From: Sphaerisporangium perillae
GTDB taxonomy: Bacteria > Actinomycetota > Actinomycetes > Streptosporangiales > Streptosporangiaceae
Direction of reading: 5' to 3'
Assembly (NCBI RefSeq): GCF_023276435.1
Contig: NZ_JALLPO010000010.1
Span: forward strand, 89,504 to 153,503
DNA: 64,000 nucleotides
Shown: one piece after another, positions 1 to 64,000 of the stretch
Position numbering within the stretch: the stretch's first letter is position 1
How the letters are laid out: each line of letters starts with the position of its first letter
Notes under the pieces: model-generated
Databases searched by the model: none
Told to the model about the DNA's origin: nothing
What the model saw: the letters and a program-made list of their open reading frames with translations, nothing else
Program-made: the position numbers and the translations under genes

Positions 1-210
1 TCGCTGGCGCACCGGCTCATGGACGCCGCCAAGGACGAGCAGGGCGGGCCGGTGACCACGGGTGATCGGCGCCCCGGTCGGCGGCTGTGGGCGTACGGCC
101 GGGCCGGACGCCCCTGTCTTCGCTGCGGCACCACGATGATCGGCGGTGAACTCGGGGCGCAGCCATACGAAAGACAGATCTTCTACTGTCCCGCCTGCCA
201 GCCCCGTTAA
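1..210 (+). CDS. Fpg/Nei-family DNA glycosylase, C-terminal end (partial)
   Basis: Only the last 69 codons are present; the gene begins before the window. The C-terminus carries a zinc-finger typical of formamidopyrimidine-DNA glycosylase/endonuclease VIII proteins, with CLRC and CPAC pairs separated by 20 residues, preceded by an AYGRAGRPC segment. These enzymes excise oxidised bases from DNA and nick the strand; the finger binds DNA. The 20-residue spacing and the ending CQPR resemble actinobacterial Nei2-type proteins more than classical MutM, but the catalytic N-terminus is not visible, so substrate class cannot be decided. It converges on clgR across 90 bp. Confidence 0.85.
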
Positions 211-300
211 AACGGGCCCGGTCACCGGACAGCGTGCGAAACACGGACCATCACCAGGTGGGCATGTGTGACGGTCCGACGATCAGGACGGAAGCCGTAA

Positions 301-666
301 CTACGCGGCGACCATGTCCTTGACTTCGGGAAAACCGTCGAACTCGGGGCCGGAGATCGTGGTGGACACGGTCTCGGCCATGGGCAGACGCTCGTGCTCG
401 GGCACATCTGCCAGCACAGGTGCGTGTTGAAGCTCGGCCAGTGCGAACTGGTCGGAGACCTCTCGGAGCACCTGCGAAAGCGGCACGCCCAGGGCACCGC
501 AGATCGAGGCGAGCAGCTCCGACGACGCCTCCTTCTGGCCACGCTCAACCTCGGACAGGTAGCCAAGGGAGACACGTGCCAGCGTGGAGACCTCACGCAG
601 GGTGCGCGCCTGCCGCACCCGCAGCCGCCGCAGCACGTCACCGAGCAGCTGACGCAGCAGGACCAT
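301..666 (-). CDS. clgR: ClgR-type XRE-family transcriptional regulator
   Basis: A 121-residue protein with an N-terminal XRE helix-turn-helix (about residues 17-70; core [18 protein letters not shown], then [12 protein letters not shown]) that matches the ClgR/PopR family. In actinobacteria ClgR activates clpP1P2/clpC and other proteostasis genes. The start ATG was chosen because it follows a GGGAGGGAG ribosome site and gives the family's usual beginning [10 protein letters not shown]; in-frame codons further upstream add an unlike extension. The protein ends in MVAA. In Streptomyces ClgR a C-terminal di-alanine makes the protein a ClpP substrate, so the same feedback is likely here (inference). 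Its place after cinA-pgsA-rimO-ftsK is the conserved actinobacterial neighbourhood of clgR. Confidence 0.9.
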
Positions 667-919
667 CTGTCGCTCCCTCCCAGGCGCAGGCGTCTTCACG
701 ACGTTCCGCGCGGTCGGTTCGTATCGCCCGTTCTTCGGGTGCGCCTCGTACATGCTCCTCGCCGTCATCGTTGGTTCGCTCGGCCCCTTTGCCGGGCGTA
801 CGCCGGACGTGCTCCTCACCGATGGGTCACGAACCTCACTCACAGCTCCACCGTACCTGCATCGGCCAATGGGGGGGCAGAGCGTCGAGAGCATGTTCGC
901 TGGTGACGTAACGCGGTAA

Positions 920-1417
920 TCATCCTGAATGTTCCCCCACATAGGCCTCCAGCACACCTCTCAGGAGATCCAAACCCTCCGTCACGGTGCTTTTGCGGAT
1001 CTCTTCCCGTGAGCCAGGCAAAAGAACATCGCGGTGCCATATCGCGTCCCCAGGGCCGCTGACGGCGATGTGGACGGTCCCCACGGCCTTGCCATCCTGC
1101 TCGTCGGGCCCGGCCACGCCGGTCACGGCGAGCCCGTACGTCGAACCGGTGACCCGCCGCACCCCGGCCGCCATGGCGGCGGCGACGTCCGGATGAACGG
1201 CACCCTCCCGATCGAGTAGATCTTTTGGCACGCCGAGCATCCGCGCCTTCAGATCGGTCGCGTAGACGATCACTCCGCCGCGGAAGGCGGCCGAGGCGCC
1301 GCTCGGCACGGTCAGCGCGGCGCCGATCAGCCCCGCCGTCAGCGACTCCGCCACCGCGATGGTGGCCTCCCGGCGCACCAGGAGGGCCAGCACGCCGGCG
1401 GCGAGGTCGGGGCTCAT
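920..1417 (-). CDS. cinA: CinA C-terminal domain protein (nicotinamide-nucleotide amidohydrolase, PncC type)
   Basis: A 165-residue single-domain CinA/PncC protein: [15 protein letters not shown] near residue 21, [20 protein letters not shown] near 99, and [12 protein letters not shown] near the end. The family deamidates nicotinamide mononucleotide to nicotinic acid mononucleotide in NAD recycling. The N-terminal molybdopterin-binding-like domain of full-length CinA is absent, which is usual for this short form. Its ATG overlaps the pgsA stop as ATGA, implying translational coupling. It lies between pgsA and clgR, the conserved actinobacterial order. No hairpin was found in the 253 bp before clgR, so read-through is possible. 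Confidence 0.92.
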
Positions 1418-2019
1418 CCGCCGCGGGCCTTCTCGGCGACCTTGCGCAGCCGCACGGCCCGGATGACGTAGTCGAGGCCGGTCACCACGGTCACGGCCAG
1501 CGCGAGCCCCATCGCGGCCCACCTGAGCGCCTCGGGCATGCCGGGGAGGATGTAGAGCGCGATCGCCACGATCTGCAGCACGGTCTTGACCTTGCCGCCG
1601 TAGCTGGCCGGGATGACGCCGTGGCGGATCACCATGAAGCGCAGCACCGTGACGCCGATCTCCCTGAAGAGGATCGTCCCGGTCACCCACCAGGGCACCT
1701 CGGCCAGCAGCGACAGGGCGACCAGCGCGGCGCCGATGAGCGCCTTGTCCGCGATCGGGTCGGCGATCTTGCCGAAGTCGGTGATCAGGCCGTACCGCCG
1801 GGCCAGCCAGCCGTCGAGCTGGTCGGTCAGCGAGGCGAGCAGGAACACCAGGAGGGCCGCGTACCGCCAGCCCGTGCCGTCGACGAACATGCAGCCGACG
1901 AAGAAGGGGACGACCACCAGCCGGAGGACGGTCAGCACGTTGGCGATGTTCCACGGGCTCACCTGCCGCGCCACCGAGGCGGTCATCGGCTCGGTCCCGG
2001 TCTCCGGCGGGTTCGTCAT
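1414..2019 (-). CDS. pgsA: CDP-diacylglycerol-glycerol-3-phosphate 3-phosphatidyltransferase family protein
   Basis: A 201-residue integral membrane CDP-alcohol phosphatidyltransferase. The signature D-G-(x2)-A-R-(x8)-G-(x3)-D-(x3)-D is complete between Asp69 and Asp91 (DGWLAR, then GKIADPIAD), with an additional Asp at 66. The rest is several hydrophobic segments. PgsA makes phosphatidylglycerol phosphate, the committed step to phosphatidylglycerol and cardiolipin, at the cytoplasmic membrane. The gene overlaps rimO upstream and cinA downstream by 4 bp each (ATGA), so the three are probably translated from one message. CDP-alcohol transferases with other acceptors share this motif; the rimO-pgsA-cinA context favours PgsA. 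Confidence 0.92.
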
Positions 2020-3428
2020 GGCCCGGCCTTGATGCGGGCGATCAGGTCTACCCCCTCGGCGTCGACGACCGTGGCCCGCACGATCTGGCCGGGGACGAGG
2101 CCGATGCCCTGCACGGTCACCGAGCCGTCCACCTCGGGGCCCTGGTGGGCGGCACGGCCCTCGTAGCCGCCGTCCCCGAGGTCCTCCTCGATGAGCACCT
2201 CGATCTCGGTGCCGATGCGCTCCTCCGCGCGCTGCGCGGTGAGCTCCTCGGCCAGCTCGGTCAGCGCCGCCACCCGCTCGTCGATGGTGTCCTGGTCGAG
2301 GTGCCCGCCGAGCTTGGCGGCCTCGGTGCCGTCCTCGTCGGAGTAGCCGAAGACGCCGATGACGTCCAGGCGGGCCTCCTCCAGGAAGCCGGTCAGCTCG
2401 GCGAACTCGGCCTCGGTCTCACCCGGGAAGCCGACGATGAAGTTGGAGCGCACGCCCGCCTCCGGGGCGCGGTCACGGACGGTCTCCAGCAGGTCCAGGA
2501 ACCGCCGGGGGTCGCCGAAACGGCGCATCCGGCGCAGCACCGGCCCGCTGGCGTGCTGGAACGACAGGTCGAAGTAGGGCGCGATGCCCTCGGTGCCCGC
2601 GATCACGTCGATGAGGCCGGGACGCAGCTCGGCCGGCTGGAGATAGCTGACCCGGACCCGCTCGATGCCGGCGGTGGCCGCCAGCTCGGGCAGGAGCTTC
2701 TCCAGGGCCCGGAGGTCACCGAGGTCCTTGCCGTAGGACGTGGAGTTCTCGCTGACGAGCACGAGCTCCTTGACGCCCTCCCCGGCGAGCCACGCGGCCT
2801 CGGCCAGCAGCTCCTCGGGCCGGCGCGAGACGTACGCGCCACGGAAGGCCGGGATGGCGCAGAACGTGCAGCGCCGGTCGCAGCCCGAGGCGAGCTTGAG
2901 CGAGGCCACCGGGCCGCCTGAGAGGCGCTTGCGCAGCGTGCGCGGCCCGCTCGCGGGCGCGAGGCCTTCGGGCAGCTCGCCGTGGCCGGGGATGTGGGCG
3001 TGCGCCGCGCCCGAGGAACGCTCGACGGGCGTGATGGGCAGCAGCGTGCGCCGGTCGCGGGGGCTGTGGGGCACCAGGGCCCGGCCCTCGAGGACGTCGT
3101 CCAGGCGCGCGCCGATGTCGGTGTAGTCGTCGAAGGAGATGACGGCGGAGGCCTCGGGGAGGGCCTCGGCCAGCTCCTTGCCATAGCGCTCGGCCATGCA
3201 GCCCGCGGCGACCACCTTGGCGCCGGAGCCCGCGGCCTCGAGCAGCGTGTCGATGGAGTCTTTCTTCGCCGAGTCGATGAAGCCACAGGTGTTGACGATG
3301 ACGACGTCGGGATCGTCGTCGTCGAGCCGCCACCCGGCAGCCTCCATGCGCGCGGCGAGCTCCTCGGAGTCGACCTCGTTGCGTGCGCAACCCAGTGTGA
3401 TCAGCGATGCGGTTCGGCGGGAAGACAT
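2016..3428 (-). CDS. rimO: Ribosomal protein S12 methylthiotransferase RimO
   Basis: A 470-residue methylthiotransferase. The N-terminal UPF0004 domain holds three cluster cysteines (Cys14 in TLGC, Cys48 in NTCGF, Cys77 in AAGC). The radical-SAM motif CDRRCTFC gives Cys183, Cys187 and Cys190, and a TRAM-like domain closes the protein. RimO adds a methylthio group to the conserved aspartate of S12. The related tRNA enzyme MiaB is the alternative, but the [16 protein letters not shown] pattern and the pgsA neighbour fit RimO. ATG was chosen because [14 protein letters not shown] matches the family start; the ribosome site before it is weak. An in-frame upstream extension of 23 codons exists but looks untranslated. 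Confidence 0.93.
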
Positions 3429-3550
3429 GATGGCTCTACGGTATCGGGAGTTGGCCACCACGTGACGCACTCCCCCCGGTTCTTCCATGACCGGCATCGC
3501 TGGCGGCGCCCCGGGGGATCACCCCGGGCGGCGCCGCCGGGCGATGAGGA

Positions 3551-4300
3551 TCATCTCGAACCGGGCACTTCCGGGCCGAAGGATCTGCGGACGATCTGGC
3601 CGGCCTTGCCGGGAACGCCGATGTGCTTGCCGTTGACCTCGAGGTCGACGGCTCCCGCGTTGCCGATCGTGACGCGCACCTCCTTGTGCGCCTTCCAGGT
3701 GGAGGTGTGTCCCGCCTGCATGGTGCCGCGGAACATCGCCTTGCCCTTGTGGTCGCTGACCTCCAGCCAGGAGGGCTTGTTCGCCTTCACCTGGAGTGTC
3801 ACCAGATCGCTCACCGGTTTGGCCGCGTTGGGGTGGGTGGACGGCGAGGCTGAGGTCGCGGGCTTGGACACCGGCGCGGGCGCGGGCTTGAGCTCCGCGC
3901 CGGTCGCGATGTTCTCGCTCGACCGGCTCATCACCCGTGTCACCCCGAAGATGGCCACGATGGCGAGGGCGATCGCCATCGCGGTGGACCAGTTGGGGCT
4001 GCGGCGCTCGCGCAGCTTGATCGTGCTCTCGGCCTGGAACACCGCCGCGGCCCGCACGGGCAGTGGGACGCCGCCGTGTTCCTCGTCGAACTGGTGCACG
4101 ATGGCGTCCGGATCGAGTCCGAGCACCTTGGCGATGTTGCGGACATGACCTCTGGCGTAGAAGTCGCCTCCGCAGAGCGAGAAGTCGTCTCGCTCGATGG
4201 CGTAGATGACCGTCTCCCTTATCCGCGTGCGGCCGCTCAACTGAGCGACCGTCATGCCCGCCGCGTTCCGTGCCGCGGCCAGCGTCACTCCAATGCTCAT
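3551..4300 (-). CDS. RodZ-like helix-turn-helix membrane protein (DUF4115)
   Basis: A 249-residue protein in RodZ order: an XRE-type helix-turn-helix (about residues 5-70, with MTVAQLSGRTRIRE and DDFSLCGGDFYARGHVRN), a basic linker, one membrane span at about 105-123, a Pro/Ala/Ser-rich stretch, and a C-terminal beta-rich DUF4115-like domain (about 165-249). RodZ links cell-shape machinery to the membrane; actinobacterial homologues are less studied and may act in cell-wall synthesis. It sits 99 bp after ftsK and 122 bp before rimO on the same strand. The domain order is seen; the cell-shape role is inferred from the family. Confidence 0.85.
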   Translation of the reverse strand: MSIGVTLAAARNAAGMTVAQLSGRTRIRETVIYAIERDDFSLCGGDFYARGHVRNIAKVLGLDPDAIVHQFDEEHGGVPLPVRAAAVFQAESTIKLRERRSPNWSTAMAIALAIVAIFGVTRVMSRSSENIATGAELKPAPAPVSKPATSASPSTHPNAAKPVSDLVTLQVKANKPSWLEVSDHKGKAMFRGTMQAGHTSTWKAHKEVRVTIGNAGAVDLEVNGKHIGVPGKAGQIVRRSFGPEVPGSR

Positions 4301-4399
4301 GCGTCCCCCTCGCCGTGCACCTGCGCTACGCGCCCGTAATCCGACGATGCGTAGTCATTCACATTCAATCAGTTACCGAGGGGATCGGTCGCGGAGGGG

Positions 4400-6940
4400 T
4401 CACTCTCCCCGCAAGTCGGCGAGCAACGCGGCCAGGTCGTCGGGCTTCACCATCACCTCGCGCGCCTTGGAGCCCTCGCTCGGACCCACGACGTTCCGGC
4501 TCTCCAGCAGGTCCATCAGGCGCCCGGCCTTGGCGAAACCGACGCGCAGCTTGCGCTGGAGCATCGACGTGGAGCCGAACTGCGTGGTGACGATCAGCTC
4601 GGCGGCCTGGACGAGCAGGTCGAGGTCGTCGCCGATGTCCTCGTCGATCTCGCGCTTGGCGGTCGCCACGGCGGCCACGTCGTCGCGGTACTCCACCTGC
4701 ATCTGCGTCTTGCAGTGGGAGACGATCTCGTTGATCTCCTTCTCGGAGACGAACGCGTTCTGCAGGCGCATGGGCTTGCTGGCGCCCATCGGCAGGAACA
4801 GCGCGTCACCCTGGCCGACGAGCTTCTCCGCGCCCGGCTGGTCGAGAATGACCCGGGAGTCGGCGAGCGAGGAGGTGGCGAACGCCAGCCTGGAGGGCAC
4901 GTTGGCCTTGATCAGGCCGGTGACGACGTCGACCGAGGGGCGCTGGGTGGCGATGACCAGGTGGATGCCGGCGGCGCGGGCGAGCTGGGTGATGCGGACG
5001 ATGGAGTCCTCGACGTCGCGCGGGGCGACCATCATCAGGTCCGCGAGCTCGTCGATGATCACGAGCAGGTAGGGGTAGGGCTGGTAGACCCGCTCGCTGC
5101 CGGGCGGCGGCACGAGCTTGCCCGCGCGCACCGCCTTGTTGAACTCGTCGACGTGCCGGAAGCCGCTCGCGGCCAGGTCGTCGTAGCGGCGGTCCATCTC
5201 CCCGACGACCCATTCGAGGGCTTCGGCGGCCTTCTTGGGGTTGGTGATGATCGGGGTGATCAGGTGAGGGATGCCCTCGTAGGTGTTGAGCTCGACGCGC
5301 TTGGGGTCGACGAGCACCATGCGCACCTCGTCCGGCGTGGCGCGCATGAGGATCGAGGAAATGAGCCCGTTGACACAGACGGACTTGCCCGCGCCGGTCG
5401 CGCCCGCGATGAGCAGGTGGGGCATCTTGGCCAGGTTCGCGACGATGGTGCGGCCCTCGACGTCCTTGCCGAGCCCGACGATCATCGGGTGGTGGTCGGC
5501 CTGAGCCACCTGGGAGCGGAGCACGTCGCCGAGGCTGACCAGATCCTTGTCGGTGTTGGGAATCTCGACCCCGATCGCCGACTTGCCGGGGATCGGGGAC
5601 AGGATGCGGACGTCCGCCGACTTGACGGCGTAGGCGATGTTCTTGGTGAGGGCGGTGACCTTCTCGACCTTGACCGCCGGCCCGAGCTCGATCTCGTACC
5701 GCGTGACCGTCGGCCCGCGGGTGAACCCGATCACCTGGGCGTCGATGGCGAACTGCTCCAGCACGCTGGTGAGCGCGTTCACAAGGACGGTGTTGGCCTT
5801 GGTCTGCGGCTTCGGAGCGGTGCCCTGCCGCAGCACCTGCAGGTCGGGCAGGGCGTACGGCCCGGCCTGCGGGGAGAGCACGAGCTGCTCGACCTTGCGC
5901 GGGGCCGGGGTGGGCTGGGGCGGCTCGGGCCGCGGCGGGGGCGGCTCCTCCTCGTCGACCAGGCCCGGCACGATCTCCGGGGAGTGGTCGGAGAGCTTTC
6001 CCGGCGTGTCGGCGATGACGGGCGTGTCGTAGGGCTTGATGTGCTCGCCGAGCTCGGGGTCGCCGTCCCCGGTCTTGCCGGAGCGCTTGGCGCGGGACTT
6101 GCGGGGACGACGCGCGCGTTCCTCGGTCTTGCCGGGGGCCTGCGCCTCGCCCTTCTGGAAGAGCATTTGCTGGATCTCGGCCAGGCGCTCGGGCACCCGG
6201 TGGACCGGGGTCGCGGTGATCACCAGGACGCCGAAGCCGGACAGCAGCAGGAGCAGCGGGATCGTGATGAACGCCGGCAGGATGCTGGCCGGAGGGGCCG
6301 AGACGATGAACCCGATCATGCCTCCGGCCGCCGACACCTTGTCCATGCCGTCGGTCGCGGCGGGGCCGGAGGGGTACGGCGTCGCGTGCGCGACGTGGAT
6401 GATGCCGAGCAGCCCGGCCAGCAGGGCGGTCCACCCGATGATCATGCGGCCGGTGTCGGCGTTCTGGTCGGGGTGCCTGAGCAGGCGCCAGGCGACCAGC
6501 GCCAGCAGGATGGGCACCGACCAGGCCAGGGAGCCGAGGGCGCCGCGCATGACCGTGTCGACCACGGTCGCGACCGTTCCCCTGGTGGTGCGCCAGGTCA
6601 TGGCGGCCAGGACGATCGCGCCGCCGAGCACGGCCAGCCCGAGGCCGTCGCGGCGGTGCGCCGGGTCGAGCTCGCGCGCCTGCTGCCCGAAGGCTCGCGC
6701 GGCGGTGCCGATGCCGTTGGCGAAGAGCAGCCACACGCCGATGAACAGCTTGCCGATCGCCAGGAAGACCCAGCCGATCGGGTCGGGCTGCGAGGTCGCC
6801 GGGCGGCGGGCAGGCGGGCGGCCGCCCGGACGCGCGCCCGCGGGCCGCGTGCCGGCAGGCCGCTTGGCGGAGGACGGACGCGACGACGTGGACCGCTTCG
6901 CCGACCCCTTCGGGGTGCTTTTCGACGTACGGGTGGCCAT
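4400..6940 (-). CDS. ftsK: DNA translocase FtsK/SpoIIIE
   Basis: An 846-residue DNA translocase. The basic Ser/Thr/Arg/Pro N-terminus is followed by about four hydrophobic membrane segments, a Pro-rich linker, and the motor: Walker A GATGAGKS at about 513-520, Walker B LLVIIDE at about 625-631, then the IATQRPSVDVVTG loop. The C-terminal winged-helix gamma domain (about 790-846, with RKLRVGFAKAGRLMD) reads oriented chromosome sequences. FtsK pumps DNA through the closing septum. The internal ATG at 6940 was chosen over one seven residues earlier because it starts MATRTSKSTPKGS. It leads the row ftsK-rodZ-rimO-pgsA-cinA-clgR. Confidence 0.95.
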   Translation of the reverse strand: MATRTSKSTPKGSAKRSTSSRPSSAKRPAGTRPAGARPGGRPPARRPATSQPDPIGWVFLAIGKLFIGVWLLFANGIGTAARAFGQQARELDPAHRRDGLGLAVLGGAIVLAAMTWRTTRGTVATVVDTVMRGALGSLAWSVPILLALVAWRLLRHPDQNADTGRMIIGWTALLAGLLGIIHVAHATPYPSGPAATDGMDKVSAAGGMIGFIVSAPPASILPAFITIPLLLLLSGFGVLVITATPVHRVPERLAEIQQMLFQKGEAQAPGKTEERARRPRKSRAKRSGKTGDGDPELGEHIKPYDTPVIADTPGKLSDHSPEIVPGLVDEEEPPPPRPEPPQPTPAPRKVEQLVLSPQAGPYALPDLQVLRQGTAPKPQTKANTVLVNALTSVLEQFAIDAQVIGFTRGPTVTRYEIELGPAVKVEKVTALTKNIAYAVKSADVRILSPIPGKSAIGVEIPNTDKDLVSLGDVLRSQVAQADHHPMIVGLGKDVEGRTIVANLAKMPHLLIAGATGAGKSVCVNGLISSILMRATPDEVRMVLVDPKRVELNTYEGIPHLITPIITNPKKAAEALEWVVGEMDRRYDDLAASGFRHVDEFNKAVRAGKLVPPPGSERVYQPYPYLLVIIDELADLMMVAPRDVEDSIVRITQLARAAGIHLVIATQRPSVDVVTGLIKANVPSRLAFATSSLADSRVILDQPGAEKLVGQGDALFLPMGASKPMRLQNAFVSEKEINEIVSHCKTQMQVEYRDDVAAVATAKREIDEDIGDDLDLLVQAAELIVTTQFGSTSMLQRKLRVGFAKAGRLMDLLESRNVVGPSEGSKAREVMVKPDDLAALLADLRGE

Positions 6941-7050
6941 GGTACCGAGGGTACGCATGGGACGACCTCGGCGGCGGGAAGGCGCGCCGAGACGGCCTCC
7001 CGAGATCCGGCACCGACAGTGTTGATGGCCCTCGCTCGGTCAGGGCGGCG

Positions 7051-7078
7051 CTGGGGGAGGGGTGATCCGCTCCCCCAG
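7051..7078 (-). terminator. Hairpin after the tautomerase gene
   Basis: A perfect 9-bp stem, CTGGGGGAG paired with CTCCCCCAG, around a 10-nt loop, 21 bp downstream of the tautomerase stop. There is no U-tract, as is common for actinobacterial terminators. It would separate this gene from ftsK, which lies downstream on the same strand. Confidence 0.6.
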
Positions 7079-7098
7079 GTGCTCATAGGCTTTTATCG

Positions 7099-7284
7099 CT
7101 ACTTGTCTGACTCCAGGGTCCCGCCGTTGGCCACGTCCGACTTCTCGATCTCGGTGAACACGATGCGCACGGACTCACGGCGCGCCTTGAGGATGCCGAT
7201 GGCGGCGTCCGTCACCGCCGTGACGAACTCGCGGCGCTGGTCCATGGTCCGCCCCGACAGCAGTTCCACAGTGATGTTGGGCAT
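7099..7284 (-). CDS. 4-oxalocrotonate tautomerase family protein
   Basis: A 61-residue protein starting Met-Pro (MPNITVELLSGRTMDQRREF). After removal of Met, Pro1 would be the catalytic base of the tautomerase superfamily, and the length matches the small 4-oxalocrotonate tautomerase subunits. These enzymes ketonise 2-hydroxymuconate-type enols in aromatic catabolism; many homologues act on unknown enols. It is divergent from the KDG kinase gene across 72 bp, so it may share regulation with the hexuronate locus, but its actual substrate is unknown. Confidence 0.85.
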   Translation of the reverse strand: MPNITVELLSGRTMDQRREFVTAVTDAAIGILKARRESVRIVFTEIEKSDVANGGTLESDK

Positions 7285-7356
7285 GATGTCTCCGGTTCCA
7301 TTTGTTGCAGCACATGAAATCAGATTCCATTACATGAACCAAGAAGGAGATCCGTC

Positions 7357-8301
7357 GTGGACGTGGTGGTCATCGGTGAGCCGCTGGTGGAGTTCTCGGC
7401 GTCCGCTCCCCTGACCGAGGCGGACACCTTCCACCTGTCGTTCTCCGGGGACGCGCTCAACGCCGCCGTGGCGGCCGCCGCCGCGGGCGCGCACGTCGCC
7501 CTGGTGACGCTGGTGGGCGAGGACGAGTTCGGCGAGCGCATGATCCGGTTCGCCGCCTCGCGCGGCGTGGACACCCGCTGGATGCGCACGGGCACCGGTT
7601 CCACCGGCGCCTACGCCGTGGGGGCCGACCCCGGCGGCGAGCGGGCCTTCGGCTACATGCGGGCGTGCAGCGCGGCCTCCAGGATGGGCCCCTCCGATGT
7701 CGCGGACGCGCCGCTCGCCGAGACCTCCGTCCTGCTCGTCAGCGGTGTCACGGCCGCCCTGTCCGCCTCCTGCGCGCACGCGGTGCGCCACGCCGCCGAG
7801 ATCGTGCACGCGGCCGGCGGCAACGTGGTCTACGACCCGAACTTCCGCTCCCGGCTCACCACCGCCGAGCGGGCGGCCGGCATGCTGGCCGACATAGCGC
7901 CGCACACGGCCCTGGTGACCCCCTCGTGCCCGGGCGACAGCCTCGCGCTCCTCGGCACCGCCGACCCCGCCGAGGCCGTACAGGCCTGCCTCAGGCTCGG
8001 CGCGCGGTCGGTCGCCGTGACGCGGGGGCCGGAGGGCGTCCTTCTGTGCGAGGGCCAGGGCGGGCCGGCCGTGGAGATCCCCGCCGTCCCGGCCCGGGCG
8101 ATCGTCGACCAGACAGGCGCGGGCGACGCCTTCGCCGGCACCGTGGCCGCACGGCTGGCCGCCGGAGCCTCCCTGCGCGACGCCGTACGGGCCGGCACGG
8201 CCGCCGCGGCCATCAGCCTGGAAGGCCAGGGAGGAACGGGCCGCGTCGCCACCCGCGAGGAGATAGACGGCCTCCTCGCGCGAGCCGGCCTCAACGGCTG
8301 A
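7357..8301 (+). CDS. kdgK: PfkB-family sugar kinase, probable 2-keto-3-deoxygluconate kinase
   Basis: A 314-residue ribokinase/PfkB-fold kinase. The first motif FSGDALNAAVAAAAAG lies near residue 29, and the second, DQTGAGDAFAG, at 251-261 includes the catalytic base Asp257. The N-terminal VIGEPLVEFS is typical of 2-keto-3-deoxygluconate kinases. That activity makes KDPG for the Entner-Doudoroff split. The context (uronate dehydrogenase, two IclR regulators, a kduD relic) supports hexuronate catabolism rather than a ribose or fructose role. The GTG start follows a good GAAGGAGA ribosome site. Exact sugar specificity is inferred. Confidence 0.82.
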   Translation: MDVVVIGEPLVEFSASAPLTEADTFHLSFSGDALNAAVAAAAAGAHVALVTLVGEDEFGERMIRFAASRGVDTRWMRTGTGSTGAYAVGADPGGERAFGYMRACSAASRMGPSDVADAPLAETSVLLVSGVTAALSASCAHAVRHAAEIVHAAGGNVVYDPNFRSRLTTAERAAGMLADIAPHTALVTPSCPGDSLALLGTADPAEAVQACLRLGARSVAVTRGPEGVLLCEGQGGPAVEIPAVPARAIVDQTGAGDAFAGTVAARLAAGASLRDAVRAGTAAAAISLEGQGGTGRVATREEIDGLLARAGLNG

Positions 8302-8352
8302 GCGCGGGCATCCCCGGACGTGCGGGCAGCGTCGCGAGGCTGGGCGATGGGG

Positions 8353-9117
8353 TCAGCGGGTGGGGGTCGTGGCGGGGGCGCCGAGGGCCAGTGAGACTTC
8401 GCGGGCGGCGGCGGTGACCACCGGGGCGAGCTCCTCCAGGGCGGCACGTTCCATGTCCATGGCGAGCGTGGAGATGGAGATGCCGCCCAGCACCTGGCCG
8501 GTGTGGTCGAAGACGGCCGCGCCTACACAGCGGATGCCGGGCTCGTTCTCCTCGTCGTCCGTGGCGTAGCCGAGCGCCCGCACCTTGCCCAGGTGGGCGA
8601 GGAGCTCCTCCATGCCCGTCAGGGTGGCGGGGGTGAGCCGTGGCAGGCCGGTGCGCGCGGCGATGGCGCGGACCTCCTCGTCGTCCAGCTCGGCGAGGGT
8701 GGCCTTGCCGATGGCGGTGCTGTGCAGGCTCAGGCTCATGCCCACCCGGGAGGGCATCTGGTAGGGCCTGCGGCCCTCAAGCTTGTCCACGTAGACCGCC
8801 TCGTCAGCGCTGCGGATGCCGAAGTGGGTGGTGTAGCCGGTCCTCTCGTGCAGCGCGCGCAGGGCGGCCGAAGCCTGCCGCGACGGGTCGAACCTGCTCA
8901 TGACCCGGCCCGCCAGGGTGAGGATGCGCGGCCCCGGCTCGTACCCTCCCGCGCCGTCGGCACGGGCGAACCCCCAGTCGACGAGCGACTGCAGGATGCG
9001 GTGAACGGTCGACTTGGAGACGCCGGTCGCCGCGGCGATGTCGGTCACGCGGTGGTGCTCGGCGATCGCCTCGAGCACCGCCAGCGCCTTGTCGATGGAG
9101 CTGCCTTCCCTGACCAC
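8353..9117 (-). CDS. IclR-family transcriptional regulator
   Basis: A 254-residue IclR protein: an N-terminal winged helix-turn-helix (about 8-68, SIDKALAVLEAIAE and GVSKSTVHRILQSL) and a C-terminal effector-binding domain (SLHSTAIGKATLAEL, GYATDDEENEPGIRCVGAAV). IclR regulators of pectin and uronate pathways (KdgR type) share this form, and its convergent position to kdgK suggests it senses KDG or a related acid; this is inference. Only 18 bp separate its start from the stop of the upstream kduD relic, so it probably was, and may still be, in one transcript with the second IclR gene. Confidence 0.88.
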   Translation of the reverse strand: MVREGSSIDKALAVLEAIAEHHRVTDIAAATGVSKSTVHRILQSLVDWGFARADGAGGYEPGPRILTLAGRVMSRFDPSRQASAALRALHERTGYTTHFGIRSADEAVYVDKLEGRRPYQMPSRVGMSLSLHSTAIGKATLAELDDEEVRAIAARTGLPRLTPATLTGMEELLAHLGKVRALGYATDDEENEPGIRCVGAAVFDHTGQVLGGISISTLAMDMERAALEELAPVVTAAAREVSLALGAPATTPTR

Positions 9118-9135
9118 GCCCTGAGCCTACTAACG

Positions 9136-9332
9136 TCACCGGGCGAGCCAGCCGCCGTCCACGGCCAGGAGGTGGCCGTTGACGTAGTCGGAGGCGGACG
9201 AGGCGAGGAATACGGCGGCGCCGGCGAGTCCTCGGGCGTGCCCCAGCGGCCGGCGGGGATCCGTGCCCTGATCGCGGGCTCGCGGTCGGGATCGTCGCGG
9301 AGCGGGCCGGCGCGCCCGGCCCCGCGAGCGTC
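9136..9332 (-). pseudogene. kduD relic (C-terminal piece of an SDR dehydrogenase, frameshifted)
   Basis: On the minus strand the segment reads PLRDDPDREPAIRARIPAG then RWGTPED. After a one-base loss near 9227-9232 it continues in another frame as LAGAAVFLASSASDYVNGH and LLAVDGGWLAR followed by TGA. The tail YVNG..(L/I)AVDGGWLAR is diagnostic of KduD (2-dehydro-3-deoxy-D-gluconate 5-dehydrogenase/2-deoxygluconate 3-dehydrogenase). Only about 60 codons of some 250 remain: the Rossmann and catalytic parts are gone, and the piece starts right after the stop of the upstream IclR gene. It shows that a hexuronate isomerase-route gene once stood here. A real protein from this segment is unlikely. Confidence 0.8.
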
Positions 9333-10115
9333 TCAGTAGGTGCGGCGCACGCCGCGGGCGGCCACCTCGATGCGGTCGCGCGCCTCGAGCAGGCAGGCGG
9401 CGATCTCCCGGTCGCGGCCCGCCGTCAGACGGGGAACCGGGACCGACACGCTCACCGCGTCACGCGGCGGGTAGGCGATGTCGAGCGCGACACCGAAGCA
9501 GCGCAGACCTTCGGTGTTCTCCTCGCGGTCGATGGAGTAACCGCGCTTGCGGATGCGCCGCAGGTCGGCCATGAGCTGGCCCTGGTCGACGATGGTGTTC
9601 TTGGTGAGCCGGGGCAGCTCGTCCGGAAGCATCCGCGCCACCTCGGCGTCGTCGCGCGTGGCGAGGATCGCCTTGCCGAGCGAGGTGGTGCTGGCCGGCA
9701 GGCGGCGGCCGACCCTGGTGAACGGCCGCAGGTAGTGGTGGGAGGCCCGCGTGGCGAGGTAGACCACGTCGAAGTGGTCGAGCCGCGCCAGGTGGACGGT
9801 CTCCCCCGTGACCTCGGCGAGCCAGTCGAGCGCGTCGCGCGCGATCTGGACCACCGGGTCGCCGTCGATGTAGGTCGCGCCCACCAGCAGCGCCCGCATG
9901 CCGATGCGGTACAGGGTGCCGGTGACGTCGGTCTCGATCCAGCCGAGCCCGACCAGGGTGCGCAGCAGCGCGTGCAGGCTGCTCTTGGGATAGCCGAGCT
10001 TGCCCTGGAGGTCGGAGAGGCTGTGCAGACCGGGGTATTGGGCGAAGAAGTCGAGCAGCTCCACGGTCCGCACGGCGGACTTGACGTGCGGCACCGCGGT
10101 TCCCTGCTCCGTCAT
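9333..10115 (-). CDS. IclR-family transcriptional regulator
   Basis: A 260-residue IclR protein, with a helix-turn-helix at about 12-75 (SAVRTVELLDFFAQYPG, LGYPKSSLHALLRTL) and an effector domain with TSLGKAILATRDDAEV and GYSIDREENTEGLRCFGVAL. It is only distantly similar to the neighbouring IclR protein, so the two are not a recent duplication. It ends directly against the kduD relic and lies 41 bp downstream of the udh stop on the same strand, so udh and both regulators could be cotranscribed. The likely ligand is a uronate- or aldarate-derived acid (inference from context). Confidence 0.88.
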   Translation of the reverse strand: MTEQGTAVPHVKSAVRTVELLDFFAQYPGLHSLSDLQGKLGYPKSSLHALLRTLVGLGWIETDVTGTLYRIGMRALLVGATYIDGDPVVQIARDALDWLAEVTGETVHLARLDHFDVVYLATRASHHYLRPFTRVGRRLPASTTSLGKAILATRDDAEVARMLPDELPRLTKNTIVDQGQLMADLRRIRKRGYSIDREENTEGLRCFGVALDIAYPPRDAVSVSVPVPRLTAGRDREIAACLLEARDRIEVAARGVRRTY

Positions 10116-10156
10116 TTCCGTCCTCCCCTCCGCGCGTTACCTCCATTGTCGCCCGG

Positions 10157-10924
10157 TCACGACCGGACCACGCGACCGCCCAGCCAGGCGTACTCGGGGT
10201 CGGCCGGGTCGAGCTCGGGCATGCCGTCCGCGTACGCCTCGGCGTCGTCCACCGGCTCGTAGCCGAGCGCCCTGCCGGTGGCCAGGTCCCACCAGTTGCG
10301 GGTGTTGGCGGAGACGCCCCATACCACGGCGTAGGTCAGGTCCGGCGCGCTGAGGCAGGCGTGCACGAGCCGCACCATGTCACCTGGGCTGATCCACGTG
10401 GACAGCGCGCGAGGACCGGGCGGGAGGTCCTCGAACGTGCCGATGCGCAGGGCCGCCACGCCCATGCCGTACCTGTCGGAGTAGTAGCGGCCGAGCGCCT
10501 CGCCGTAGGCCTTGGAGACGCCGTAGTGGGAGTCCGGGGCCACCGGCGTGTCGGCGGGGACGAGCTCCTGGCGCGGCGTGAAGCCCGCGGCGTGGTTGCT
10601 GCTGGCGTACACGACCCGCTGGACCCCGGCCTGCCGGGCGGCGTCGAAGACACGGTAGGTGCCCTCGATGTTCGCCGCGAGCACCTCCTCGAAGGTCGCG
10701 TCGGTGGAGGGGACGCCGGCCAGGTGGACGACGGCGGAGACCCCCTTCATGGCCCGCTCCAGCACCGCCGGATCCAAAATGTCGCCACAAATCGCTTCAT
10801 ATCGGTCTTGGTCGATGGGGGTCCTGTCAAGGAGCCGCAACGAGTGGCCGTACTCGGGAAGCCCGGCGGTCAGGCAGGCACCGATCCGGCCGGCGGCACC
10901 GGTCACAAGAACGTTCTTCACCAT
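10157..10924 (-). CDS. udh: NAD-dependent epimerase/dehydratase family protein, probable uronate dehydrogenase
   Basis: A 255-residue extended-SDR protein. GAAGRIG (residues 9-15) binds NAD, ASSNHAAGF (about 107-115) holds the catalytic Ser, and YGVSK (134-138) gives Tyr134 and Lys138. Length and the SSNHAAGF/YGVSKAYGE signature match uronate dehydrogenases, which oxidise D-galacturonate or D-glucuronate to the aldarolactone. The neighbouring kdgK, kduD relic and IclR genes agree. A -35/-10 pair just upstream would start transcription at or within a few bases of the ATG, so the message may be leaderless. Other short NAD epimerases remain possible. Confidence 0.78.
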   Translation of the reverse strand: MVKNVLVTGAAGRIGACLTAGLPEYGHSLRLLDRTPIDQDRYEAICGDILDPAVLERAMKGVSAVVHLAGVPSTDATFEEVLAANIEGTYRVFDAARQAGVQRVVYASSNHAAGFTPRQELVPADTPVAPDSHYGVSKAYGEALGRYYSDRYGMGVAALRIGTFEDLPPGPRALSTWISPGDMVRLVHACLSAPDLTYAVVWGVSANTRNWWDLATGRALGYEPVDDAEAYADGMPELDPADPEYAWLGGRVVRS

Positions 10925-10932
10925 GTGGCAAC

Positions 10933-10961
10933 CGTATGGGCGGCGATGTGGTCCACGTCAA
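10933..10961 (-). promoter_or_regulatory. Putative promoter of udh
   Basis: On the minus strand TTGACG (10961-10956) is followed after 17 bp by CATACG (10938-10933). The predicted start point is within about 5 bases of the udh ATG at 10924, which would make the mRNA leaderless or nearly so. The call rests on pattern only. Confidence 0.45.
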
Positions 10962-11232
10962 GATCGTCACCTGGTCCTGGACGGCTCGGTAACGTGACAT
11001 ACCCCGCATCGTCCAAAGGATCGACGATCGAGCGAAGGTGCGGCGGAGGAGTGTCGTAGTCCGAGTGCGGGTGCAGCAGGCCGCGCTCGTGCCCGTCAAG
11101 GTCCCCCTGCTCGCCGGCCCCGGCCGCCTGCACTGACGAACCGCCTGCGCTGACACGACGCCGGTTCTCACGCGGCGCCGGCTCTCACGCGAGCCGTGCT
11201 CTTACGAGCTCCCGGCAGGCGGGGGCGACCCT
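10962..11232. other. Intergenic stretch without a recognised gene
   Basis: Between the udh promoter and the RNase J terminators no convincing gene was seen on either strand. Short open frames here lack a ribosome site and recognisable similarity. The stretch probably holds regulatory DNA for udh. Confidence 0.5.
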
Positions 11233-11266
11233 GGACCGTCACGCCGTCCTAGCGGCGTGACGGTCC
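11233..11266 (-). terminator. Strong hairpin downstream of RNase J gene
   Basis: A perfect 14-bp stem, GGACCGTCACGCCG paired with CGGCGTGACGGTCC, around the loop TCCTAG, located 29 bp after the RNase J stop. There is no U-tract. Together with the next hairpin it forms a tandem terminator. Confidence 0.75.
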
Positions 11267-11268
11267 CC

Positions 11269-11291
11269 GCGGTCCCTCGCCGAGGGACCGC
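11269..11291 (-). terminator. Second hairpin directly after the RNase J stop
   Basis: An 11-bp inverted repeat, GCGGTCCCTCG and CGAGGGACCGC, with a single base between the arms, so the real loop must open a few pairs. It begins 3 bp after the RNase J stop codon. It is the first of two tandem hairpins met by polymerase. Confidence 0.65.
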
Positions 11292-11294
11292 CGG

Positions 11295-12980
11295 TCACAC
11301 CTCCACGATCACCGGGACGATCATGGGACGGCGGCGGTAGGTGTCGCTGACCCAGCGCCCGACGATGCGGCGGGTCACCCGGCGCATCTGCTGGAGGTCG
11401 GCGACGCCGTCGGCCCCCGCGTCCTGGAGCGCCTTCTCGATCAGCGGGATGACCGCGTCGAAGGCCTCGATCTCGATGCCCGAGCCGCGCGCGTAGACCT
11501 CGGGGCCGCCGCTCACCTTGCCCGTGGTCGAGTCGACCACCACGACGACCGAGATGAAGCCCTCGTCCCCGAGGATCCGCCGATCCTTAAGCGCCACGTC
11601 GGTGACCGCGCCCACAGAGGAGCCGTCGACGTACACGTAGCCGCACGGCACCGCGCCCACGACACGGGCCCGGCCGTCGACCAGGTCGACCACCACGCCG
11701 TCCTCGGCGATGACGATGTGATCGTCGGGCACGCCGGTCAGCGCCGCGAGCTTGGCGTGGGCCCGCAGGTGGCGCCACTCGCCGTGCACCGGCATGAAGT
11801 TGGACGGTTTGGTGGCGTTCAGGACGTACAGCAGCTCGCCCGCGGCCGCGTGACCGGAGACGTGGACGGTCGCGTTGCCCTTGTGCACCACGCGAGCACC
11901 CCAGCGGGTGAGCCCGTTGATGACCTTGTTGACGGCCGTCTCGTTGCCCGGCACCAGCGACGATGCCAGCACGACGGTGTCGCCCACCGCGACCCGGATC
12001 GGGTGGTCGCGGTTGGCCATGCGCGACAGCGCCGCCATGGGCTCGCCCTGGGACCCCGTGCAGATCAGCACGACGTCCTCCGGCGGCCACTCCTCGATCT
12101 CGCGGGCGTCCACCAGGATCCCGGCCGGCACCCGCAGGTAGCCGAGCTCGCGCGCGACCCCCATGTTGCGGACCATCGACCGCCCGATCAGCGCGACCTT
12201 GCGGCCGTTCTCCTCGGCGGCGTCGAAGATCTGCTGCACGCGGTGCACGTGCGAGGCGAAGCACGCCACGATGATGCGCTTGGTCGCGCTGCGGAACACA
12301 TCGTCGATCACCGGGCCGATGGTGGTCTCGCTCGGTACGAAACCGGGCACCTCGGAGTTGGTCGAGTCGGACATCAGCAGGTCGACGCCCTCGGAGCCGA
12401 GCCTGGCGAACCCGCCGAGGTCGGTGAGGCGGCCGTCGAGCGGCAGCTGGTCCATCTTGAAGTCGCCGGTGTGCAGCACGATGCCGGCGGGTGTCCTGAT
12501 CGCGACCGCGAGCGCGTCCGGGATCGAGTGGTTGACCGCGAAGAACTCGCACTCGAAAGGCCCGAACCGCTGCCGCTGCCCCTCGGCCACCTCCATCTTG
12601 ACTGGCTGGATGCGGTGCTCGGTGAGCTTGCTCTCGATCATGCCGAGCGTCAGGCGCGAGCCGACGAGCGGAATGTCGCGGCGCTCGCGCAGGAGGTACG
12701 GCACGGCGCCGATGTGGTCCTCGTGCGCGTGGGTCAGCACGACCGCCTCGATGTCGTCGAGACGATCTCTGATGTAGTCGAAGTCGGGCAGGATCAGGTC
12801 GACGCCCGGCTGGTCGGGCTCGGGGAACAGCACGCCGCAGTCGACGACCAGCAGCCGGCCGTCGAACTCGAAGACCGCCATGTTGCGGCCGATCTCACCG
12901 AGCCCGCCGAGCGCCACGATGCGCAGGCCGTTCTCCGGCAGGACCGGAGGAGGTCCGAGCTCGGGATGCGGATGACTCAT
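11295..12980 (-). CDS. rnj: Ribonuclease J
   Basis: A 561-residue metallo-beta-lactamase/beta-CASP ribonuclease. GGLGEIGRNM lies at 25-34, the zinc motif HAHEDH at 84-89, and HTGDFKMDQ supplies a further ligand. The RNase J beta-CASP motifs follow (STNSEVPGFVPSE, CFASHVHRVQQ, GSQGEPMAALSR), then HVSGHAAAGEL and the C-terminal domain. RNase J has 5'-3' exo- and endonuclease activity in mRNA and rRNA processing. The dapA-rnj order on one strand is conserved in Streptomyces. Two strong hairpins follow the stop. Confidence 0.95.
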   Translation of the reverse strand: MSHPHPELGPPPVLPENGLRIVALGGLGEIGRNMAVFEFDGRLLVVDCGVLFPEPDQPGVDLILPDFDYIRDRLDDIEAVVLTHAHEDHIGAVPYLLRERRDIPLVGSRLTLGMIESKLTEHRIQPVKMEVAEGQRQRFGPFECEFFAVNHSIPDALAVAIRTPAGIVLHTGDFKMDQLPLDGRLTDLGGFARLGSEGVDLLMSDSTNSEVPGFVPSETTIGPVIDDVFRSATKRIIVACFASHVHRVQQIFDAAEENGRKVALIGRSMVRNMGVARELGYLRVPAGILVDAREIEEWPPEDVVLICTGSQGEPMAALSRMANRDHPIRVAVGDTVVLASSLVPGNETAVNKVINGLTRWGARVVHKGNATVHVSGHAAAGELLYVLNATKPSNFMPVHGEWRHLRAHAKLAALTGVPDDHIVIAEDGVVVDLVDGRARVVGAVPCGYVYVDGSSVGAVTDVALKDRRILGDEGFISVVVVVDSTTGKVSGGPEVYARGSGIEIEAFDAVIPLIEKALQDAGADGVADLQQMRRVTRRIVGRWVSDTYRRRPMIVPVIVEV

Positions 12981-13205
12981 GCTCTACCCCCGTGTACGTC
13001 GGCCCGCCGCCCGCCGACGGCTCCCTCGCCGAGCCGTCCGGCGGGTCGCGGGCCGGGATCGCTGTATCTGTTTCTCAAACTCTCTGTTCCTCCCCGCCAC
13101 GATCAGCGCGCGGCGATTCAACCGGATGTTCCTCCGCCGCTCACGATGAACGTGCGACGGTAAAGCCAGACAATCTTCGCGTGTCGGTCGCGACACGCGG
13201 GCACG

Positions 13206-14120
13206 TCAGTCGGACAACTTCACGCCGCCCGCCACCAGGTCCTCGCGCAGGACCGCGAGCTGCTCCTCGGTGGCGTCGACCAGGGGCGGGCGCACCGGGC
13301 CGACCGGCCTGCCGAGCAGGCCGAGCGCCGCCTTGGCCATGATCACGCCCTGGGTGCGGTTCATGATGCCGGTCACGACGGGCAGCAGGCGCTGGTGCAC
13401 CGAACGCGCGCCCTCCACGTGGCCCGACCGGAAAAGCTGGATCATGGAGGCCAGCTCGGCGCCCACCACGTGGCCCACCACGCTGACGAAGCCGGCGCCG
13501 CCGACCGAGAGCCAGGGAAGGTTGACCGCGTCGTCCCCCGAGTAGAAGACCAGGTCGGTGGAGGCCATCACCTGGGAGGCCGCGAAGAGGTCGCCCTTGG
13601 CGTCCTTCACCGCAACGATACGCGGATGCGCGCCAAGTCGCACCAGCGTCTCCGTGGCGATCGGCGTGCCCGTGCGCCCGGGGATGTCGTACAGCATGAC
13701 GGGCAGGCCCGTGGAGTCCGCCAGCGCCGTGAAGTGGCGGTAGAGGCCTTCCTGGGGAGGCTTGTTGTAGTAGGGCGTGACCACGAGCAGGCCGTGGGCC
13801 CCGGCGCGCTCGGCGGCCCTGGCGAGCTCGGCCGAGTGGCGGGTGTCGTTGGTGCCGGCGCCCGCCACGACGGTGGCCCGGTCGCCGACCGCCTCGAGCA
13901 CCGCGCGCAGGATGAGCTCTTTCTCGGCATCGCTGGTGGTGGGAGACTCTCCCGTCGTGCCGTTCACGACGATGCCGGCGTTGCGTTGTTCGTCAACGAG
14001 GTAGGTGGCCAGGCGCTGGACACCTTCGGTGTCCACGGCGCCGTCGGCGGTGAACGGCGTGACCATGGCGGTCAGCATGCGTCCGAAGGGCGCGTCGGAG
14101 GTTCCTGTTGGCGATGCCAT
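13206..14120 (-). CDS. dapA: 4-hydroxy-tetrahydrodipicolinate synthase
   Basis: A 304-residue class I aldolase of lysine/diaminopimelate synthesis. Schiff-base Lys172 (VAVKDAKGD), Tyr144 and Arg149 (LYDIPGRTG) and the Thr55-Thr56 pair (NGTTGESPTTS) are all present. It condenses pyruvate with aspartate semialdehyde. The internal ATG starting MASPTGTSDAPFGR was chosen because it gives the family length; a 105-codon in-frame upstream extension is Arg/Pro-rich and unlike DapA. An unusual long hairpin lies about 110 nt upstream. Downstream is rnj, as in Streptomyces, but thyX, usually just upstream, is not present. Confidence 0.93.
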   Translation of the reverse strand: MASPTGTSDAPFGRMLTAMVTPFTADGAVDTEGVQRLATYLVDEQRNAGIVVNGTTGESPTTSDAEKELILRAVLEAVGDRATVVAGAGTNDTRHSAELARAAERAGAHGLLVVTPYYNKPPQEGLYRHFTALADSTGLPVMLYDIPGRTGTPIATETLVRLGAHPRIVAVKDAKGDLFAASQVMASTDLVFYSGDDAVNLPWLSVGGAGFVSVVGHVVGAELASMIQLFRSGHVEGARSVHQRLLPVVTGIMNRTQGVIMAKAALGLLGRPVGPVRPPLVDATEEQLAVLREDLVAGGVKLSD

Positions 14121-14598
14121 AGACGGAACGGTACCTGGATCCGCGAAGACGGTGGACCCCGCCACCCCGGTTCGTTCGAGCGCGATGGTCGATCCAGGTG
14201 TATACCGCTTTGCGGAGCAGGGGGCCGGAGATGGATAGAGGCCGCCGATATGTGCTCGGGGGTACACACATCGACGACCTCTATCCGTGCAATCGACCCC
14301 ACTTACGGGGGCGTTACACGGTTCTGAGAAGAATTTTCCGATCGTCCGCATGGTCGGCGCCGGCGGGGGTTCCGGCGACGCCCGCCGGACGGGCTCCCGG
14401 ATCTCCCGGCCCGCGTCCGCGCAGGTGGCGGGCATAGCCTCGGCTGCGCCACAGGGTTTTCACGACCGTCCGCCACTGGATGTAACAGCAGAATCACGTT
14501 TCGTAAAGTTGGGACTCCAAGTGTTCTTCATTACTCCTAGTTGTCCTCCGATTACGGCAAGATAGGGAAACGATCTCGGACGCCGTGAGGATGGACGG
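14121..14598. other. 478-bp intergenic region between dapA and a GntR gene
   Basis: The region holds the promoters of two divergent genes and, at 14233-14286, a long hairpin annotated separately. No gene was recognised. The part near 14480-14580 is notably less GC-rich than the surroundings, as expected for the promoter of the plus-strand GntR gene. Confidence 0.55.
14233..14286 (-). promoter_or_regulatory. Long interrupted hairpin in the dapA upstream region
   Basis: The outer arms GGATAGAGG (14233-14241) and CCTCTATCC (14278-14286) are perfectly complementary. Inner arms GATATGTG (14247-14254) and CACACATC (14265-14272) pair at 7 of 8 positions around a G-rich loop. It begins about 113 nt upstream of the dapA start on the minus strand and over 310 nt from the GntR gene. 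It could be a cis-regulatory RNA in a dapA leader or a terminator relic from a lost upstream gene; no known riboswitch was recognised. Confidence 0.45.
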
Positions 14599-15339
14599 AT
14601 GACTGGCAACGACCCGGTGTACCTCCGTGTGGTCGAAGAGCTGCGGGCGCAGATAGCCGACGGCACCCTCCCGCCGGGCGCGCCGATCCCGTCCCGCGCG
14701 CAACTCACCCAGCGTTTCCGCGTCGGCGAGACCGCCGCCAGGCACGCGCTGCGCGTGCTCGCCGCCGAGGGCCTGATAATCGGCAAGGTCGGCTCGGGAC
14801 ACTACGTCCGCGAGAAGTCCGTGCTCTATCCGCTGCAGCGGTGCCGCAACATCGACCACGACGCCCCGTTCGCCGCCGACATGCAGGCCGGCGGCCACCG
14901 CGCCACCTGGGACTGGCGCAGCGAGCCGGTCAAGGCCGGGCGCGAGATCGCCCGGCGGCTCCGGCTCGACGAAGCCGACACCGTCATCCGCACGCGCTAC
15001 GTCTTCCGCACCGACGGCAAGCCGATGCAGCTCGCGACCTCCTACGAGCCCGCCGAGCTCGGCCGCGCCCAGTTCTTCCCCGAAGAGGGCACCAACGGGC
15101 GCAAGAGCCTCCTCGCCCGCATGTCCGCCGCCGGCATCAAGATCACCGACATCCGCGAGAGCGTGCACACCCGCGTCCCCGAGCCGGCCGAGAGCGACCT
15201 GCTCGACCTGCCCACCGGCGTGCACGTCCTCCACGTCGAGCGCACCCACTGGTCCGGCGACCGCCCGCTCGAGACCAGCGACATCGTCGTCCCCGGCGAC
15301 CGCTTCCGCCTCGTCTACTCCGTCCCCCTGGGCGCCTGA
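14599..15339 (+). CDS. GntR-family transcriptional regulator (UTRA domain)
   Basis: A 246-residue HutC/GntR-type regulator. The N-terminal winged helix spans about 5-75 (VYLRVVEELRAQIADG, PSRAQLTQRFRVGETAARHAL), and a UTRA effector domain runs from about 95 to the end (DTVIRTRYVFRTDGKPMQLATS, ending SDIVVPGDRFRLVYSV). Regulators of this form sense sugars, amino acids or other small acids. It is divergent from dapA and convergent with the EamA exporter gene, so no target gene is obvious from position. The effector is unknown. Confidence 0.88.
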   Translation: MTGNDPVYLRVVEELRAQIADGTLPPGAPIPSRAQLTQRFRVGETAARHALRVLAAEGLIIGKVGSGHYVREKSVLYPLQRCRNIDHDAPFAADMQAGGHRATWDWRSEPVKAGREIARRLRLDEADTVIRTRYVFRTDGKPMQLATSYEPAELGRAQFFPEEGTNGRKSLLARMSAAGIKITDIRESVHTRVPEPAESDLLDLPTGVHVLHVERTHWSGDRPLETSDIVVPGDRFRLVYSVPLGA

Positions 15340-15417
15340 CGACCCGCGCCGCCCTCTTCCGGAGACGCGCCCGAGGCCGCACGACCAGGTTCAGCACCGC
15401 CTTGAGGCCGCTCCCCA

Positions 15418-16392
15418 CTAGCGGGCGCGCTGGGTGGCGGCGACGCAGAGGAGGACGGCCAGCGCACCGGTGACCGTGGCCACCTCCAGCGACTCCGAAA
15501 GCAGCAGCCATGCCAGAAGCAGCGCCAGCAGCGGCTGGAGCAGCTGCGTCTGACCGGCGCGGGCGATGCCGCCCCGAGCCAGACCCGCGTACCACGGGAT
15601 GAACCCCAGGAACATCGAGACCAGCGCGACGTAGGCGAACCCCGCCAGCGCGTCCACCGTCGGCCGCTGCGGTGTCGTCAGCGCGAGAAGCACCGTGACC
15701 GGCACGGCGACCGGAGCCGCGATCACCAGGGCGTGGGAGATCACCCGCCATCCCGGAGTGTGCCGGGCGAGCCGGCCTCCCTCTGTGTACCCGACCGCGG
15801 CGCACAGTAGCGCCGCCACCATCAGCAGGTCCGCGGCGGCGAACCGGCCCCCTCCCCTGGTCAGCGTGAAGACCGTCACCGAGACGGCTCCTCCCGCGCT
15901 CGCCACCCAGAACAGCGGACGGGGCCGCTCACCCGCCCGCAGGACGGCGAAGACCGCGGTGGCGGCGGGCAGCAGCCCGACGACGACGGCCGCGTGCGAC
16001 ACGCCGGCCCCGGCGGCCAGGGCCAGACCGCTGAACAGGGGAAAGCCGAACACGACTCCGAGCGCGATCGCGGCGTACGCCCTCAGGTGGGCGCGCGGCG
16101 GCAGCAATGGGGCGCCGGCGACCAGGAGGCAGACCGCCGCCACGAGCGCGGCCACGGCCGCCCTTCCGACCGCCACGAGATAGGGGTCGAACCCTCGCAG
16201 CGCGAACGCGGTGGCCGGGAACGTACCGGAGAAGGCCAGCACCCCGAGTCCGGCCAGCAACGTCCCCCGCCAGCGCTCCCCCACCCCCTCGGACGGAAGG
16301 GGCGCGCCGGGCGCCGGGCCTTCGGGGACGGGGCTGTGCGGGGGCGAGACCGCTACTGTCGAAACTCTAGTAGCGCTATCCTTATCTCTCAT
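15418..16392 (-). CDS. EamA/DMT-family transporter
   Basis: Up to 324 residues with about ten hydrophobic spans and the two-repeat EamA layout (GVLAFSGTFPATAFALRGF in repeat one; FLGFIPWYAGLARGGIARAG in repeat two). Members export amino acids, vitamins or other metabolites. The ATG used here overlaps the ATG of the divergent MocR gene (shared CATG, 16390-16393), so both would be leaderless. A GTG at 16284 (288 residues) would remove a Pro-rich N-terminal tail and is the main alternative. Divergent MocR regulators often control an adjacent transporter, so this is the likely target of the MocR protein (inference). Substrate unknown. Confidence 0.82.
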   Translation of the reverse strand: MRDKDSATRVSTVAVSPPHSPVPEGPAPGAPLPSEGVGERWRGTLLAGLGVLAFSGTFPATAFALRGFDPYLVAVGRAAVAALVAAVCLLVAGAPLLPPRAHLRAYAAIALGVVFGFPLFSGLALAAGAGVSHAAVVVGLLPAATAVFAVLRAGERPRPLFWVASAGGAVSVTVFTLTRGGGRFAAADLLMVAALLCAAVGYTEGGRLARHTPGWRVISHALVIAAPVAVPVTVLLALTTPQRPTVDALAGFAYVALVSMFLGFIPWYAGLARGGIARAGQTQLLQPLLALLLAWLLLSESLEVATVTGALAVLLCVAATQRAR

Positions 16393-16411
16393 GAATGACG
16401 ATAGCAGTATC
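16371..16411. promoter_or_regulatory. Direct repeats at the shared MocR/EamA start region
   Basis: TAGCGCTATC (16371-16380) and TAGCAGTATC (16402-16411) form a direct repeat with a 31-bp period, three helical turns. The first overlaps TATCCT, a -10-like hexamer placed about 8 bp before the MocR ATG. The second lies beside the -10-like TATCGT, read on the minus strand before the EamA ATG. MocR/PdxR regulators usually bind direct repeats, so this is a plausible shared operator. Confidence 0.55.
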
Positions 16412-17809
16412 GTCCGCGTCGCGACGTCCCTGCGTGCGGAGGCGGCGAGGCTGCGCCCCGGTGACCGGCTGCCCTCCAGCCGCGAGCTGGTCCGGCGGTA
16501 CGGCGTCAGCCCGGTCACGGTGTCCCGGGCGCTCGCGGCGCTGACCGCCGAGGGCAAGGTGATCACCCGTCCCGGCAGCGGCGCCTTCGTCGCGCCCTCC
16601 ACCGCCGCGACGGCCGCCGACCCTTCCGACCTGTCCTGGCAGACGGTGTCCCTGGGAGACCGGTCCGTCGACGACTCGGCGGTCGTCGGGCTGCTCACCC
16701 CGCCGCCCGAAGGCGTCATCCCGCTCACGGGCGGCTACCTCCACGCGGGCCTGCGCCCGTCCAAGGCACTGGCGAACGCCGCCACCCGCGCCGTACGCCG
16801 CCCGGACGCATGGGCTCTGCCTCCGTTGAACGGGCTGACCGAGCTGCGGCGGTGGTTCGCGGCCGAGGTGGGAGGCGGCGTCACGCAGACGGACGTCCTC
16901 ATCGTCAGCGGCGGGCAGGCCGCGCTGACCCACGCCTTCCGCGCCCTGGCCGCCCCAGGCGCTGCGGCACTGGTGGAGACCCCTACCTATCCGGGGGCGC
17001 TCGCCGCCGCACGGGCCGCCGGCCTGCGCACGGTGGCCGTACCCATGGACGGCGACGGCGTGCGACCCGACCTGCTCGCCGAGGCGTTCGCCGTCACCGG
17101 CGCCCGGGTCTTCTACTGCCAGCCCACCCTGCACAACCCCACTGGGGCCGTCCTCACGGCCGAGCGCCGCGAGCAGGTTCTCGCCGTCGCCAGGGCGGCC
17201 GGCGCGTTCGTGATCGAGGACGACTACGCCCGGTACCTCACCACGGGTGCCGTGCCGGCGTCGCTGATCACCATGGACACCCACGGCACGGTCGTCCACG
17301 TCAACTCGCTCAGCAAGGTCACGGCGCCGAGCATGCGGGTGGCCGCGGTGACCGCCAGAGGCCCCGCGGCGCGGCGGCTGCGCGCCGCTCAGCTCGTGGA
17401 GTCGTTCTTCGTCGCGCGTCCCCTCCAGGAGACGGCGCTGGAGTTCCTCGGCTCCCCTGCCTGGCGCCGCCACCGGGCGGCGGTGACGGCGGAGCTCGGG
17501 ACGCGGCGGGACGCGCTGGCCACCGCCCTGGCCCGGCACCTCCCGGCCGTGCGGGTCCCTTTCCTCCCCGCGGGCGGGCTCCATCTGTGGGTACGGCTTC
17601 CGCGCGAGGCCGACGAGACCGCCTTGGTGGAGCGCGCCCAGCGTGCCGGGGTGCTCGTCAGCCCCGGGGCGATCTACCACGCGGCCGAGCAGCCTTCGCC
17701 GCACATCCGGGTCACCCACATCGCGGCCGCGCACATCGCCGAGCTCACCGAGGGCGTCCGCCGCCTCGGCGGCGTCCTGGAAGCCCAGCTCGCAGGCAAA
17801 CCGTCGTAG
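16391..17809 (+). CDS. MocR/PdxR-type GntR regulator with aminotransferase-like domain
   Basis: A 472-residue fusion. A GntR winged helix occupies about 10-75 (RLPSSRELVRRYGVSPVTVSRA), followed by a fold-type I aminotransferase domain with QPTLHNPTGAVL, DDYARYL and SLSKVTAPSMRVA, where Lys309 is the expected PLP lysine. Such regulators sense PLP or PLP adducts of amino compounds and control vitamin B6, GABA, taurine or export genes. No ribosome site precedes the ATG, but a -10-like TATCCT ends 8 bp before it, consistent with a leaderless mRNA. It is divergent from an EamA transporter, its probable target. Confidence 0.88.
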   Translation: MNDDSSIVRVATSLRAEAARLRPGDRLPSSRELVRRYGVSPVTVSRALAALTAEGKVITRPGSGAFVAPSTAATAADPSDLSWQTVSLGDRSVDDSAVVGLLTPPPEGVIPLTGGYLHAGLRPSKALANAATRAVRRPDAWALPPLNGLTELRRWFAAEVGGGVTQTDVLIVSGGQAALTHAFRALAAPGAAALVETPTYPGALAAARAAGLRTVAVPMDGDGVRPDLLAEAFAVTGARVFYCQPTLHNPTGAVLTAERREQVLAVARAAGAFVIEDDYARYLTTGAVPASLITMDTHGTVVHVNSLSKVTAPSMRVAAVTARGPAARRLRAAQLVESFFVARPLQETALEFLGSPAWRRHRAAVTAELGTRRDALATALARHLPAVRVPFLPAGGLHLWVRLPREADETALVERAQRAGVLVSPGAIYHAAEQPSPHIRVTHIAAAHIAELTEGVRRLGGVLEAQLAGKPS

Positions 17810-17979
17810 AAGAGCCCTCCACCACCCATGAACGGCCGGCCGGCGGGGAAGCCCGTCCGCATCGCCCCCGCGCGACCGGGTCATGGGAAGACCGCCGTAA
17901 GGAGGGCCGTCCATCGCCGCTGGTCCACGGCAAGGGCGGCGATTCCGGGCGCAACCTGCAACTGCCCTACAGTGGTGAC

Positions 17980-18528
17980 ATGGACGGGCCGGCGGAACTG
18001 CTCCGCGACTTCGTGAACACCTATGACGTCGAAGGAGACACCGACGAGCTGGCCTCCCCCGCCGAGCTGGCCGTCTGGCTGCGGGAACGCCGGCTGATCT
18101 CCGACACCGACCGCGCCGTGGACGACGACTGGGCCCTCGCGGTGAACCTTCGGGAAGGGCTGCGCTCGGTGCTGCGGCACGGCCGCTCGCGGAGCTCCCT
18201 GCCGGCGGCCGTGCCCGCCGAGCTGGACGCGGCGCTCGCCGCGCTGCCGATGCGGGTCACGCTGGTGGACGGGACCCCCGCGTCCGAACCGCTCGGCAAA
18301 GGGGCGACGAGGGGCATCGGGCTGCTCGCGGCGGCCATCCTCCAGGCGCACGCCGACGGCGGGTGGCCGCGCCTCAAGGTCTGTGCCGAGGACACCTGCC
18401 AGTGGGCGTTCATCGACTCCTCCAAGAACCGCTCGCGGTCGTGGTGCTCGATGCGGGTCTGCGGCAACCGCACCAAGACCCGCGCCTACCGCGCGAGGCG
18501 CCAGCAGCACTCCCCCGCCCCGTCCTGA
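17980..18528 (+). CDS. CGNR zinc-finger protein (ABATE domain)
   Basis: A 182-residue protein. The N-terminal ABATE-type domain (LLRDFVNTYDVEGDTDELASP, AELAVWLRERRLI) is followed by a C-terminal zinc finger with CAEDTCQWAFID, then WCSMRVCGNRTKTRAYRAR, containing the CGNR signature. The family is thought to comprise stress-induced transcriptional regulators; targets are unknown. It is 170 bp after the MocR gene on the same strand. The stop codon lies inside the first unit of a 25-bp tandem repeat, which is unusual. Confidence 0.87.
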   Translation: MDGPAELLRDFVNTYDVEGDTDELASPAELAVWLRERRLISDTDRAVDDDWALAVNLREGLRSVLRHGRSRSSLPAAVPAELDAALAALPMRVTLVDGTPASEPLGKGATRGIGLLAAAILQAHADGGWPRLKVCAEDTCQWAFIDSSKNRSRSWCSMRVCGNRTKTRAYRARRQQHSPAPS

Positions 18529-18633
18529 CGGGAGGAGGCACAGCCCGTCCTGACGGGAGGGACCAAAGCCCTTCCTGACCGGAGGAGGCCACGACCCGGC
18601 CTGACAGGAGGGACCCCAGGCGGTCCTGACGGG
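18519..18633. repeat. Five imperfect copies of a 25-bp tandem repeat
   Basis: The core CCCGTCCTGACGGG, or a close variant, recurs at 18519, 18544, 18569, 18595 and 18620 (period 25, once 26), joined by AGGAGG(CAC)A- or AGGGACC-type linkers. Each core is a small interrupted palindrome (CCCGTC/GACGGG). The first copy includes the stop codon of the CGNR gene; the array lies in the 218 bp before the next gene. It could act in transcription termination or be a recently expanded simple repeat. Confidence 0.75.
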
Positions 18634-18746
18634 AAGGGCGGCCCGGTGAAGGCGGCAAGGGCCTGCAGGCTGGGACGAGCCGTCGTGTGACCGTGGGCGG
18701 CGAACCCCGATACGGTGTGAGGACAAGACGAGAAGGGGGCGGCCAG

Positions 18747-19331
18747 ATGTCGGACGTTGGGGTGCGCGCGGCGAGGCGCGAGGACGTCCCGGCGGTGACG
18801 GCCACCCAGATCCGGGCGTGGAAGACCGCGTACCGCGATGTCCTCCCCGAAGGCCCGCTGGAGCAGATGACGAGCCCCTCGGCACAGGAGATGTGGAGCC
18901 GTCAGTGGGATGAGGCCATCGTGGCGCCCCCCACGCGCCATCACCGCCTCCTGCTGGCCGTCGAGACCGACGACCCGCTGACCTCCCTGGCCGCCGGCCA
19001 TGGCGAGCCGGGCGGCGAGCGCGTGGTCGGGCTGGCCTCGCACGCGCCCGCCGAGGATCCCGACCTCGAGCCCGAGACCACCGCCGAGCTGCTCACCCTG
19101 CTGGTCGATCCCGACCACACCCGCCGCGGCCACGGCAGCCGGCTGCTCAACGCCACCGTCGACCATCTCCGCGAGGACGGCTTCGCCACCGTCGTCACCT
19201 GGGTCTTCGCCGACGACAAGGCGCTGCTCGGCTTCCTCACCTCGGCCGGCTGGGGCCCCGACGAGGCCGAGCGCATCCTCGACATGGGCCGCACCGTGCG
19301 CATGATCCGCCTCACCACCGACATCAGCTGA
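18747..19331 (+). CDS. GNAT-family N-acetyltransferase
   Basis: A 194-residue GNAT protein. VRAARREDVPAVTATQIRAW opens the fold, LTLLVDPDHTRRGHGSRLLN (about 126-145) is the acetyl-CoA-binding motif A (R-R-G-H-G), and LLGFLTSAGW is the late motif B. It transfers an acetyl group to an unknown acceptor. The start follows GAAGGGGGC. No neighbouring gene suggests a substrate; it lies between the tandem-repeat array and menA. Confidence 0.85.
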   Translation: MSDVGVRAARREDVPAVTATQIRAWKTAYRDVLPEGPLEQMTSPSAQEMWSRQWDEAIVAPPTRHHRLLLAVETDDPLTSLAAGHGEPGGERVVGLASHAPAEDPDLEPETTAELLTLLVDPDHTRRGHGSRLLNATVDHLREDGFATVVTWVFADDKALLGFLTSAGWGPDEAERILDMGRTVRMIRLTTDIS

Positions 19332-19380
19332 ACCGAACAATCCACACGCCCAGGCAGAGAGCCCCGGGCGGAGGCGGAGG

Positions 19381-19446
19381 TTCGGCTCGGCCGAAGGCGG
19401 GGCCGGGTTCGGCTCGGACGGATGCGGAACCAGGCGTTCGGCTCGG
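19381..19446. repeat. Three copies of TTCGGCTCGG
   Basis: TTCGGCTCGG occurs at 19381, 19408 and 19437 in the gap between the GNAT gene and menA, with irregular 27- and 29-bp spacing. A 6-bp inverted repeat, GGCTAT-GAA-ATAGCC, follows at 19489-19503. Meaning unknown; possibly a decayed tandem repeat. Confidence 0.5.
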
Positions 19447-19568
19447 GCTGAGGGGCTGGGGTGGCGGGGGCGCGGGTGGTCATGGGAGGGCTATGAAATA
19501 GCCTTCTTAGGCAAATTCCTGGCTGGTCTGCGGGCGGCGTACCGCAGGGGCGGGTCAGGGCCGGACTT

Positions 19569-20453
19569 GTGGAAGAGGCGACGTTGGCGACACCCGCTCA
19601 GTGGCTCGCTGGGGCACGGCCCCGCACCCTCCCCGCGGCGGTGGTTCCCGTCGCCGTCGGTACGGGTGTGGCGATCTCGTACGGCGGAGCGGTCTGGTGG
19701 CGGGCTCTGCTGGCCCTGTTCGTATCGCTGGTGCTTCAGGTGGGCGTCAACTACGCCAACGACTACAGCGACGGCGTGCGCGGCACCGACGAGGAGCGGG
19801 TCGGCCCGCTGCGGCTCGTCGGCTCGCGCGTCGCGGCCCCGCGGTCGGTACTGCTCGCCGCGCTCGGGTGCTTCCTGGCGGCGGCGGTCGCAGGCCTCGC
19901 GCTGGTCGTGGTGACCGGCGCCTGGTGGCTGCTGGCCGTGGGCGCGCTGGCGATCGCCGCCGCGTGGTTCTACACCGGGGGGTCCCGCCCGTACGGCTAC
20001 CGCGCTCTCGGGGAGATCTCCGTCTTCGTCTTCTTCGGCCTCGTCGCGGTCGCCGGCACGACGTATGTGCAGCTGGAACGCCTGCCGTGGCCCGCGGTCG
20101 CGGCGGCCGTGCCGGTGGGGCTGCTGGCGTGCGCGCTGCTCGTGGTGAACAACCTGCGGGACATCGCCACCGACTGCCCGGCGGGCAAGCGCACGCTGGC
20201 CGTCGTGCTCGGCGACGCGCGCACCCGTCTCCTCTACGTCGGCTGCCTGCTGGTGCCCTTCGCCATCGCGCTCGCTCTCGCCTTCGTGCGCCCGTTCGCG
20301 GCGCTCACCGTGCTGGCGCTGCCGCTCGCGCTCGGCCCGGCCCGGGCGGTGCGCGGCGGCGCGGACGGGCGCGCGCTGATCGCCACGTTGCAGCAGACCG
20401 GGCGCCTCCAGCTTGCCTTCGGCCTGCTCTTCACGATCGGTCTCGCCCTCTGA
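19569..20453 (+). CDS. menA: 1,4-dihydroxy-2-naphthoate polyprenyltransferase
   Basis: A 294-residue UbiA-superfamily membrane prenyltransferase with about eight or nine spans. The first Asp-rich motif is NYANDYSDGVRGTD (Asp65, Asp68) and the second is NNLRDIATD (about 187-195); both bind prenyl diphosphate through magnesium. MenA joins the polyprenyl chain to 1,4-dihydroxy-2-naphthoate to make demethylmenaquinone. The start is GTG; a TTG five codons later is an alternative. No other menaquinone gene is adjacent in this window. Confidence 0.92.
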   Translation: MEEATLATPAQWLAGARPRTLPAAVVPVAVGTGVAISYGGAVWWRALLALFVSLVLQVGVNYANDYSDGVRGTDEERVGPLRLVGSRVAAPRSVLLAALGCFLAAAVAGLALVVVTGAWWLLAVGALAIAAAWFYTGGSRPYGYRALGEISVFVFFGLVAVAGTTYVQLERLPWPAVAAAVPVGLLACALLVVNNLRDIATDCPAGKRTLAVVLGDARTRLLYVGCLLVPFAIALALAFVRPFAALTVLALPLALGPARAVRGGADGRALIATLQQTGRLQLAFGLLFTIGLAL

Positions 20454-20639
20454 GCCCCATGGGGACTCCGGTCGCCGTCGACCGCGTGCTCTGACAGCCG
20501 ACCGGCTCCGGCATCGGACGCCCTACGGCCGCCAGGGTCCCTCCAGGGCCGGTCAAAGGTGTCAGCTCACCTCAGGGGCCGGTCGGCTCGCCTCGAGGGT
20601 GTACGGCCCGCTCAGGGGCGTCCGGCATCGTTGGCGCCG

Positions 20640-21464
<825 letters not shown>

Positions 21465-22775
21465 TCAGGCGATGAAGGAGGTGAAGTCCTTGTCGCCGTA
21501 GGGGCCGATGACCGCGAGGGTCATGGGCTGGGAGAGGATCTCCCTGGCCACCGTGTCGACCTCGCCGGGGGTGACGGCCTCGATGCGGGCCAGCACCTCG
21601 TCCACCGGCATCAGCGTGTCGTACACCAGCTCGCTCTTGCCGATGCGCGACATGCGCGAGCCGGTGTCCTCCAGGCCGAGGACGAGACCGCCGCGCATCT
21701 GGCCCTTGCCGCGCTCGATCTCCTCCCCGGTGATGCTGTCGGCGACGACCCGGGCGATCTCCTCGCGGCAGATCTTGAGCACGTCGTCGATCTTGGCGGG
21801 GAGGCAACCGACGTAGATGCCGAACTGGCCGGTGTCGGCGTACTGGGCCGTGTAGCTGTACGCAGAGTAGGCGAGGCCGCGCTTCTCCCGGATCTCCTGG
21901 AAGAGCCGGGACGACATGCCCCCGCCGAGGGCCGCGTTGAGCACGCCCAGGGCGAAGCGCCGGTCGTCGGTGCGCGAGTAGGCGGTGGTGCCGAGGACCA
22001 GGTTGGCCTGCTCGGTCGGCCGGTCGACCACGCGCACGCCCGAGCGCGGCTCGGCCCCCGGGCCGGACAGGCGCGGCGCGACCGGCGCCGCGGTGCCGCC
22101 CAGGGCGCCCGCCCGCTGGTAGGCGGCGGCCACCAGCTCCACCACCCGCTCGTGGGTGATGTTGCCGCACACCGAGACGACGGTGTGCGGCGGGAGGTAG
22201 TACTGCTGGTAGTACTCGGCGATGCGGTCACGCGACAGCTCGTTGATCGACTCAACCGAGCCGAGGATGGGCCGCCCGATGGGGGTGTCGCCGTACAGCT
22301 CCGCGGAGAACTGCTCGTGCACGACGTCCGAGGGGTCGTCGTCGTGCATGGCGATCTCCTCGAGGATCACCCCGCGCTCGGACTCGACGTCCTCGGCGGT
22401 GACCAGAGAGGAGGTGACGACGTCGGCCAGCACGTCGATGGCCAGCGGGAGATCCTCGTCGAGCACCCGCGCGTAGTAGCAGGTGTACTCCTTGGCGGTG
22501 AACGCGTTGATCTCCCCGCCGATGCCCTCGATCGCCGCCGAGATCTCCAGCGCGTCGCGGGTGGGGGTCCCCTTGAACAGCAGGTGCTCGAGGAAGTGGG
22601 TGGCCCCCGTGTGCTCGGGGGCCTCGTCACGCGACCCGATGCCGACCCACATGCCGACCGCGACGGAACGCACGGTCGGCATGGTCTCGGTCACCACCCG
22701 GAGCCCACCGGGAAGGACGGTGCGCTGCACCACCCCGGCACCGTCCCTGCCGGGGTGCAGAGTGGTGGTCGTCAC
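21465..22775 (-). CDS. M16-family zinc metallopeptidase
   Basis: A 436-residue pitrilysin-type protease. The inverted zinc motif HFLEH (His60, Glu63, His64) is intact, with the distal Glu in [14 protein letters not shown]. The inactive-half signature [20 protein letters not shown] lies near 300. This is the mitochondrial-processing-peptidase-like protein conserved downstream of pnp in actinobacteria and Gram-positives; its in vivo substrate is unclear. The ATG overlaps the pnp stop (ATGA), so synthesis is probably coupled to PNPase. Confidence 0.92.
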
Positions 22776-25105
22776 GAGTTGCGGTCGTCCCGTCCGCCGC
22801 GGGTGCGGGAACGGCGCGGCCGGTCGCCGGAACGCTCGCCGCGGTCGCTCCGCTCGCCGCGCTCCTCGCGGGGCTCGGCGTCGGCGCCGGAGTCGTCCTC
22901 GTCGTCGGGGCCGCCCTCGGCCTTGGTCGTGGCCTCCTTCTCGATGACCTCGACCGGGACCAGGGACAGCTTGCCGCGCGAGTCGATCTCGGCGATCTCC
23001 ACCTGGATCTTGTCGCCGACGTTCATGACGTCCTCGACGTTCTCGATGCGCTTGCCGCCGTGCAGCTTGCGGATCTGGGAGACGTGCAGCAGGCCGTCCT
23101 TGCCGGGCAGCAGGCTGATGAACGCGCCGAACGCGGCGATCTTGACGACCGTGCCCAGGTAGCGCTCGCCGATCTCCGGCATGTGCGGGTTGGCGATCGA
23201 GTTGATCGTGGTCCGCGCGGCCTCGGCCGAAGGGCCGTCCGTCGCGCCGATGTAGATCGTGCCGTCGTCCTCGATCGTGATCTCGGCGCCGGTGTCGTCC
23301 TGGATCTGGTTGATCATCTTGCCCTTCGGGCCGATGACCTCGCCGATCTTGTCGACCGGGACCTTGATCGTGATGATGCGCGGCGCGGTCGGGTTCATCT
23401 CCGCCGGAGAGTCGATCGCCTCCTGCATCACGTCGAGGATCGCCAGGCGCGCCGCCTTGGCCTGCTTGAGCGCGCCGGCCAGGACCGTCGCGGGGATGCC
23501 GTCGAGCTTGGTGTCGAGCTGCAGGGCCGTGATGACGTCACGGGTGCCGGCGACCTTGAAGTCCATGTCGCCCATGGCGTCCTCGGCACCGAGGATGTCG
23601 GTCAGCGTGACGAACTGGCCGCCCTCGCCGATGAGGCCCATGGCGATGCCCGCGACCATCTCCTTGAGCGGGACACCCGCGTCCAGGAGCGCCATGGTCG
23701 AGGCGCAGACCGAGCCCATGCTCGTCGAGCCGTTGGAGCCGAGCGCCTCCGACACCTGACGGATGGCGTACGGGAACTCCTCGCGGCTCGGCAGCACCGG
23801 CACGAGCGCCCGCTCGGCGAGCGCGCCGTGGCCGATCTCGCGGCGCTTGGGCGAGCCCACGCGGCCGGTCTCACCGGTGGAGTAAGGCGGGAAGTTGTAG
23901 TTGTGCATGTAACGCTTGGTGCGCTCAGGGTTGAGCGTGTCGATCATCTGCTCCATGCGCAGCATGTTCAGCGTGGTGACGCCCAGGATCTGGGTCTCGC
24001 CGCGCTCGAACAGGGCCGAACCGTGCACCCGCGGGACCACCTGGACCTCGGCGCTGAGCTGCCGGATGTCCTTGGTGCCGCGGCCGTCGATGCGGACGCC
24101 CTCGCTGATCACGCGCTCGCGCATGAGCTTCTTGGTCAGCGAGCGGAACGCCGCGGAGATCTCCTTCTCACGGCCCTCGAAGTCGGGGCCGAGCTTCTCC
24201 AGGGCGAGCGCCTTGACCCGGTCGAGCTCGGTCTCGCGCTCCTTCTTGCCGGCGATCGTGAGCGCGGACGCGAGCTCGCTCTTCACGGCCCCGGCGACGG
24301 CCTCGTACACGTCGTCCTGGTAGTCCAGGAAGATCGGGTACTGGGCGGTCTCCTTGGCGGCGACCTGAGCGATCTTGTTCTGCGCCTCGCACAGCACCTT
24401 GATGAACGGCTTCGCGGCCTCAAGGCCCTCTGCCACGGTCTCCTCGGTCGGAGCGACCGCGCCATCGGCGACGAGCTTCAGGGTGTCGCGGGTCGACTCG
24501 GCCTCGACCATCATGATCGCGACGTCGCCGTCCTCGAGCACCCGGCCCGCGACGACCATGTCGAACGTCGCGCCCTCCAGCTCGGAGTGGGTCGGGAACG
24601 CGACCCACTGGCCGTTGATCAGCGCGACGCGCACGCCGCCGATCGGGCCGGAGAACGGCAGGCCCGCGATCTGCGTGGACAGGCTCGCCGCGTTGATCGC
24701 CACCACGTCGTACAGGTGGTCGGGGTTGAGCGCCATGATCGTCGCCACGACCTGCACCTCGTTGCGCAGGCCCTTGACGAAGGACGGGCGCAGCGGGCGG
24801 TCGATCAGGCGGCAGGTGAGGATGGCGTCCTCGGACGGCCGGCCCTCACGGCGGAAGAACGAGCCGGGGATCCGGCCCGCGGCGTACATCCGCTCCTCGA
24901 CATCGACGGTGAGCGGGAAGAAGTCCAAGCTCTCCTTGGGATGCTTGGACGCGGTGGTGGCGGACAGGACCATCGTGTCGTCGTCAAGGTAGACGACGGC
25001 GCTTCCTGCCGCCTGGCGCGCGAGCCTGCCGGTCTCGAACCGGATGGTACGCGTGCCGAACGAGCCGTTGTCGATCACGGCTTCCGTGCTGTGGACACCC
25101 TCCAC
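22772..25105 (-). CDS. pnp: Polyribonucleotide nucleotidyltransferase (PNPase)
   Basis: A 777-residue enzyme with two RNase PH domains joined by a helical linker, the second with the conserved [17 protein letters not shown] domain with [20 protein letters not shown] (around 590) and an S1 domain (around 655-725, [14 protein letters not shown]) follow. The C-terminal tail is acidic then Arg-rich, a typical actinobacterial extension. PNPase degrades and tails RNA with phosphate; the Streptomyces enzyme was also described as guanosine pentaphosphate synthetase I. It follows rpsO on the same strand, the near-universal order, with hairpins in the spacer. Confidence 0.96.
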
Positions 25106-25451
25106 GGGGGACCTCCTCTTCGGTCGCCCGCGTCCGTGCTGTCATCGCACTCGCTCAGGCACGTGCCGGCCGACCGGGTATCTCGTCGCGGTCGGCTCGC
25201 TCGTGCCTGGCTCCGTTATGCCGGCTCCCCGTCATGTGCAGCGCCGGTCTTCGATCGAAGCACCCGGGCTGTGCGGCGTACTCGCCGTCGACATCCGGAA
25301 GCCACTACCGAGGACCGGCCCGCAGGCGTCACGGGACGCGCGTTGCTGTGCTGTGCGGACGCGGGGCACTTTCTCGGCTGTTCAGTTGTCGTGCTCGAGG
25401 CCAGTTTGCTGAGAAGCGGGGCGCGTCGCGTTAGACGCGCCGACCGGCTTC
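25106..25451. other. pnp leader region without a gene
   Basis: Together with the adjacent hairpins this makes a 413-bp spacer between rpsO and pnp. No gene was recognised on either strand. It probably holds a pnp promoter and the long pnp leader; in Streptomyces and E. coli this spacer is where RNase III controls pnp expression. Confidence 0.5.
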
Positions 25452-25512
25452 CTCCATATCTGGGAGGCCTTTGCCCTGATATGGGAGAGGGAGCGGCGCG
25501 GAGCCACTCCCT
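25452..25512 (-). terminator. Two hairpins directly after rpsO
   Basis: Nearest the rpsO stop, AGGGAG-C-GG (25488-25496) pairs with CC-A-CTCCCT (25504-25512), 7 bp beyond the stop codon. Next, CCATATC (25454-25460) pairs with GATATGG (25478-25484). Such hairpins may act as attenuator or as RNase III processing sites of the rpsO-pnp transcript. Confidence 0.6.
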
Positions 25513-25518
25513 CCCAGA

Positions 25519-25788
25519 CTATCGGCGGAGACCGAGTCGCTCGATCAGGGTGCGATAGCGCGTGATGTCCTTGCTCATGAGGTACTTGAGCAGGCGGCGG
25601 CGACGGCCGACCAGCAGCAGCAGCCCTCGGCGGCTGTGGTGGTCGTGCTTGTGGGTCTTGAGGTGCTCGGTGAGCTCGGCGATGCGCTTGCTCAGCAGCG
25701 CGATCTGCACCTCGGGGGACCCGGTGTCACCGTCTCCGGTCCCGTACTCGTCGATGATCTGCTTCTTGGCGGCGGTGTCGAGCGACAC
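25519..25788 (-). CDS. rpsO: 30S ribosomal protein S15
   Basis: An 89-residue S15. [15 protein letters not shown] is followed by [20 protein letters not shown], the family signature [16 protein letters not shown], and [21 protein letters not shown]15 binds 16S rRNA early and nucleates the platform of the 30S subunit. The GTG was chosen because it follows AAGGAGAG at ideal spacing. A long hairpin begins 22 bp upstream of the start and may mediate autoregulation. Confidence 0.97.
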
Positions 25789-25810
25789 GGCTCTCCTTTT
25801 GCTGTCTACG

Positions 25811-25851
25811 GGCACACACCAGATGTAGGCCTACGAGCGACCGTGTGTGCC
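25811..25851 (-). promoter_or_regulatory. Hairpin in the rpsO leader
   Basis: GGCACACAC (25811-25819) and GTGTGTGCC (25843-25851) are perfect complements. Between them lies the 10-bp palindrome GTAGGCCTAC (25825-25834). The element sits 23-63 nt upstream of the rpsO GTG, within the likely 5' leader. S15 represses its own synthesis through leader RNA structures in several phyla, so an S15-binding element is a reasonable guess; a protein-binding DNA site is the alternative. Confidence 0.5.
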
Positions 25852-25972
25852 TACAGTCGCCGTAACAGGTCGGCGGGCAGCGCGGAGCGCGCCGGTACCG
25901 AGCCGACACGTCAGGCTACCATCGCCGCGGCGGTGGCGGGCTCAATGCGCGAGCGGGCGCCGCTCGCGCCGC

Positions 25973-26923
25973 TCAGCCGCTCGTGAGGCGGCGGGCCTCG
26001 TCGACGTCGCGGCGCATCTGTTCGATCAGCGCCTCGATCGAGTCGAACTTCAGCGTGTCGCGGAGCCGCACCGCGAAGTCGACGACGACGTGGGCCCCGT
26101 AGAGGTCGAGGTCGTCCCGGTCGAGGGCGTAGGCCTCGACGGTGCGCTCCACCCCCTCGAACGTCGGGTTGGTGCCGATGGAGATCGCCGCCGGCCACCG
26201 GTCACCGTCGTACGGGGAAGGCGACTGGACGCACTCCAGCCAGCCCGCGTAGACGCCGTCGGCGGGGATGGCGGTGCCCGCGGGCGACTCGACGTTGGCC
26301 GTGGGGAAGCCCAGGAGGCTCCTGCCGCGCTGGTGGCCGCGCACGACCACGCCCTCGACGCGGTGCGGCCGGCCGAGCGCCACCGAGGCCGCCTCGACGT
26401 CACCCGCCGCGAGCTTCTCGCGTATCAGGCTGGAGGAGATCGTCTCGCCATCGCTCACCAGCGGGACCCCTTCGGCCACGAAGTCGTACTTCTCGCCGAG
26501 CTGGCGGAGCGTCTCGACGTCGCCCGCCGCCTTGTGGCCGAACCGGAAGTTCTCCCCCACCACGACTCCGGCGGCGTGCAGCCGGTCGACGAGCACCGCC
26601 TGGACGAACTCGTCGGGGGTCATGCGGGAGAACTCCAGCGTGAACGGCAGCACGCACACCGCGTCGACGCCCAGCGCGCCCAGCAGCTCGGTGCGGTGGT
26701 GCGCCGTGGTCAGCCGGGGAGGATGGCTGCCCGGCCGGACCACCTCGTCCGGGTGGGGGTCGAAAGTGATCACCACGGAGGAAAGGCCCAGGTCCGCCGC
26801 CATCGCGACGGCACGTTCGACCATGCGCTGATGACCTTGGTGCACACCGTCGAACACCCCGATCGTGATGACGGACCTGCCCCAGTCTCCGGGCACGTCG
26901 TCGAGTCCGTGCCAGCCCTGCAC
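25973..26923 (-). CDS. ribF: Bifunctional riboflavin kinase/FAD synthetase
   Basis: A 316-residue RibF. The N-terminal FMN adenylyltransferase domain has TIGVFDGVHQGHQ (about 20-32) and GENFRFGHKAAGD. The C-terminal riboflavin kinase domain has GRGHQRGRSLLGFPTAN-type motif residues (GFPTANV near 205-211) and the ISIGTNPTF strand. It makes FMN and then FAD. The GTG start was preferred because ACGAGG lies 5 bp upstream and the protein begins VQGWHGLDDVP like its relatives; an ATG 16 codons earlier lacks a ribosome site. A PLP enzyme gene separates it from truB, its usual neighbour. Confidence 0.93.
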   Translation of the reverse strand: MQGWHGLDDVPGDWGRSVITIGVFDGVHQGHQRMVERAVAMAADLGLSSVVITFDPHPDEVVRPGSHPPRLTTAHHRTELLGALGVDAVCVLPFTLEFSRMTPDEFVQAVLVDRLHAAGVVVGENFRFGHKAAGDVETLRQLGEKYDFVAEGVPLVSDGETISSSLIREKLAAGDVEAASVALGRPHRVEGVVVRGHQRGRSLLGFPTANVESPAGTAIPADGVYAGWLECVQSPSPYDGDRWPAAISIGTNPTFEGVERTVEAYALDRDDLDLYGAHVVVDFAVRLRDTLKFDSIEALIEQMRRDVDEARRLTSG

Positions 26924-27128
26924 CTCGACCTCGTTCCTGTGCTGATGGTCACGCTCACCCAAGCCTGCCATGCGGGACGGTTTTCCCCGCACGGGGATGA
27001 GGGTAGCCCAGCGGGAGCCGTGCCGGGCGACGCCCCCCGGCTCCCGGCGTTCCCGGTCCGGCGCCGGAACGCCTTCCCCGGCGGCTTTCCCGGCCTGGAC
27101 ACCACAGGCCGCGGGGCGCCGGCCGCGG

Positions 27129-28235
27129 TCACAGGGACGCTTTGAGCCCCGAACCGCAGAGGGGCGCCACGATCTCCCCCTCGGCGTACGGGGAGCCTTC
27201 GGAGCGCAGCCGGCGCACGGCGGCGTAGGCGACCGCGCCCGTCGGCTCCACCCACAGCCCTCGCGCGGCCAGGGAGGCGTGGGAGCGCGCCACCTCCTCC
27301 TCCGACACGGTGACGACGGTGCCGCCGGTCTCGCGGACGGCCCGCAGCATGTGGGCGCCCCGGGCGGGCGCGGCGATGGCGATGCCCTCGGCGACCGTCG
27401 GCTCCGGCGCCACCGGTGCCACCTCCTCACGGCCCGCCGCGAACGCCGCGGCGAGCGGGGCGCACCGCTCGGCCTGGACGGCCACGATGCGCGGGAGCCG
27501 GTCGACGAGCCCGGCCGCGCGCAGCCCGGCGAAGCCGAGATAGGCGCCGAGCACCAGCGTGCCGTTGCCCGCGGGCAGCACCAAGGTCGCGGGAGCGGTA
27601 CCACCGAGCTGCTCGAACACCTCGAGGGCGTAGGTCTTGGTGCCCTCGTAGAAGTAGGGGTTGTAGACGTGGCTGGCATAGAAGGCGCCGGTGGCCTCCA
27701 CCCGGCCGGCGGCGGCCGCGGCGGTGTCCTTCCGCGAGCCGTCGACCACGGTCACCTCGGCGCCGTGCCCCCTGATCTGGAGGAGCTTCTTCTCGCTCGT
27801 GCCGGCCGGCACGAAGATCTCGGCGGGCAGGCCCGCGCGGGCCGCGTACGCCGCGACGGCCGTCCCGGCGTTGCCGCTGCTGTCGGCCACCAGCCGCGAG
27901 GCTCCAAGCAGGCGGGCGAGGGCCACCAGCATGACCGCGCCCCGGTCCTTGAAGGAGCCCGTGGGCGAGGCGTACTCCAGCTTGAGACGCACGCCGGGCT
28001 CCCCGTCCAGGGACGCGTCGACCAGCGGCGTCATCCCCTCACCGAGGCTCAGCTCGCGGCCGGGCACGGCGATGGCGTCCCGGTAACGCCACAGCGAATG
28101 GTCCCCCGCCCGGGGATTCCACACCAGCGGGCCGGCCGGAAGGTCGAGCAGCCCTCCGCAGTCGCACCTCCATCGCTCCGCCGAGGGCGCGTAGGAGCGC
28201 CCGCAGGAGCACTGGTAGTTCGGCAGGCCGGACAT
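27129..28235 (-). CDS. Threonine synthase-like PLP-dependent enzyme
   Basis: A 368-residue fold-type II PLP enzyme. An N-terminal zinc-ribbon-like element (Cys9-x-Cys11 and Cys24-x-Cys26) precedes the catalytic domain with Lys96 in TGSFKDRGA, then ADSSGNAGTAVAAYAA and the phosphate loop PAGNGTLVLG. This resembles the ThrC subgroup that converts O-phosphohomoserine to threonine; other type II lyases, such as diaminopropionate or dehydratase-like enzymes, share the fold. No homoserine gene is adjacent. It lies between truB and ribF on the same strand, an unusual position. Confidence 0.8.
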   Translation of the reverse strand: MSGLPNYQCSCGRSYAPSAERWRCDCGGLLDLPAGPLVWNPRAGDHSLWRYRDAIAVPGRELSLGEGMTPLVDASLDGEPGVRLKLEYASPTGSFKDRGAVMLVALARLLGASRLVADSSGNAGTAVAAYAARAGLPAEIFVPAGTSEKKLLQIRGHGAEVTVVDGSRKDTAAAAAGRVEATGAFYASHVYNPYFYEGTKTYALEVFEQLGGTAPATLVLPAGNGTLVLGAYLGFAGLRAAGLVDRLPRIVAVQAERCAPLAAAFAAGREEVAPVAPEPTVAEGIAIAAPARGAHMLRAVRETGGTVVTVSEEEVARSHASLAARGLWVEPTGAVAYAAVRRLRSEGSPYAEGEIVAPLCGSGLKASL

Positions 28236-28263
28236 CGTGGATCCCTTCCAGACACCGAGACGC

Positions 28264-28280
28264 CGGGGCAGGGCGCCCCG
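28264..28280 (-). terminator. Short hairpin at the truB stop
   Basis: CGGGGC pairs with GCCCCG across a five-base loop, abutting the truB stop codon. The stem is short, so only partial termination is expected before the PLP-enzyme gene. Confidence 0.35.
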
Positions 28281-29270
28281 CTAAGGAACGAACACGGCCA
28301 GGGGCTTGGCGGTCCTGCCGTGCTCCTCGACCAGGGCCAGCAGGGTGCCGTCGGGGCCGAAGACGCCGATCGGCCCGCTCCCGAGGCCCGCCGAGGGCAG
28401 CCGGCCGCCGTGGGCGACCAGCTTGGCCTGGTCCTCCGGCACGTCCATGCGCGGGAACGCCGCCGCGACCGCCTCGGCGATCGGCAGGATGGCGCAGTCC
28501 TCCGCGAGCTGGTCGATGGTGCGGGCCCCGGCCAGGTCGTACGGGCCGACGCGCGTGCGGCGCAGGGCGGTGAGGTGGCCGCCGACGCCGAGCGCCGCCC
28601 CGAGGTCACGGGCCAGGGAACGGATGTAGGTGCCGCTGGAACACCTCACCGAGGCGTCGAACTCGACGGCGTCGCCCGCACGCCGGATGGCGGTGACGTC
28701 GAACGCGTGGACGGTCACCGGCCGGGCCTGGAGCTCGACCTCCTCACCCGCCCTGGCCCGCTTGTAGGCGCGCTCGCCGTTCACCTTGATGGCGCTGACC
28801 TGCGGCGGGACCTGCATGATGGGCCCGGTGAGCGCGGCCACGCCCTTGCGGATCGCCTCGTCGGTCACCTGGCCCGCCGGGATCTCGGCGAGCGGCTCGC
28901 CCTCGGCGTCGTCGGTGGTGGTCGTCATGCCGAGCCGGATCGTGGCGTCGTAGCCCTTCTCCGTGAGCGCCAGATGGCCGAGCAGCCGGGTGGCCTTCTC
29001 GACGCCGATCACCAGCACTCCGGTGGCCATCGGGTCGAGCGTGCCGGCATGGCCCACCCGGCGGGTGCCCGCCAGGCGTCGCATCTTGCCGACCACGTCG
29101 TGGGAGGTCCAGCCCGCGGGCTTGTCCACGATGATCAGCCCGCTGGGCGGCGCGGGACGTCTCGCGCGCGCCCCGCCGCCCGCCGGGCCGCCACGAGAGC
29201 CGCCGGGCGCGGTGCCGGGCGTGCCACCTGCCGGGCCTTCGGTCTCACTGCCCGCCGTACTCATCGGCAC
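28281..29270 (-). CDS. truB: tRNA pseudouridine synthase B
   Basis: A 329-residue pseudouridine synthase that makes pseudouridine-55 in the T loop of tRNA. GLIIVDKPAGWTSHDVV opens the fold, GHAGTLDPMATGVL contains the catalytic Asp, and later KGYDATIRLGMTTTTDDAEG, RCSSGTYIRSLARDLG and a C-terminal PUA-like part follow. A Gly/Ala/Arg-rich extension of about 45 residues precedes the domain. A second ATG two codons downstream is possible. It follows nrnA after 42 bp in the nusA-infB cluster. Confidence 0.94.
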   Translation of the reverse strand: MPMSTAGSETEGPAGGTPGTAPGGSRGGPAGGGARARRPAPPSGLIIVDKPAGWTSHDVVGKMRRLAGTRRVGHAGTLDPMATGVLVIGVEKATRLLGHLALTEKGYDATIRLGMTTTTDDAEGEPLAEIPAGQVTDEAIRKGVAALTGPIMQVPPQVSAIKVNGERAYKRARAGEEVELQARPVTVHAFDVTAIRRAGDAVEFDASVRCSSGTYIRSLARDLGAALGVGGHLTALRRTRVGPYDLAGARTIDQLAEDCAILPIAEAVAAAFPRMDVPEDQAKLVAHGGRLPSAGLGSGPIGVFGPDGTLLALVEEHGRTAKPLAVFVP

Positions 29271-29312
29271 ATCCTCGAAGATCTCATCCGCGGGGTCACG
29301 GGAACGAACGGG

Positions 29313-30350
29313 TCAGGTGGAGGGGCCGAGGAGGGCGCTGAGCTTCGCGATGGTCTCCTCCGGGGAGTCGTGCGAGGTGAACCCCGCCGCGCGGACGTGG
29401 CCGCCGCCGCCCAGGGCCGTGCAGGCCCGGCCAACGTCCGCCCCGCCCTTGGAGCGCGTGGAGACCTGCCAGGACCCCTCGTCGTCCTCCTTGAGCACGA
29501 CCGCGATGTCGGGCTCGTCGGTGCGGCGGATCACGTCGATGATCCCCTCGCACTCCTCGTACGGCAGGCAGTACGCGGCGCGGTCGGCGCGGGTCACGTA
29601 GGTCCACACCATGCCGAGCCCGCCGGCGGCCCGCTCGTCGAGCGTGACCCTGCCGAGGACCGCGCCGAGGAGCTTCAGGTAGCAGAACGGAGAACGGTCC
29701 CACAGCTCGCGGGCGATCTCGTCGGTGCGCAGGCCGGTCGCCACCAGCCTCGCCGCCATCTCGTGCACGGCGGCGGTGGTGGAGGAGTGCTTGAAGGACC
29801 CGGTGTCGGTGACCAGGCCGGTGTACAGGCAGGTCGCGATGTCGCGGTCGACCTCGTAGCCCAGCCGCGCCAGCAACTGCTCCACCAGCATGGACGTCGA
29901 CGCGGCGGACGGGTCGACGATGGGGACGGTGCCGAACCCGGTGTTGGAGGGATGGTGGTCCACGACGATCAGTTCCTTGGCCTTGCCCGCGTTGGGCGTG
30001 AGCAGGCCGAGGCGGTCGATCGTGGGGACGTCGAAGCTCACCATCAGGCCGGGCTCCGCCGGGTAGGCCGCAGGCTCGACCAGCAGTTCCTGCCCGGGAA
30101 GGAAGCGCAGCAGGCGCGGCACGGCGAAGTGGCGGTCGCCGAACGACGCGACCACCCGCTTGCCCGCCCGGCGCAGCGCCATGCCTAGGCCGAGCATCGA
30201 GCCGAGTGCGTCGCCGTCGGGGGTGACGTGGCAGATCAGCGCCACCTCGTCCGCGTCCCGGAGGAGGTCGGCGGCCCGGCGCCAGTCATCCTCCCGCACC
30301 GCCGGCGCGGCGGCGGGAGGCTGGGTGTGCGGTCGTGGGTCGGACGTCAC
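29313..30350 (-). CDS. DHH-family phosphoesterase (NrnA-like)
   Basis: A 345-residue DHH/DHHA1 protein. [16 protein letters not shown] (near 41-56) and [10 protein letters not shown] supply the metal-binding Asp and His residues, and [11 protein letters not shown] is the DHHA1 signature. NrnA-type enzymes hydrolyse short oligoribonucleotides and 3'-phosphoadenosine 5'-phosphate; some act on cyclic dinucleotide products. The ATG overlaps the rbfA stop by 4 bp, and truB follows. The rbfA-nrnA-truB order is standard in actinobacteria. Confidence 0.9.
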
Positions 30351-30844
30351 TGCGCGAAACGCCCCGCCCGGTCGTGCGCCTCGGCGCCGATCTCTCCCAC
30401 CGCCTCGTCCTCGCCCTCGTGGTCCTCCTCGCCGGGCTTGCGGTAGGGGTCGGGCTCGCCGGCATGGACGGCGTTCTCGGCCTTCTTCGCGATCTCCTCG
30501 TCACGGGCCCTGGCCTCGGCGAGCAGCCCGTCGAGGTGGCGCGCGCTGTCGGGCAGGGGGTCGTGGCTGAAGGTCAGCGTCGGGGTGAACCGGACACCCG
30601 TCTGGCGTCCCACCTCCGCGCGGATGATGCCCTTGGCACTCTCCAGGGCGGCGGCGGTGTCGGCTCGCTCGGCCTCGGAGCCGAACACGGTGTAGAAGAC
30701 CGTCGCGTCACGGAGATCACCGGTGATCTTCGTGTCGGTGACCGTCACGAAGCCGAGGCGGGGATCCTTGATCCGCCGTTCCAGCATCTCGGCGACAATC
30801 TGCTGAATGCGGTCCGCAAGTTTACGGGCGCGTGCTGCGTCCAC
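30347..30844 (-). CDS. rbfA: Ribosome-binding factor A
   Basis: A 165-residue Rbf[17 protein letters not shown] and [20 protein letters not shown], then [21 protein letters not shown], are family motifs of the KH-like core. Beyond about residue 120 the chain becomes an acidic, charged tail with no recognised motif, longer than in E. coli. RbfA helps mature the 5' end of 16S rRNA and cold adaptation. The start is GTG. Its stop overlaps the nrnA ATG. Confidence 0.93.
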
Positions 30845-30886
30845 GATCGCGCTCCCCCTCTTTGCTCGCTTTACTCGCTTAACGGT

Positions 30887-30911
30887 CTGCGGGAAGCCCG
30901 GCTTCCCGCAG
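30887..30911 (-). terminator. Hairpin just after the DUF503 gene
   Basis: CTGCGGGAAGC and GCTTCCCGCAG are perfect 11-base arms with loop CCG, starting 5 bp after the DUF503 stop and ending 43 bp before rbfA. It looks like a terminator or attenuator inside the cluster. Confidence 0.7.
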
Positions 30912-30915
30912 GCCC

Positions 30916-31215
30916 CTAATCTTCGTCCTCGTTGAAGAGTCGTCGCCTCGCGGACAGCAGCTCGATTTCCGGATGGAAGGCGACCAGCCGCTCGCAGGCC
31001 TCGAGCACCTCACCGCAGTTGACGGCGGTCGCCGACACCACGGCGACGCCGATCTCGGTGCGGCGGTGGAGGTCGAGATGGCCGGTCTCGGCCACCGCGA
31101 CCGCTGGGAACCGGCGGCGCACCTCGGCGATGAGAGGGCGCACCACAGAGCGCTTCTGCTTCAGCGAATGCACGTCGCCCAGCAGGATGTCCAGAGTCAG
31201 AGCACCTATGTACAT
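30916..31215 (-). CDS. DUF503 (YlxP-like) protein
   Basis: A 99-residue DUF503 protein: [20 protein letters not shown], then [20 protein letters not shown] and [20 protein letters not shown]. The family is conserved between infB and rbfA in Gram-positive bacteria; the B. subtilis homologue is YlxP, of uncertain role, possibly linked to ribosome function. It is flanked by two strong hairpins, which sets it apart transcriptionally from both infB and rbfA. Confidence 0.9.
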
Positions 31216-31250
31216 GGCTGTCGCCACGGGCCGGGGGTGAAGGAAGGCGG

Positions 31251-31281
31251 GGGTGTTCGTGGGACGGACCCACGAACACCC
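31251..31281 (-). terminator. Strong hairpin after infB
   Basis: GGGTGTTCGTGGG and CCCACGAACACCC are perfect 13-base arms around the loop ACGGA, starting 22 bp after the infB stop and ending 35 bp before the DUF503 start. It should end or strongly attenuate the rimP-nusA-ylxR-infB message. Confidence 0.75.
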
Positions 31282-31303
31282 GCCGCCGTGCTTCCTCGCA
31301 CCG

Positions 31304-34300
31304 TCAGGCGCGCGGCTTCTCCCGCATCTCGAACGTCTCGATGACGTCGTCGATCTTGATGTCGCTGTATCCGAGACCGATACCACACTCGAAGCCCTCG
31401 CGGACCTCGGTCGCGTCGTCCTTGAAGCGGCGCAGCGACGAAACAGTGAGGTTGTCGGCCACGACGACACCGTCGCGGATGATCCGGGCCTTGCTGTTGC
31501 GGGTGATCGTGCCCGAGCGGACCAGACAGCCCGCCACGTTGCCGATCTTCGGGACCTTGAAGACCTCGCGGACTTCGGCGGTGCCCGTCTGGGCCTCCTC
31601 GAACTCCGGCTTCAGCATGCCCTTGAGGGCCGCCTCGATCTCCTCGATCGCCTGGTAGATGACCGAGTAGTAGCGGATGTCGACGCCCTCGCGCTCGGCC
31701 AGGTCGCGCGCCCGGACCTCGGGTCGCACGTTGAAGCCGATGATGACGGCGTTGTCGTCCGCGATCGCCAGGTTGACGTCGTACTCGGTGATCGCGCCGA
31801 CCGCACGGTGGAGCACCCGCAGGCGCACCTCCTCGCCGACATCGATCTTGAGCAGCGCATCCTCGAGGGCCTCCACGGAACCGGAGACGTCACCCTTGAT
31901 GATGAGCTTGAGCTCGTCGACCTTGCCCTTCTCCATGTCGCTGAAGAGCTCTTCGAGCGTGCGACGGCGGCTGGACCTCGCCATGTCGGCGATGCGCTGC
32001 CGGGCCGCCCGCTGCTGGGCGATCTGGCGGGCCATCCGGTCGTCGGTGACGACGATGAAGTTGTCACCGGCGCTCGGCACGGCCGTGAGACCCAGCACCA
32101 GGACCGGACGCGACGGGTCGGCCTCGGTGACCTGCTCGCCGCTGTCGTCCAGCATCGCCCGGACGCGGCCGAAGGCCTCGCCACAGACGATCGAGTCGCC
32201 GACCCGGAGCGTGCCGCGCTGCACGAGCACGGTCGCCACGGGGCCACGGCCCTTGTCCAGGTGGGCTTCGATCGCGATGCCCTGGGCGTCCATCGTCGGG
32301 TTCGCCCGAAGGTCGAGCTCGGCGTCGGCCGTCAGCAGGATCGCCTCGAGCAGGTCGTCGATGCCGAGACCCTCCTTGGCGGAGATGTCGACGAACATCG
32401 TCGAGCCGCCGTACTCCTCGGCCACCAGACCGTACTCGGTGAGCTGGGCCCGCACCTTCGTCGGGTCCGCGCCCTCCTTGTCGATCTTGTTGACCGCGAC
32501 CACCACGGGGACCTCCGCCGCGTGGGCGTGGTTGAGGGCCTCGATGGTCTGCGGCTTCACACCGTCGTCGGCGGCGACCACCAGCACGGCGATGTCGGTC
32601 GCCTGGGCACCACGGGCACGCATGGCGGTGAACGCCTCGTGACCCGGGGTGTCGATGAAGGTGATCTTCCGATCCTGGCCTTCGTGCTCGGTGGCGACCT
32701 GGTAGGCACCGATGTGCTGGGTGATGCCACCGGCCTCACGGGCCACGACGTTGGTGTTGCGGATCGCGTCGAGCAGCTTGGTCTTACCGTGGTCGACGTG
32801 ACCCATGACGGTCACGACCGGCGGACGCGGCGCGAGATCGCTCTCGTCGCCCTCGTCCTCGCCGAACTCGATGTCGAAGGCCTCGAGAAGCTCGCGGTCC
32901 TCCTCCTCCGGGCTGACGACCTGGATGGCGTAGTTGAGCTCGGCACCCAGCAGCTGCAGGGTCTCCTCGTTCACCGACTGGGTGGCGGTCACCATCTCGC
33001 CGAGGTGCAGCATGATCTGCACCAGCGACGCGGGGTTCGCACCGATCTTGTCGGCGAAGTCGGACAGCGAGGCTCCACGCGGGAGGCGCAGGGTCTGGCC
33101 CGTGCCACGGGGGACCTGCACGCCGCCGATCGAAGGCGCCTGCATGTTGTCGAACTCTTGACGCCTCTGGCGCTTGGACTTGCGGCCACGCGTCGGACGG
33201 CCGCCGGGACGCCCGAAGGCACCCGCCGTGCCACCACGGCCACGAGCGCCGCCGCCACCGGGACGACCGGCGAAACCACCGCCGCCGCCGCCACCACCGG
33301 CACCCGCGCCGGCGCCGCCGGGACGGCCACCGGTGCCCGTGCGGGGGCCGCTGAAGCCGCCGCCGCCACCGGGACGGCCCGCGCCGCCACCGCCGCCACC
33401 GGGACGGCCACCGCCACCGCCGGGACGGCCACCGCCGCCACCGGGACGACCGGCGCCGCCACCGCCACCCTGGCCGGGACCGGCCGGGCGGGAAGGCATC
33501 ATCATCGGGTTCGGACGCGGACCACCGGGACGGGGGCCACCCGCACCGGGACCGGGACGCGGACCGCCGGCGCCGGGACCCGGACGCGGACCGGCCGCAC
33601 CGGGAGGCCCGGAACGCGCACCGGGGGGACGCGGCATCGCGCCATCGCGGGGACCCTCACGGCGAGGCTCGCGAGGACCGGCGCCGTCACGGCGCGGCTC
33701 GCGGGGACCGGCGTCACGAGGAGCGCCGTCACGGCCGGGAGGGGCACCGCCCTCGCGGCCCGGACGCGCCGGACGCTGGCCCATGCCGCTCGCGTTGGAC
33801 GAGAACGGGTTGTTGCCCGGACGCGGGCCACGCGGGCCCGGCTTGGGACCTCCGGGACGCGGGGCGCCGCCCGACGCCGGAGCGCCGGAACGCGGACCCG
33901 CCGGAGCGCCACCGGGCGCACCGGCGCCGGGCGCCGAAGAGGCCGCCGGACGCTGGGCCGGACCGGGCCGGGGCCCCGGCCTCGGGCCGGAACCGGGACG
34001 CGCACCAGGCGAGGCCGGGCGTGTGTCGGAACGAGGGGCCTCGAACCGGGGCGCCTCGGACCGCGGCAGGTCAGGACGCGGCGTCACGGGGCGCTCGGCC
34101 TCGGGACGGGCGGCCTCAGGCTGGGCGGCCTCGGCGCGAGCGGCCTCGGGACGCGGAGCCGCCGGACGGGTGTCCTCCTGCGGAGGCTGGTTGACATGGG
34201 GCATCGGAACGGGCGGACGCGGCGCGACGTTCGCGGGACCGGGTCGTGGACCCGGCTTCGGGCCGGGACCCGGCCTCGGAACCGTCTGGCCTGGCGCCGC

Positions 34301-34543
34301 CGCGCCGTTGCCGGCCTGGCTCTGTGCCGGCCGGGGGGACGCCTTCGGCGCCCTGGACGACCTGTCGCCGCCCCTGGAATCGGAGGACCCCTTGAGGGCC
34401 TCCGTAAGCTTGCGGACCACCGGCGCTTCTATCGTTGAAGACGCCGATCGCACGAACTCGCCCATTTCTTGGAGCTTGGCCATCACGACCTTGCTCTCTA
34501 CTCCGAACTCCTTGGCGAGCTCGTAGACTCGGACCTTCGCCAC
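31304..34543 (-). CDS. infB: Translation initiation factor IF-2
   Basis: A 1079-residue IF-2. The N-terminal IF2N domain ([20 protein letters not shown]) is followed by a very long disordered stretch rich in Gly, Pro, Arg and Ala (about 60-460), including tandem GRPGGGG-type units. A second IF2N-like segment and the GTPase domain follow with [16 protein letters not shown] and NKID, then domains II-IV. IF-2 brings initiator tRNA to the 30S subunit. The GTG start follows AGGGAG. The long Gly-rich linker is a feature of high-GC actinobacteria and is a hazard for assembly and frame calls. Confidence 0.97.
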
Positions 34544-34694
34544 TGCACTCCCTAACTCGGCCCGGGAGGCTGTGCCGCCGGACCGTCGCTACCTAGACGT
34601 ACTCATCGCCGCATGCTCATCAGGCGCTCATCGCTATCTGACCCGCCTATCGACTCGGCGTCCTACATGACAGTTGGTAACCATTCACCCGGTC

Positions 34695-34988
34695 CTACTC
34701 GGCGTCAAGCCCCGCAAGATGAGCTCGAAGACGCGCCACGTCGAGCGGTCCCGCGACACGGAACGAGCGCGGAAACGCCCGGCGACGCTCGGCGAGCTCC
34801 AGGCAACTCAGGGCCGGATGTACATAAGCACCACGACCCTGCAGCCGTCCTCGCTGGTCAGGAATGATCTCACTCCCGACCACCACCAGGCGGAGCAGCT
34901 CGGACTTTACCGTGCGAACCCGGCAGCCCACGCATGTTCTCAGCGGGACCGCCCGGCCACCGTAATCCAGCTTACCTTGTGGAGGCAT
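34695..34988 (-). CDS. ylxR: YlxR-family RNA-binding protein (DUF448)
   Basis: A 97-residue YlxR protein: [20 protein letters not shown] near the N-terminus, then [20 protein letters not shown]. YlxR is a small basic RNA-binding protein between nusA and infB; in B. subtilis it has been linked to regulation of many genes and in other species to the RNase P RNA. The ATG chosen lies inside the 3' end of nusA (17-bp overlap), and an ATG six codons upstream is the alternative. infB starts 151 bp downstream. Confidence 0.9.
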
Positions 34989-35985
34989 CGGCGGGACCGA
35001 CCGCATCCCCCGCCGCGGTCGTCTGCGTATCGGGACGGATGTCAATGCGCCATCCGGTGAGACGAGCGGCGAGCCGGGCGTTCTGCCCTTCCTTGCCGAT
35101 CGCGAGGGAGAGCTGGTAGTCGGGCACGGTGACCCGGGCGACACGACCTTCGAGGTCGATCACCTCGACATGTGAAACCCGCGCGGGCGACAAAGCATTC
35201 CCGACGAACTCCGCGGGATCGTCCGACCAGTCGATGATGTCGATCTTCTCGCCGTGCAGCTCGGTCATCACGTTGCGCACCCGCGACCCCATCGGGCCGA
35301 TGCACGCGCCCTTGGCGTTGACGCCGCCTCGGCGCGAGCGGACCGCGATCTTGGTACGGTGACCCGCCTCGCGCGCGATGGCGGCGATCTCCACCGTGCC
35401 GTCGGCGATCTCGGGGACCTCCAGGGCGAAGAGCTTCTTCACCAGGTTCGGATGGGTGCGCGACAGGGTGACCGACGGCCCCTTGTGCCCCTTCTTCACC
35501 TGCACGACGTAGCAGCGCAGCCGCTCGCCGTGGATGTACTCCTCGCCGGGCACCTGCTCGTTGTGCGGCAGGATGGCCTCGATCTTGCCGAGGTCGACCA
35601 GCACGACCCGGGGATCCTTGCCCTGCTGGATCACCCCGGCGACCAGCTCGCCCTCGCGGCTGGCGAACTCGCCGAAGTTGATCTCGTCCTCGGCGTCCCT
35701 GAGCTGCTGGAGGATCACCTGCTTGGCCGTGGTCGCCGCGATGCGGCTGAAGTTGCCGGGGGTGTCCTCGTACTCCCTGACGACGCGTCCCTCGTCGTCG
35801 AGCTCGGCTGCGTAGATCATCACGTGCCCGGAGGTGCGGTCGAGCTCCGCACGCGCCTTGGCGGCCGCACCCTCGGTGCGGAAGTACGCGATCAGCAATG
35901 CGTCCTCGATCGCCTTGACGACCAGGTCGAAGGAGATGTCCTTCTCCCGCTCCAGGCTGCGCAGGACGCTCATGTCAATGTCCAC
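34972..35985 (-). CDS. nusA: Transcription termination/antitermination factor NusA
   Basis: A 337-residue NusA with N-terminal RNA-polymerase-binding domain ([20 protein letters not shown]), an S1 domain, and two KH domains ([20 protein letters not shown] and [19 protein letters not shown]). The C-terminal acidic repeats of E. coli NusA are missing, as usual in actinobacteria. NusA controls pausing, termination and rRNA antitermination. The start is GTG, 11 bp after the rimP stop; a second in-frame ATG four codons later is possible. Confidence 0.95.
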
Positions 35986-35996
35986 AAGGCTCCCCC

Positions 35997-36515
35997 CTAG
36001 CCCTCGTCGCCGTCGTCGTCGCCGGCGTCTTCTTCATCGTCGAGCACGTCTTCGTCCAACCGGCGGAACTCCACCTGCACCCGCCCCTTGACGAGCTCGT
36101 CCCAAGCCAGCGGACGCGAGGCGTCACCCAGCGAGATCTCGACGCCGGACTCGCCGACGGCCAGCACGCGGCCCTCCAGCGAGGTGCCGTCGTGCAGGTC
36201 GGCCTTCACCAGTCTGCCCTTGGCGCGGCGCCAGTGGCGCGGCTCGGTCAGCGGGCGGTCGACCCCGGGCGAGGTGACCTCCAGGACGTATGGGCTGCCG
36301 CCCATCACGTCGCTGTCGTCGAGCGCCTGCGACACCCGCTGGCTGACGTCGGCGACCTTGTCCAGGCTCACCCCGTCGTCGCCGTCCACGATGATGCGCA
36401 GGAGCCGCCGCTTGCCCGCAGGAGTGATCGTGACGTCCTCGAGGTCAAGACCCTCCGCGGCCGCGACGGGTTCAAGAAGTTTGATCAGGCGGTCACGTCG
36501 AGCGTCTGCGCCCAT
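35997..36515 (-). CDS. rimP: Ribosome maturation factor RimP
   Basis: A 172-residue Rim[39 protein letters not shown], and [20 protein letters not shown] are the family motifs, with a very acidic C-terminal tail. RimP is needed for 30S maturation. It is the first gene of the rimP-nusA-ylxR-infB cluster. A small hairpin in its leader (CGGCCGTC/GACGGCCG, 36538-36559) lies about 23 bp before the ATG and could affect translation. Confidence 0.94.
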
Positions 36516-36700
36516 GCTGACCTCCCAGTTGTTTCATCGGCCGTCGTCAAAGACGGCCGAAGGCGTACCTCGCCCAACGGTTCACCAGCCTATCGACACC
36601 GGGGCACGGAAAGAGCGCCACTCGGTTACCCACCGGGTGACGCGCCGTACGATGCTATGTGCCAAGCCAGGAAAAGCCGTCATCCACAGGAGGCCGCACC

Positions 36701-37216
36701 GTGCGTCAGCGTGCCCTGACCCGGCGCGCGGTGCTACGCGGCACCGCCGCCGGGGCGCTCGCCGCGGCCGTCGCCGGCTGCTCAGGAGAGCAGCAGGCCC
36801 CGCCGAGCACTCCCAAGCCGCCCGACCCGGAGACCGTGCTGCTCACCAGCGTGATCGCCGACAAGGAGCAGATGGTGGCCCTCTACCGGCAGGCCGCGGG
36901 CCCGGGCGGCAAGACGGCCGCCAGGCTGCGCCCGTTCCAGCAACGTCACGAGGCCCACCTTGCGGAGCTGCGGCGGCGCCTGCCGGCGGCCGCGACGCCC
37001 TCCGCCTCCTCGCCCGCCCCGTCGGGCTCGGCGAGCTCCGGGGGCTCCGCGTCCCCGGCGGCGGTCTCGGTCGGCAGGCTGCGCGAGATGGAGCGCAAGG
37101 CGGCGGCCGCCCGCCCCCGCCAGATGGGGACGGTCTCGCCGGCGCTGGCGCAGTTGCTCGCCTCCATCGGCGCCTGCGAGGCCGCGCACGCCGCGGCGCT
37201 GGCGAGGGCGTCGTGA
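36701..37216 (+). CDS. Tat-exported lipoprotein of unknown function
   Basis: A 171-residue protein with a twin-arginine signal (TRRAVLRGTAAGALAAAVAG) directly followed by a lipobox cysteine (AVAGC), so it is likely exported folded and lipid-anchored on the outer face of the membrane. The mature part is helical and Ala-rich with a Ser/Pro-rich middle segment and short charged helices. The GTG follows a perfect AGGAGG. Its stop overlaps the next start (GTGA), so it is cotranslated with the DUF4439 protein. The paired orientation suggests that they work together; function unknown. Confidence 0.8.
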   Translation: MRQRALTRRAVLRGTAAGALAAAVAGCSGEQQAPPSTPKPPDPETVLLTSVIADKEQMVALYRQAAGPGGKTAARLRPFQQRHEAHLAELRRRLPAAATPSASSPAPSGSASSGGSASPAAVSVGRLREMERKAAAARPRQMGTVSPALAQLLASIGACEAAHAAALARAS

Positions 37217-37734
37217 CCCGCGCCCTCCGGGCGCTCGACGCCGACGCCCTCCAGACGCTCAACAAGGTGCTCGACGCCGAGCACGCGGCGGTGTACGCCT
37301 ACGGCGTCGTCGGCGCACGCACGATCGGCGGACGGCGATCCTCCGCGACCGCGGGCTTCAACGCCCACCGGGCCAGGCGCGACCAGATCCGCGGGCTGAT
37401 CACCGCCAGGGGCGGCACGCCCTCGGAGTCCGGCACGGCCTACGAGCTGCCGTTCCCCGTGACGGCGGCCGCGGACGCGGCACGCCTGGCCGCGCTGGTC
37501 GAAGACCGCGTGACGGCGGCCTACCTCGAGCTGGCCGCCGTGCGCGACCCCGCGCTGCGGCGGCTCGCCGCGCTGGCGATGCAGGAGTGCGCGGTCCGGT
37601 CGTACGGCTGGCGCCCGGCGATCGCCACCCTGCCGGGCCTGCCGGCGCCCGAGCCGAGCGCGCCGCCCGCGACGGGCGAGCCGCCCGCGACGGGCGAGCC
37701 GAGCATGTCTCCGCCGGTCTCCCTGGACCAGTGA
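37213..37734 (+). CDS. DUF4439 ferritin-like domain protein
   Basis: A 173-residue helical protein: LNKVLDAEHAAVYAYGVVGA, then FNAHRARRDQIRGLI, and LAALAMQECAVRSYGWRPA. The spaced Glu/His residues in a four-helix pattern fit the ferritin-like DUF4439 family. The C-terminus ends in a short tandem PPATGE repeat. It has no signal peptide, unlike its upstream partner, with which it overlaps by 4 bp. A metal or redox role is conceivable but not shown. Nothing else in the operon is visible. Confidence 0.82.
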   Translation: MTRALRALDADALQTLNKVLDAEHAAVYAYGVVGARTIGGRRSSATAGFNAHRARRDQIRGLITARGGTPSESGTAYELPFPVTAAADAARLAALVEDRVTAAYLELAAVRDPALRRLAALAMQECAVRSYGWRPAIATLPGLPAPEPSAPPATGEPPATGEPSMSPPVSLDQ

Positions 37735-37812
37735 GCCGGTTTTCCCTTTGTGTCCACGTTTGCGGGCGATGCCCGGGGTAGTTGCCCGTCCATCGGACGC
37801 ACGGAGGAGCAC

Positions 37813-38001
37813 ATGGGCTGGAGTTACCGTAAATCGATCAAGATGGGGCCGTTCAGGCTCAACCTTTCGCGGAGCGGTGTCGGGCACAGCTACGGCGGAC
37901 GTGGATTCCGTGTCACCAAGGGCGCCGACGGACGACGCACCATCACCGTGAACCTGCCGGGCGGCTTTCACTGGCGCAAGACGCGCGGCAACCGGGACTA
38001 G
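37813..38001 (+). CDS. DUF4236 domain small protein
   Basis: A 62-residue basic protein beginning MGWSYRKSIKMGPFRLNLSR, followed by SGVGHSYGGRGFRVTKGADG and ending RKTRGNRD. This is the DUF4236 domain, a small beta-rich unit found alone or at the N-terminus of larger proteins; function unknown. The ATG follows GGAGGAG at good spacing. It stands alone between the DUF4439 gene and the convergent proS. Confidence 0.85.
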   Translation: MGWSYRKSIKMGPFRLNLSRSGVGHSYGGRGFRVTKGADGRRTITVNLPGGFHWRKTRGNRD

Positions 38002-38141
38002 GCCCGGCCGGTCCGAGCCGGTCCCCCGGCACCTGGAGCCGCGCGCCGTTCAGTTCGACTCTGCACGGCGCGTGACGAGGGCTCGCCACCTCAGGCCGAG
38101 AGGCGGCGGGCCCTTTGCCATGCCGGGTGCGGCGAGGCCGG

Positions 38142-39908
38142 TCAGGCTCCGGAGGTGAGCGGCGTGGGCTCGGAGGCGGCGGCGAGCACGCGGCTCGCGG
38201 CCTCGGCGAGCGGGATCTCCTCCTTGACGCCGGTCGCCCGGTCGCGCAGCTCCACGACGCCCTGCGCGAGCCCGCGGCCGACGATCAGGATCGTCGGGAC
38301 GCCGAGCAGCTCGGCGTCCTTGAACTTCACGCCCGGCGAGACCCCGGCGCGGTCGTCGACGAGGACGCGCAGGCCCTTGGCCTCCAGCTCCTCGGCGAGC
38401 TGCAGCGCCACCTCGACCTGGTTGTCCTTGCCGGTGCCGACGATGTGGACGTCGGCGGGCGCGACCTCGCGCGGCCAGACCAGGCCCAGCTCGTCGTGCT
38501 TCTGCTCGGCGAGCACGGCCACGGCGCGCGAGACGCCGACCCCGTAGGACCCCATGGTGACGCGGATGGGCTTGCCGTCGGGGCCGAGGGCGTCGAGGCC
38601 GGCGGCGTCGGCGTACTTGCGGCCGAGCTGGAAGATGTGGCCGATCTCGATGCCGCGGTCGATGGACAGCGGGTGGGCGCACCGGGGGCAGGAGTCGCCG
38701 GCGCGCACCTCGGCGGCCTCGATCGTGCCGTCGGGCTCGAAGTCGCGGCCCGCCACGACGTGCGCCGCGTGCCGGCCCTGCTCGTTGGCGCCGGTGACCC
38801 ACGAGGACCCCGTGACGACGCGGGGGTCCACCAGGTAGCGGATGCCGAGCTCCTTGAGCACCTGGGGACCGATGTAGCCGCGTACGAGGCCGGGGTGCTT
38901 CGCGAAGTCGGCCGCCTCGAAGATCTCCGGGACGCCGGGCGAGAGCGTGGCCTCCAGCCGCTTGAAGTCGACCTCCCGGTCTCCGGGGATGCCGACGATC
39001 AGGGTCTCGATCTCGTCGGACCCGGGGGTGCGCACCTTGACCACGATGTTCTTGAGGGTGTCTGCGGCGGTCACGCCCAGGCCGTACCGCTCGTTGACCA
39101 AGGAGACCAGCGAGTCGATGGTCGGGGTGTCGGGGGTGTCGAGGACCTCGAGGGCGGGGTGCTCGGTGGTCACGGCCGGCGGCGCGGGCGTGACGAACGC
39201 CTCGGCGTTGGCGGCGTACCCGCAGTTGTGGCAGGCCACGAAGGTGTCCTCGCCGGTGGGGGTGGGGGCGAGGAACTCCTCGGAGGCCGAGCCGCCCATC
39301 GCGCCGGACATCGCGAAGCAGATCTTGTAGTGGATGCCGAGCCGGTCGAACATCTTGATGTAGGCCTCGCGGTGCAGCTCGTAGGAGCGCTTGAGGCCGT
39401 CGTCGTCGAGGTCGAAGGAGTAGGAGTCCTTCATGATGAACTCGCGCCCGCGCAGGATGCCGGCCCGGGGACGCGCCTCGTCGCGATACTTCGTCTGGAT
39501 TTGATAGAGGATGACCGGATAGTCCTTGTAGGAGGAGTACTCCCCCTTCACCATGTCGGTGAACATCTCTTCGTGCGTGGGCCCGAGCAGGTAGTCGGCG
39601 CCCTTGCGGTCCTTGAGCCGGAACAGCGTGTCGCCGTACTCGGTCCAGCGCCCGGTCGCCTCGTAGTAGTCACGGGGCAGCAGCGCGGGGAAGAGGACCT
39701 CCTGGCCGCCCATGGCGTTCATCTCCTCGCGCACGACGCGGGCGACGTTCTCCATGACGATCTTTCCGAGGGGCAGCCACGAGTAGATGCCCGGGGCGAC
39801 GCGGCGGACGTAGCCGGCGCGGACGAGCAGCTTGTGGCTCGGCACTTCCGCGTCCGCCGGATCCTCACGCAGGGTGCGCAGGAACAGGGTGGACATACGC
39901 AGCAGCAC
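38142..39908 (-). CDS. proS: Prolyl-tRNA synthetase (bacterial type with editing domain)
   Basis: A class II synthetase of 588 residues. Motif 1/2 regions are [14 protein letters not shown] and [20 protein letters not shown] with [24 protein letters not shown]. An inserted Ala/Cys-tRNA-Pro editing domain spans about 220-400, motif 3 is [14 protein letters not shown], and an anticodon-binding domain closes the protein. The GTG at 39908 was preferred because GAGGAG precedes it by about 5 bp, whereas the ATG four codons later would be too far from it. It is divergent from fprA. Confidence 0.95.
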
Positions 39909-40153
39909 GGCTACTCCTCGGTCGCGGGGATTGACAGGTATACAGGCTATCGAGTCCGGCGGGGACGTCGCCCGATTTACCTCCCCGCCGCCGCCGGCCG
40001 ACCCCGAGCCGACGGCGCCCGCGGCGGCGGAGCCGGTAACGGAACCGGATTATTGCGATCGCCTCCGGCGTGCGACTCTGGTCGGGAGGACCGCGTTCCG
40101 CGAGAATCGGCGCATGACACCGTGGGGCCGGCAGGTCCCGCTAAGGAGGTCAC

Positions 40154-41482
40154 ATGTCGCTCCGCGTGGCGATCGTGGGATCGGGTCCCGCCGGGATCTA
40201 CACGGCCGAGGCACTGACGAAGCAGGCGGGAGAGCCCGTCGAGATCGACGTGCTGGACCGGCTGCCCACGCCGTACGGCCTGGTGAGGTACGGCGTCGCG
40301 CCCGACCACACCTCTATCAAGTCGATCGCCGGCTACCTGCGGAAGGTGCTGGAGCTGCCCTCTGTGCGCTTCCTCGGCGGTGTGGAGCTCGGTTCCGACG
40401 TCTCGGCCGGCGATCTGGCCGACTCCTACGACGCGGTCGTCTACTGCACGGGCGCCATGGTCGACCGGCATCTCGGCATCCCGGGCGAGGACCTCCCCGG
40501 CAGCGTGGCCGCCACCGACTTCGTCAACTGGTACTGCGGCCACCCCGACATGCCGCCCGACGCCTTCTCCCTCGACAGCACCGAGGTGGCCGTGATCGGC
40601 GTCGGCAACGTCGCGGTCGACGTGGTGCGCATCCTGGCCAAGACCGCCGACGAGCTGCGGTCCACCGACGTGCCGGAGGAGGTGCTCGACCGGCTCGCCA
40701 AGAGCCAGGTGACGGGCATCCACATGATCGGCAGGCGTGGCCCCGAGCACGCCAAGTTCACGCTCAAGGAGCTCAGAGAGCTGGGCGAGCTGGCGAACTG
40801 CGACGTTCTCGTCCGTCCCGAGGAGGCCGGGTCCGGCGACCTCGGGGAGCTGTCCAGGCAGATCCGGGGCAACGTGGAGGTGCTGAGGTCCTGGTCGCTG
40901 CGGGCGTCCGCGGGGCGCCCGCGCCGCCTGGACGTGCGGTTCTGGCTGCGCCCGGTGGAGATCCTCGGGTCCTCGCGCGTCGAGGCGCTGCGACTGGAGC
41001 GCACCCGCCTGGCCGACGGCCGGGTGGTGGGCACCGGGGAGTACGAGACCATCCCGGTCGGCATGGTGCTGCGCTCGGTCGGCTACCAGAGCGTGCCGCT
41101 GCCGGGCGTGCCGTTCGACACCGCGACGATGACCGTGCCGAACGTCGCGGGGCGGGTGAGCGAGGGGCAGTACGTCGCGGGCTGGCTGAAGCGCGGCCCG
41201 ACCGGGGTGATCGGCACCAACAAGTCCGACGCCGCCGAGACCGTGCGCACGCTGCTGGCCGACCTCGCCGGGCGTACCGGCCGCCCCGGGCCGCGCACCC
41301 GGCTGGACGACCTGCTCGCGTCGCGCGGCGTGCGGCCCGTGACCTACGACCAGTGGCTGGGCATCGAGGCGGCCGAGGCCGCGCTCGCCGCGTCACTCGG
41401 CCGCGGCGAGCACGTCAAGCTCGTCGGCCGCCCCGCCATGCTCACCGCCTGCGGCCATCTCCCCGCCGAACCCCGCCTCTGA
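40154..41482 (+). CDS. fprA: FAD-dependent ferredoxin-NADP reductase, FprA type
   Basis: A 442-residue adrenodoxin-reductase-like flavoprotein. FAD-binding GSGPAG (9-14), LPTPYGLVRYGVAPDHTSIK, NADP-binding GVGNVAVDVVR near 153-163, GRRGPEHAKFTLKELREL, and GWLKRGPTGVIGTNKSDA near the end are all characteristic of FprA. It passes electrons between NADPH and ferredoxin, supplying P450s or other oxygenases. The ATG follows AAGGAGG. No ferredoxin gene is adjacent. It converges on the DUF6986 gene with a 13-bp gap. Confidence 0.93.
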   Translation: MSLRVAIVGSGPAGIYTAEALTKQAGEPVEIDVLDRLPTPYGLVRYGVAPDHTSIKSIAGYLRKVLELPSVRFLGGVELGSDVSAGDLADSYDAVVYCTGAMVDRHLGIPGEDLPGSVAATDFVNWYCGHPDMPPDAFSLDSTEVAVIGVGNVAVDVVRILAKTADELRSTDVPEEVLDRLAKSQVTGIHMIGRRGPEHAKFTLKELRELGELANCDVLVRPEEAGSGDLGELSRQIRGNVEVLRSWSLRASAGRPRRLDVRFWLRPVEILGSSRVEALRLERTRLADGRVVGTGEYETIPVGMVLRSVGYQSVPLPGVPFDTATMTVPNVAGRVSEGQYVAGWLKRGPTGVIGTNKSDAAETVRTLLADLAGRTGRPGPRTRLDDLLASRGVRPVTYDQWLGIEAAEAALAASLGRGEHVKLVGRPAMLTACGHLPAEPRL

Positions 41483-41495
41483 TCGCGGCGCGCCC

Positions 41496-42701
41496 TCAGG
41501 AGACCTCGGGCCCGGGGTCGCCGAGGGCGAGCGTGGCGCGGTGGAGGGCGGCGGTCAGGGTTTTGATCGTCGCCGGCTCGTCCATCACGCCGCCGCCCGC
41601 GTCGCGCCGGGCCTCCCAGGCGCGCACCCGCCCGGCGTAGGCCTCCCGGGTCGCCAGGTGGAAGGCGTACACGGTGGCGTACCGGCTGACCAGGTGCGAG
41701 GGATGCATGTCCCAGCCCTGGTAGAACCCGTTGCGCAGCGAGTGGCGCACCATCGAGGAGTGCGCCCGCCACAGTTCGTGCACGTCGCCGGTGGAGTCCG
41801 AGGCAGGTGAGGCGGCCAGCGAGCCGTCCGACAGTTCGACCCCGGTGCCCGCGAGCGCCACGCGCATGATCTCGCGGGCGTGGTCGCACACCGGGTGGTC
41901 CAGGCGCTGCTCCGCCGGTGGGAGGCCGCAGGCGGCGGTGTAGTCGAACACCCCGAAGTGCGCCGCCGCCAGGCGACCGCGCAGCGAGGGCACGAGGTCG
42001 GGCGAGCGCATGAGGAACATGACGGTCTGCGGCGCCTCGACCTGCATCTCGAACCGCAGCGTCCCCGCGGCCTGTCCCAGAGTCTCCTCCAGCGACGCGA
42101 GGCATGCGGCGAACTGCCCGAGATAGGCCTCCATCAGGACTTTCGGAAAGGTGACCGTGAACCCTCCGGGAAGCTTCCCTGCCCGGTCGACGACCCCGGT
42201 GAGGAAGCCGTCCAGCGTGCGCAGGCTCCGCGCCGGATCCCCATCGGCGAAGGACTTGACGCGCAGGCCCCAGCGTCGCGGCAGCGTGCCGGCGGCGTGC
42301 ATCGCGGCGACCGCCTCGGCCGCCCCGGCGGCGTGGGCGTCCTCCTCGGCGCCCGGGCGGGCGCCGTACCCGTCCTCGAAGTCGATCCGCAGGTCCTCGA
42401 CGGGCTCCTCGGCGAGCTTGCGCGCCACCCGGCGACGTACGTCCAGCGCCAGGTCGCGGGGCATCGGGCCGAACACCGGCGACAGGCCGGAGTCCTCCGG
42501 CAGGTGGCGCTCCAGGGATGCCAGGGCCGTGTCTCCCCACGTCCTGACGGTGTGGGCGTCGAAGCGGTCCGCGGGGACGTACACGGTGTGCACGGGCTGC
42601 CAGGCCGCCGTGGGGCCCGGGTAGCGCTCCGCCTGCTCCGCGTAGGCCGCGTCGAAGCCGGCCACCGTGCCACCTCCGAGGGTGACGGGCATGCCCCGCA
42701 T
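41496..42701 (-). CDS. DUF6986 aldolase-like protein (malate synthase/HpcH-like fold)
   Basis: A 401-residue protein resembling HpcH/HpaI aldolases and citrate lyase beta subunits. DLRIDFEDGYGARPGAEEDA has the metal-site acidic cluster. FTVTFPKVLMEAYLGQ, LRFEMQVEAPQTVMFL and FGVFDYTAACGLP follow, ending with GFYQGWDMHPSHLVSRYATV. It probably cleaves or forms a carbon bond next to a carboxylate; related actinobacterial genes occur near allantoin and glyoxylate enzymes, but no such gene is here. Its ATG begins 1 bp after the cutC stop, so the two are one operon. Confidence 0.75.
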   Translation of the reverse strand: MRGMPVTLGGGTVAGFDAAYAEQAERYPGPTAAWQPVHTVYVPADRFDAHTVRTWGDTALASLERHLPEDSGLSPVFGPMPRDLALDVRRRVARKLAEEPVEDLRIDFEDGYGARPGAEEDAHAAGAAEAVAAMHAAGTLPRRWGLRVKSFADGDPARSLRTLDGFLTGVVDRAGKLPGGFTVTFPKVLMEAYLGQFAACLASLEETLGQAAGTLRFEMQVEAPQTVMFLMRSPDLVPSLRGRLAAAHFGVFDYTAACGLPPAEQRLDHPVCDHAREIMRVALAGTGVELSDGSLAASPASDSTGDVHELWRAHSSMVRHSLRNGFYQGWDMHPSHLVSRYATVYAFHLATREAYAGRVRAWEARRDAGGGVMDEPATIKTLTAALHRATLALGDPGPEVS

Positions 42702-42702
42702 G

Positions 42703-43383
42703 TCAGATCGAGTCCACGATCCGCCGCCATCGCCGGACGCGGTCGATGTCGACGGGGTCCGACCACGATGCCCGTACGGCCCCGCCGACATGGAAGGCGC
42801 GCACGCCGTAGTCGAGCAGCGGAGGGACGAGGTGCGGCTTGAGCCCGCCGCCGGCGAGGATGAGCGGGGCGTCGCCCGCCTCGGCGCGTGACCGCAGCAT
42901 GGGCAGCCCGGCCGCGATGCCTGAGGGGTTGCCGGAGGTGAGCACGGTGGCCAGGTTCGGCAGCAGCCGCACGGCCCGCCAGCCGGCCTGGAGGTCGGCG
43001 GCGTTGTCCACGGCCCGGTGAAAGGTCCAGGGCAGCGGGGTGACGGCGTGGATCAGCGCCTCGGTGGCCGCCAGGTCGACCTTGCCGTCGTCGTCGAGGA
43101 AGCCGAAGACGAAGCCCGCAGCCCCGGCGTCGGCGAGGACGCGCGCGTCGCGTTCCAGCCCTTCGAGCTCCTCGGGCGTCACGGTGTAGCCGGCGTTGGA
43201 GCGCAGCATCACCATCTGGGGCAGCGCGGACTTCTTGGCGATCGCCGCGACCGTCTCCGGGGCGGGGGTCAGCCCGCCGGTCGACATGTCGGCCACGATC
43301 TCCAGGCGGTCCGCGCCGCCCTCCTCTGCGGCCACGGCGTCGCGCACGTCCAGCGCGATCACCTCGAGCAGCGATCCGGTCAT
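42703..43383 (-). CDS. cutC: CutC-family protein
   Basis: A 226-residue TIM-barrel CutC protein: LLEVIALDVRDAVAAEEGGA, then DRLEIVADMSTGGLTP, PLPWTFHRAVDNAADLQAGW, VLTSGNPSGIAAGLP, and the C-terminal FHVGGAVRASW. CutC was linked to copper homeostasis in E. coli, but its biochemical role is unsettled. Here the downstream partner is an aldolase-like gene one base away, which hints at a metabolic rather than a copper-handling role. No copper transporter or regulator is adjacent. Confidence 0.9.
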   Translation of the reverse strand: MTGSLLEVIALDVRDAVAAEEGGADRLEIVADMSTGGLTPAPETVAAIAKKSALPQMVMLRSNAGYTVTPEELEGLERDARVLADAGAAGFVFGFLDDDGKVDLAATEALIHAVTPLPWTFHRAVDNAADLQAGWRAVRLLPNLATVLTSGNPSGIAAGLPMLRSRAEAGDAPLILAGGGLKPHLVPPLLDYGVRAFHVGGAVRASWSDPVDIDRVRRWRRIVDSI

Positions 43384-43511
43384 GGGTCCTGAGGTTATCG
43401 GACCCTCCTGTCCCGAGATGGACCGCTACCACCCGCAGGCCGTCACTTATCCGGGTTGGACGGCTACCTCATGATCTACCCGGCATGTGAGTGGGCTGTT
43501 CAGGCCCGGTC

Positions 43512-44132
43512 TCACCTCGTGCCCACGTGCGCGGACCTGCGCCGCCGCACGTGCGGGACGGCGGGAGAGGCCAGGTCGGCGGCCCGCTGGAACAGCGCGC
43601 CGGAGGCGCGGTGCGGGAGGTCCACCGTGCGGACGTGCCGGAAGCCGAGCTTGCGGTAGTACCCCTGGAGGCCGGGGTTGTCCTTGGAGCAGTCCAGCCG
43701 CAGCCACCGGCGCCCGGTGGCGGCCACGCGCAGCGCCGCCCAGTCGAGCAGCGTCTCGCCCAGGCCGTGCCCGGAGAACACCCGCTTGACGGCGAGCTTG
43801 TGGACGTACAGGCCGGTCTCCGGGTGGTCGCCGCGCCGCCAGAACTCGGGGTCGGCGTGGTCGTCGAGGGCGAGGGTCGCCGCCGGGGTGTGCGCGGCGT
43901 CACCGCCCAGGACGTCGCGGCCTTCCTCGTCGTCCAGCACGTACAGGCTCCCCTCGGCGATCAGCGGCTCGATCCGCGCGGCGGGGAAGCCGCCGGCCGG
44001 CCACTGCCGGATGCCCCGGCCGTTCAGCCAGTCCGCCGTCTCCGCCAGGAGCGCGAGGACGCCCGGAAGATCGTCGGGGGTGGCGTTACGCAGGGTCAGG
44101 GAACCGGCCTGCTGGAGGGTGTGGGAGTACAT
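43512..44132 (-). CDS. GNAT-family N-acetyltransferase
   Basis: A 206-residue GNAT protein. SLTLRNATPDDLPGVLALLA starts the fold, LYVHKLAVKRVFSGHGLGET contains the acetyl-CoA motif, and NPGLQGYYRKLGFRHV is motif B. The C-terminal 25 residues are Arg-rich. The ATG follows AAAGGAC at good spacing. The substrate is unknown, and no operon partner is apparent. Confidence 0.85.
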   Translation of the reverse strand: MYSHTLQQAGSLTLRNATPDDLPGVLALLAETADWLNGRGIRQWPAGGFPAARIEPLIAEGSLYVLDDEEGRDVLGGDAAHTPAATLALDDHADPEFWRRGDHPETGLYVHKLAVKRVFSGHGLGETLLDWAALRVAATGRRWLRLDCSKDNPGLQGYYRKLGFRHVRTVDLPHRASGALFQRAADLASPAVPHVRRRRSAHVGTR

Positions 44133-44332
44133 GAATCGTCCTTTCGTCGCCGTTAGTAGCGCCTCGAACACCGAAAGTGCTCGACCGGGGGCGTACGGCC
44201 CTATCAGTGAAGGCCTGCGGGAACGGCGTTCGCCTCGGGCCGACGGGCATCAGGGGCCGGAGTGACGGCCCCGGCCCGCGCCGGAGGCAGGACGGCGCGG
44301 CCGCACCACTGCGCGGAGCGGCGCGCGCGAGG

Positions 44333-45082
44333 TCAGCTCAGTTCGAGCTCGTACCTGATCAGATGCTTGTCGGCGGGTAGCACCGACACGGCGACCCGGA
44401 CCGGGGTGTCCTCACGGTCATAACCAACTCGGACATATACGACAACAGGGGTACCAGGTTCGAGTTGCAAACGCGAGGATTCCTCAGGAGTCGGCATGCG
44501 AGCCGAGATGTCATCCACCACGCGGACTTGGCGGTGACCCAGCTCCTCCAGAACGCGGTTGGCCCCCCGGGTGATGTCCGCGGGACGCGCGATCTCTGAG
44601 TCGCGCACCAGCGCGTGCGGGAAGTAGGAGTCGTTGGTGTTGTAGGGCTGGTCGTCGACGTAGCGCAGCCGGCGCCGCACCACGGCGAGCGCGTGCTCCT
44701 CCAGCTCCAGCCTGGCCGCGATCTCCTCGGCCGGCTCCACGATGGAGACCTCGATCTCCTGGCCTGGCTTGCGGCCCTCCTTGGTGACCGCTTCGGCGAA
44801 GGCCTCCCGCCGCAGCACGCCGGGCGGGGTGTTCAGCTCGGCCTGGGGACGCATCAGCAGCGCGCGCCGGTCGCGGACGAAGCTCCCGCGGCGGCGCATC
44901 CGGGTGATCAGGCCTTCGTTCTCCAGCTCGGCCAGGGCGAGGCGTACCGTGTTGCGGCTGACCTCATGGCTGTCCATGAGGTCCATTTCCGTCGGCAGCT
45001 GAGCGCCCGGCCCGAGCTCGCCGGAGTAAATCGCCCTGCGCAGCTCGCCGGCCACCTGCTGGTACAGCGTCGACCGTGTCAA
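44333..45082 (-). CDS. GntR-family transcriptional regulator (UTRA domain)
   Basis: A 249-residue HutC/GntR regulator. STLYQQVAGELRRAIYSGEL and EVSRNTVRLALAELENEGLI form the winged helix, and the UTRA domain includes PYNTNDSYFPHALVRDSEIA. The TTG start was chosen because AGGTG lies 4 bp upstream and the domain begins immediately; no ATG is available near. It is divergent from a small unknown gene whose promoter lies in between, so the regulator may control it. The effector is unknown. Confidence 0.85.
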   Translation of the reverse strand: MTRSTLYQQVAGELRRAIYSGELGPGAQLPTEMDLMDSHEVSRNTVRLALAELENEGLITRMRRRGSFVRDRRALLMRPQAELNTPPGVLRREAFAEAVTKEGRKPGQEIEVSIVEPAEEIAARLELEEHALAVVRRRLRYVDDQPYNTNDSYFPHALVRDSEIARPADITRGANRVLEELGHRQVRVVDDISARMPTPEESSRLQLEPGTPVVVYVRVGYDREDTPVRVAVSVLPADKHLIRYELELS

Positions 45083-45152
45083 ATCACACCTACGGTTGCG
45101 TCCTTTTGTACCTACGAATTTAGACGATCTCGTTCTGACGGCAAACAACCCC

Positions 45153-45181
45153 TTGACCCGAGCGCCTCCACCCCGCATTAT
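45153..45181 (+). promoter_or_regulatory. Putative promoter of the small gene at 45232
   Basis: TTGACC (45153-45158) and CATTAT (45176-45181) are separated by 17 bp, a good vegetative-type promoter. The predicted start point lies near 45188, giving a leader of about 45 nt. Confidence 0.55.
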
Positions 45182-45231
45182 CCAAACGTTGGTACAAATC
45201 CATCAAAGAGTCGGCGAGGGGGTGAGGGCTT

Positions 45232-45585
45232 GTGCTGACCGTACGTGCGGGCACGCCGTATCTGCCCTGGCACGATCCCCGCGAGGCGACGCGTCTACTG
45301 CGCTACGCGTTGCATCGAGAGGGGTTCACGCACACCTACCAGAGCAGCGCGAACGCGATGTCCGTGCTCTCGGTGACTCCCGAACTGACCGTGTGGTGCC
45401 GAAGCGGCTCGTTCGTCTGGAATGAGGACGGTCTCACCGTCACTCACCCGGCGGCCGATCCCACCGGCGCCGCACAACTCGTCAAGCGCCATCTCCGCAG
45501 GCCGGCCGTGGAGGAGACCGAGGAGCCCGAAGATCCCTGGGCTCACGGCTCCGGCGACCGGCCTCCCACCGACTCCGTGCGGTAA
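45232..45585 (+). CDS. Hypothetical protein
   Basis: A 117-residue protein with GTG start after a GAGGGGG-type ribosome site. It begins LTVRAGTPYLPWHDPREATR and contains ELTVWCRSGSFVWNEDGLTV; the C-terminal 30 residues are acidic and Pro-rich. The central part looks like a small alpha/beta fold. I do not recognise the family. A clear promoter precedes it and a strong hairpin follows it, so it is a monocistronic real gene. It is divergent from a GntR regulator. Confidence 0.7.
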   Translation: MLTVRAGTPYLPWHDPREATRLLRYALHREGFTHTYQSSANAMSVLSVTPELTVWCRSGSFVWNEDGLTVTHPAADPTGAAQLVKRHLRRPAVEETEEPEDPWAHGSGDRPPTDSVR

Positions 45586-45586
45586 A

Positions 45587-45628
45587 CGACTTCCAGGACC
45601 CCAACCCTCGCCGGGGTCCTGGAAGTCG
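45587..45628 (+). terminator. Strong terminator after the small gene
   Basis: CGACTTCCAGGACCCC and GGGGTCCTGGAAGTCG are perfect 16-base arms around a 10-nt loop, starting 2 bp after the stop codon. Confidence 0.8.
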
Positions 45629-45904
45629 CGCCGGAGCGGAACGTGGGCGGGGGGGGCCCCCCCCCCCCCCCCGGCACGGGTGCGGTTTAAACCGCCGGCC
45701 CCCCCGCGTCAAGGCGCCCCTTCTCGACGTGTCCCCTGTCACATCCGGCCGCTCTTGACCTCAACCATGGTTGAAGTTGCATGCTGTTCGTGGCGCACTC
45801 GCCGGGCGGACCGACCGCGCGGACGCGAGCGCGGCCGGCACGGAGGGACGGGAGCGTTGACATACAGGTTTTCCGCCCCGCCTCCCCTGCCGCCCCTCCC
45901 GTAC
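45629..45904. other. Low-complexity intergenic stretch with G/C homopolymers and a 14-bp palindrome
   Basis: Eight G are followed at once by sixteen C (45649-45672). Ten bases later comes the perfect palindrome GCGGTTTAAACCGC (45682-45695). The exact homopolymer length is doubtful in any assembly. A -10/-35 pair for the downstream flavin reductase could not be picked with confidence. Confidence 0.6.
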
Positions 45905-46480
45905 GTGGCGAGCGGCCGCATCCCCCGCCCCGGGAACGGACAACGTCCGGCGAGCGCCAACGGGCATGCCCACCTGGCGCAGCAGGGCGGACGGCCGCAC
46001 GCCACCGACGCGATGCACTTCAGGAACGTGCTGGGGCGCTTCGCCACGGGCGTGGTCGCCGTCACGGCGATCGACCCGGCCGGCGGCGAGCCCCGCGGTC
46101 TCGTGGCCAACTCCTTCACCTCGGTGTCACTCGACCCGCCGCTCGTGTCCTTCTGCGTCGCGCACACCAGCGCGACCTGGCCACGGCTCAGGACGGCGCC
46201 GCGCCTTTGCGTGAACGTCCTCTCAGAGCAGCAGGAGCACGTCAGCAGGCGGCTCGCGGCCAAGGGGGGCGACAAGTTCGCCGGCCTGACCTGGACGCTC
46301 TCCCCCGGCGGCGGCCCCGTCCTCGACGGCACGCTGGCCTGGATCGACTGCTCGCTGGAGTCCGAGCACGTCGCGGGGGACCATCTCATCGTCGTGGCGC
46401 GCGTGCACGACCTGGACGCGCACGCCGACCAGGGACCTCTGCTCTTCTTCCGCGGCGACTACGGCCGCTTCCACACCTGA
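45905..46480 (+). CDS. Flavin reductase-like (FMN-binding split barrel) protein
   Basis: A protein of about 191 residues with the split-barrel flavin reductase domain. FRNVLGRFATGVVAVTAIDP, then GLVANSFTSVSLDPPLVSFC and LCVNVLSEQQEHVSRRLA, ending LLFFRGDYGRFHT. Such proteins reduce FMN/FAD for two-component monooxygenases. The start is uncertain: the GTG at 45905 leaves room for the usual lead-in, while an ATG at 46013 begins right at the domain (MHFRNVLG). No monooxygenase is adjacent; an SDR gene follows 81 bp downstream. Confidence 0.8.
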   Translation: MASGRIPRPGNGQRPASANGHAHLAQQGGRPHATDAMHFRNVLGRFATGVVAVTAIDPAGGEPRGLVANSFTSVSLDPPLVSFCVAHTSATWPRLRTAPRLCVNVLSEQQEHVSRRLAAKGGDKFAGLTWTLSPGGGPVLDGTLAWIDCSLESEHVAGDHLIVVARVHDLDAHADQGPLLFFRGDYGRFHT

Positions 46481-46561
46481 GCGGAGGACCCGGCCGGCGC
46501 GCGTACTGAACCGACCGGCCGGTATGGACGGGTCGGGAGGAGTACGGCATCATCGGGTGGC

Positions 46562-47320
46562 ATGACTCTGTTCTCGGTTGACGGCAAGACGGTCGTGGTC
46601 ACGGGTGGTTCCCGGGGCATCGGGAAGATGATCGCCTCCGGTTTCGTGACGGCGGGGGCGACCGTCTACATCTCCGCGCGGAAGGCCGCCGAGGCGGAGA
46701 AGACGGCCGCCGAGCTGGGGTGCGTCGCCGTCCCCGCCGACCTGTCTACGCCCGAGGGCATCGAGGCGCTGGTCGGAGCGGTGTCGGAGCGCGAGGGCCG
46801 CCTGGACGTGCTGGTGAACAACGCGGGCGCGACCTGGGGCGCGCCGCTTGAGGAGTACCCCGAGCACGCCTTCGACAAGCTCTGGGGGATCAACGTCAAG
46901 GGCGTCTTCTTCCTGACCCAGCGCTTCCTTCCGCTGCTCCGCGCGTCCGCCTCGGCCGACGACCCGGCCCGTGTGATCAACATCGGCTCCATCGACGGCC
47001 TGCGGACGCCCCGCATGGACAGCTACGCCTACTCGGCCACCAAGGCGGGGGTGCACATGCTGACCCGCCACCTCGCGCAGAAGCTCGCCGCCGAGTTCAT
47101 CACGGTCAACGCCATCGCGCCCGGCCCGTTCGAGTCCAAGATGATGGCCTTCGCGCTGGACGATCCGCGGACGCGCTCGGCGATCGAGACCGAGATCCCG
47201 CTGGGCCGCATCGGCCGGCCCGACGACATGGCCGGAGCGGCGATCTTCCTGTCGTCCCGCGCGGGCGCGTACCTCACGGGGGCCGTCATCCCTGTCGACG
47301 GCGGCATCTCCACCGCCTGA
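46562..47320 (+). CDS. SDR-family oxidoreductase
   Basis: A 252-residue classical short-chain dehydrogenase. The nucleotide-binding TGGSRGIG lies at 14-21, NNAGA near 86-90, the catalytic Ser in NIGSIDG, and YSATK as the Tyr-x3-Lys pair. VDGG closes the fold. It resembles RhlG/FabG-type reductases of 3-oxoacyl substrates, but specificity cannot be read from sequence. It follows the flavin reductase gene on the same strand. Confidence 0.87.
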   Translation: MTLFSVDGKTVVVTGGSRGIGKMIASGFVTAGATVYISARKAAEAEKTAAELGCVAVPADLSTPEGIEALVGAVSEREGRLDVLVNNAGATWGAPLEEYPEHAFDKLWGINVKGVFFLTQRFLPLLRASASADDPARVINIGSIDGLRTPRMDSYAYSATKAGVHMLTRHLAQKLAAEFITVNAIAPGPFESKMMAFALDDPRTRSAIETEIPLGRIGRPDDMAGAAIFLSSRAGAYLTGAVIPVDGGISTA

Positions 47321-47393
47321 AATCACCTCAGATGTAACGTAAAGCTAAAAAATCACCCTTGTCACGGATAAATGCCGATGACACGGTGATCAC

Positions 47394-49955
47394 ATGTTCA
47401 ACCGCCTCAAGGTGGTCGCGCCTGCCGTCCTGGTCTGCGCGCTCGCCCTCCCAGCCGGGGCCGCCCAAGCGGACCCCACCCCCGTGCAGGCACCGACCAC
47501 GTGCGATCCCACCCAGACCGCACCCGTGTACTTGAACAAGGTCCCGACGCCCAAGAGCGTGCTCGGGTTCGACCTCGGCGAGCGCGAGGTCACCTCGGCC
47601 GAGTCCGACACGCTCCTGGAGTCGATCGCCAAGGCCAGCGACCGCGTCGTCTCCGGCACCCTCGCCACGACCGCCCAGGGCCGCCCCCTGAAGTACGCGA
47701 TCGTCGGCAAGGCCGCCAACGTCACCAAGGTCGGGCTCGCCGCCACCGAAGTGGCGATCAAGGCGCTGCGCAGCCCGCTCACCCCCACGGCCCTCGCCAA
47801 GCAGATCGCCAAGCACAACCCGGCCGTCCTGTGGGTCACCGGGAACGTCCACGGCAACGAGGAGAGCGGCGCCGACGCGGCCCTGAAGACCCTGTACGAC
47901 CTGTCGGACCGCGACGACTGCGCCGCCAGGCGGATCCTGGACAACGCGACCGTCGTCATCCTGCCGATCCAGAACCCCGACGGGCGCGAGGCCGACACCC
48001 GCCGCAACGCCTACGGCTTCGACATGAACCGCGACTGGTTCGCCCGCACCCAGCCGGAGACCGACGGCAAGCTCGAACTGCTGCGCAAGTACCCCCCGCA
48101 GCTCTACATCGACGCCCACGAGCAGGGCGGCACGGCGTACTTCTTCCCGCCGAACGCCGACCCGATCTACCACGACATCGCCGAGCCTGCCTACGACTGG
48201 ATCAGCAACCTGTACGGCCAGGCCATGATCGACGAGTTCACCCGTCGCGGCCTGCCCTTCACCAACCGGGACGTCTACGACCTGTTCTACATGGGCTACG
48301 GCGACACGGTGCCGACGACCGGCTTCAACGCCGCGGGCATGACCTTCGAGAAGGGCGGCAGCTCCCCCATCGCCACCCGCGCCTTCGAGCAGTACCTCAC
48401 GCAGTGGGTGTCGCTGTCGGCCGCCGCCTCGCACAAGGAGAGCATCCTGACCACCTGGCACGGCATGTACGCCGAGGCCTACAAGCAGGGCCTCGCCGGC
48501 GAGCTGGAGCCGAACCAGGTCTACAACCCCGGCCACGAGGTCATCACCCAGGTGCCCGACCGGCTCGTCCGCAACTACTTCCTGCGGTCCGATGACCCGG
48601 CCAAGAAGGCGGCCGTCGAGTCGGTGGTGCGGCGCCTGCAGCGCATGGACGTCCAGGTCTACAAGCTGGCCAAGGCGACCACCGTCCCGGACTTCAAGGA
48701 GTACGGCGGCCCGCCGGCCCGCACCACGCTGCCCAAGGGCACCTACTGGATCCCCATGGCGCAGGGCCAGAAGCACTGGATCCAGGCCATGCTCGGCGAG
48801 GACGGCTACACCCCGTTCCCCTACTTCTACGACGTGACCGCGTGGAGCCTGCCGCTGCTGGCCAACGTGTCCGGCGGCTCGTCCGGCACCGCGCTGCCGC
48901 CGATCGCCACCCCCGCCGAGCGGATCCCCGACGTGGTCTCACCCCCGGCTCCCGCCAAGCGGCCCAACGTCGGCGTCCTCGAGCTGTCGGCCACCTCGGG
49001 CACGACGGTCGAGTCCCTCGGCTGGCTGCGGCAGCGCCTCGACCGCGAGTGGAAGCTGCCCTACACCAAGCTCACCCCGGCGGACGTGGCGGCCGGCAAG
49101 CTGTCGGGCCTGGACGTCCTGCTGGTCCCGGCGGGTCCCGCGGCCTCGGCCTCCAATGCCCTCGGCCAGGCGGGGCGTGACACGCTCAAGGCCTGGGTGG
49201 GCGGCGGCGGCCGGTACATCGGCTGGAGCGGCGGCGCGCAGCTCGCCTCCCTGGCGGGCGTCAGCACGGCGAGCTTCACCGAGCCGACCTCCGACGTCCC
49301 GGGCTCCCTGTTCCGCGTCAACGTGGCCAAGGGCCCGCTGGCCGGCGGCGTCGGGTCCACGGCCTGGCAGTTCTACTCCTACGACCCGCTGATGCGCGCC
49401 TCGGACCCCTCCCAGGTGGTCGCCTCCTACCCGGCCGCCGACTCGCCCGACTGGTTCGTCTCCGGCTTCCAGCTCGGCGCCGAGGAGCTCGGCGGCACCG
49501 CCGCGGTGCTGGACGAGCCCGTCGGCCAGGGCCACGCGATCCTGTTCGCGGGCGAGCCGAACTTCCGCGCCTTCACCGACGGCACCACCCGCCTGATCAC
49601 CAACGCCATCGCCGCGGACCTCCCCAATTCCCCCTCGGTCCGCACCGCCACCCCGGAGACATCCCCTGAGAGGACCGTCACCCCCGAGACCACGGAGGCT
49701 CCCAGCGCCACGGCGATCCCCGACCGTGAGTCGCCCATCCGGATCACCGTCAACCCCGCCGACCGGGCCAAGGTGACCTCCGCCCTGACCGGCTTCGGCG
49801 CCAAGTGGACCGAGCGGCCCGGACCCGGCGGCACGGTCCGCTTCGTCGTCGACAACCCCGGCGGCCTCGCCCTCGACGAACACCCCTGGGCCGCCAAGCT
49901 CCCCGCCGCCCTCCGCACCGCCGGAGTGACCCCCCTCGCGGTGGTCCTCCCCTAG
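47394..49955 (+). CDS. Secreted M14 zinc carboxypeptidase with a C-terminal glutamine-amidotransferase-like domain
   Basis: An 853-residue exported protein with Sec signal (RLKVVAPAVLVCALALP, then AGAAQA). The M14 catalytic domain has zinc ligands His153 and Glu156 (NVHGNEESGAD), the NPDGREADTRRN and MNRDW substrate loop, third ligand His242 (IDAHEQGG) and catalytic Glu319 (TFEKGGSSP). From about 520 an added domain starts NVGVLELSATSGTTVESLGW and looks like a class I amidotransferase-type fold (GGRYIGWSGGAQL) without a clear catalytic Cys. The last 110 residues are Thr/Pro-rich, then a small domain. It probably digests extracellular peptides or cell-wall peptides. Confidence 0.87.
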   Translation: MFNRLKVVAPAVLVCALALPAGAAQADPTPVQAPTTCDPTQTAPVYLNKVPTPKSVLGFDLGEREVTSAESDTLLESIAKASDRVVSGTLATTAQGRPLKYAIVGKAANVTKVGLAATEVAIKALRSPLTPTALAKQIAKHNPAVLWVTGNVHGNEESGADAALKTLYDLSDRDDCAARRILDNATVVILPIQNPDGREADTRRNAYGFDMNRDWFARTQPETDGKLELLRKYPPQLYIDAHEQGGTAYFFPPNADPIYHDIAEPAYDWISNLYGQAMIDEFTRRGLPFTNRDVYDLFYMGYGDTVPTTGFNAAGMTFEKGGSSPIATRAFEQYLTQWVSLSAAASHKESILTTWHGMYAEAYKQGLAGELEPNQVYNPGHEVITQVPDRLVRNYFLRSDDPAKKAAVESVVRRLQRMDVQVYKLAKATTVPDFKEYGGPPARTTLPKGTYWIPMAQGQKHWIQAMLGEDGYTPFPYFYDVTAWSLPLLANVSGGSSGTALPPIATPAERIPDVVSPPAPAKRPNVGVLELSATSGTTVESLGWLRQRLDREWKLPYTKLTPADVAAGKLSGLDVLLVPAGPAASASNALGQAGRDTLKAWVGGGGRYIGWSGGAQLASLAGVSTASFTEPTSDVPGSLFRVNVAKGPLAGGVGSTAWQFYSYDPLMRASDPSQVVASYPAADSPDWFVSGFQLGAEELGGTAAVLDEPVGQGHAILFAGEPNFRAFTDGTTRLITNAIAADLPNSPSVRTATPETSPERTVTPETTEAPSATAIPDRESPIRITVNPADRAKVTSALTGFGAKWTERPGPGGTVRFVVDNPGGLALDEHPWAAKLPAALRTAGVTPLAVVLP

Positions 49956-49966
49956 CCCCCCGAATA

Positions 49967-50010
49967 CCTGCGGCTCGCACCCTCCGGACACCGAGGGCGC
50001 GAGCCGCAGG
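49967..50010. terminator. Bidirectional hairpin between the M14 and hydrolase genes
   Basis: CCTGCGGCTCGC and GCGAGCCGCAGG are perfect 12-base arms; CCTC/GAGG inside can pair further. It lies between the convergent genes and can serve both. Confidence 0.75.
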
Positions 50011-50014
50011 CATG

Positions 50015-50791
50015 TCACGCGGGGGAACCGGCGAGCAGGTCCGAGGTCGCGCGGGCGAAGGCGCCGGGATTGTCGAGCATGATGTTGTGTCCGCTGTCGG
50101 GGATCGGGACGAGCCGGACACCGGCGGCCTGGAGCGCGTCTGCGCCCTTCGGCGAGCCGTCCTGGGCGGGGTGGAGGTAGGCGCGGGGGATCTCCAGCCC
50201 GAGCAGGTGCTTGCGCATCGTCGGGGTGGTGCCGCGCGCCAGGTTCACAGCGGTGCGGTACAGCGCCACCGGATCGGCCAGCCGCATCGTCGCCCACCAA
50301 TTCGGGCCGACACGGTCCCGGACCTCGTCCCTGCCGTAGCGCAGGAACTCCTCCTCGGTGTAGGCGGCGATGCCACTGCCGCCGGCGCGGGCGGGAACCG
50401 GTGAGATCGGGTCGAGGTTGGCGTCGACCAGCACCAGGTTGGAGACCAGGCCGGGGTGCCGGGCGGCCAGGACGATGGCCACGGCTCCTCCCATGCTGTG
50501 GCCGATGAGCTGTGCTCCACCCGCTCCGGCGGCCGCGATGACCTCCGCCAGCGCGTCGGCGTGCTCCTCCAGGGTGTAGCCGAAATCGGCCGGGCGATCG
50601 CTGAGACCGAAGCCGAGCAGGTCCACGAACAGCGATCGATGCCCTGCGAGCAGCGGGTCGGCGGCCACCCCCGCGAAGTAGGGAGCCGACATGGCGCCGA
50701 GGCCGTGGACGTAGACCCGGGCGGGCTCGCTCCCGGGCAGCTCGATCCAGCGCATCCTGGCGCCACTCGCGTGGACCTGCGTGTCGTGCAT
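50015..50791 (-). CDS. Alpha/beta-fold hydrolase
   Basis: A 258-residue alpha/beta hydrolase. The oxyanion segment is VYVHGLGAMS, the nucleophile elbow GHSMGG near 94-99, and the late His is in DSGHNIMLDNP. Such enzymes hydrolyse esters, amides or similar bonds; the substrate is unknown. The ATG follows GGGAGAAGG. It is divergent from a PadR regulator, across a region with a direct repeat, and is the likely regulated target. Confidence 0.85.
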   Translation of the reverse strand: MHDTQVHASGARMRWIELPGSEPARVYVHGLGAMSAPYFAGVAADPLLAGHRSLFVDLLGFGLSDRPADFGYTLEEHADALAEVIAAAGAGGAQLIGHSMGGAVAIVLAARHPGLVSNLVLVDANLDPISPVPARAGGSGIAAYTEEEFLRYGRDEVRDRVGPNWWATMRLADPVALYRTAVNLARGTTPTMRKHLLGLEIPRAYLHPAQDGSPKGADALQAAGVRLVPIPDSGHNIMLDNPGAFARATSDLLAGSPA

Positions 50792-50827
50792 GACGGCCTT
50801 CTCCCTCAAATCCGTACGTTGCCCACA

Positions 50828-50854
50828 AGGTATATCGGCTCCGAGGTATAACGG
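50828..50854. promoter_or_regulatory. Direct repeat between the hydrolase and PadR genes
   Basis: AGGTATATCGG (50828-50838) and AGGTATAACGG (50844-50854) repeat with a 16-bp period, differing in one base. They lie between the two divergent starts and just before a -10-like TATGCT (50854-50863 region). Likely PadR operator. Confidence 0.55.
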
Positions 50855-50863
50855 CAAGGGGAT

Positions 50864-51409
50864 ATGCTCTCATCCATGCTCGAACTGGCGATCCTCGGCT
50901 TCCTCCACGAGCGGCCACTGCACGGCTACGAACTGCGTAAACGAGTGGCGGCGCTGACCGGCCACGTACGCCCGATCGCCGACGGCACCCTGTATCCGGC
51001 GATCAAACGGATGGAAACGGCCGGCCGGCTGACCCGCGAGACCCAGCAGGGCGCCGCCGCCGCCCCGCGCCACGTGCTGCACCTCACCCCCACCGGCGAG
51101 CAAGAGCTCCTGCGGCGCCTGAGAGAGCCCGACCACCTGGACATCAGCGACGAGAACCGCTGGTTCACACTGCTGGCGTTCCTGCGTCACCTCGAAGAAC
51201 CCCAGGCACAGGCGGCGGTGCTGCGGCGGCGGCTGGCGTTCCTCGAGCAACCCAGCAGCTTCTTCTACGAGGACGGCCGCCCCATCCGCGCCGAGGACGT
51301 GGACGACCCGTTCCGCCAGGGCCTGCTCACCATCGCCAGAGCCACCAGCGAGGCCGAACTCCACTGGCTGCACGCGACCCTGACCCGGCTCGAAGGCGCC
51401 CCCTCATGA
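50864..51409 (+). CDS. PadR-family transcriptional regulator
   Basis: A 181-residue PadR regulator. LELAILGFLHERPLHGYELR opens the winged helix, PIADGTLYPAIKRMETAGRL is the recognition part, and a helical dimerisation region closes the protein. PadR proteins usually repress a neighbouring gene and release on a phenolic or other ligand. A second ATG four codons later is possible. It is divergent from the alpha/beta hydrolase. Confidence 0.87.
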   Translation: MLSSMLELAILGFLHERPLHGYELRKRVAALTGHVRPIADGTLYPAIKRMETAGRLTRETQQGAAAAPRHVLHLTPTGEQELLRRLREPDHLDISDENRWFTLLAFLRHLEEPQAQAAVLRRRLAFLEQPSSFFYEDGRPIRAEDVDDPFRQGLLTIARATSEAELHWLHATLTRLEGAPS

Positions 51410-51542
51410 CCCCGGCGTCCCCGCACCGCTGACCGCCCAGAGGTCGGCCTCGATGCCGTCGGTCGCCGGTTCCGGGGCGAGCGGCGGATCTGGCGCACAT
51501 CGTTGGCGTGTACTGGAACGACTGGAAGGCCGCTGAAATGAG

Positions 51543-51579
51543 AGGACCGGGGCCCTCTGCTGGGGAGGGCCCCGGTCCT
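51543..51579. terminator. Strong hairpin between PadR and tannase genes
   Basis: AGGACCGGGGCCCTC and GAGGGCCCCGGTCCT are perfect 15-base arms around TGCTGGG, 18 bp beyond the tannase stop and 133 bp beyond the PadR stop. It can terminate from either side. Confidence 0.8.
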
Positions 51580-51597
51580 GATCATGTCAGCTGGGGA

Positions 51598-53130
51598 TCA
51601 GGCCAAGGGATTGACCAGGCAGCGGAAGCTGGAGGCGTCGTTGGAGTCGCCGTACCCCTTGTAGCGGGCGACCTCCGGCCAGGTGCACAGCGGACGGGTG
51701 ATGGTGGAATTGGTGGTGGCCGCCGGGAGGGTCTGCGGGGCTTGGCCCTTCTCGACCCAGTTCACGACGGCGGACAGCGGGTCGGTCGGCGCGGCTCCCG
51801 ATCCGCCGCCGCAGTGGTCGACGCCGGGGGCCAGGAACAGCCGCGCGAAGTTCTCGGTCCGGCTGAGCCCGCCCATCTGCTGGACGACGCGCTGGTAGTA
51901 GTCGATGGAGCCCTGCGGGAAGATCAGGCTGTCGGCCTCACCGTGCCAGATGATGATCTTTCCTCTGGAATCCCGGAAACCGCTAAGGTCCGGGTTGTCG
52001 GTGCCCAGCACGCTGTTGTACTCCTCGCGGGACTGTTCGAAGTACTGGGCGAAGTTGTCTGTGGTGACGGTCGTCCAGTCGAACCCGGGGTCCTTGGCGA
52101 GCCACCACTGGAACCAACTGGTCACGATTGGGAAGGGGGTCTGGACGCCGTTGACGCTGCCGGCCAGGCTGCTCAACCCGGTTCCCGGCGTCAGCCCGTA
52201 CCAGAGGAATGATCCGTCCTTGCTGCGGGGACCCTGCCAGATCTTCTTCATCACCGCGGCGTCCGTAGCGGTGATGGTCCCGCAGCCGGTCTGCCGGCCG
52301 ATGAGCCAGGCGGGATCGAACCGGCACGCGGTGTTGGCGACGATCCCGTCGACGACGCCGTCAGCGCCGTCACAGGCGGTGACGGCGGCCTGGGTGAACG
52401 CCTCCTGCTTGCACGACGGAAGGACGTCGCCCATCTCCCGCATGACGACCTGAGGCCACAGACCGGACGGGACGAAGCGGTCCCAGTTGATCGCGGGAGC
52501 GCCGGACACGATCCCGTCGTAGTCGTCGGGGTATCGCTGGGCCTCCATGAGGCCCTGCCGACCGCCGGTGGAGCAGCCGTTCCAGTACGAGTAGGCGGGC
52601 GAGCGACCGTAGAACGCCTGGGTCACCGCCTTGCCCTTGACGGTCATCTCGTGCAAGGACCGGTAGGCGAAGTCCTGGATCAGGTTGGTCCTCATGCCGG
52701 TAGCAGACCATGCCCACGATCCGTCAAGGAGCGAGCCGGTGTGCCCGGTGTCGGTCACCGCGGCGGCGTAGCCGGACAGGGCGGCGAGGTCGCCGGCCTG
52801 AGTCACCGAGCCGACGTACCCGCCGCCGCCGACGCCGACGAACCGGCCGTTCCAGCCGGTGGTGGGCAACGACACGCCGATGTTGATCTGTTCCGGGACG
52901 ACGAGGTTGACACGGCAGACACCTGTGACGGTGGTGTCATCCGTAGAGGTGACCTTCGTTCCGTCGGTGAAGGTCACCTGCTGCAGGCTGGCGCAGGTCC
53001 TGACGGGAGCCGAAGTCCCGGCCGTGGCGGATGATGCGGACGCCGACGGGCCGAAGGCACCGGCTCCGATCAGCAGAAGTACTCCCAGCATGAAGGCGCC
53101 CCAGCGGGCTCTTCGGAACGGTCTCAACAC
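51598..53130 (-). CDS. Secreted tannase/feruloyl esterase family protein
   Basis: A 510-residue exported esterase. After FRRARWGAFMLGVLLLIGAG and an Ala/Ser signal region, the tannase domain has the nucleophile motif GCSTGGRQG (Ser187), the Asp in IIWHGEADSLIFP and the His in GVDHCGGG. The CS-D-HC pattern, with two Cys flanking Ser and His, is typical of fungal-like tannases and feruloyl esterases, which release gallate or ferulate from plant polymers. The GTG start follows AAGGAGGG, an excellent site. It is the only intact gene of a locus whose transporter genes are reduced to pieces just upstream. Confidence 0.88.
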   Translation of the reverse strand: MLRPFRRARWGAFMLGVLLLIGAGAFGPSASASSATAGTSAPVRTCASLQQVTFTDGTKVTSTDDTTVTGVCRVNLVVPEQINIGVSLPTTGWNGRFVGVGGGGYVGSVTQAGDLAALSGYAAAVTDTGHTGSLLDGSWAWSATGMRTNLIQDFAYRSLHEMTVKGKAVTQAFYGRSPAYSYWNGCSTGGRQGLMEAQRYPDDYDGIVSGAPAINWDRFVPSGLWPQVVMREMGDVLPSCKQEAFTQAAVTACDGADGVVDGIVANTACRFDPAWLIGRQTGCGTITATDAAVMKKIWQGPRSKDGSFLWYGLTPGTGLSSLAGSVNGVQTPFPIVTSWFQWWLAKDPGFDWTTVTTDNFAQYFEQSREEYNSVLGTDNPDLSGFRDSRGKIIIWHGEADSLIFPQGSIDYYQRVVQQMGGLSRTENFARLFLAPGVDHCGGGSGAAPTDPLSAVVNWVEKGQAPQTLPAATTNSTITRPLCTWPEVARYKGYGDSNDASSFRCLVNPLA

Positions 53131-53202
53131 AGTTCTCCCTCCTTGGGGGGTGGGCGGGGGGCGGAGAAGCGTGGATGGGTGGTGCGGAGAGACGCGTGAG
53201 CT

Positions 53203-53339
53203 GAAAGGTGCGAGTCGGCGGCCCATGGCGATCTGGAGGTTCTCCTCGACGGTGAGCGGCGCGAAGACCCGTCGTCCCTGCGGGACGAGCCGACTCCGCT
53301 GCGGGCGACAAGAGCCTCGATGGCCAGCAGGTCTGTCAT
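53203..53339 (-). pseudogene. livF-like ABC ATPase relic with internal deletion
   Basis: The minus strand starts with an ATG giving MTDLLAIEALVAR, the usual beginning of LivF. After a small junction it continues in another frame as LVPQGRRVFAPLTVEENLQI, a LivF segment normally found after Walker A. About 75 residues, including Walker A, are missing between these pieces and the rest of the gene is gone. The ATG overlaps the preceding TGA. Seen directly in translation; the family name follows from the conserved EGRRVFAPLTVEENL motif. Confidence 0.75.
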
Positions 53340-53494
53340 GTCGTGCCTCCGGCGTCGAGGAGGCTGGTCCGCCACACGTAGCCGGGGCCGAGCCCCGAGC
53401 CGCCGCACCCAGTGAGCGCGAGCGTGCCCACAGCGAGGAGGGCGGCCAGTCGGGCTCTCCCTGTCGGAGGGGGGAGGGAGGAGAGGACGCCCAT
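53336..53494 (-). pseudogene. Truncated lipoprotein: signal peptide fused to a foreign tail
   Basis: A 52-residue open frame with a good ribosome site (TAGGAGCC). It begins with a lipoprotein signal (RARLAALLAVGTLALTGC) as in ABC substrate-binding proteins, but only GGSGLGPGYVWRTSLLDAGG follows before the stop. The stop overlaps the livF relic ATG (ATGA). It is most simply explained by one deletion joining the start of a substrate-binding protein gene to the end of another operon gene. What the tail came from is unknown. Confidence 0.6.
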
Positions 53495-53542
53495 GGCGGC
53501 TCCTAGGGGTGGGACGGCGTTGGACGCCGGCAGTGCGCACAT

Positions 53543-53570
53543 AATCTACATATGTGAAGTGATGCGTCAA
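53543..53570 (-). promoter_or_regulatory. Putative promoter of the decayed transporter-tannase operon
   Basis: On the minus strand TTGACG (53570-53565) and TAGATT (53548-53543) are 16 bp apart in an AT-rich segment. The palindrome ACATATGT between the hexamers could be an operator half. It lies 49 bp before the truncated lipoprotein ATG and may still drive the tannase gene. Confidence 0.5.
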
Positions 53571-53734
53571 TAGTTTGTATAGATTGGAGTCATCGATCAT
53601 GGCCACCACCAGGGCACAGCCCAGCACCAGAAGCCATCGCCCCGACAAAAGACAACGTCAGGCATCTGGTACGGAACCTTAACGTCGACTAATGCTGTAC
53701 GTGCTGGCGCTCGACGGCCCAACCGGTCGCTGAT

Positions 53735-53968
53735 TCGCCCGTTGAGTACCCGGCCATGGACGCCGACGAGCTCGGAGATGGTCACGAGCTGGCGGGTGGG
53801 CGCGGCCGACTTGCTCTTACCCGACCTTCTACTTGCGCACCGTGGTCTCGGTGGTGCCCAGATGCACGGCAATGCGCGCCAGCGGCCAGCGCTGCGCGGC
53901 CAGCAACACGATCCGCGCCCGCAGCACCATGACCTGCGGACTGGACGGCCGGTTGACTCGATCGACAA
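53735..53968 (-). mobile_element. IS630-type transposase relic
   Basis: On the minus strand the frame RPSSPQVMVLRARIVLLAAQ continues RWPLARIAVHLGTTETTVRK, the N-terminal helix-turn-helix of IS630-type transposases. It then hits an in-frame TAG where Trp is expected (VRKW). Beyond that only disrupted frames remain. The DDE catalytic part and inverted repeats are not present. This is an old remnant, not a mobile element. Confidence 0.7.
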
Positions 53969-53970
53969 TT

Positions 53971-54017
53971 CTCGCGCCTCCGATCCTCCGGGAGGCGCGA
54001 GCCGCGCTCGTTCGCGG
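53971..54017. repeat. Short inverted repeat beside the IS relic
   Basis: CTCGCGCCTC (53971-53980) and GAGGCGCGAG (53992-54001) are complementary and end just before the ATP-grasp stop at 54018. It can act as the terminator of the ATP-grasp gene and may also mark an old insertion boundary. Confidence 0.5.
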
Positions 54018-54848
54018 TTACAGCAGGTCGCGGAGGGCGGTGGTGAAGCGGTCGGCGGCCGCGGGGGCGTCGGTCAGGTACAGGTAGGGCTCGGTCAGCT
54101 CAAGCTCGATGAGGGCAGGGGTGCCGTCGGCGAGGCGGACAAGGTCGACCCGGCCGTACAGGATCGGCTCGGGGACCGCGGCCAGGACGCGCTCGGCGAG
54201 GGCGAACTGGTCGGGGGCCGGGTCACGGAGATCCACCCCGATATGGCCGGCCCGAGGGGAGCGGGTGCCGTTCGCCAGCATGGGGACACGGCGCAGGCTG
54301 TGGCTGAACCGGCCGCCGAAGTACAGCAGCGAGGTCTCCCCCTCGCCTTCCACCATGTCGAGGTACGGCTGGACCATCGCGACCTTGCCCTTGGCCACCA
54401 GGTTCTTCGCGTGCAGTTCGGCCTCGGCGACGTCGGCCGTGCGGATGGTGTCCCGCGCCCCGGCCGAGACGTTCGGCTTCACGACGTAGTCCTCCCACGC
54501 GGGAAGGTCGATCGGGTCCTCCGGACCGACCCAGTGCGTCGGGACGGTCGGGATACCGAGCCGTGCCAGCTCACGGAGGTAGGTCTTGTCGGTGTTGCGC
54601 TCCAGCACCTCGGCCGGGTTCAGCAGCCGCGTCGCACTCGCCGTCCGGTGCGCCCAGTCGACGAAGTCCTGGCGGCGGTCCACGTAGTTCCACGTCGAGC
54701 GGACCACCGCCGCGTCGAAGGCCGCCCAGTCGGCGGCCGGATCGTCCCAGCGCACCGCCGCGCCCTCGATGCCCGCCCGCTCCCAGGCGGCGAGCAGCAC
54801 CTCACGGTCGTCGTCCGGACCGTCATAGGTGACATAGGCGATCTTCAC
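54018..54848 (-). CDS. ATP-grasp domain protein
   Basis: A 276-residue ATP-grasp protein. KIAYVTYDGPDDDREVLLAA opens a pre-ATP-grasp domain, WEDYVVKPNVSAGARDT is the ATP-binding strand-loop, and YGRVDLVRLADGTPALIELELTEP-type acidic residues (split here as GRVDLV and LIELELTEPYLY) form the metal site. Enzymes of this kind join a carboxylate to an amine or thiol, as in peptide-like or glutathione-like synthesis. The GTG was chosen because GGATGGAG precedes it. The substrate is unknown and no biosynthetic partner is adjacent. Confidence 0.83.
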   Translation of the reverse strand: MKIAYVTYDGPDDDREVLLAAWERAGIEGAAVRWDDPAADWAAFDAAVVRSTWNYVDRRQDFVDWAHRTASATRLLNPAEVLERNTDKTYLRELARLGIPTVPTHWVGPEDPIDLPAWEDYVVKPNVSAGARDTIRTADVAEAELHAKNLVAKGKVAMVQPYLDMVEGEGETSLLYFGGRFSHSLRRVPMLANGTRSPRAGHIGVDLRDPAPDQFALAERVLAAVPEPILYGRVDLVRLADGTPALIELELTEPYLYLTDAPAAADRFTTALRDLL

Positions 54849-55003
54849 GGCACTCCATCCCATTCTCGACAAGTCAGTACCGTGAGCATCGTACGGACAT
54901 GTCACACAAGAGGGACCACCCGCACCGGACGGCAGCCGGCCCGCAATCCCAGCGGAGCGGGATGGAGCCGCGGAACGAGGAGTCACCGCCTCACGCCGAG
55001 CTC

Positions 55004-55114
55004 TCAGGCGACCGCCGCGATCGCCAACTCGTCGGCGTCCAGAGCACTCCGGTCGATGGTGCCGCGTTCGTATGCGATGAGCACATTGGTATCAAGGATC
55101 AGACGTCGGCCCAC
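55004..55114 (-). pseudogene. VapC-type PIN-domain toxin relic
   Basis: From a GTG the minus strand reads RRLILDTNVLIAYERGTIDR and SALDADELAIAAV before a TGA at codon 37. LILDTNVLIAYERG is the PIN-domain start with the first catalytic Asp, and DELAIAAV is the next conserved strand. The remaining three acidic residues are missing, and an ordinary VapC has about 130 residues. It is thus a truncated, inactive copy. Confidence 0.75.
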
Positions 55115-55293
55115 GGGTCGCTGAAGGGAACCCGACCGCCGACTGGCCCGACACGTCCCGTCACCAAGACTCCGCGCAGGGACACGGACACGCGAAGCGC
55201 GGGTCGGTTCTCCTTACGGTGGCCATAACACTTGCGTGTGAATCTTGCTCCTGAATCGCCGTATTTGCGTTGCCCATGGAACGCTCTCGTCAC
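55099..55293 (-). pseudogene. Possible antitoxin C-terminal remnant before the VapC relic
   Basis: An open frame ending GGRVPFSDPWADV overlaps the start of the VapC relic by 16 bp, as antitoxin genes usually do. The N-terminal part shows no antitoxin DNA-binding motif, so only the last part is likely genuine. Low confidence. Confidence 0.3.
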
Positions 55294-55323
55294 GGCGGAC
55301 GGTGAGGGTCAGGTGGGGGTTAG

Positions 55324-56706
55324 GTGTCATCGAGTGGCGGCGGATCGACATGGTGGCGTCCCGGTCGGATGATCTCCTCGGCTGCGGGGATCGTGATGAT
55401 GGCGCTGGTCGTGGCGGCCTGCTCTTTCGGCGGCGCCGAGGACCGGGCGGCTCCTGCCGCGCAAGGGTCCACCGCCCCGTCACCGGCGGGGTCCAACACC
55501 AAGATCCAGAAAGCGCCGCCGGTGGATCCCGCGTGGCCTCGCTGGGGGTTCACCCACACAGGGATCAGCGCCAACAACGTCACCGAGCGGTTCGAGCAGG
55601 ACGTGAGCCGGACGCTCGCGCGAACCCCGATGCTGCAGAACCAGCACATCATGGGGTTCGGGGCGCTCAACCCCCAACCGCGCCCGCAGGAGTTCTACTG
55701 GGAGGACCTCGACAGCCGGACGAACCTCATGAAGCAGTCCGGCGGCACGCAGATCATCACGCTCTGCTGCGCCCCCGACTGGATGAAGGGCGGCCCTGAG
55801 GGCCCGACCCAGGAGTCCGCCTGGAAGGAGCACCTGGAGGACGCCCCTTATCCGGAGCACTTCGACGACTTCGCCAAGTTGTCGGCGGCCGTCGCCGAGA
55901 AGTACCCCGATGTCAAGTACTTCATGGTCTGGAACGAGCTCAAGGGCTTCTGGAAGGACCACTCCAAGCCCGCGGACTTCAAGGGCTACACCGAGCTGTA
56001 CAACAAGGTCTACGACGCGGTGAAGGCGGTCAGGCCCGACGCCCAGATCGGCGGCCCCTACATCGGCTTCGACAGTAACAAGTCCGGCAAGTCCGAGCTG
56101 CGTGGCCCGTGGGGAGTCGTCAACCAGAACGTCCTCGACGCCTTCGAGTACTGGTTCAAGAACAAGAAGGGCGCCGACTTCGTCGTGGTCGACGGCGCCT
56201 CGCTGACCGACGCCCACGAGTTGCTGCCCGACGCCTTCGGAGCGCTGAGCAAGTTCAGCGCGGTCACGACCTGGCTGCGCGCGAAGACCGGTGACCTGCC
56301 GGTCTGGTGGTCTGAGTGGTACTTCGTACCCGAGGACGGCACCACGTGGTCCCAGCCCATGCGGCTCGCCGTCCAGGCCGCCTCGATGATCGAGTTCGCC
56401 AAGAGCGGCGCCGCCACGGCACTGTACTGGAATCCGCAGGCCAAGGACGGCTCCTGCCAGGGCTGCATGTGGGACCCGCGGACCGGCGCCGCCCTGCCGG
56501 CCGGACAGCTGGTGAGCGATTTCGCCACGTGGTTCCCGGCCGGAGCCGAGCTTGAGCAGGTCCGCTCCTCCAACCCCAAGGTCCGGGTGCTGGCGCAGCC
56601 GCGGCGGCTCGTGATGGTCAACACCACCGGCGCGCAGATCGCCGCGACCGTGGACGGCAAGGAGTTCACCCTGCGGCCTTACGAGATCAAGTGGAGCGAC
56701 CGCTAA
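55324..56706 (+). CDS. Lipoprotein glycoside hydrolase (GH39-like)
   Basis: A 460-residue exported protein. The hydrophobic signal ends with the lipobox VVAACS, so it is membrane-anchored outside. The catalytic TIM barrel has MVWNELKGFWKDH, where Glu in WNE is the usual acid/base, and VWWSEWYFVPEDG, where Glu in WSE fits the nucleophile. GGPYIGFDS and ALYWNPQAKDGSC follow, and a small beta domain ends the protein. The layout resembles GH39 xylosidase/iduronidase-like enzymes. The start is GTG after AGGTGGGGG; an ATG 15 codons later is possible. Substrate is not predictable. Confidence 0.78.
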   Translation: MSSSGGGSTWWRPGRMISSAAGIVMMALVVAACSFGGAEDRAAPAAQGSTAPSPAGSNTKIQKAPPVDPAWPRWGFTHTGISANNVTERFEQDVSRTLARTPMLQNQHIMGFGALNPQPRPQEFYWEDLDSRTNLMKQSGGTQIITLCCAPDWMKGGPEGPTQESAWKEHLEDAPYPEHFDDFAKLSAAVAEKYPDVKYFMVWNELKGFWKDHSKPADFKGYTELYNKVYDAVKAVRPDAQIGGPYIGFDSNKSGKSELRGPWGVVNQNVLDAFEYWFKNKKGADFVVVDGASLTDAHELLPDAFGALSKFSAVTTWLRAKTGDLPVWWSEWYFVPEDGTTWSQPMRLAVQAASMIEFAKSGAATALYWNPQAKDGSCQGCMWDPRTGAALPAGQLVSDFATWFPAGAELEQVRSSNPKVRVLAQPRRLVMVNTTGAQIAATVDGKEFTLRPYEIKWSDR

Positions 56707-56890
56707 CCCTCTCCGCGAGTACTTCGGCTCCCCGGGAACGGACCTCCTTCCCGTCGGTCACGCGCCTTCCACACGAAGCTGAGTGCGTCAGCGGCGGCGA
56801 CCGTCTCCTGAGGCGCCAGGTGTCCGATTTGCCGGGAGGGTTCTTCGAAAGGCGCTACGGCGGGTAAGAAGGTCATGACTGGGGGAAGTC

Positions 56891-57250
56891 ATGAAAATGA
56901 TCACGACGGCCGTCGTGCTCGCCACGACGACGATGTTCGGCACCGTCGCGGCCGGCGGGCCGCCGGAGCAAGATGACAGGCAGTCGGTGAGCGAGGACCA
57001 GTACAAGATCCTGGTCCGTCAGTGCCGCTACGCCGACACGGCGCAGGCCAGGCAGGACTGCCTTTCGGAGGTCGAGCGGAAGTACCGTGTCGGCGAGGAG
57101 GCGACGGATCTCGACTGCCGCACCTATTCCGGCGTCACCGTGTGCGGCGTGCTCAAGCTGAGCCCGCGAGAACGGCAGTGCGTGCAGGACTCGGTCGACA
57201 AGGGCCTTTCCTATCGCCGCGCGGAGGTGGAGTGCTACGCCTTCCTGTGA
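56891..57250 (+). CDS. Small secreted cysteine-rich hypothetical protein
   Basis: A 119-residue protein with Sec signal (MKMITTAVVLATTTMFGTVAAG). The mature part has six Cys (in RQCRY, RQDCLSE, LDCRT, TVCGV, RQCVQ, VECYA), enough for three disulphides. It is charged and mostly helical. The ATG follows GGGGGAAG. I do not recognise the family. It is flanked by a glycosidase lipoprotein upstream on the same strand and by a convergent SDR gene, with a shared hairpin. Confidence 0.7.
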   Translation: MKMITTAVVLATTTMFGTVAAGGPPEQDDRQSVSEDQYKILVRQCRYADTAQARQDCLSEVERKYRVGEEATDLDCRTYSGVTVCGVLKLSPRERQCVQDSVDKGLSYRRAEVECYAFL

Positions 57251-57277
57251 CGGCGTGCCGGTTCCCGTGACGGCGGC

Positions 57278-57295
57278 GGCGCTCAGCCGAGCGCC
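57278..57295. terminator. Hairpin between convergent genes
   Basis: GGCGCTC and GAGCGCC around AGCC, 28 bp after the cysteine-rich gene. It overlaps the SDR stop codon from the other side. Confidence 0.5.
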
Positions 57296-58197
57296 GTCCC
57301 GTACACCGGGTCGGCGATGGGGGCGGAGGCCAGCAGCTTGGCGACGGCCTCGCCGATCTCCCCGACGGTCCACCGCCCGCCCTTGTCCACGCCCGGCCCG
57401 TGATGCCAGCCGGTCGCGATCGAGATCATGCCGCCCTCGACCTCGAAGACCCGCCCGGTCACGCCCGCGGACTCCGCCGAACCGAGCCACACGACCAGGG
57501 GGGCCACGTTGGCCGGGTCCATGATGTCGAACCCCGTCTCCGGCGGGGCCATCATCGAGGCGAAGACCTCCTCGGTGATCCGCGTGCGGGCGGAGGGCGC
57601 GATCGCGTTGACGGTGACGCCGTAGCGTCCGAGCTCGGCGGCGGCCGTGTGGGTGAGCGCGACGATCCCGGCCTTCGCCGCCGCGTAGTTGCTCTGCCCC
57701 ACGCTGCCCAGCAGCCCGGCGCCGGATGAGGTGTTGACGACCCTCGCGTCCACGGGCTCGCCGGCCTTCGCCCGCTCCCTCCAGTACGAGGCGGCGTGCC
57801 GCAGGGGCAGGAAGTGACCCTTGAGGTGGACGCGGACGACGTCGTCCCACTCCTGCTCGGTCATCGAGACGAGCATGCGGTCGCGCAGGAAGCCCGCGTT
57901 GTTGACCAGCACGTCCAGCCGGCCGAAGGCGCTGAGGGCCGTCTTGACCAGCCGCGCCGCGCCGTCCCAGTCGGCGACGTCGTCGCAGTTGGCGACGGCC
58001 TGGCCGCCGAGGTCGCGTATCTCCGCGACGACGGCCTGTGCCGGGCCTCCGGAACGGCCCGCGCCCTGCGGCCCGGTACCGAGGTCGTTGACGACCACCT
58101 TCGCGCCCTGCCGGGCGAACTCCATGGCGTGCTCGCGCCCGATGCCGCGTCCGGCACCGGTCACGACGACGACCCGTCCCTCACAGAGACCGCTCAT
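57283..58197 (-). CDS. SDR-family dehydrogenase (steroid/acyl-CoA type)
   Basis: A 304-residue SDR. TGAGRGIGREHAMEFARQGA binds NAD(P), NNAGFLRDRMLVSMTEQEWD is followed by catalytic Ser (NTSSGAGLLGS) and YAAAK. The GREHA and FLRDRM motifs are typical of 17-beta-HSD type 4-like and hydroxyacyl-CoA dehydrogenases, resembling the SDR encoded in the mycobacterial KstR2 regulon (Rv3548c). The divergent KstR2-like regulator and the operator between them support a role in steroid-ring or other acyl-CoA degradation. The ATG follows AAGGGAACGG. The stop lies in a hairpin. Confidence 0.82.
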   Translation of the reverse strand: MSGLCEGRVVVVTGAGRGIGREHAMEFARQGAKVVVNDLGTGPQGAGRSGGPAQAVVAEIRDLGGQAVANCDDVADWDGAARLVKTALSAFGRLDVLVNNAGFLRDRMLVSMTEQEWDDVVRVHLKGHFLPLRHAASYWRERAKAGEPVDARVVNTSSGAGLLGSVGQSNYAAAKAGIVALTHTAAAELGRYGVTVNAIAPSARTRITEEVFASMMAPPETGFDIMDPANVAPLVVWLGSAESAGVTGRVFEVEGGMISIATGWHHGPGVDKGGRWTVGEIGEAVAKLLASAPIADPVYGTALG

Positions 58198-58354
58198 TCA
58201 CCGTTCCCTTTTTCGGTTAGACCACCGAAACTTTCCCTAAAACTGGAGGTATATGCCCAGATGGTAAAAATCGTCGGCCGTCAGGGTCCTGGTGCTCCGC
58301 GACGCGCGCCGCCGGCGGCGCTCCCCTTTCCCGGCGGCCTGGTCCTGGTGGCTC

Positions 58355-58368
58355 AGCAAGCGCTTGGT
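58355..58368. promoter_or_regulatory. KstR2-type palindromic operator
   Basis: AGCAAGCGCTTGGT matches the KstR2 consensus AnCAAGnnCTTGnT at every defined base. It lies between the SDR and the KstR2-like regulator, 157 bp from the SDR start and 75 bp from the regulator start. Consensus from established work on mycobacterial KstR2. Confidence 0.75.
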
Positions 58369-58417
58369 CGAGCGTGGAACGTATGGTGAGCAGGTGACTC
58401 ACCACAGCCGTAAAGTG

Positions 58418-58431
58418 AACAAGCGATTGTC
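58418..58431. promoter_or_regulatory. Second, weaker KstR2-like site
   Basis: AACAAGCGATTGTC follows the same pattern but with one change in the second half (ATTG for CTTG). It lies 12 bp before the regulator ATG, just ahead of GGAGG, a position suited to autorepression. Confidence 0.45.
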
Positions 58432-58443
58432 CGGAGGCCCATA

Positions 58444-59187
58444 ATGGAGGACGTGAACACGCGAAAGAACTCCGGCGGCGCGCCGGGGGTCGCGGGCGCG
58501 ACCGGCGGGGTCGCCTCACGGGGCGACTCCAGGGCTAAGCGCCAGGGCACCCCGCGGCGCGCCTCCGCGACCGGCCCCGCCTCCGAGCGCCGCGAGCACC
58601 TCGTGAAGCTCGCCGCCGAGCTCTTCGCCCGCAAGGGGTTCCAGGCGACGACCGTGCGGCAGATCGCCGATGAGGCGGGCATCCTCTCAGGAAGCCTCTA
58701 CCACCACTTCGACTCCAAGGAGACGATCGTCGACGAGGTCCTGTCGACGTTCCTCGAGGACCTTATCGGGCGCTACCGGAAGGTCCTGGAGAGGGAGGGC
58801 GAGGCCGACGCCCGGGCGATCCTGTCGGAGATGGTGCGCATCGGCTTCGGCACCTTGGAGCCGCACCGAGCGGCCATCACCGTGATGCAGAACGACTGGA
58901 ACTACCTGCGCTCCTTGCCCGGCGACCGCTTCGACTACCTGATCCAGGCCGAGGACGAGGTCGAGCGCATGTGGATCGGGCAGATCAAGCGCGGCCAGGC
59001 CGACGGCCAGTTCCGGACCGACATCGATCCCAAGCTCACCTACCGCATGATCCGCGACAGCATCTGGGTCGCCGTGCGCTGGTTCCGCCCGGGGGGCAGG
59101 CTCGACACCGCCGCCCTCGCCGAGCACTACATCACCGTCCTGTTCGACGGTCTCGCCACGGGGGAACGGACCAGCCAGAAAGCATGA
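58444..59187 (+). CDS. TetR-family regulator, KstR2-like
   Basis: A 247-residue TetR regulator. After about 45 disordered, Gly/Arg/Ser-rich residues comes the helix-turn-helix (LAAELFARKGFQATTVRQIA, then AGILSGSLYHHFDSKETIVD). The C-terminal ligand domain contains YRMIRDSIWVAVRWFRPGG. The AGILSGSLYHHF and IRD(S/T)xWV(A/S)VRW(F/Y)RPGG motifs closely follow M. tuberculosis KstR2, whose ligand is HIP-CoA from cholesterol ring degradation. ATG follows GGAGG. The N-terminal extension is longer than in KstR2. The stop overlaps the next gene (ATGA). Confidence 0.82.
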   Translation: MEDVNTRKNSGGAPGVAGATGGVASRGDSRAKRQGTPRRASATGPASERREHLVKLAAELFARKGFQATTVRQIADEAGILSGSLYHHFDSKETIVDEVLSTFLEDLIGRYRKVLEREGEADARAILSEMVRIGFGTLEPHRAAITVMQNDWNYLRSLPGDRFDYLIQAEDEVERMWIGQIKRGQADGQFRTDIDPKLTYRMIRDSIWVAVRWFRPGGRLDTAALAEHYITVLFDGLATGERTSQKA

Positions 59188-59867
59188 CCCCGCTGCACAA
59201 GGCCGTCCGGATGGCGCTCACCGAGGTGGCCGATCCGGCCAAGGCGCCCGCCATGCAGGCGTACATGAAGTCCACCATGCCCTTCCTCGGCGTCCAGGCC
59301 GTGCCACGGCGAGCGGCGCTCAGGAAGGTCCTCGCCGAGCAGCGCATCGAGAGCGCGCCCGAGTGGCGTAAGACCGTGCTCGCCATGTGGCGCGACGCCG
59401 AGTACCGCGAGGAGCGGTACGCCGCGATGGAGCTGTCCGCCTTCCGCTACTACAAGAGTTTCCAGACTCTCTACACCGTGCCGATGTACGAGGAGATGAT
59501 CGTCACCGGCGCCTGGTGGGACTACGTCGACGACCTGGCGATCAACCGCGTCGGGGCGCTGCTGCGGGCCTATCCCGACACGATGCGCCCCCTCATGCTC
59601 GAATGGGCCGGCGACGGCGACCTGTGGCGGCGGCGCACCGCCATCCTGTGCCAGAACACCTTCAAGGACCGCACCGACGCCGGCCTGCTGTACGCCTGCA
59701 TCGAGCCGAGCCTCTCCGACACCGACTTCTTCGCCCGCAAGGCCATCGGCTGGGCCCTGCGCGAGTACGCCAAGACCGATCCGCGCGAGGTGGTCCGCTA
59801 CGTCGACCACAAGGGGCTGACCGGGTTGAGCCGCCGCGAGGCGCTGAAGAACCTGCCGGTGACCTGA
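59184..59867 (+). CDS. DNA alkylation repair protein (AlkD-like)
   Basis: A 227-residue HEAT-like helical repeat protein of the AlkC/AlkD group. MPFLGVQAVPRRAALRKVLA, ELSAFRYYKSFQTLYTVPMY, TGAWWDYVDDLAINRVGALL, then FARKAIGWALREYAKTDPRE show the repeat and the conserved Trp/Asp pattern. AlkD removes N3- and N7-alkylated purines without base flipping. It starts 4 bp inside the regulator gene, an unexpected partner for a KstR2-like regulator; coupling may be historical. The stop is followed by a 153-bp gap. Confidence 0.85.
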   Translation: MTPLHKAVRMALTEVADPAKAPAMQAYMKSTMPFLGVQAVPRRAALRKVLAEQRIESAPEWRKTVLAMWRDAEYREERYAAMELSAFRYYKSFQTLYTVPMYEEMIVTGAWWDYVDDLAINRVGALLRAYPDTMRPLMLEWAGDGDLWRRRTAILCQNTFKDRTDAGLLYACIEPSLSDTDFFARKAIGWALREYAKTDPREVVRYVDHKGLTGLSRREALKNLPVT

Positions 59868-60020
59868 CGGCGCAGGCCGCGCCCTCCTTGTGACCATTCG
59901 CCAGCAAACCAGACGAAAAATCGTCACATGATCAATGTTGTCAGAGGTTTCGTCTATATTCTGGCCCAGGAGGGTAAACCAAAGGGCGGTTGTCTCCGGA
60001 CGGCGAGGCGAGGGGCTTGG

Positions 60021-60842
60021 ATGAGCGAGCAGGACGAGGCTCCACCCGGGATCGACCCTAGTACACCCAGCGTGGCGCGCATGTACGACTACTACCTCGG
60101 CGGTAAGGACAACTTCGCCTCCGACCGCGCGGCCGCCGAGAAGGTCATGCGCATGCTGCCGAACGTCAGGCACATCGCCCGAGAGAACCGCGCCTTCCTC
60201 GGCAGGGCCGTACGCCACCTCACCGAGATGGGGATCGACCAGTTCCTCGACATCGGCACCGGGCTGCCCACCCGGGAGAACGTCCACCAGGTGGCCCTGG
60301 AAAGGTCGCCGGACGCCCGCATCGTCTACGTCGACAACGACCCCATCGTGCTCACCCACGCCCGAGCCCTGCTCGCCGACAACCCGCGGACCACCGTCAT
60401 CGACGGCGACCTGCGCGACGTCAAGGCCATCACCGAGCACCCGGAGGTCCGCGCCGCCATCGACTTCGACCGGCCCTTCGCCGTCATCCTCTGCGCGATC
60501 GTGCACTTCATCGGGGACGACGACGAGGCCAGGAGCATCGTGGCGCACCTGCGCGAAGGCCTGCCGCCCGGCGGCGCCCTGGTGCTCTCCCATGGGTTCA
60601 ACGGCGACCTCAGCGACCGGGCGATCGCCGACGCTGAGGCGGTCTACTCGACGACCAAGGGTGCGCTGAGGGTACGCGACCGCGAGACGATCGCGGGGTA
60701 CTTCTCCGGGCTGGAGCTGGTGGAGCCCGGGCTGGTCCACGTGGGGGCGTGGCGCCCCGAGCACGATCTGGAGGAGGACCAGACCGCGGCCGGCGTCCTC
60801 GGCGCCGTGGGACTGGTGCCACCAGCCCGGCACGCTGGATAG
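60021..60842 (+). CDS. SAM-dependent methyltransferase (DUF574/PF04672 family)
   Basis: A 273-residue protein: PSTPSVARMYDYYLGGKDNF and ASDRAAAEKVMRM are the family start, FLDIGTGLPTRENVHQVA is the SAM site, and VYVDNDPIVLTHARALL, AVILCAIVHFIGDDDEA and GGALVLSHGFNGD follow. The family is greatly expanded in Streptomyces and relatives; targets are unknown. The ATG follows GAGGGG. The stop is in a 21-bp inverted repeat shared with the next gene's promoter. Confidence 0.88.
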   Translation: MSEQDEAPPGIDPSTPSVARMYDYYLGGKDNFASDRAAAEKVMRMLPNVRHIARENRAFLGRAVRHLTEMGIDQFLDIGTGLPTRENVHQVALERSPDARIVYVDNDPIVLTHARALLADNPRTTVIDGDLRDVKAITEHPEVRAAIDFDRPFAVILCAIVHFIGDDDEARSIVAHLREGLPPGGALVLSHGFNGDLSDRAIADAEAVYSTTKGALRVRDRETIAGYFSGLELVEPGLVHVGAWRPEHDLEEDQTAAGVLGAVGLVPPARHAG

Positions 60843-60855
60843 CTTTGCTATCCAG
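60835..60855. promoter_or_regulatory. 21-bp inverted repeat before the MerR gene
   Basis: CTGGATAGC-TTT-GCTATCCAG is a perfect 9-bp palindrome with 3-bp centre. It overlaps the methyltransferase stop and ends 20 bp before the MerR ATG. It may be the terminator of the first gene or the MerR operator. Confidence 0.5.
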
Positions 60856-60875
60856 TTCATGGGTACCATGCCTCC

Positions 60876-61508
60876 ATGCGGATCTCCCAGCTCAGCGCCG
60901 CCTCGGGGGTGCCGATCCCGACGATCAAGTACTACCTGCGCGAGGGTCTGCTCCCCCAGGGTGAGCAGACCGCCGCGACCCGGGCGGAGTACGGCGAGAC
61001 CCACCTGCGCAGGCTGCGGCTGATCCGGGCGCTGCTTGAGGTCGGCCGCCTGCCGGTCGCCTCGATCGGCAAGATCGTGGCGGCGGTGGAGGACGAGGAG
61101 ACTCCGGTCCACCAGATGCTCGGCACGGCGCACTACGCCCTGGCGACACCGGTCGAAATCGACCCTGACGACACGGAGCAGCGCGCCGCACGCGAGCGCG
61201 TCGACCACCTGATCACCGGCCTCGGCTGGAACGTCGCCCCCGAGGCGCCGACCCGGGACGAGCTGGCCCAGGTGCTGGTGAGGCTGGACCAGCTCGGCAT
61301 GCCGGCCACCGAGGAGAGCCTGCGCTTCTACGCGGACCTGCTGATGCGCCTGGTAGCGGAGCACGAGATGGGCAAGATCCCCCTGAACGGGCCCCGCGAG
61401 ACCGCCGTCGAGTCGCTCGTGGTCGGCACCGTCCTGTACGGCAAGGTGTTCGACGTGATCAGAAGGCTCGCCCAGGAGTCGGAGTCCGCCCGCGTGCTCG
61501 GCGCCTGA
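60876..61508 (+). CDS. MerR-family transcriptional regulator
   Basis: A 210-residue MerR regulator. The N-terminal domain RISQLSAASGVPIPTIKYYL, REGLLPQGEQT, then YGETHLRRLRLIRALLEVG binds DNA. The C-terminal part is a helical domain with no Cys cluster, so metals are unlikely; it resembles the larger MerR members with unknown ligands. The ATG lies 33 bp after the methyltransferase stop, with a 21-bp palindrome between, so the two are probably linked. A strong hairpin follows the stop. Confidence 0.87.
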   Translation: MRISQLSAASGVPIPTIKYYLREGLLPQGEQTAATRAEYGETHLRRLRLIRALLEVGRLPVASIGKIVAAVEDEETPVHQMLGTAHYALATPVEIDPDDTEQRAARERVDHLITGLGWNVAPEAPTRDELAQVLVRLDQLGMPATEESLRFYADLLMRLVAEHEMGKIPLNGPRETAVESLVVGTVLYGKVFDVIRRLAQESESARVLGA

Positions 61509-61513
61509 GCCCC

Positions 61514-61551
61514 GCGGCGGCCGCACTCGCGCGGCGAGACGGGGCCGCCGC
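61514..61551. terminator. Hairpin after the MerR gene
   Basis: GCGGCGGCC and GGCCGCCGC are perfect 9-base arms around a 20-nt loop, starting 5 bp after the MerR stop. A direct repeat GAAACGAGGGCCC (near 61562 and 61583) follows before the convergent amidohydrolase gene. Confidence 0.55.
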
Positions 61552-61615
61552 GTTCAGATGGCGAAACGAGGGCCCGTGTTCGGAAACGAGGGCCCCGCGA
61601 CGGAGGCCGCTGTGT

Positions 61616-62887
61616 TCAGGCAGTGAGACGGGCGGCGGACTCGCCGAGGGCGGCGACCAGGGACGGCACGTCGTGGTGCACCAGCCTGCCGTCGCGCTTG
61701 ACGACGCCCCCGCCGACGAGCACCGTGTCGACCGCCCGGGTGTCGGCGGACAGCACCACGGCGCCGATCGGGTCGTGGACGGGCGCGTGGCCGAGCGCGT
61801 CCATGCGGAGCACGACGATGTCGGCCTGCTTGCCCGGACGCAGCGATCCGGTCACCTCGCCCAGCCCCGCGACCTCGGCGCCCTCGATCGTCGCCATCCG
61901 CAGCACGTCCCGGGTGGTGAAGTCCATGCCCAGGCCGTCGGGGCGGGCGCGCTCCAGCGCGTACGCGACCCGCATCACGCTGAACATGTCGCCCGGGGCG
62001 CTCGCCACGGTGTCGCCGCCGAGTGCGGTCGGGATCCCGCTCGCCCGCGCGCGGCCCGTCGCCGGGTAGCCGATGCCGAGTTCGGCCTCCACGAGCGGGG
62101 ACACCGAGGCCGTGCCCCCGCTGCCTGCGATGCGCTTGAGCGCGTCGCCGGTGTAGCAGTTCGGGTGGATGTAGGTCGTGCCCGGGTCGAGCAGGCCGTT
62201 CTCGTGCAGGAACGCGAGGCCGCGCTCGGCGCTCTCCGCGCCGTGCCCGCCCATGTGCACGGTGACGGGTAGATCGAGGTCGCGGGCGAGCCGCCACTCG
62301 TCGAGCGCCTGCCGCGGGCTGACGATCTCGGGGCCGAGCGCCGCCAGCGCCATCGTGAGCAGGCCGCCGGGCAGCGCCTCGCGCACCCGCCGGGCCTCGG
62401 CCGCCATGCTCTCCGGCCCGCCGTCACCTCCGTGGCAGTAGCCGAGGACGGCGCGGATCCCCGCGTGCTCCAGGGCCTCGATCACGGCATCGGTGTGCGC
62501 GGGCGTGAAGTTGATGTGGCACCAGTCGACGAGCGTCGTGATCCCCGCGTCGAGGCACTCCAGGGCGCCGGCGAGGTTGCCGAGGTAGACGTCCTCGGGC
62601 CGGTAGCGGGGAGCGAGTTCGCCCAGCACGCGTTCGAGGTATCCGGTGAAGGTGATGTCGGGGGCGGCCGAGCGGATGCCGGCCTGCCAGGTGTGCCGGT
62701 GGGTGTCGACGAAGCCGGGCATCACGATGCGGCCGGTGGCGTCGATCACCTCGGCGCCGTCGGCGGCGGGCAGATCGGGCCCCACCGCGGTGATGACGCC
62801 GTCCTCGACGAGGACGTCGCCCGGGCGGGCGGCGACGGGGTCGGTGTCGATCAGCATGCCGTTGCGGATCAGAAGGGAGTTGGCCAT
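61616..62887 (-). CDS. Amidohydrolase family protein (cytosine deaminase/chlorohydrolase-like)
   Basis: A 423-residue metal-dependent amidohydrolase. PGFVDTHRHTWQAGIRSAAP provides the first metal pair (His-x-His). VTVHMGGHG, HPNCYTGDALKRIAG and LGGDTVASAPGDMFSVMRVA give later His and Asp ligands. The N- and C-termini form the composite beta domain (RNGMLIDTDPVAARPGDVLV, GSLRPGKQADIVVLRMDALG). Homologues deaminate or dehalogenate nucleobase- or triazine-like rings; substrate is not predictable here. It is divergent from a MarR regulator, its probable controller. Confidence 0.87.
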   Translation of the reverse strand: MANSLLIRNGMLIDTDPVAARPGDVLVEDGVITAVGPDLPAADGAEVIDATGRIVMPGFVDTHRHTWQAGIRSAAPDITFTGYLERVLGELAPRYRPEDVYLGNLAGALECLDAGITTLVDWCHINFTPAHTDAVIEALEHAGIRAVLGYCHGGDGGPESMAAEARRVREALPGGLLTMALAALGPEIVSPRQALDEWRLARDLDLPVTVHMGGHGAESAERGLAFLHENGLLDPGTTYIHPNCYTGDALKRIAGSGGTASVSPLVEAELGIGYPATGRARASGIPTALGGDTVASAPGDMFSVMRVAYALERARPDGLGMDFTTRDVLRMATIEGAEVAGLGEVTGSLRPGKQADIVVLRMDALGHAPVHDPIGAVVLSADTRAVDTVLVGGGVVKRDGRLVHHDVPSLVAALGESAARLTA

Positions 62888-62897
62888 GGTTATTAAC

Positions 62898-62947
62898 TTA
62901 GAAGAAAGCTTTTTAGAAAGCAATCTGGATGGACGATAGCCTTCTAA
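62898..62947. promoter_or_regulatory. Inverted repeat between the amidohydrolase and MarR genes
   Basis: TTAGAAG (62898-62904) and CTTCTAA (62941-62947) are perfect complements 36 bp apart. Between them lies the direct repeat AGAAAGC (about 62903 and 62914). The right arm abuts the MarR start codon. Likely MarR operator. Confidence 0.5.
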
Positions 62948-62948
62948 C

Positions 62949-63470
62949 GTGCAGCAGGACGACGGACAGGAACCTCGCGACGAGGTCGACGCACTGGTCC
63001 CCGCGTGGGCGGGCCTCCCCGCCTCGCTCGTCGCCGCCTTGGAGCTCAGCAAAAGGGTCGCGCGCATCGACGGACTGTTCGGGCAGGCCACCCGGGCCGA
63101 GATAGCCCAGCTGGGCCTCACCTACGCCGAGTTCGACGTGCTCGCCGCCCTGCGCCGCGAGGGGGAGCCGTACCGTCTCAGGCCGAGCGAGCTGACCCGC
63201 TCGCTGTTCCTCACCTCGGGCGGCACCAGCAACGTGCTGCAACGGCTGGCGAAGGCAGGCTACGTCGAACGGGAGGCCGACACCGGCGACGCCCGCAGCA
63301 GGTGGGTGCGGCTCACCGCGCAAGGCCTGCGGGTCACCGACGCGGCGCTCGCGGCGTCCGGGAAGGCTCACCTGGAGGTCATCGCCGGCGTGCCCGAGGA
63401 GGATGTGCGCGAGGCGGCCGACGCCCTGCGAAAGATCCTCGCCGTCATCGGCAAGCGCCGCGTCCACTGA
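62949..63470 (+). CDS. MarR-family transcriptional regulator
   Basis: A 173-residue MarR regulator. LTYAEFDVLAALRREGEPYR, then PSELTRSLFLTSGGTSNVLQ and READTGDARSRWVRLTAQGL form the winged helix with the usual D-x-R wing tip. The start is GTG; the preceding base run CTTCTAAC is an operator arm and not a ribosome site, so the message may be leaderless. It is divergent from an amidohydrolase and probably represses it; many MarR proteins release on phenolic or ring compounds. Confidence 0.87.
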   Translation: MQQDDGQEPRDEVDALVPAWAGLPASLVAALELSKRVARIDGLFGQATRAEIAQLGLTYAEFDVLAALRREGEPYRLRPSELTRSLFLTSGGTSNVLQRLAKAGYVEREADTGDARSRWVRLTAQGLRVTDAALAASGKAHLEVIAGVPEEDVREAADALRKILAVIGKRRVH

Positions 63471-63478
63471 CCGCTCCC

Positions 63479-63574
63479 GGCCGCCGACCGGCCTGGCCGC
63501 CGACCAGCTTGGCCGCCGACCGGCCCGACCGCCGACCGGTTCGGCCGTCGACCGGCCTGGCCGCCGAACCGTCC
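63479..63574. repeat. Six copies of a 16-bp tandem repeat between convergent genes
   Basis: GGCCGCCGACCGGCCT and five close variants follow without gaps at 63479, 63495, 63511, 63527, 63543 and 63559. The unit contains CCGACCGG-type partial palindromes. It fills the space between the MarR and ThuA stops and may act as a terminator or be a simple repeat of variable copy number. Confidence 0.8.
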
Positions 63575-63586
63575 CGGCCGTCCGGC

Positions 63587-64000
63587 CTACGCCTGCGGCG
63601 GGCGGTCCAGGAGCCAGTGGGCGGCGCGGCGCAGCATCGCGCGGTGGGCGGGGCTCTCGTAGGACCGCACGTCGTGGCCGAGCGCGTCGTACACCAGGCG
63701 CCCCCTCCGGACGGGGCGCGCCCACACCAGCGGCTGCCCCATCGACGAGGCCAGGGGACGAACCTCAGGGAGGACGTCGAGGTCGCTGTAGATCTCGTCG
63801 ACCAGCTCGAAGTCGTCCAGGCCGTCCACGATCGGATGGCCGCCGTGCACCTTGACCTCCGCGCGGCCGAGGGGCGGGTGGTGGGAGGTGCCCCAGACCC
63901 AGGAGGCCCCGAGCAGCCGCCGCCACGCCGGCCAGTCGTCGAAGCAGATCGACGCGGCGTGCACCGCGAGCACTCCCCCGCCCCGGTCGAGATGGTCGAG
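63587..64000 (-). CDS. ThuA-domain protein, C-terminal part (partial)
   Basis: Only the last 137 codons are in the window; the gene continues beyond 64000. VLAVHAASICFDDWPAWRRL, then ASWVWGTSHHPPLGRAEVKV, HPIVDGLDDFELVDEIYSDL and GHDVRSYESPAHRAMLRRAA follow the ThuA-like fold (a class I amidotransferase-type fold found in trehalose-utilisation and heparinase-linked proteins). The biochemical role of ThuA domains is not established. A GTG codon at 63973 is inside the domain and is unlikely to be the true start. Confidence 0.83.
   Translation of the reverse strand, partial: LDHLDRGGGVLAVHAASICFDDWPAWRRLLGASWVWGTSHHPPLGRAEVKVHGGHPIVDGLDDFELVDEIYSDLDVLPEVRPLASSMGQPLVWARPVRRGRLVYDALGHDVRSYESPAHRAMLRRAAHWLLDRPPQA

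Follow-up and report, generated by a model that had tools for sequence, protein, structure and literature searches.

It has been described that bacterial pseudogenes decay under a deletional bias, and in Salmonella 346 of 378 pseudogenes carry a single inactivating mutation, in most cases a short deletion (PMC2916853). The locus reported here lies in a window of 64,000 nucleotides (the whole stretch of DNA that was analysed) from Sphaerisporangium perillae; it resembles those cases in the mutation and deletion of genes that are no longer needed and differs from them in that a five-gene operon has been reduced to four collinear slivers, with the promoter and the last gene surviving. In Betaproteobacteria, genes for branched-chain-type ABC transporters are found beside box genes and a gene for benzoate-CoA ligase, and in the available passages on these clusters benzoate uptake is predicted, not demonstrated (PMC10803450, PMC6449761). 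Two Streptomyces operons described below are similar in that a liv-type transporter adjoins box genes, but they are actinobacterial, and in them the gene of a tannase-family esterase stands between livF and boxC. A further point of comparison is the PF07519 family, which includes MHETase and in which the roles of Ser and His are taken here from passages on that enzyme (PMC7568301); the tannase of the window is alike in its Pfam match, its Ser and His sites and a neighbouring Cys.

We regard it as very probable that the relic is what is left of a promoter-SBP-livH-livM-livG-livF-tannase operon (SBP, substrate-binding protein), of the kind that continues into box genes in two Streptomyces genomes, and that it was cut by at least four deletions and one single-nucleotide deletion while the esterase kept the promoter. 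Operon decay as a kind of event is known, and the locus is a clear, if essentially ordinary, instance of it; from the start of SBP to that of the tannase about 92% of the sequence has been lost, while gene order, the promoter and the last gene remain, which makes the decay unusually legible. The features of the relic are all on the minus strand, from 53570 down to 53203, and a profile alignment resolves positions 53600 to 53214 into four pieces that stand in the order of the intact operon, in agreement with an earlier note on this DNA, in which retained operon order had been claimed. Piece A (53386-53600) comprises the operon's upstream region, a ribosome site, the SBP start codon, a signal peptide with lipobox and SBP codons 1 to about 36; piece B (53353-53385) is a mid-SBP segment of about codons 155-165 that reads YVWRTS; piece C (53311-53352) holds the end of livG (LDAGG..) with its own TGA, an ATGA overlap and the first ten or so codons of livF; and piece D (53214-53310) corresponds to livF codons of about 75-108 (VPQGRRVFAPLTVEENLQIA). 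Piece B and the last livG codons had been lacking in the earlier account. No piece of livH or livM was detected in the window by the profile alignment, livF codons of about 11-74 and beyond about 108 are likewise gone, and a complete liv-type importer (SBP, two permeases and two ATPases) is not encoded at the relic.

The signals that had been proposed upstream are present. The promoter TTGACG-16-TAGATT (53540-53570, minus strand; motif TTGACG..TGTAGATT.TG; contig position G000:C2:143043-143073 by pattern search) matches that of the intact operons, an AGGAG ribosome site precedes the SBP ATG at 53494, and the lipoprotein signal peptide has an LTGC lipobox. The overlapping ATG that was said to follow within 160 bp is the ATGA at 53339, 155 bp past the SBP ATG, from which livF begins as MTDLLAIEAL. 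Two short reading frames result on the minus strand, namely a fused SBP'-'SBP-LivG' frame of 52 amino acids with the lipobox (53336-53494) and a LivF' frame of 71 amino acids (53124-53339), whose stop overlaps the tannase start and whose openness is not significant. A 68-amino-acid lipoprotein frame from 53542 was considered and set aside as too long, homology placing the start at 53494 and the length at 52 amino acids. The exact promoter pattern has two matches in the genome, compared with one for the same pattern read backwards, so that the pattern alone proves little; the stretch 53536-53580 keeps 15 of 15 invariant and seven of nine near-invariant columns of the intact operons.

The profile was built from 16 intact operons, with jumps between operon parts allowed at a fixed cost and coordinates taken from one of them (L163), and it was used in place of a single-operon spliced alignment, which over-fitted at low jump cost. 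In these coordinates, A corresponds to operon positions -113 to +109, B to 464-496, C to 3842-3883 and D to 4079-4179. At a jump cost of 16 the spliced score is 196; 150 shuffles that preserve dinucleotides have a mean of 20.3 (sd 2.3, maximum 29.7), and the reverse complement of the aligned sequence scores 20.5. The breakpoints are identical at costs of 12, 16 and 20, except that at the lower two a small gap divides A once more. Since 14 of the 16 operons entered the profile through a livF match to piece D, and only the two Streptomyces operons through the tannase, the score of D is favoured, while those of A (58.4 and 62.3 bits), B (29.5 bits) and C (25.8 bits) are not. The columns that are invariant among intact operons are largely kept (19 of 22 in the coding part of A, 18 of 20 in B, 14 of 15 in C and 51 of 53 in D), and the collapse therefore looks recent; mean identity of relic to orthologs is nevertheless below that among orthologs in all four coding pieces (0.760 versus 0.817 for D), which counts against strong constraint. 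For the 83 nucleotides that separate piece D from the tannase gene's start, no convincing alignment was obtained to the livF-tannase spacers of the two Streptomyces operons.

It had been proposed that relatives with an intact SBP-livHMGF-tannase operon should be sought, and this order was indeed found in Streptomyces phyllanthi (L067) and in a second Streptomyces genome, G486 (L214), with a tannase directly 3' of livF that is 63% and 62% identical, respectively, to that of the window. The distance from SBP start to tannase start is 4862 nt in L067 and 4754 nt in L214, and 364 nt in the window (from open reading frame calls), which bears out the proposed collapse from the 4.8 kb or so of the intact operons. 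In both genomes the tannase is followed by boxC and then boxB, with the BoxC and BoxB models above cutoff, and the operon of L214 includes a benzoate-CoA ligase gene whose model is also above cutoff. The L214 operon holds, besides the ligase gene, genes of ferredoxin type. The intact operon precedes the tannase at two of 28 distinct tannase loci (15 + 7 + 6), a count in which two loci (L059 and L216) could not show it, their contigs ending less than 1.2 kb upstream of the tannase, and which leaves out seventy further tannase loci (L074-L143). More generally, 13 of 19 regions around good matches carry SBP-livH-livM-livG-livF, with an SBP that is 72-80% identical to this genome's copy, and the remaining fetched regions have more distant liv genes or none adjoining the match.

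The last gene of the relic (51598-53130, minus strand), which had been called intact, encodes a tannase/feruloyl-esterase family protein of 510 amino acids with a signal peptide; it starts with GTG at 53130 behind a strong ribosome site of its own (AAGGAGGG), as had also been claimed, and has no internal stop. Its PF07519 match has a score of 344.6 bits (cutoff 29.8, E 1.3e-102) and extends over positions 3-489 of the 490 in the profile, and in the PDB the protein comes closest to carboxylic ester hydrolases, feruloyl esterases B and MHETase. In an alignment to 8bhh the catalytic Ser, Asp and His and the flanking Cys pair are all present in the contexts GCSTGG, HGEAD and DHC, the Asp of HGEAD being the one that we take to be catalytic in the tannase family. 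The protein groups with the tannases of L067 and L214, which are nearest to it by path, at a clade support of 70/80 that is under the tool's mark and leaves the fork open. A search for a box relic 3' of the tannase found none (score 47; 30 shuffles gave a mean of 45.5 and a maximum of 82), and neither boxB nor boxC is found beside this gene; since no such relic was found, we infer rather than see that the ancestral operon had box genes.

These data are consistent with a sequence of events in which at least four deletions would have taken about 4.4-4.5 kb, one within the SBP gene, one from SBP to the end of livG, one within livF and one from livF to the tannase leader, with the 1-nt deletion on top of them. 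The earlier note had spoken of serial deletions that spared the link between promoter and esterase: the missing transporter, the kept promoter and the intact esterase are as described, and the deletions may well have occurred one after another, through short direct repeats. As the operon promoter and the tannase's own ribosome site are both kept, the old promoter, which would still be working, probably drives transcription of the secreted esterase through a leader of about 400 nt with two short and presumably useless reading frames. It had also been suggested that the transporter once imported the aromatic acid released by the esterase. The aromatic link holds by context, as boxC and boxB after the tannase point to aromatic-acid uptake by the transporter, and the substrate imported may have been an acid such as benzoate freed by the esterase. 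The operon context likewise suggests a benzoate-type ester as substrate of the enzyme, and the association of an actinobacterial esterase, a liv-type importer and a box operon points to benzoate-type esters as a class of substrates that could be tested for this branch of esterases.

Where the collapse took place is a separate matter. The relic and the tannase belong to a segment of about 4.0 kb between two hairpins (50007-53971, ends estimated), together with an abhydrolase gene, a PadR gene and, upstream of the promoter, a helix-turn-helix relic (53832-53933, minus strand; HTH_23, E 1e-6) that may be transposase-like. The bounding hairpins are terminator-like. The gene to the left of the segment (47394-49955) is present in six of ten congeners searched, and in G004, G007, G010 and G005 the next gene of the window (54018-54986) follows at 0.09, 0.9, 2.5 and 0.9 kb, respectively, compared with 4.06 kb in the window; no match to the tannase, the abhydrolase or PadR was found at this place in these four genomes, and the abhydrolase-PadR pair occurs elsewhere in G010. 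Gain of the segment here would seem likelier than repeated loss in the congeners. It is accordingly quite possible, if somewhat short of an even chance, that the operon collapsed elsewhere, before the segment arrived here by horizontal transfer; the absence of the segment from four congeners and the helix-turn-helix relic inside it speak for such a history, while the collapse may as well have followed the arrival, and loss in the other lineages could also account for the pattern. This history is compatible with the main explanation. Further along, at about 55005-55110 on the minus strand, a PIN-domain-like fragment (ILDTNVLIAYERG), for which Pfam has no match with an E value of 1 or less, ends at a stop; its motif is presumably VapC-like.

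The joints between the pieces bear on whether the leader has been kept for its translation. All three resolvable joints of the window, each located only to a few bases, are in frame, with losses counted in the coordinates of L163: that between A and B with a loss of 354 nt, that between B and C, which uses livG's own stop, with a loss of 3345 nt, and that between C and D (..EAL|VARSGV) with a loss of 195 nt. The two LivF pieces of the earlier note are therefore real but their joint is not out of frame, the frame being lost about 22 nt further on by the separate 1-nt deletion. Across the relics of this genome six of seven joints, read by hand and not a random sample, are in frame. It could be argued from these counts, from the kept ATGA overlap and from the overlap of the LivF' stop with the tannase start that in-frame deletions were selected because ribosomes then stay on the mRNA and polarity is avoided, with SBP' and LivF' as relay frames coupled to the tannase. 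We consider this distinctly unlikely. None of the three frames of 53284-53131 contains a stop, and the LivF' phase is open in 92% of 2000 dinucleotide shuffles, an openness so common that selected coupling of LivF' to the tannase is not supported; the leader has no Rfam match, its RNA fold is not unusual (z=0.75), and nothing supports a function of the mini-ORFs. The joint of a broken HAD gene at C47 is, moreover, out of frame.

The frame of short direct repeats offers an account without selection. Among pairs of direct repeats of 5-10 nt, 70-83% are in frame within five related genes and 61-82% within 29 open reading frames of the window (at least 250 aa), counts that cover the GC-rich genes of this comparison only and have no low-GC or shuffled baseline. 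The predominance of in-frame short repeats in GC-rich genes is an effect of codon periodicity, and with 61-83% of such repeats in frame, selection for in-frame joints need not be invoked. Before the seventh joint was added, the probability of at least five in-frame joints out of six was 0.018 if each had a chance of one third, and 0.32 if that chance was 0.65. A self-comparison of 59 loci and the window, of low sensitivity for short pieces, yielded no relic joints beyond the known HAD relic (two overlapping loci, out of frame). As a tentative and rather doubtful generalization, codon periodicity in GC-rich genomes may yield in-frame short repeats through which deletions turn dying genes into in-frame mini-genes, the collapsed operon being a case whose translatable, promoter-driven leader would keep the esterase in an aromatic-acid regulon. 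If this were general, many of the small proteins that are predicted in actinobacteria would have this origin, and the frame bias of direct repeats provides a simple null model for small-protein annotation in GC-rich genes. The frame bias and the esterase-importer-box operon are more interesting by-products than the decay itself; neither was found in a limited search of open-access literature, which does not establish absence from print.

The 52-amino-acid frame, with its proper start, lipobox and ribosome site, might be taken for a member of a conserved array of small genes (a small lipoprotein and a peptide), which is highly improbable: a blastn query of 53190-53510 finds some match in 274 of 341 family genomes, the best being livF at 83-87% over 82-94 bp, but among the matches listed (two candidates per genome scored) none outside this genome spans several pieces. 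A match in G237 to 53405-53353, which crosses a joint, was rejected as chance, as it lies in sequence unrelated to SBP. An assembly artefact joining distant sequence, conceivable in a draft genome of 120 contigs, is scarcely credible given that the pieces lie in operon order inside a 220-kb contig and that no other sequence of the genome exceeds 81% identity to them; with no near-identical copy elsewhere, they are not a chimera of copies that the genome now has.

If the relic is what remains of a transporter-esterase operon, an intact homologous transporter operon in the same genome (C47:56836-61513) may have made the loss tolerable. On two further contigs (C38 and C110) boxB and boxC are free of stops, those of C38 confirmed by models, and with the transporter of C47 these functions therefore survive elsewhere in the genome. 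The intact operon of C47 (L211) stands beside relic box genes: at about 54015-53863 (minus strand) boxB has been cut to its first 12 and last 38 or so codons, in frame, leaving a mini-ORF of 50 amino acids. This relic adjoins an N-terminal fragment of boxC and the broken HAD gene, and genes like PaaZ and PaaX there still have open frames. At C47:56356-56450, immediately before the intact operon, the operon promoter is probably present a second time, with some 12 SBP codons and then a stop, an assignment that is outside the best profile path and is based on a pattern match and weak blastn matches. A second tannase relic at C110:10745-11340 (minus strand; L050) shows two in-frame gaps relative to the window tannase, at an identity of only 29-36%, and one of these gaps removes the region of the serine site.
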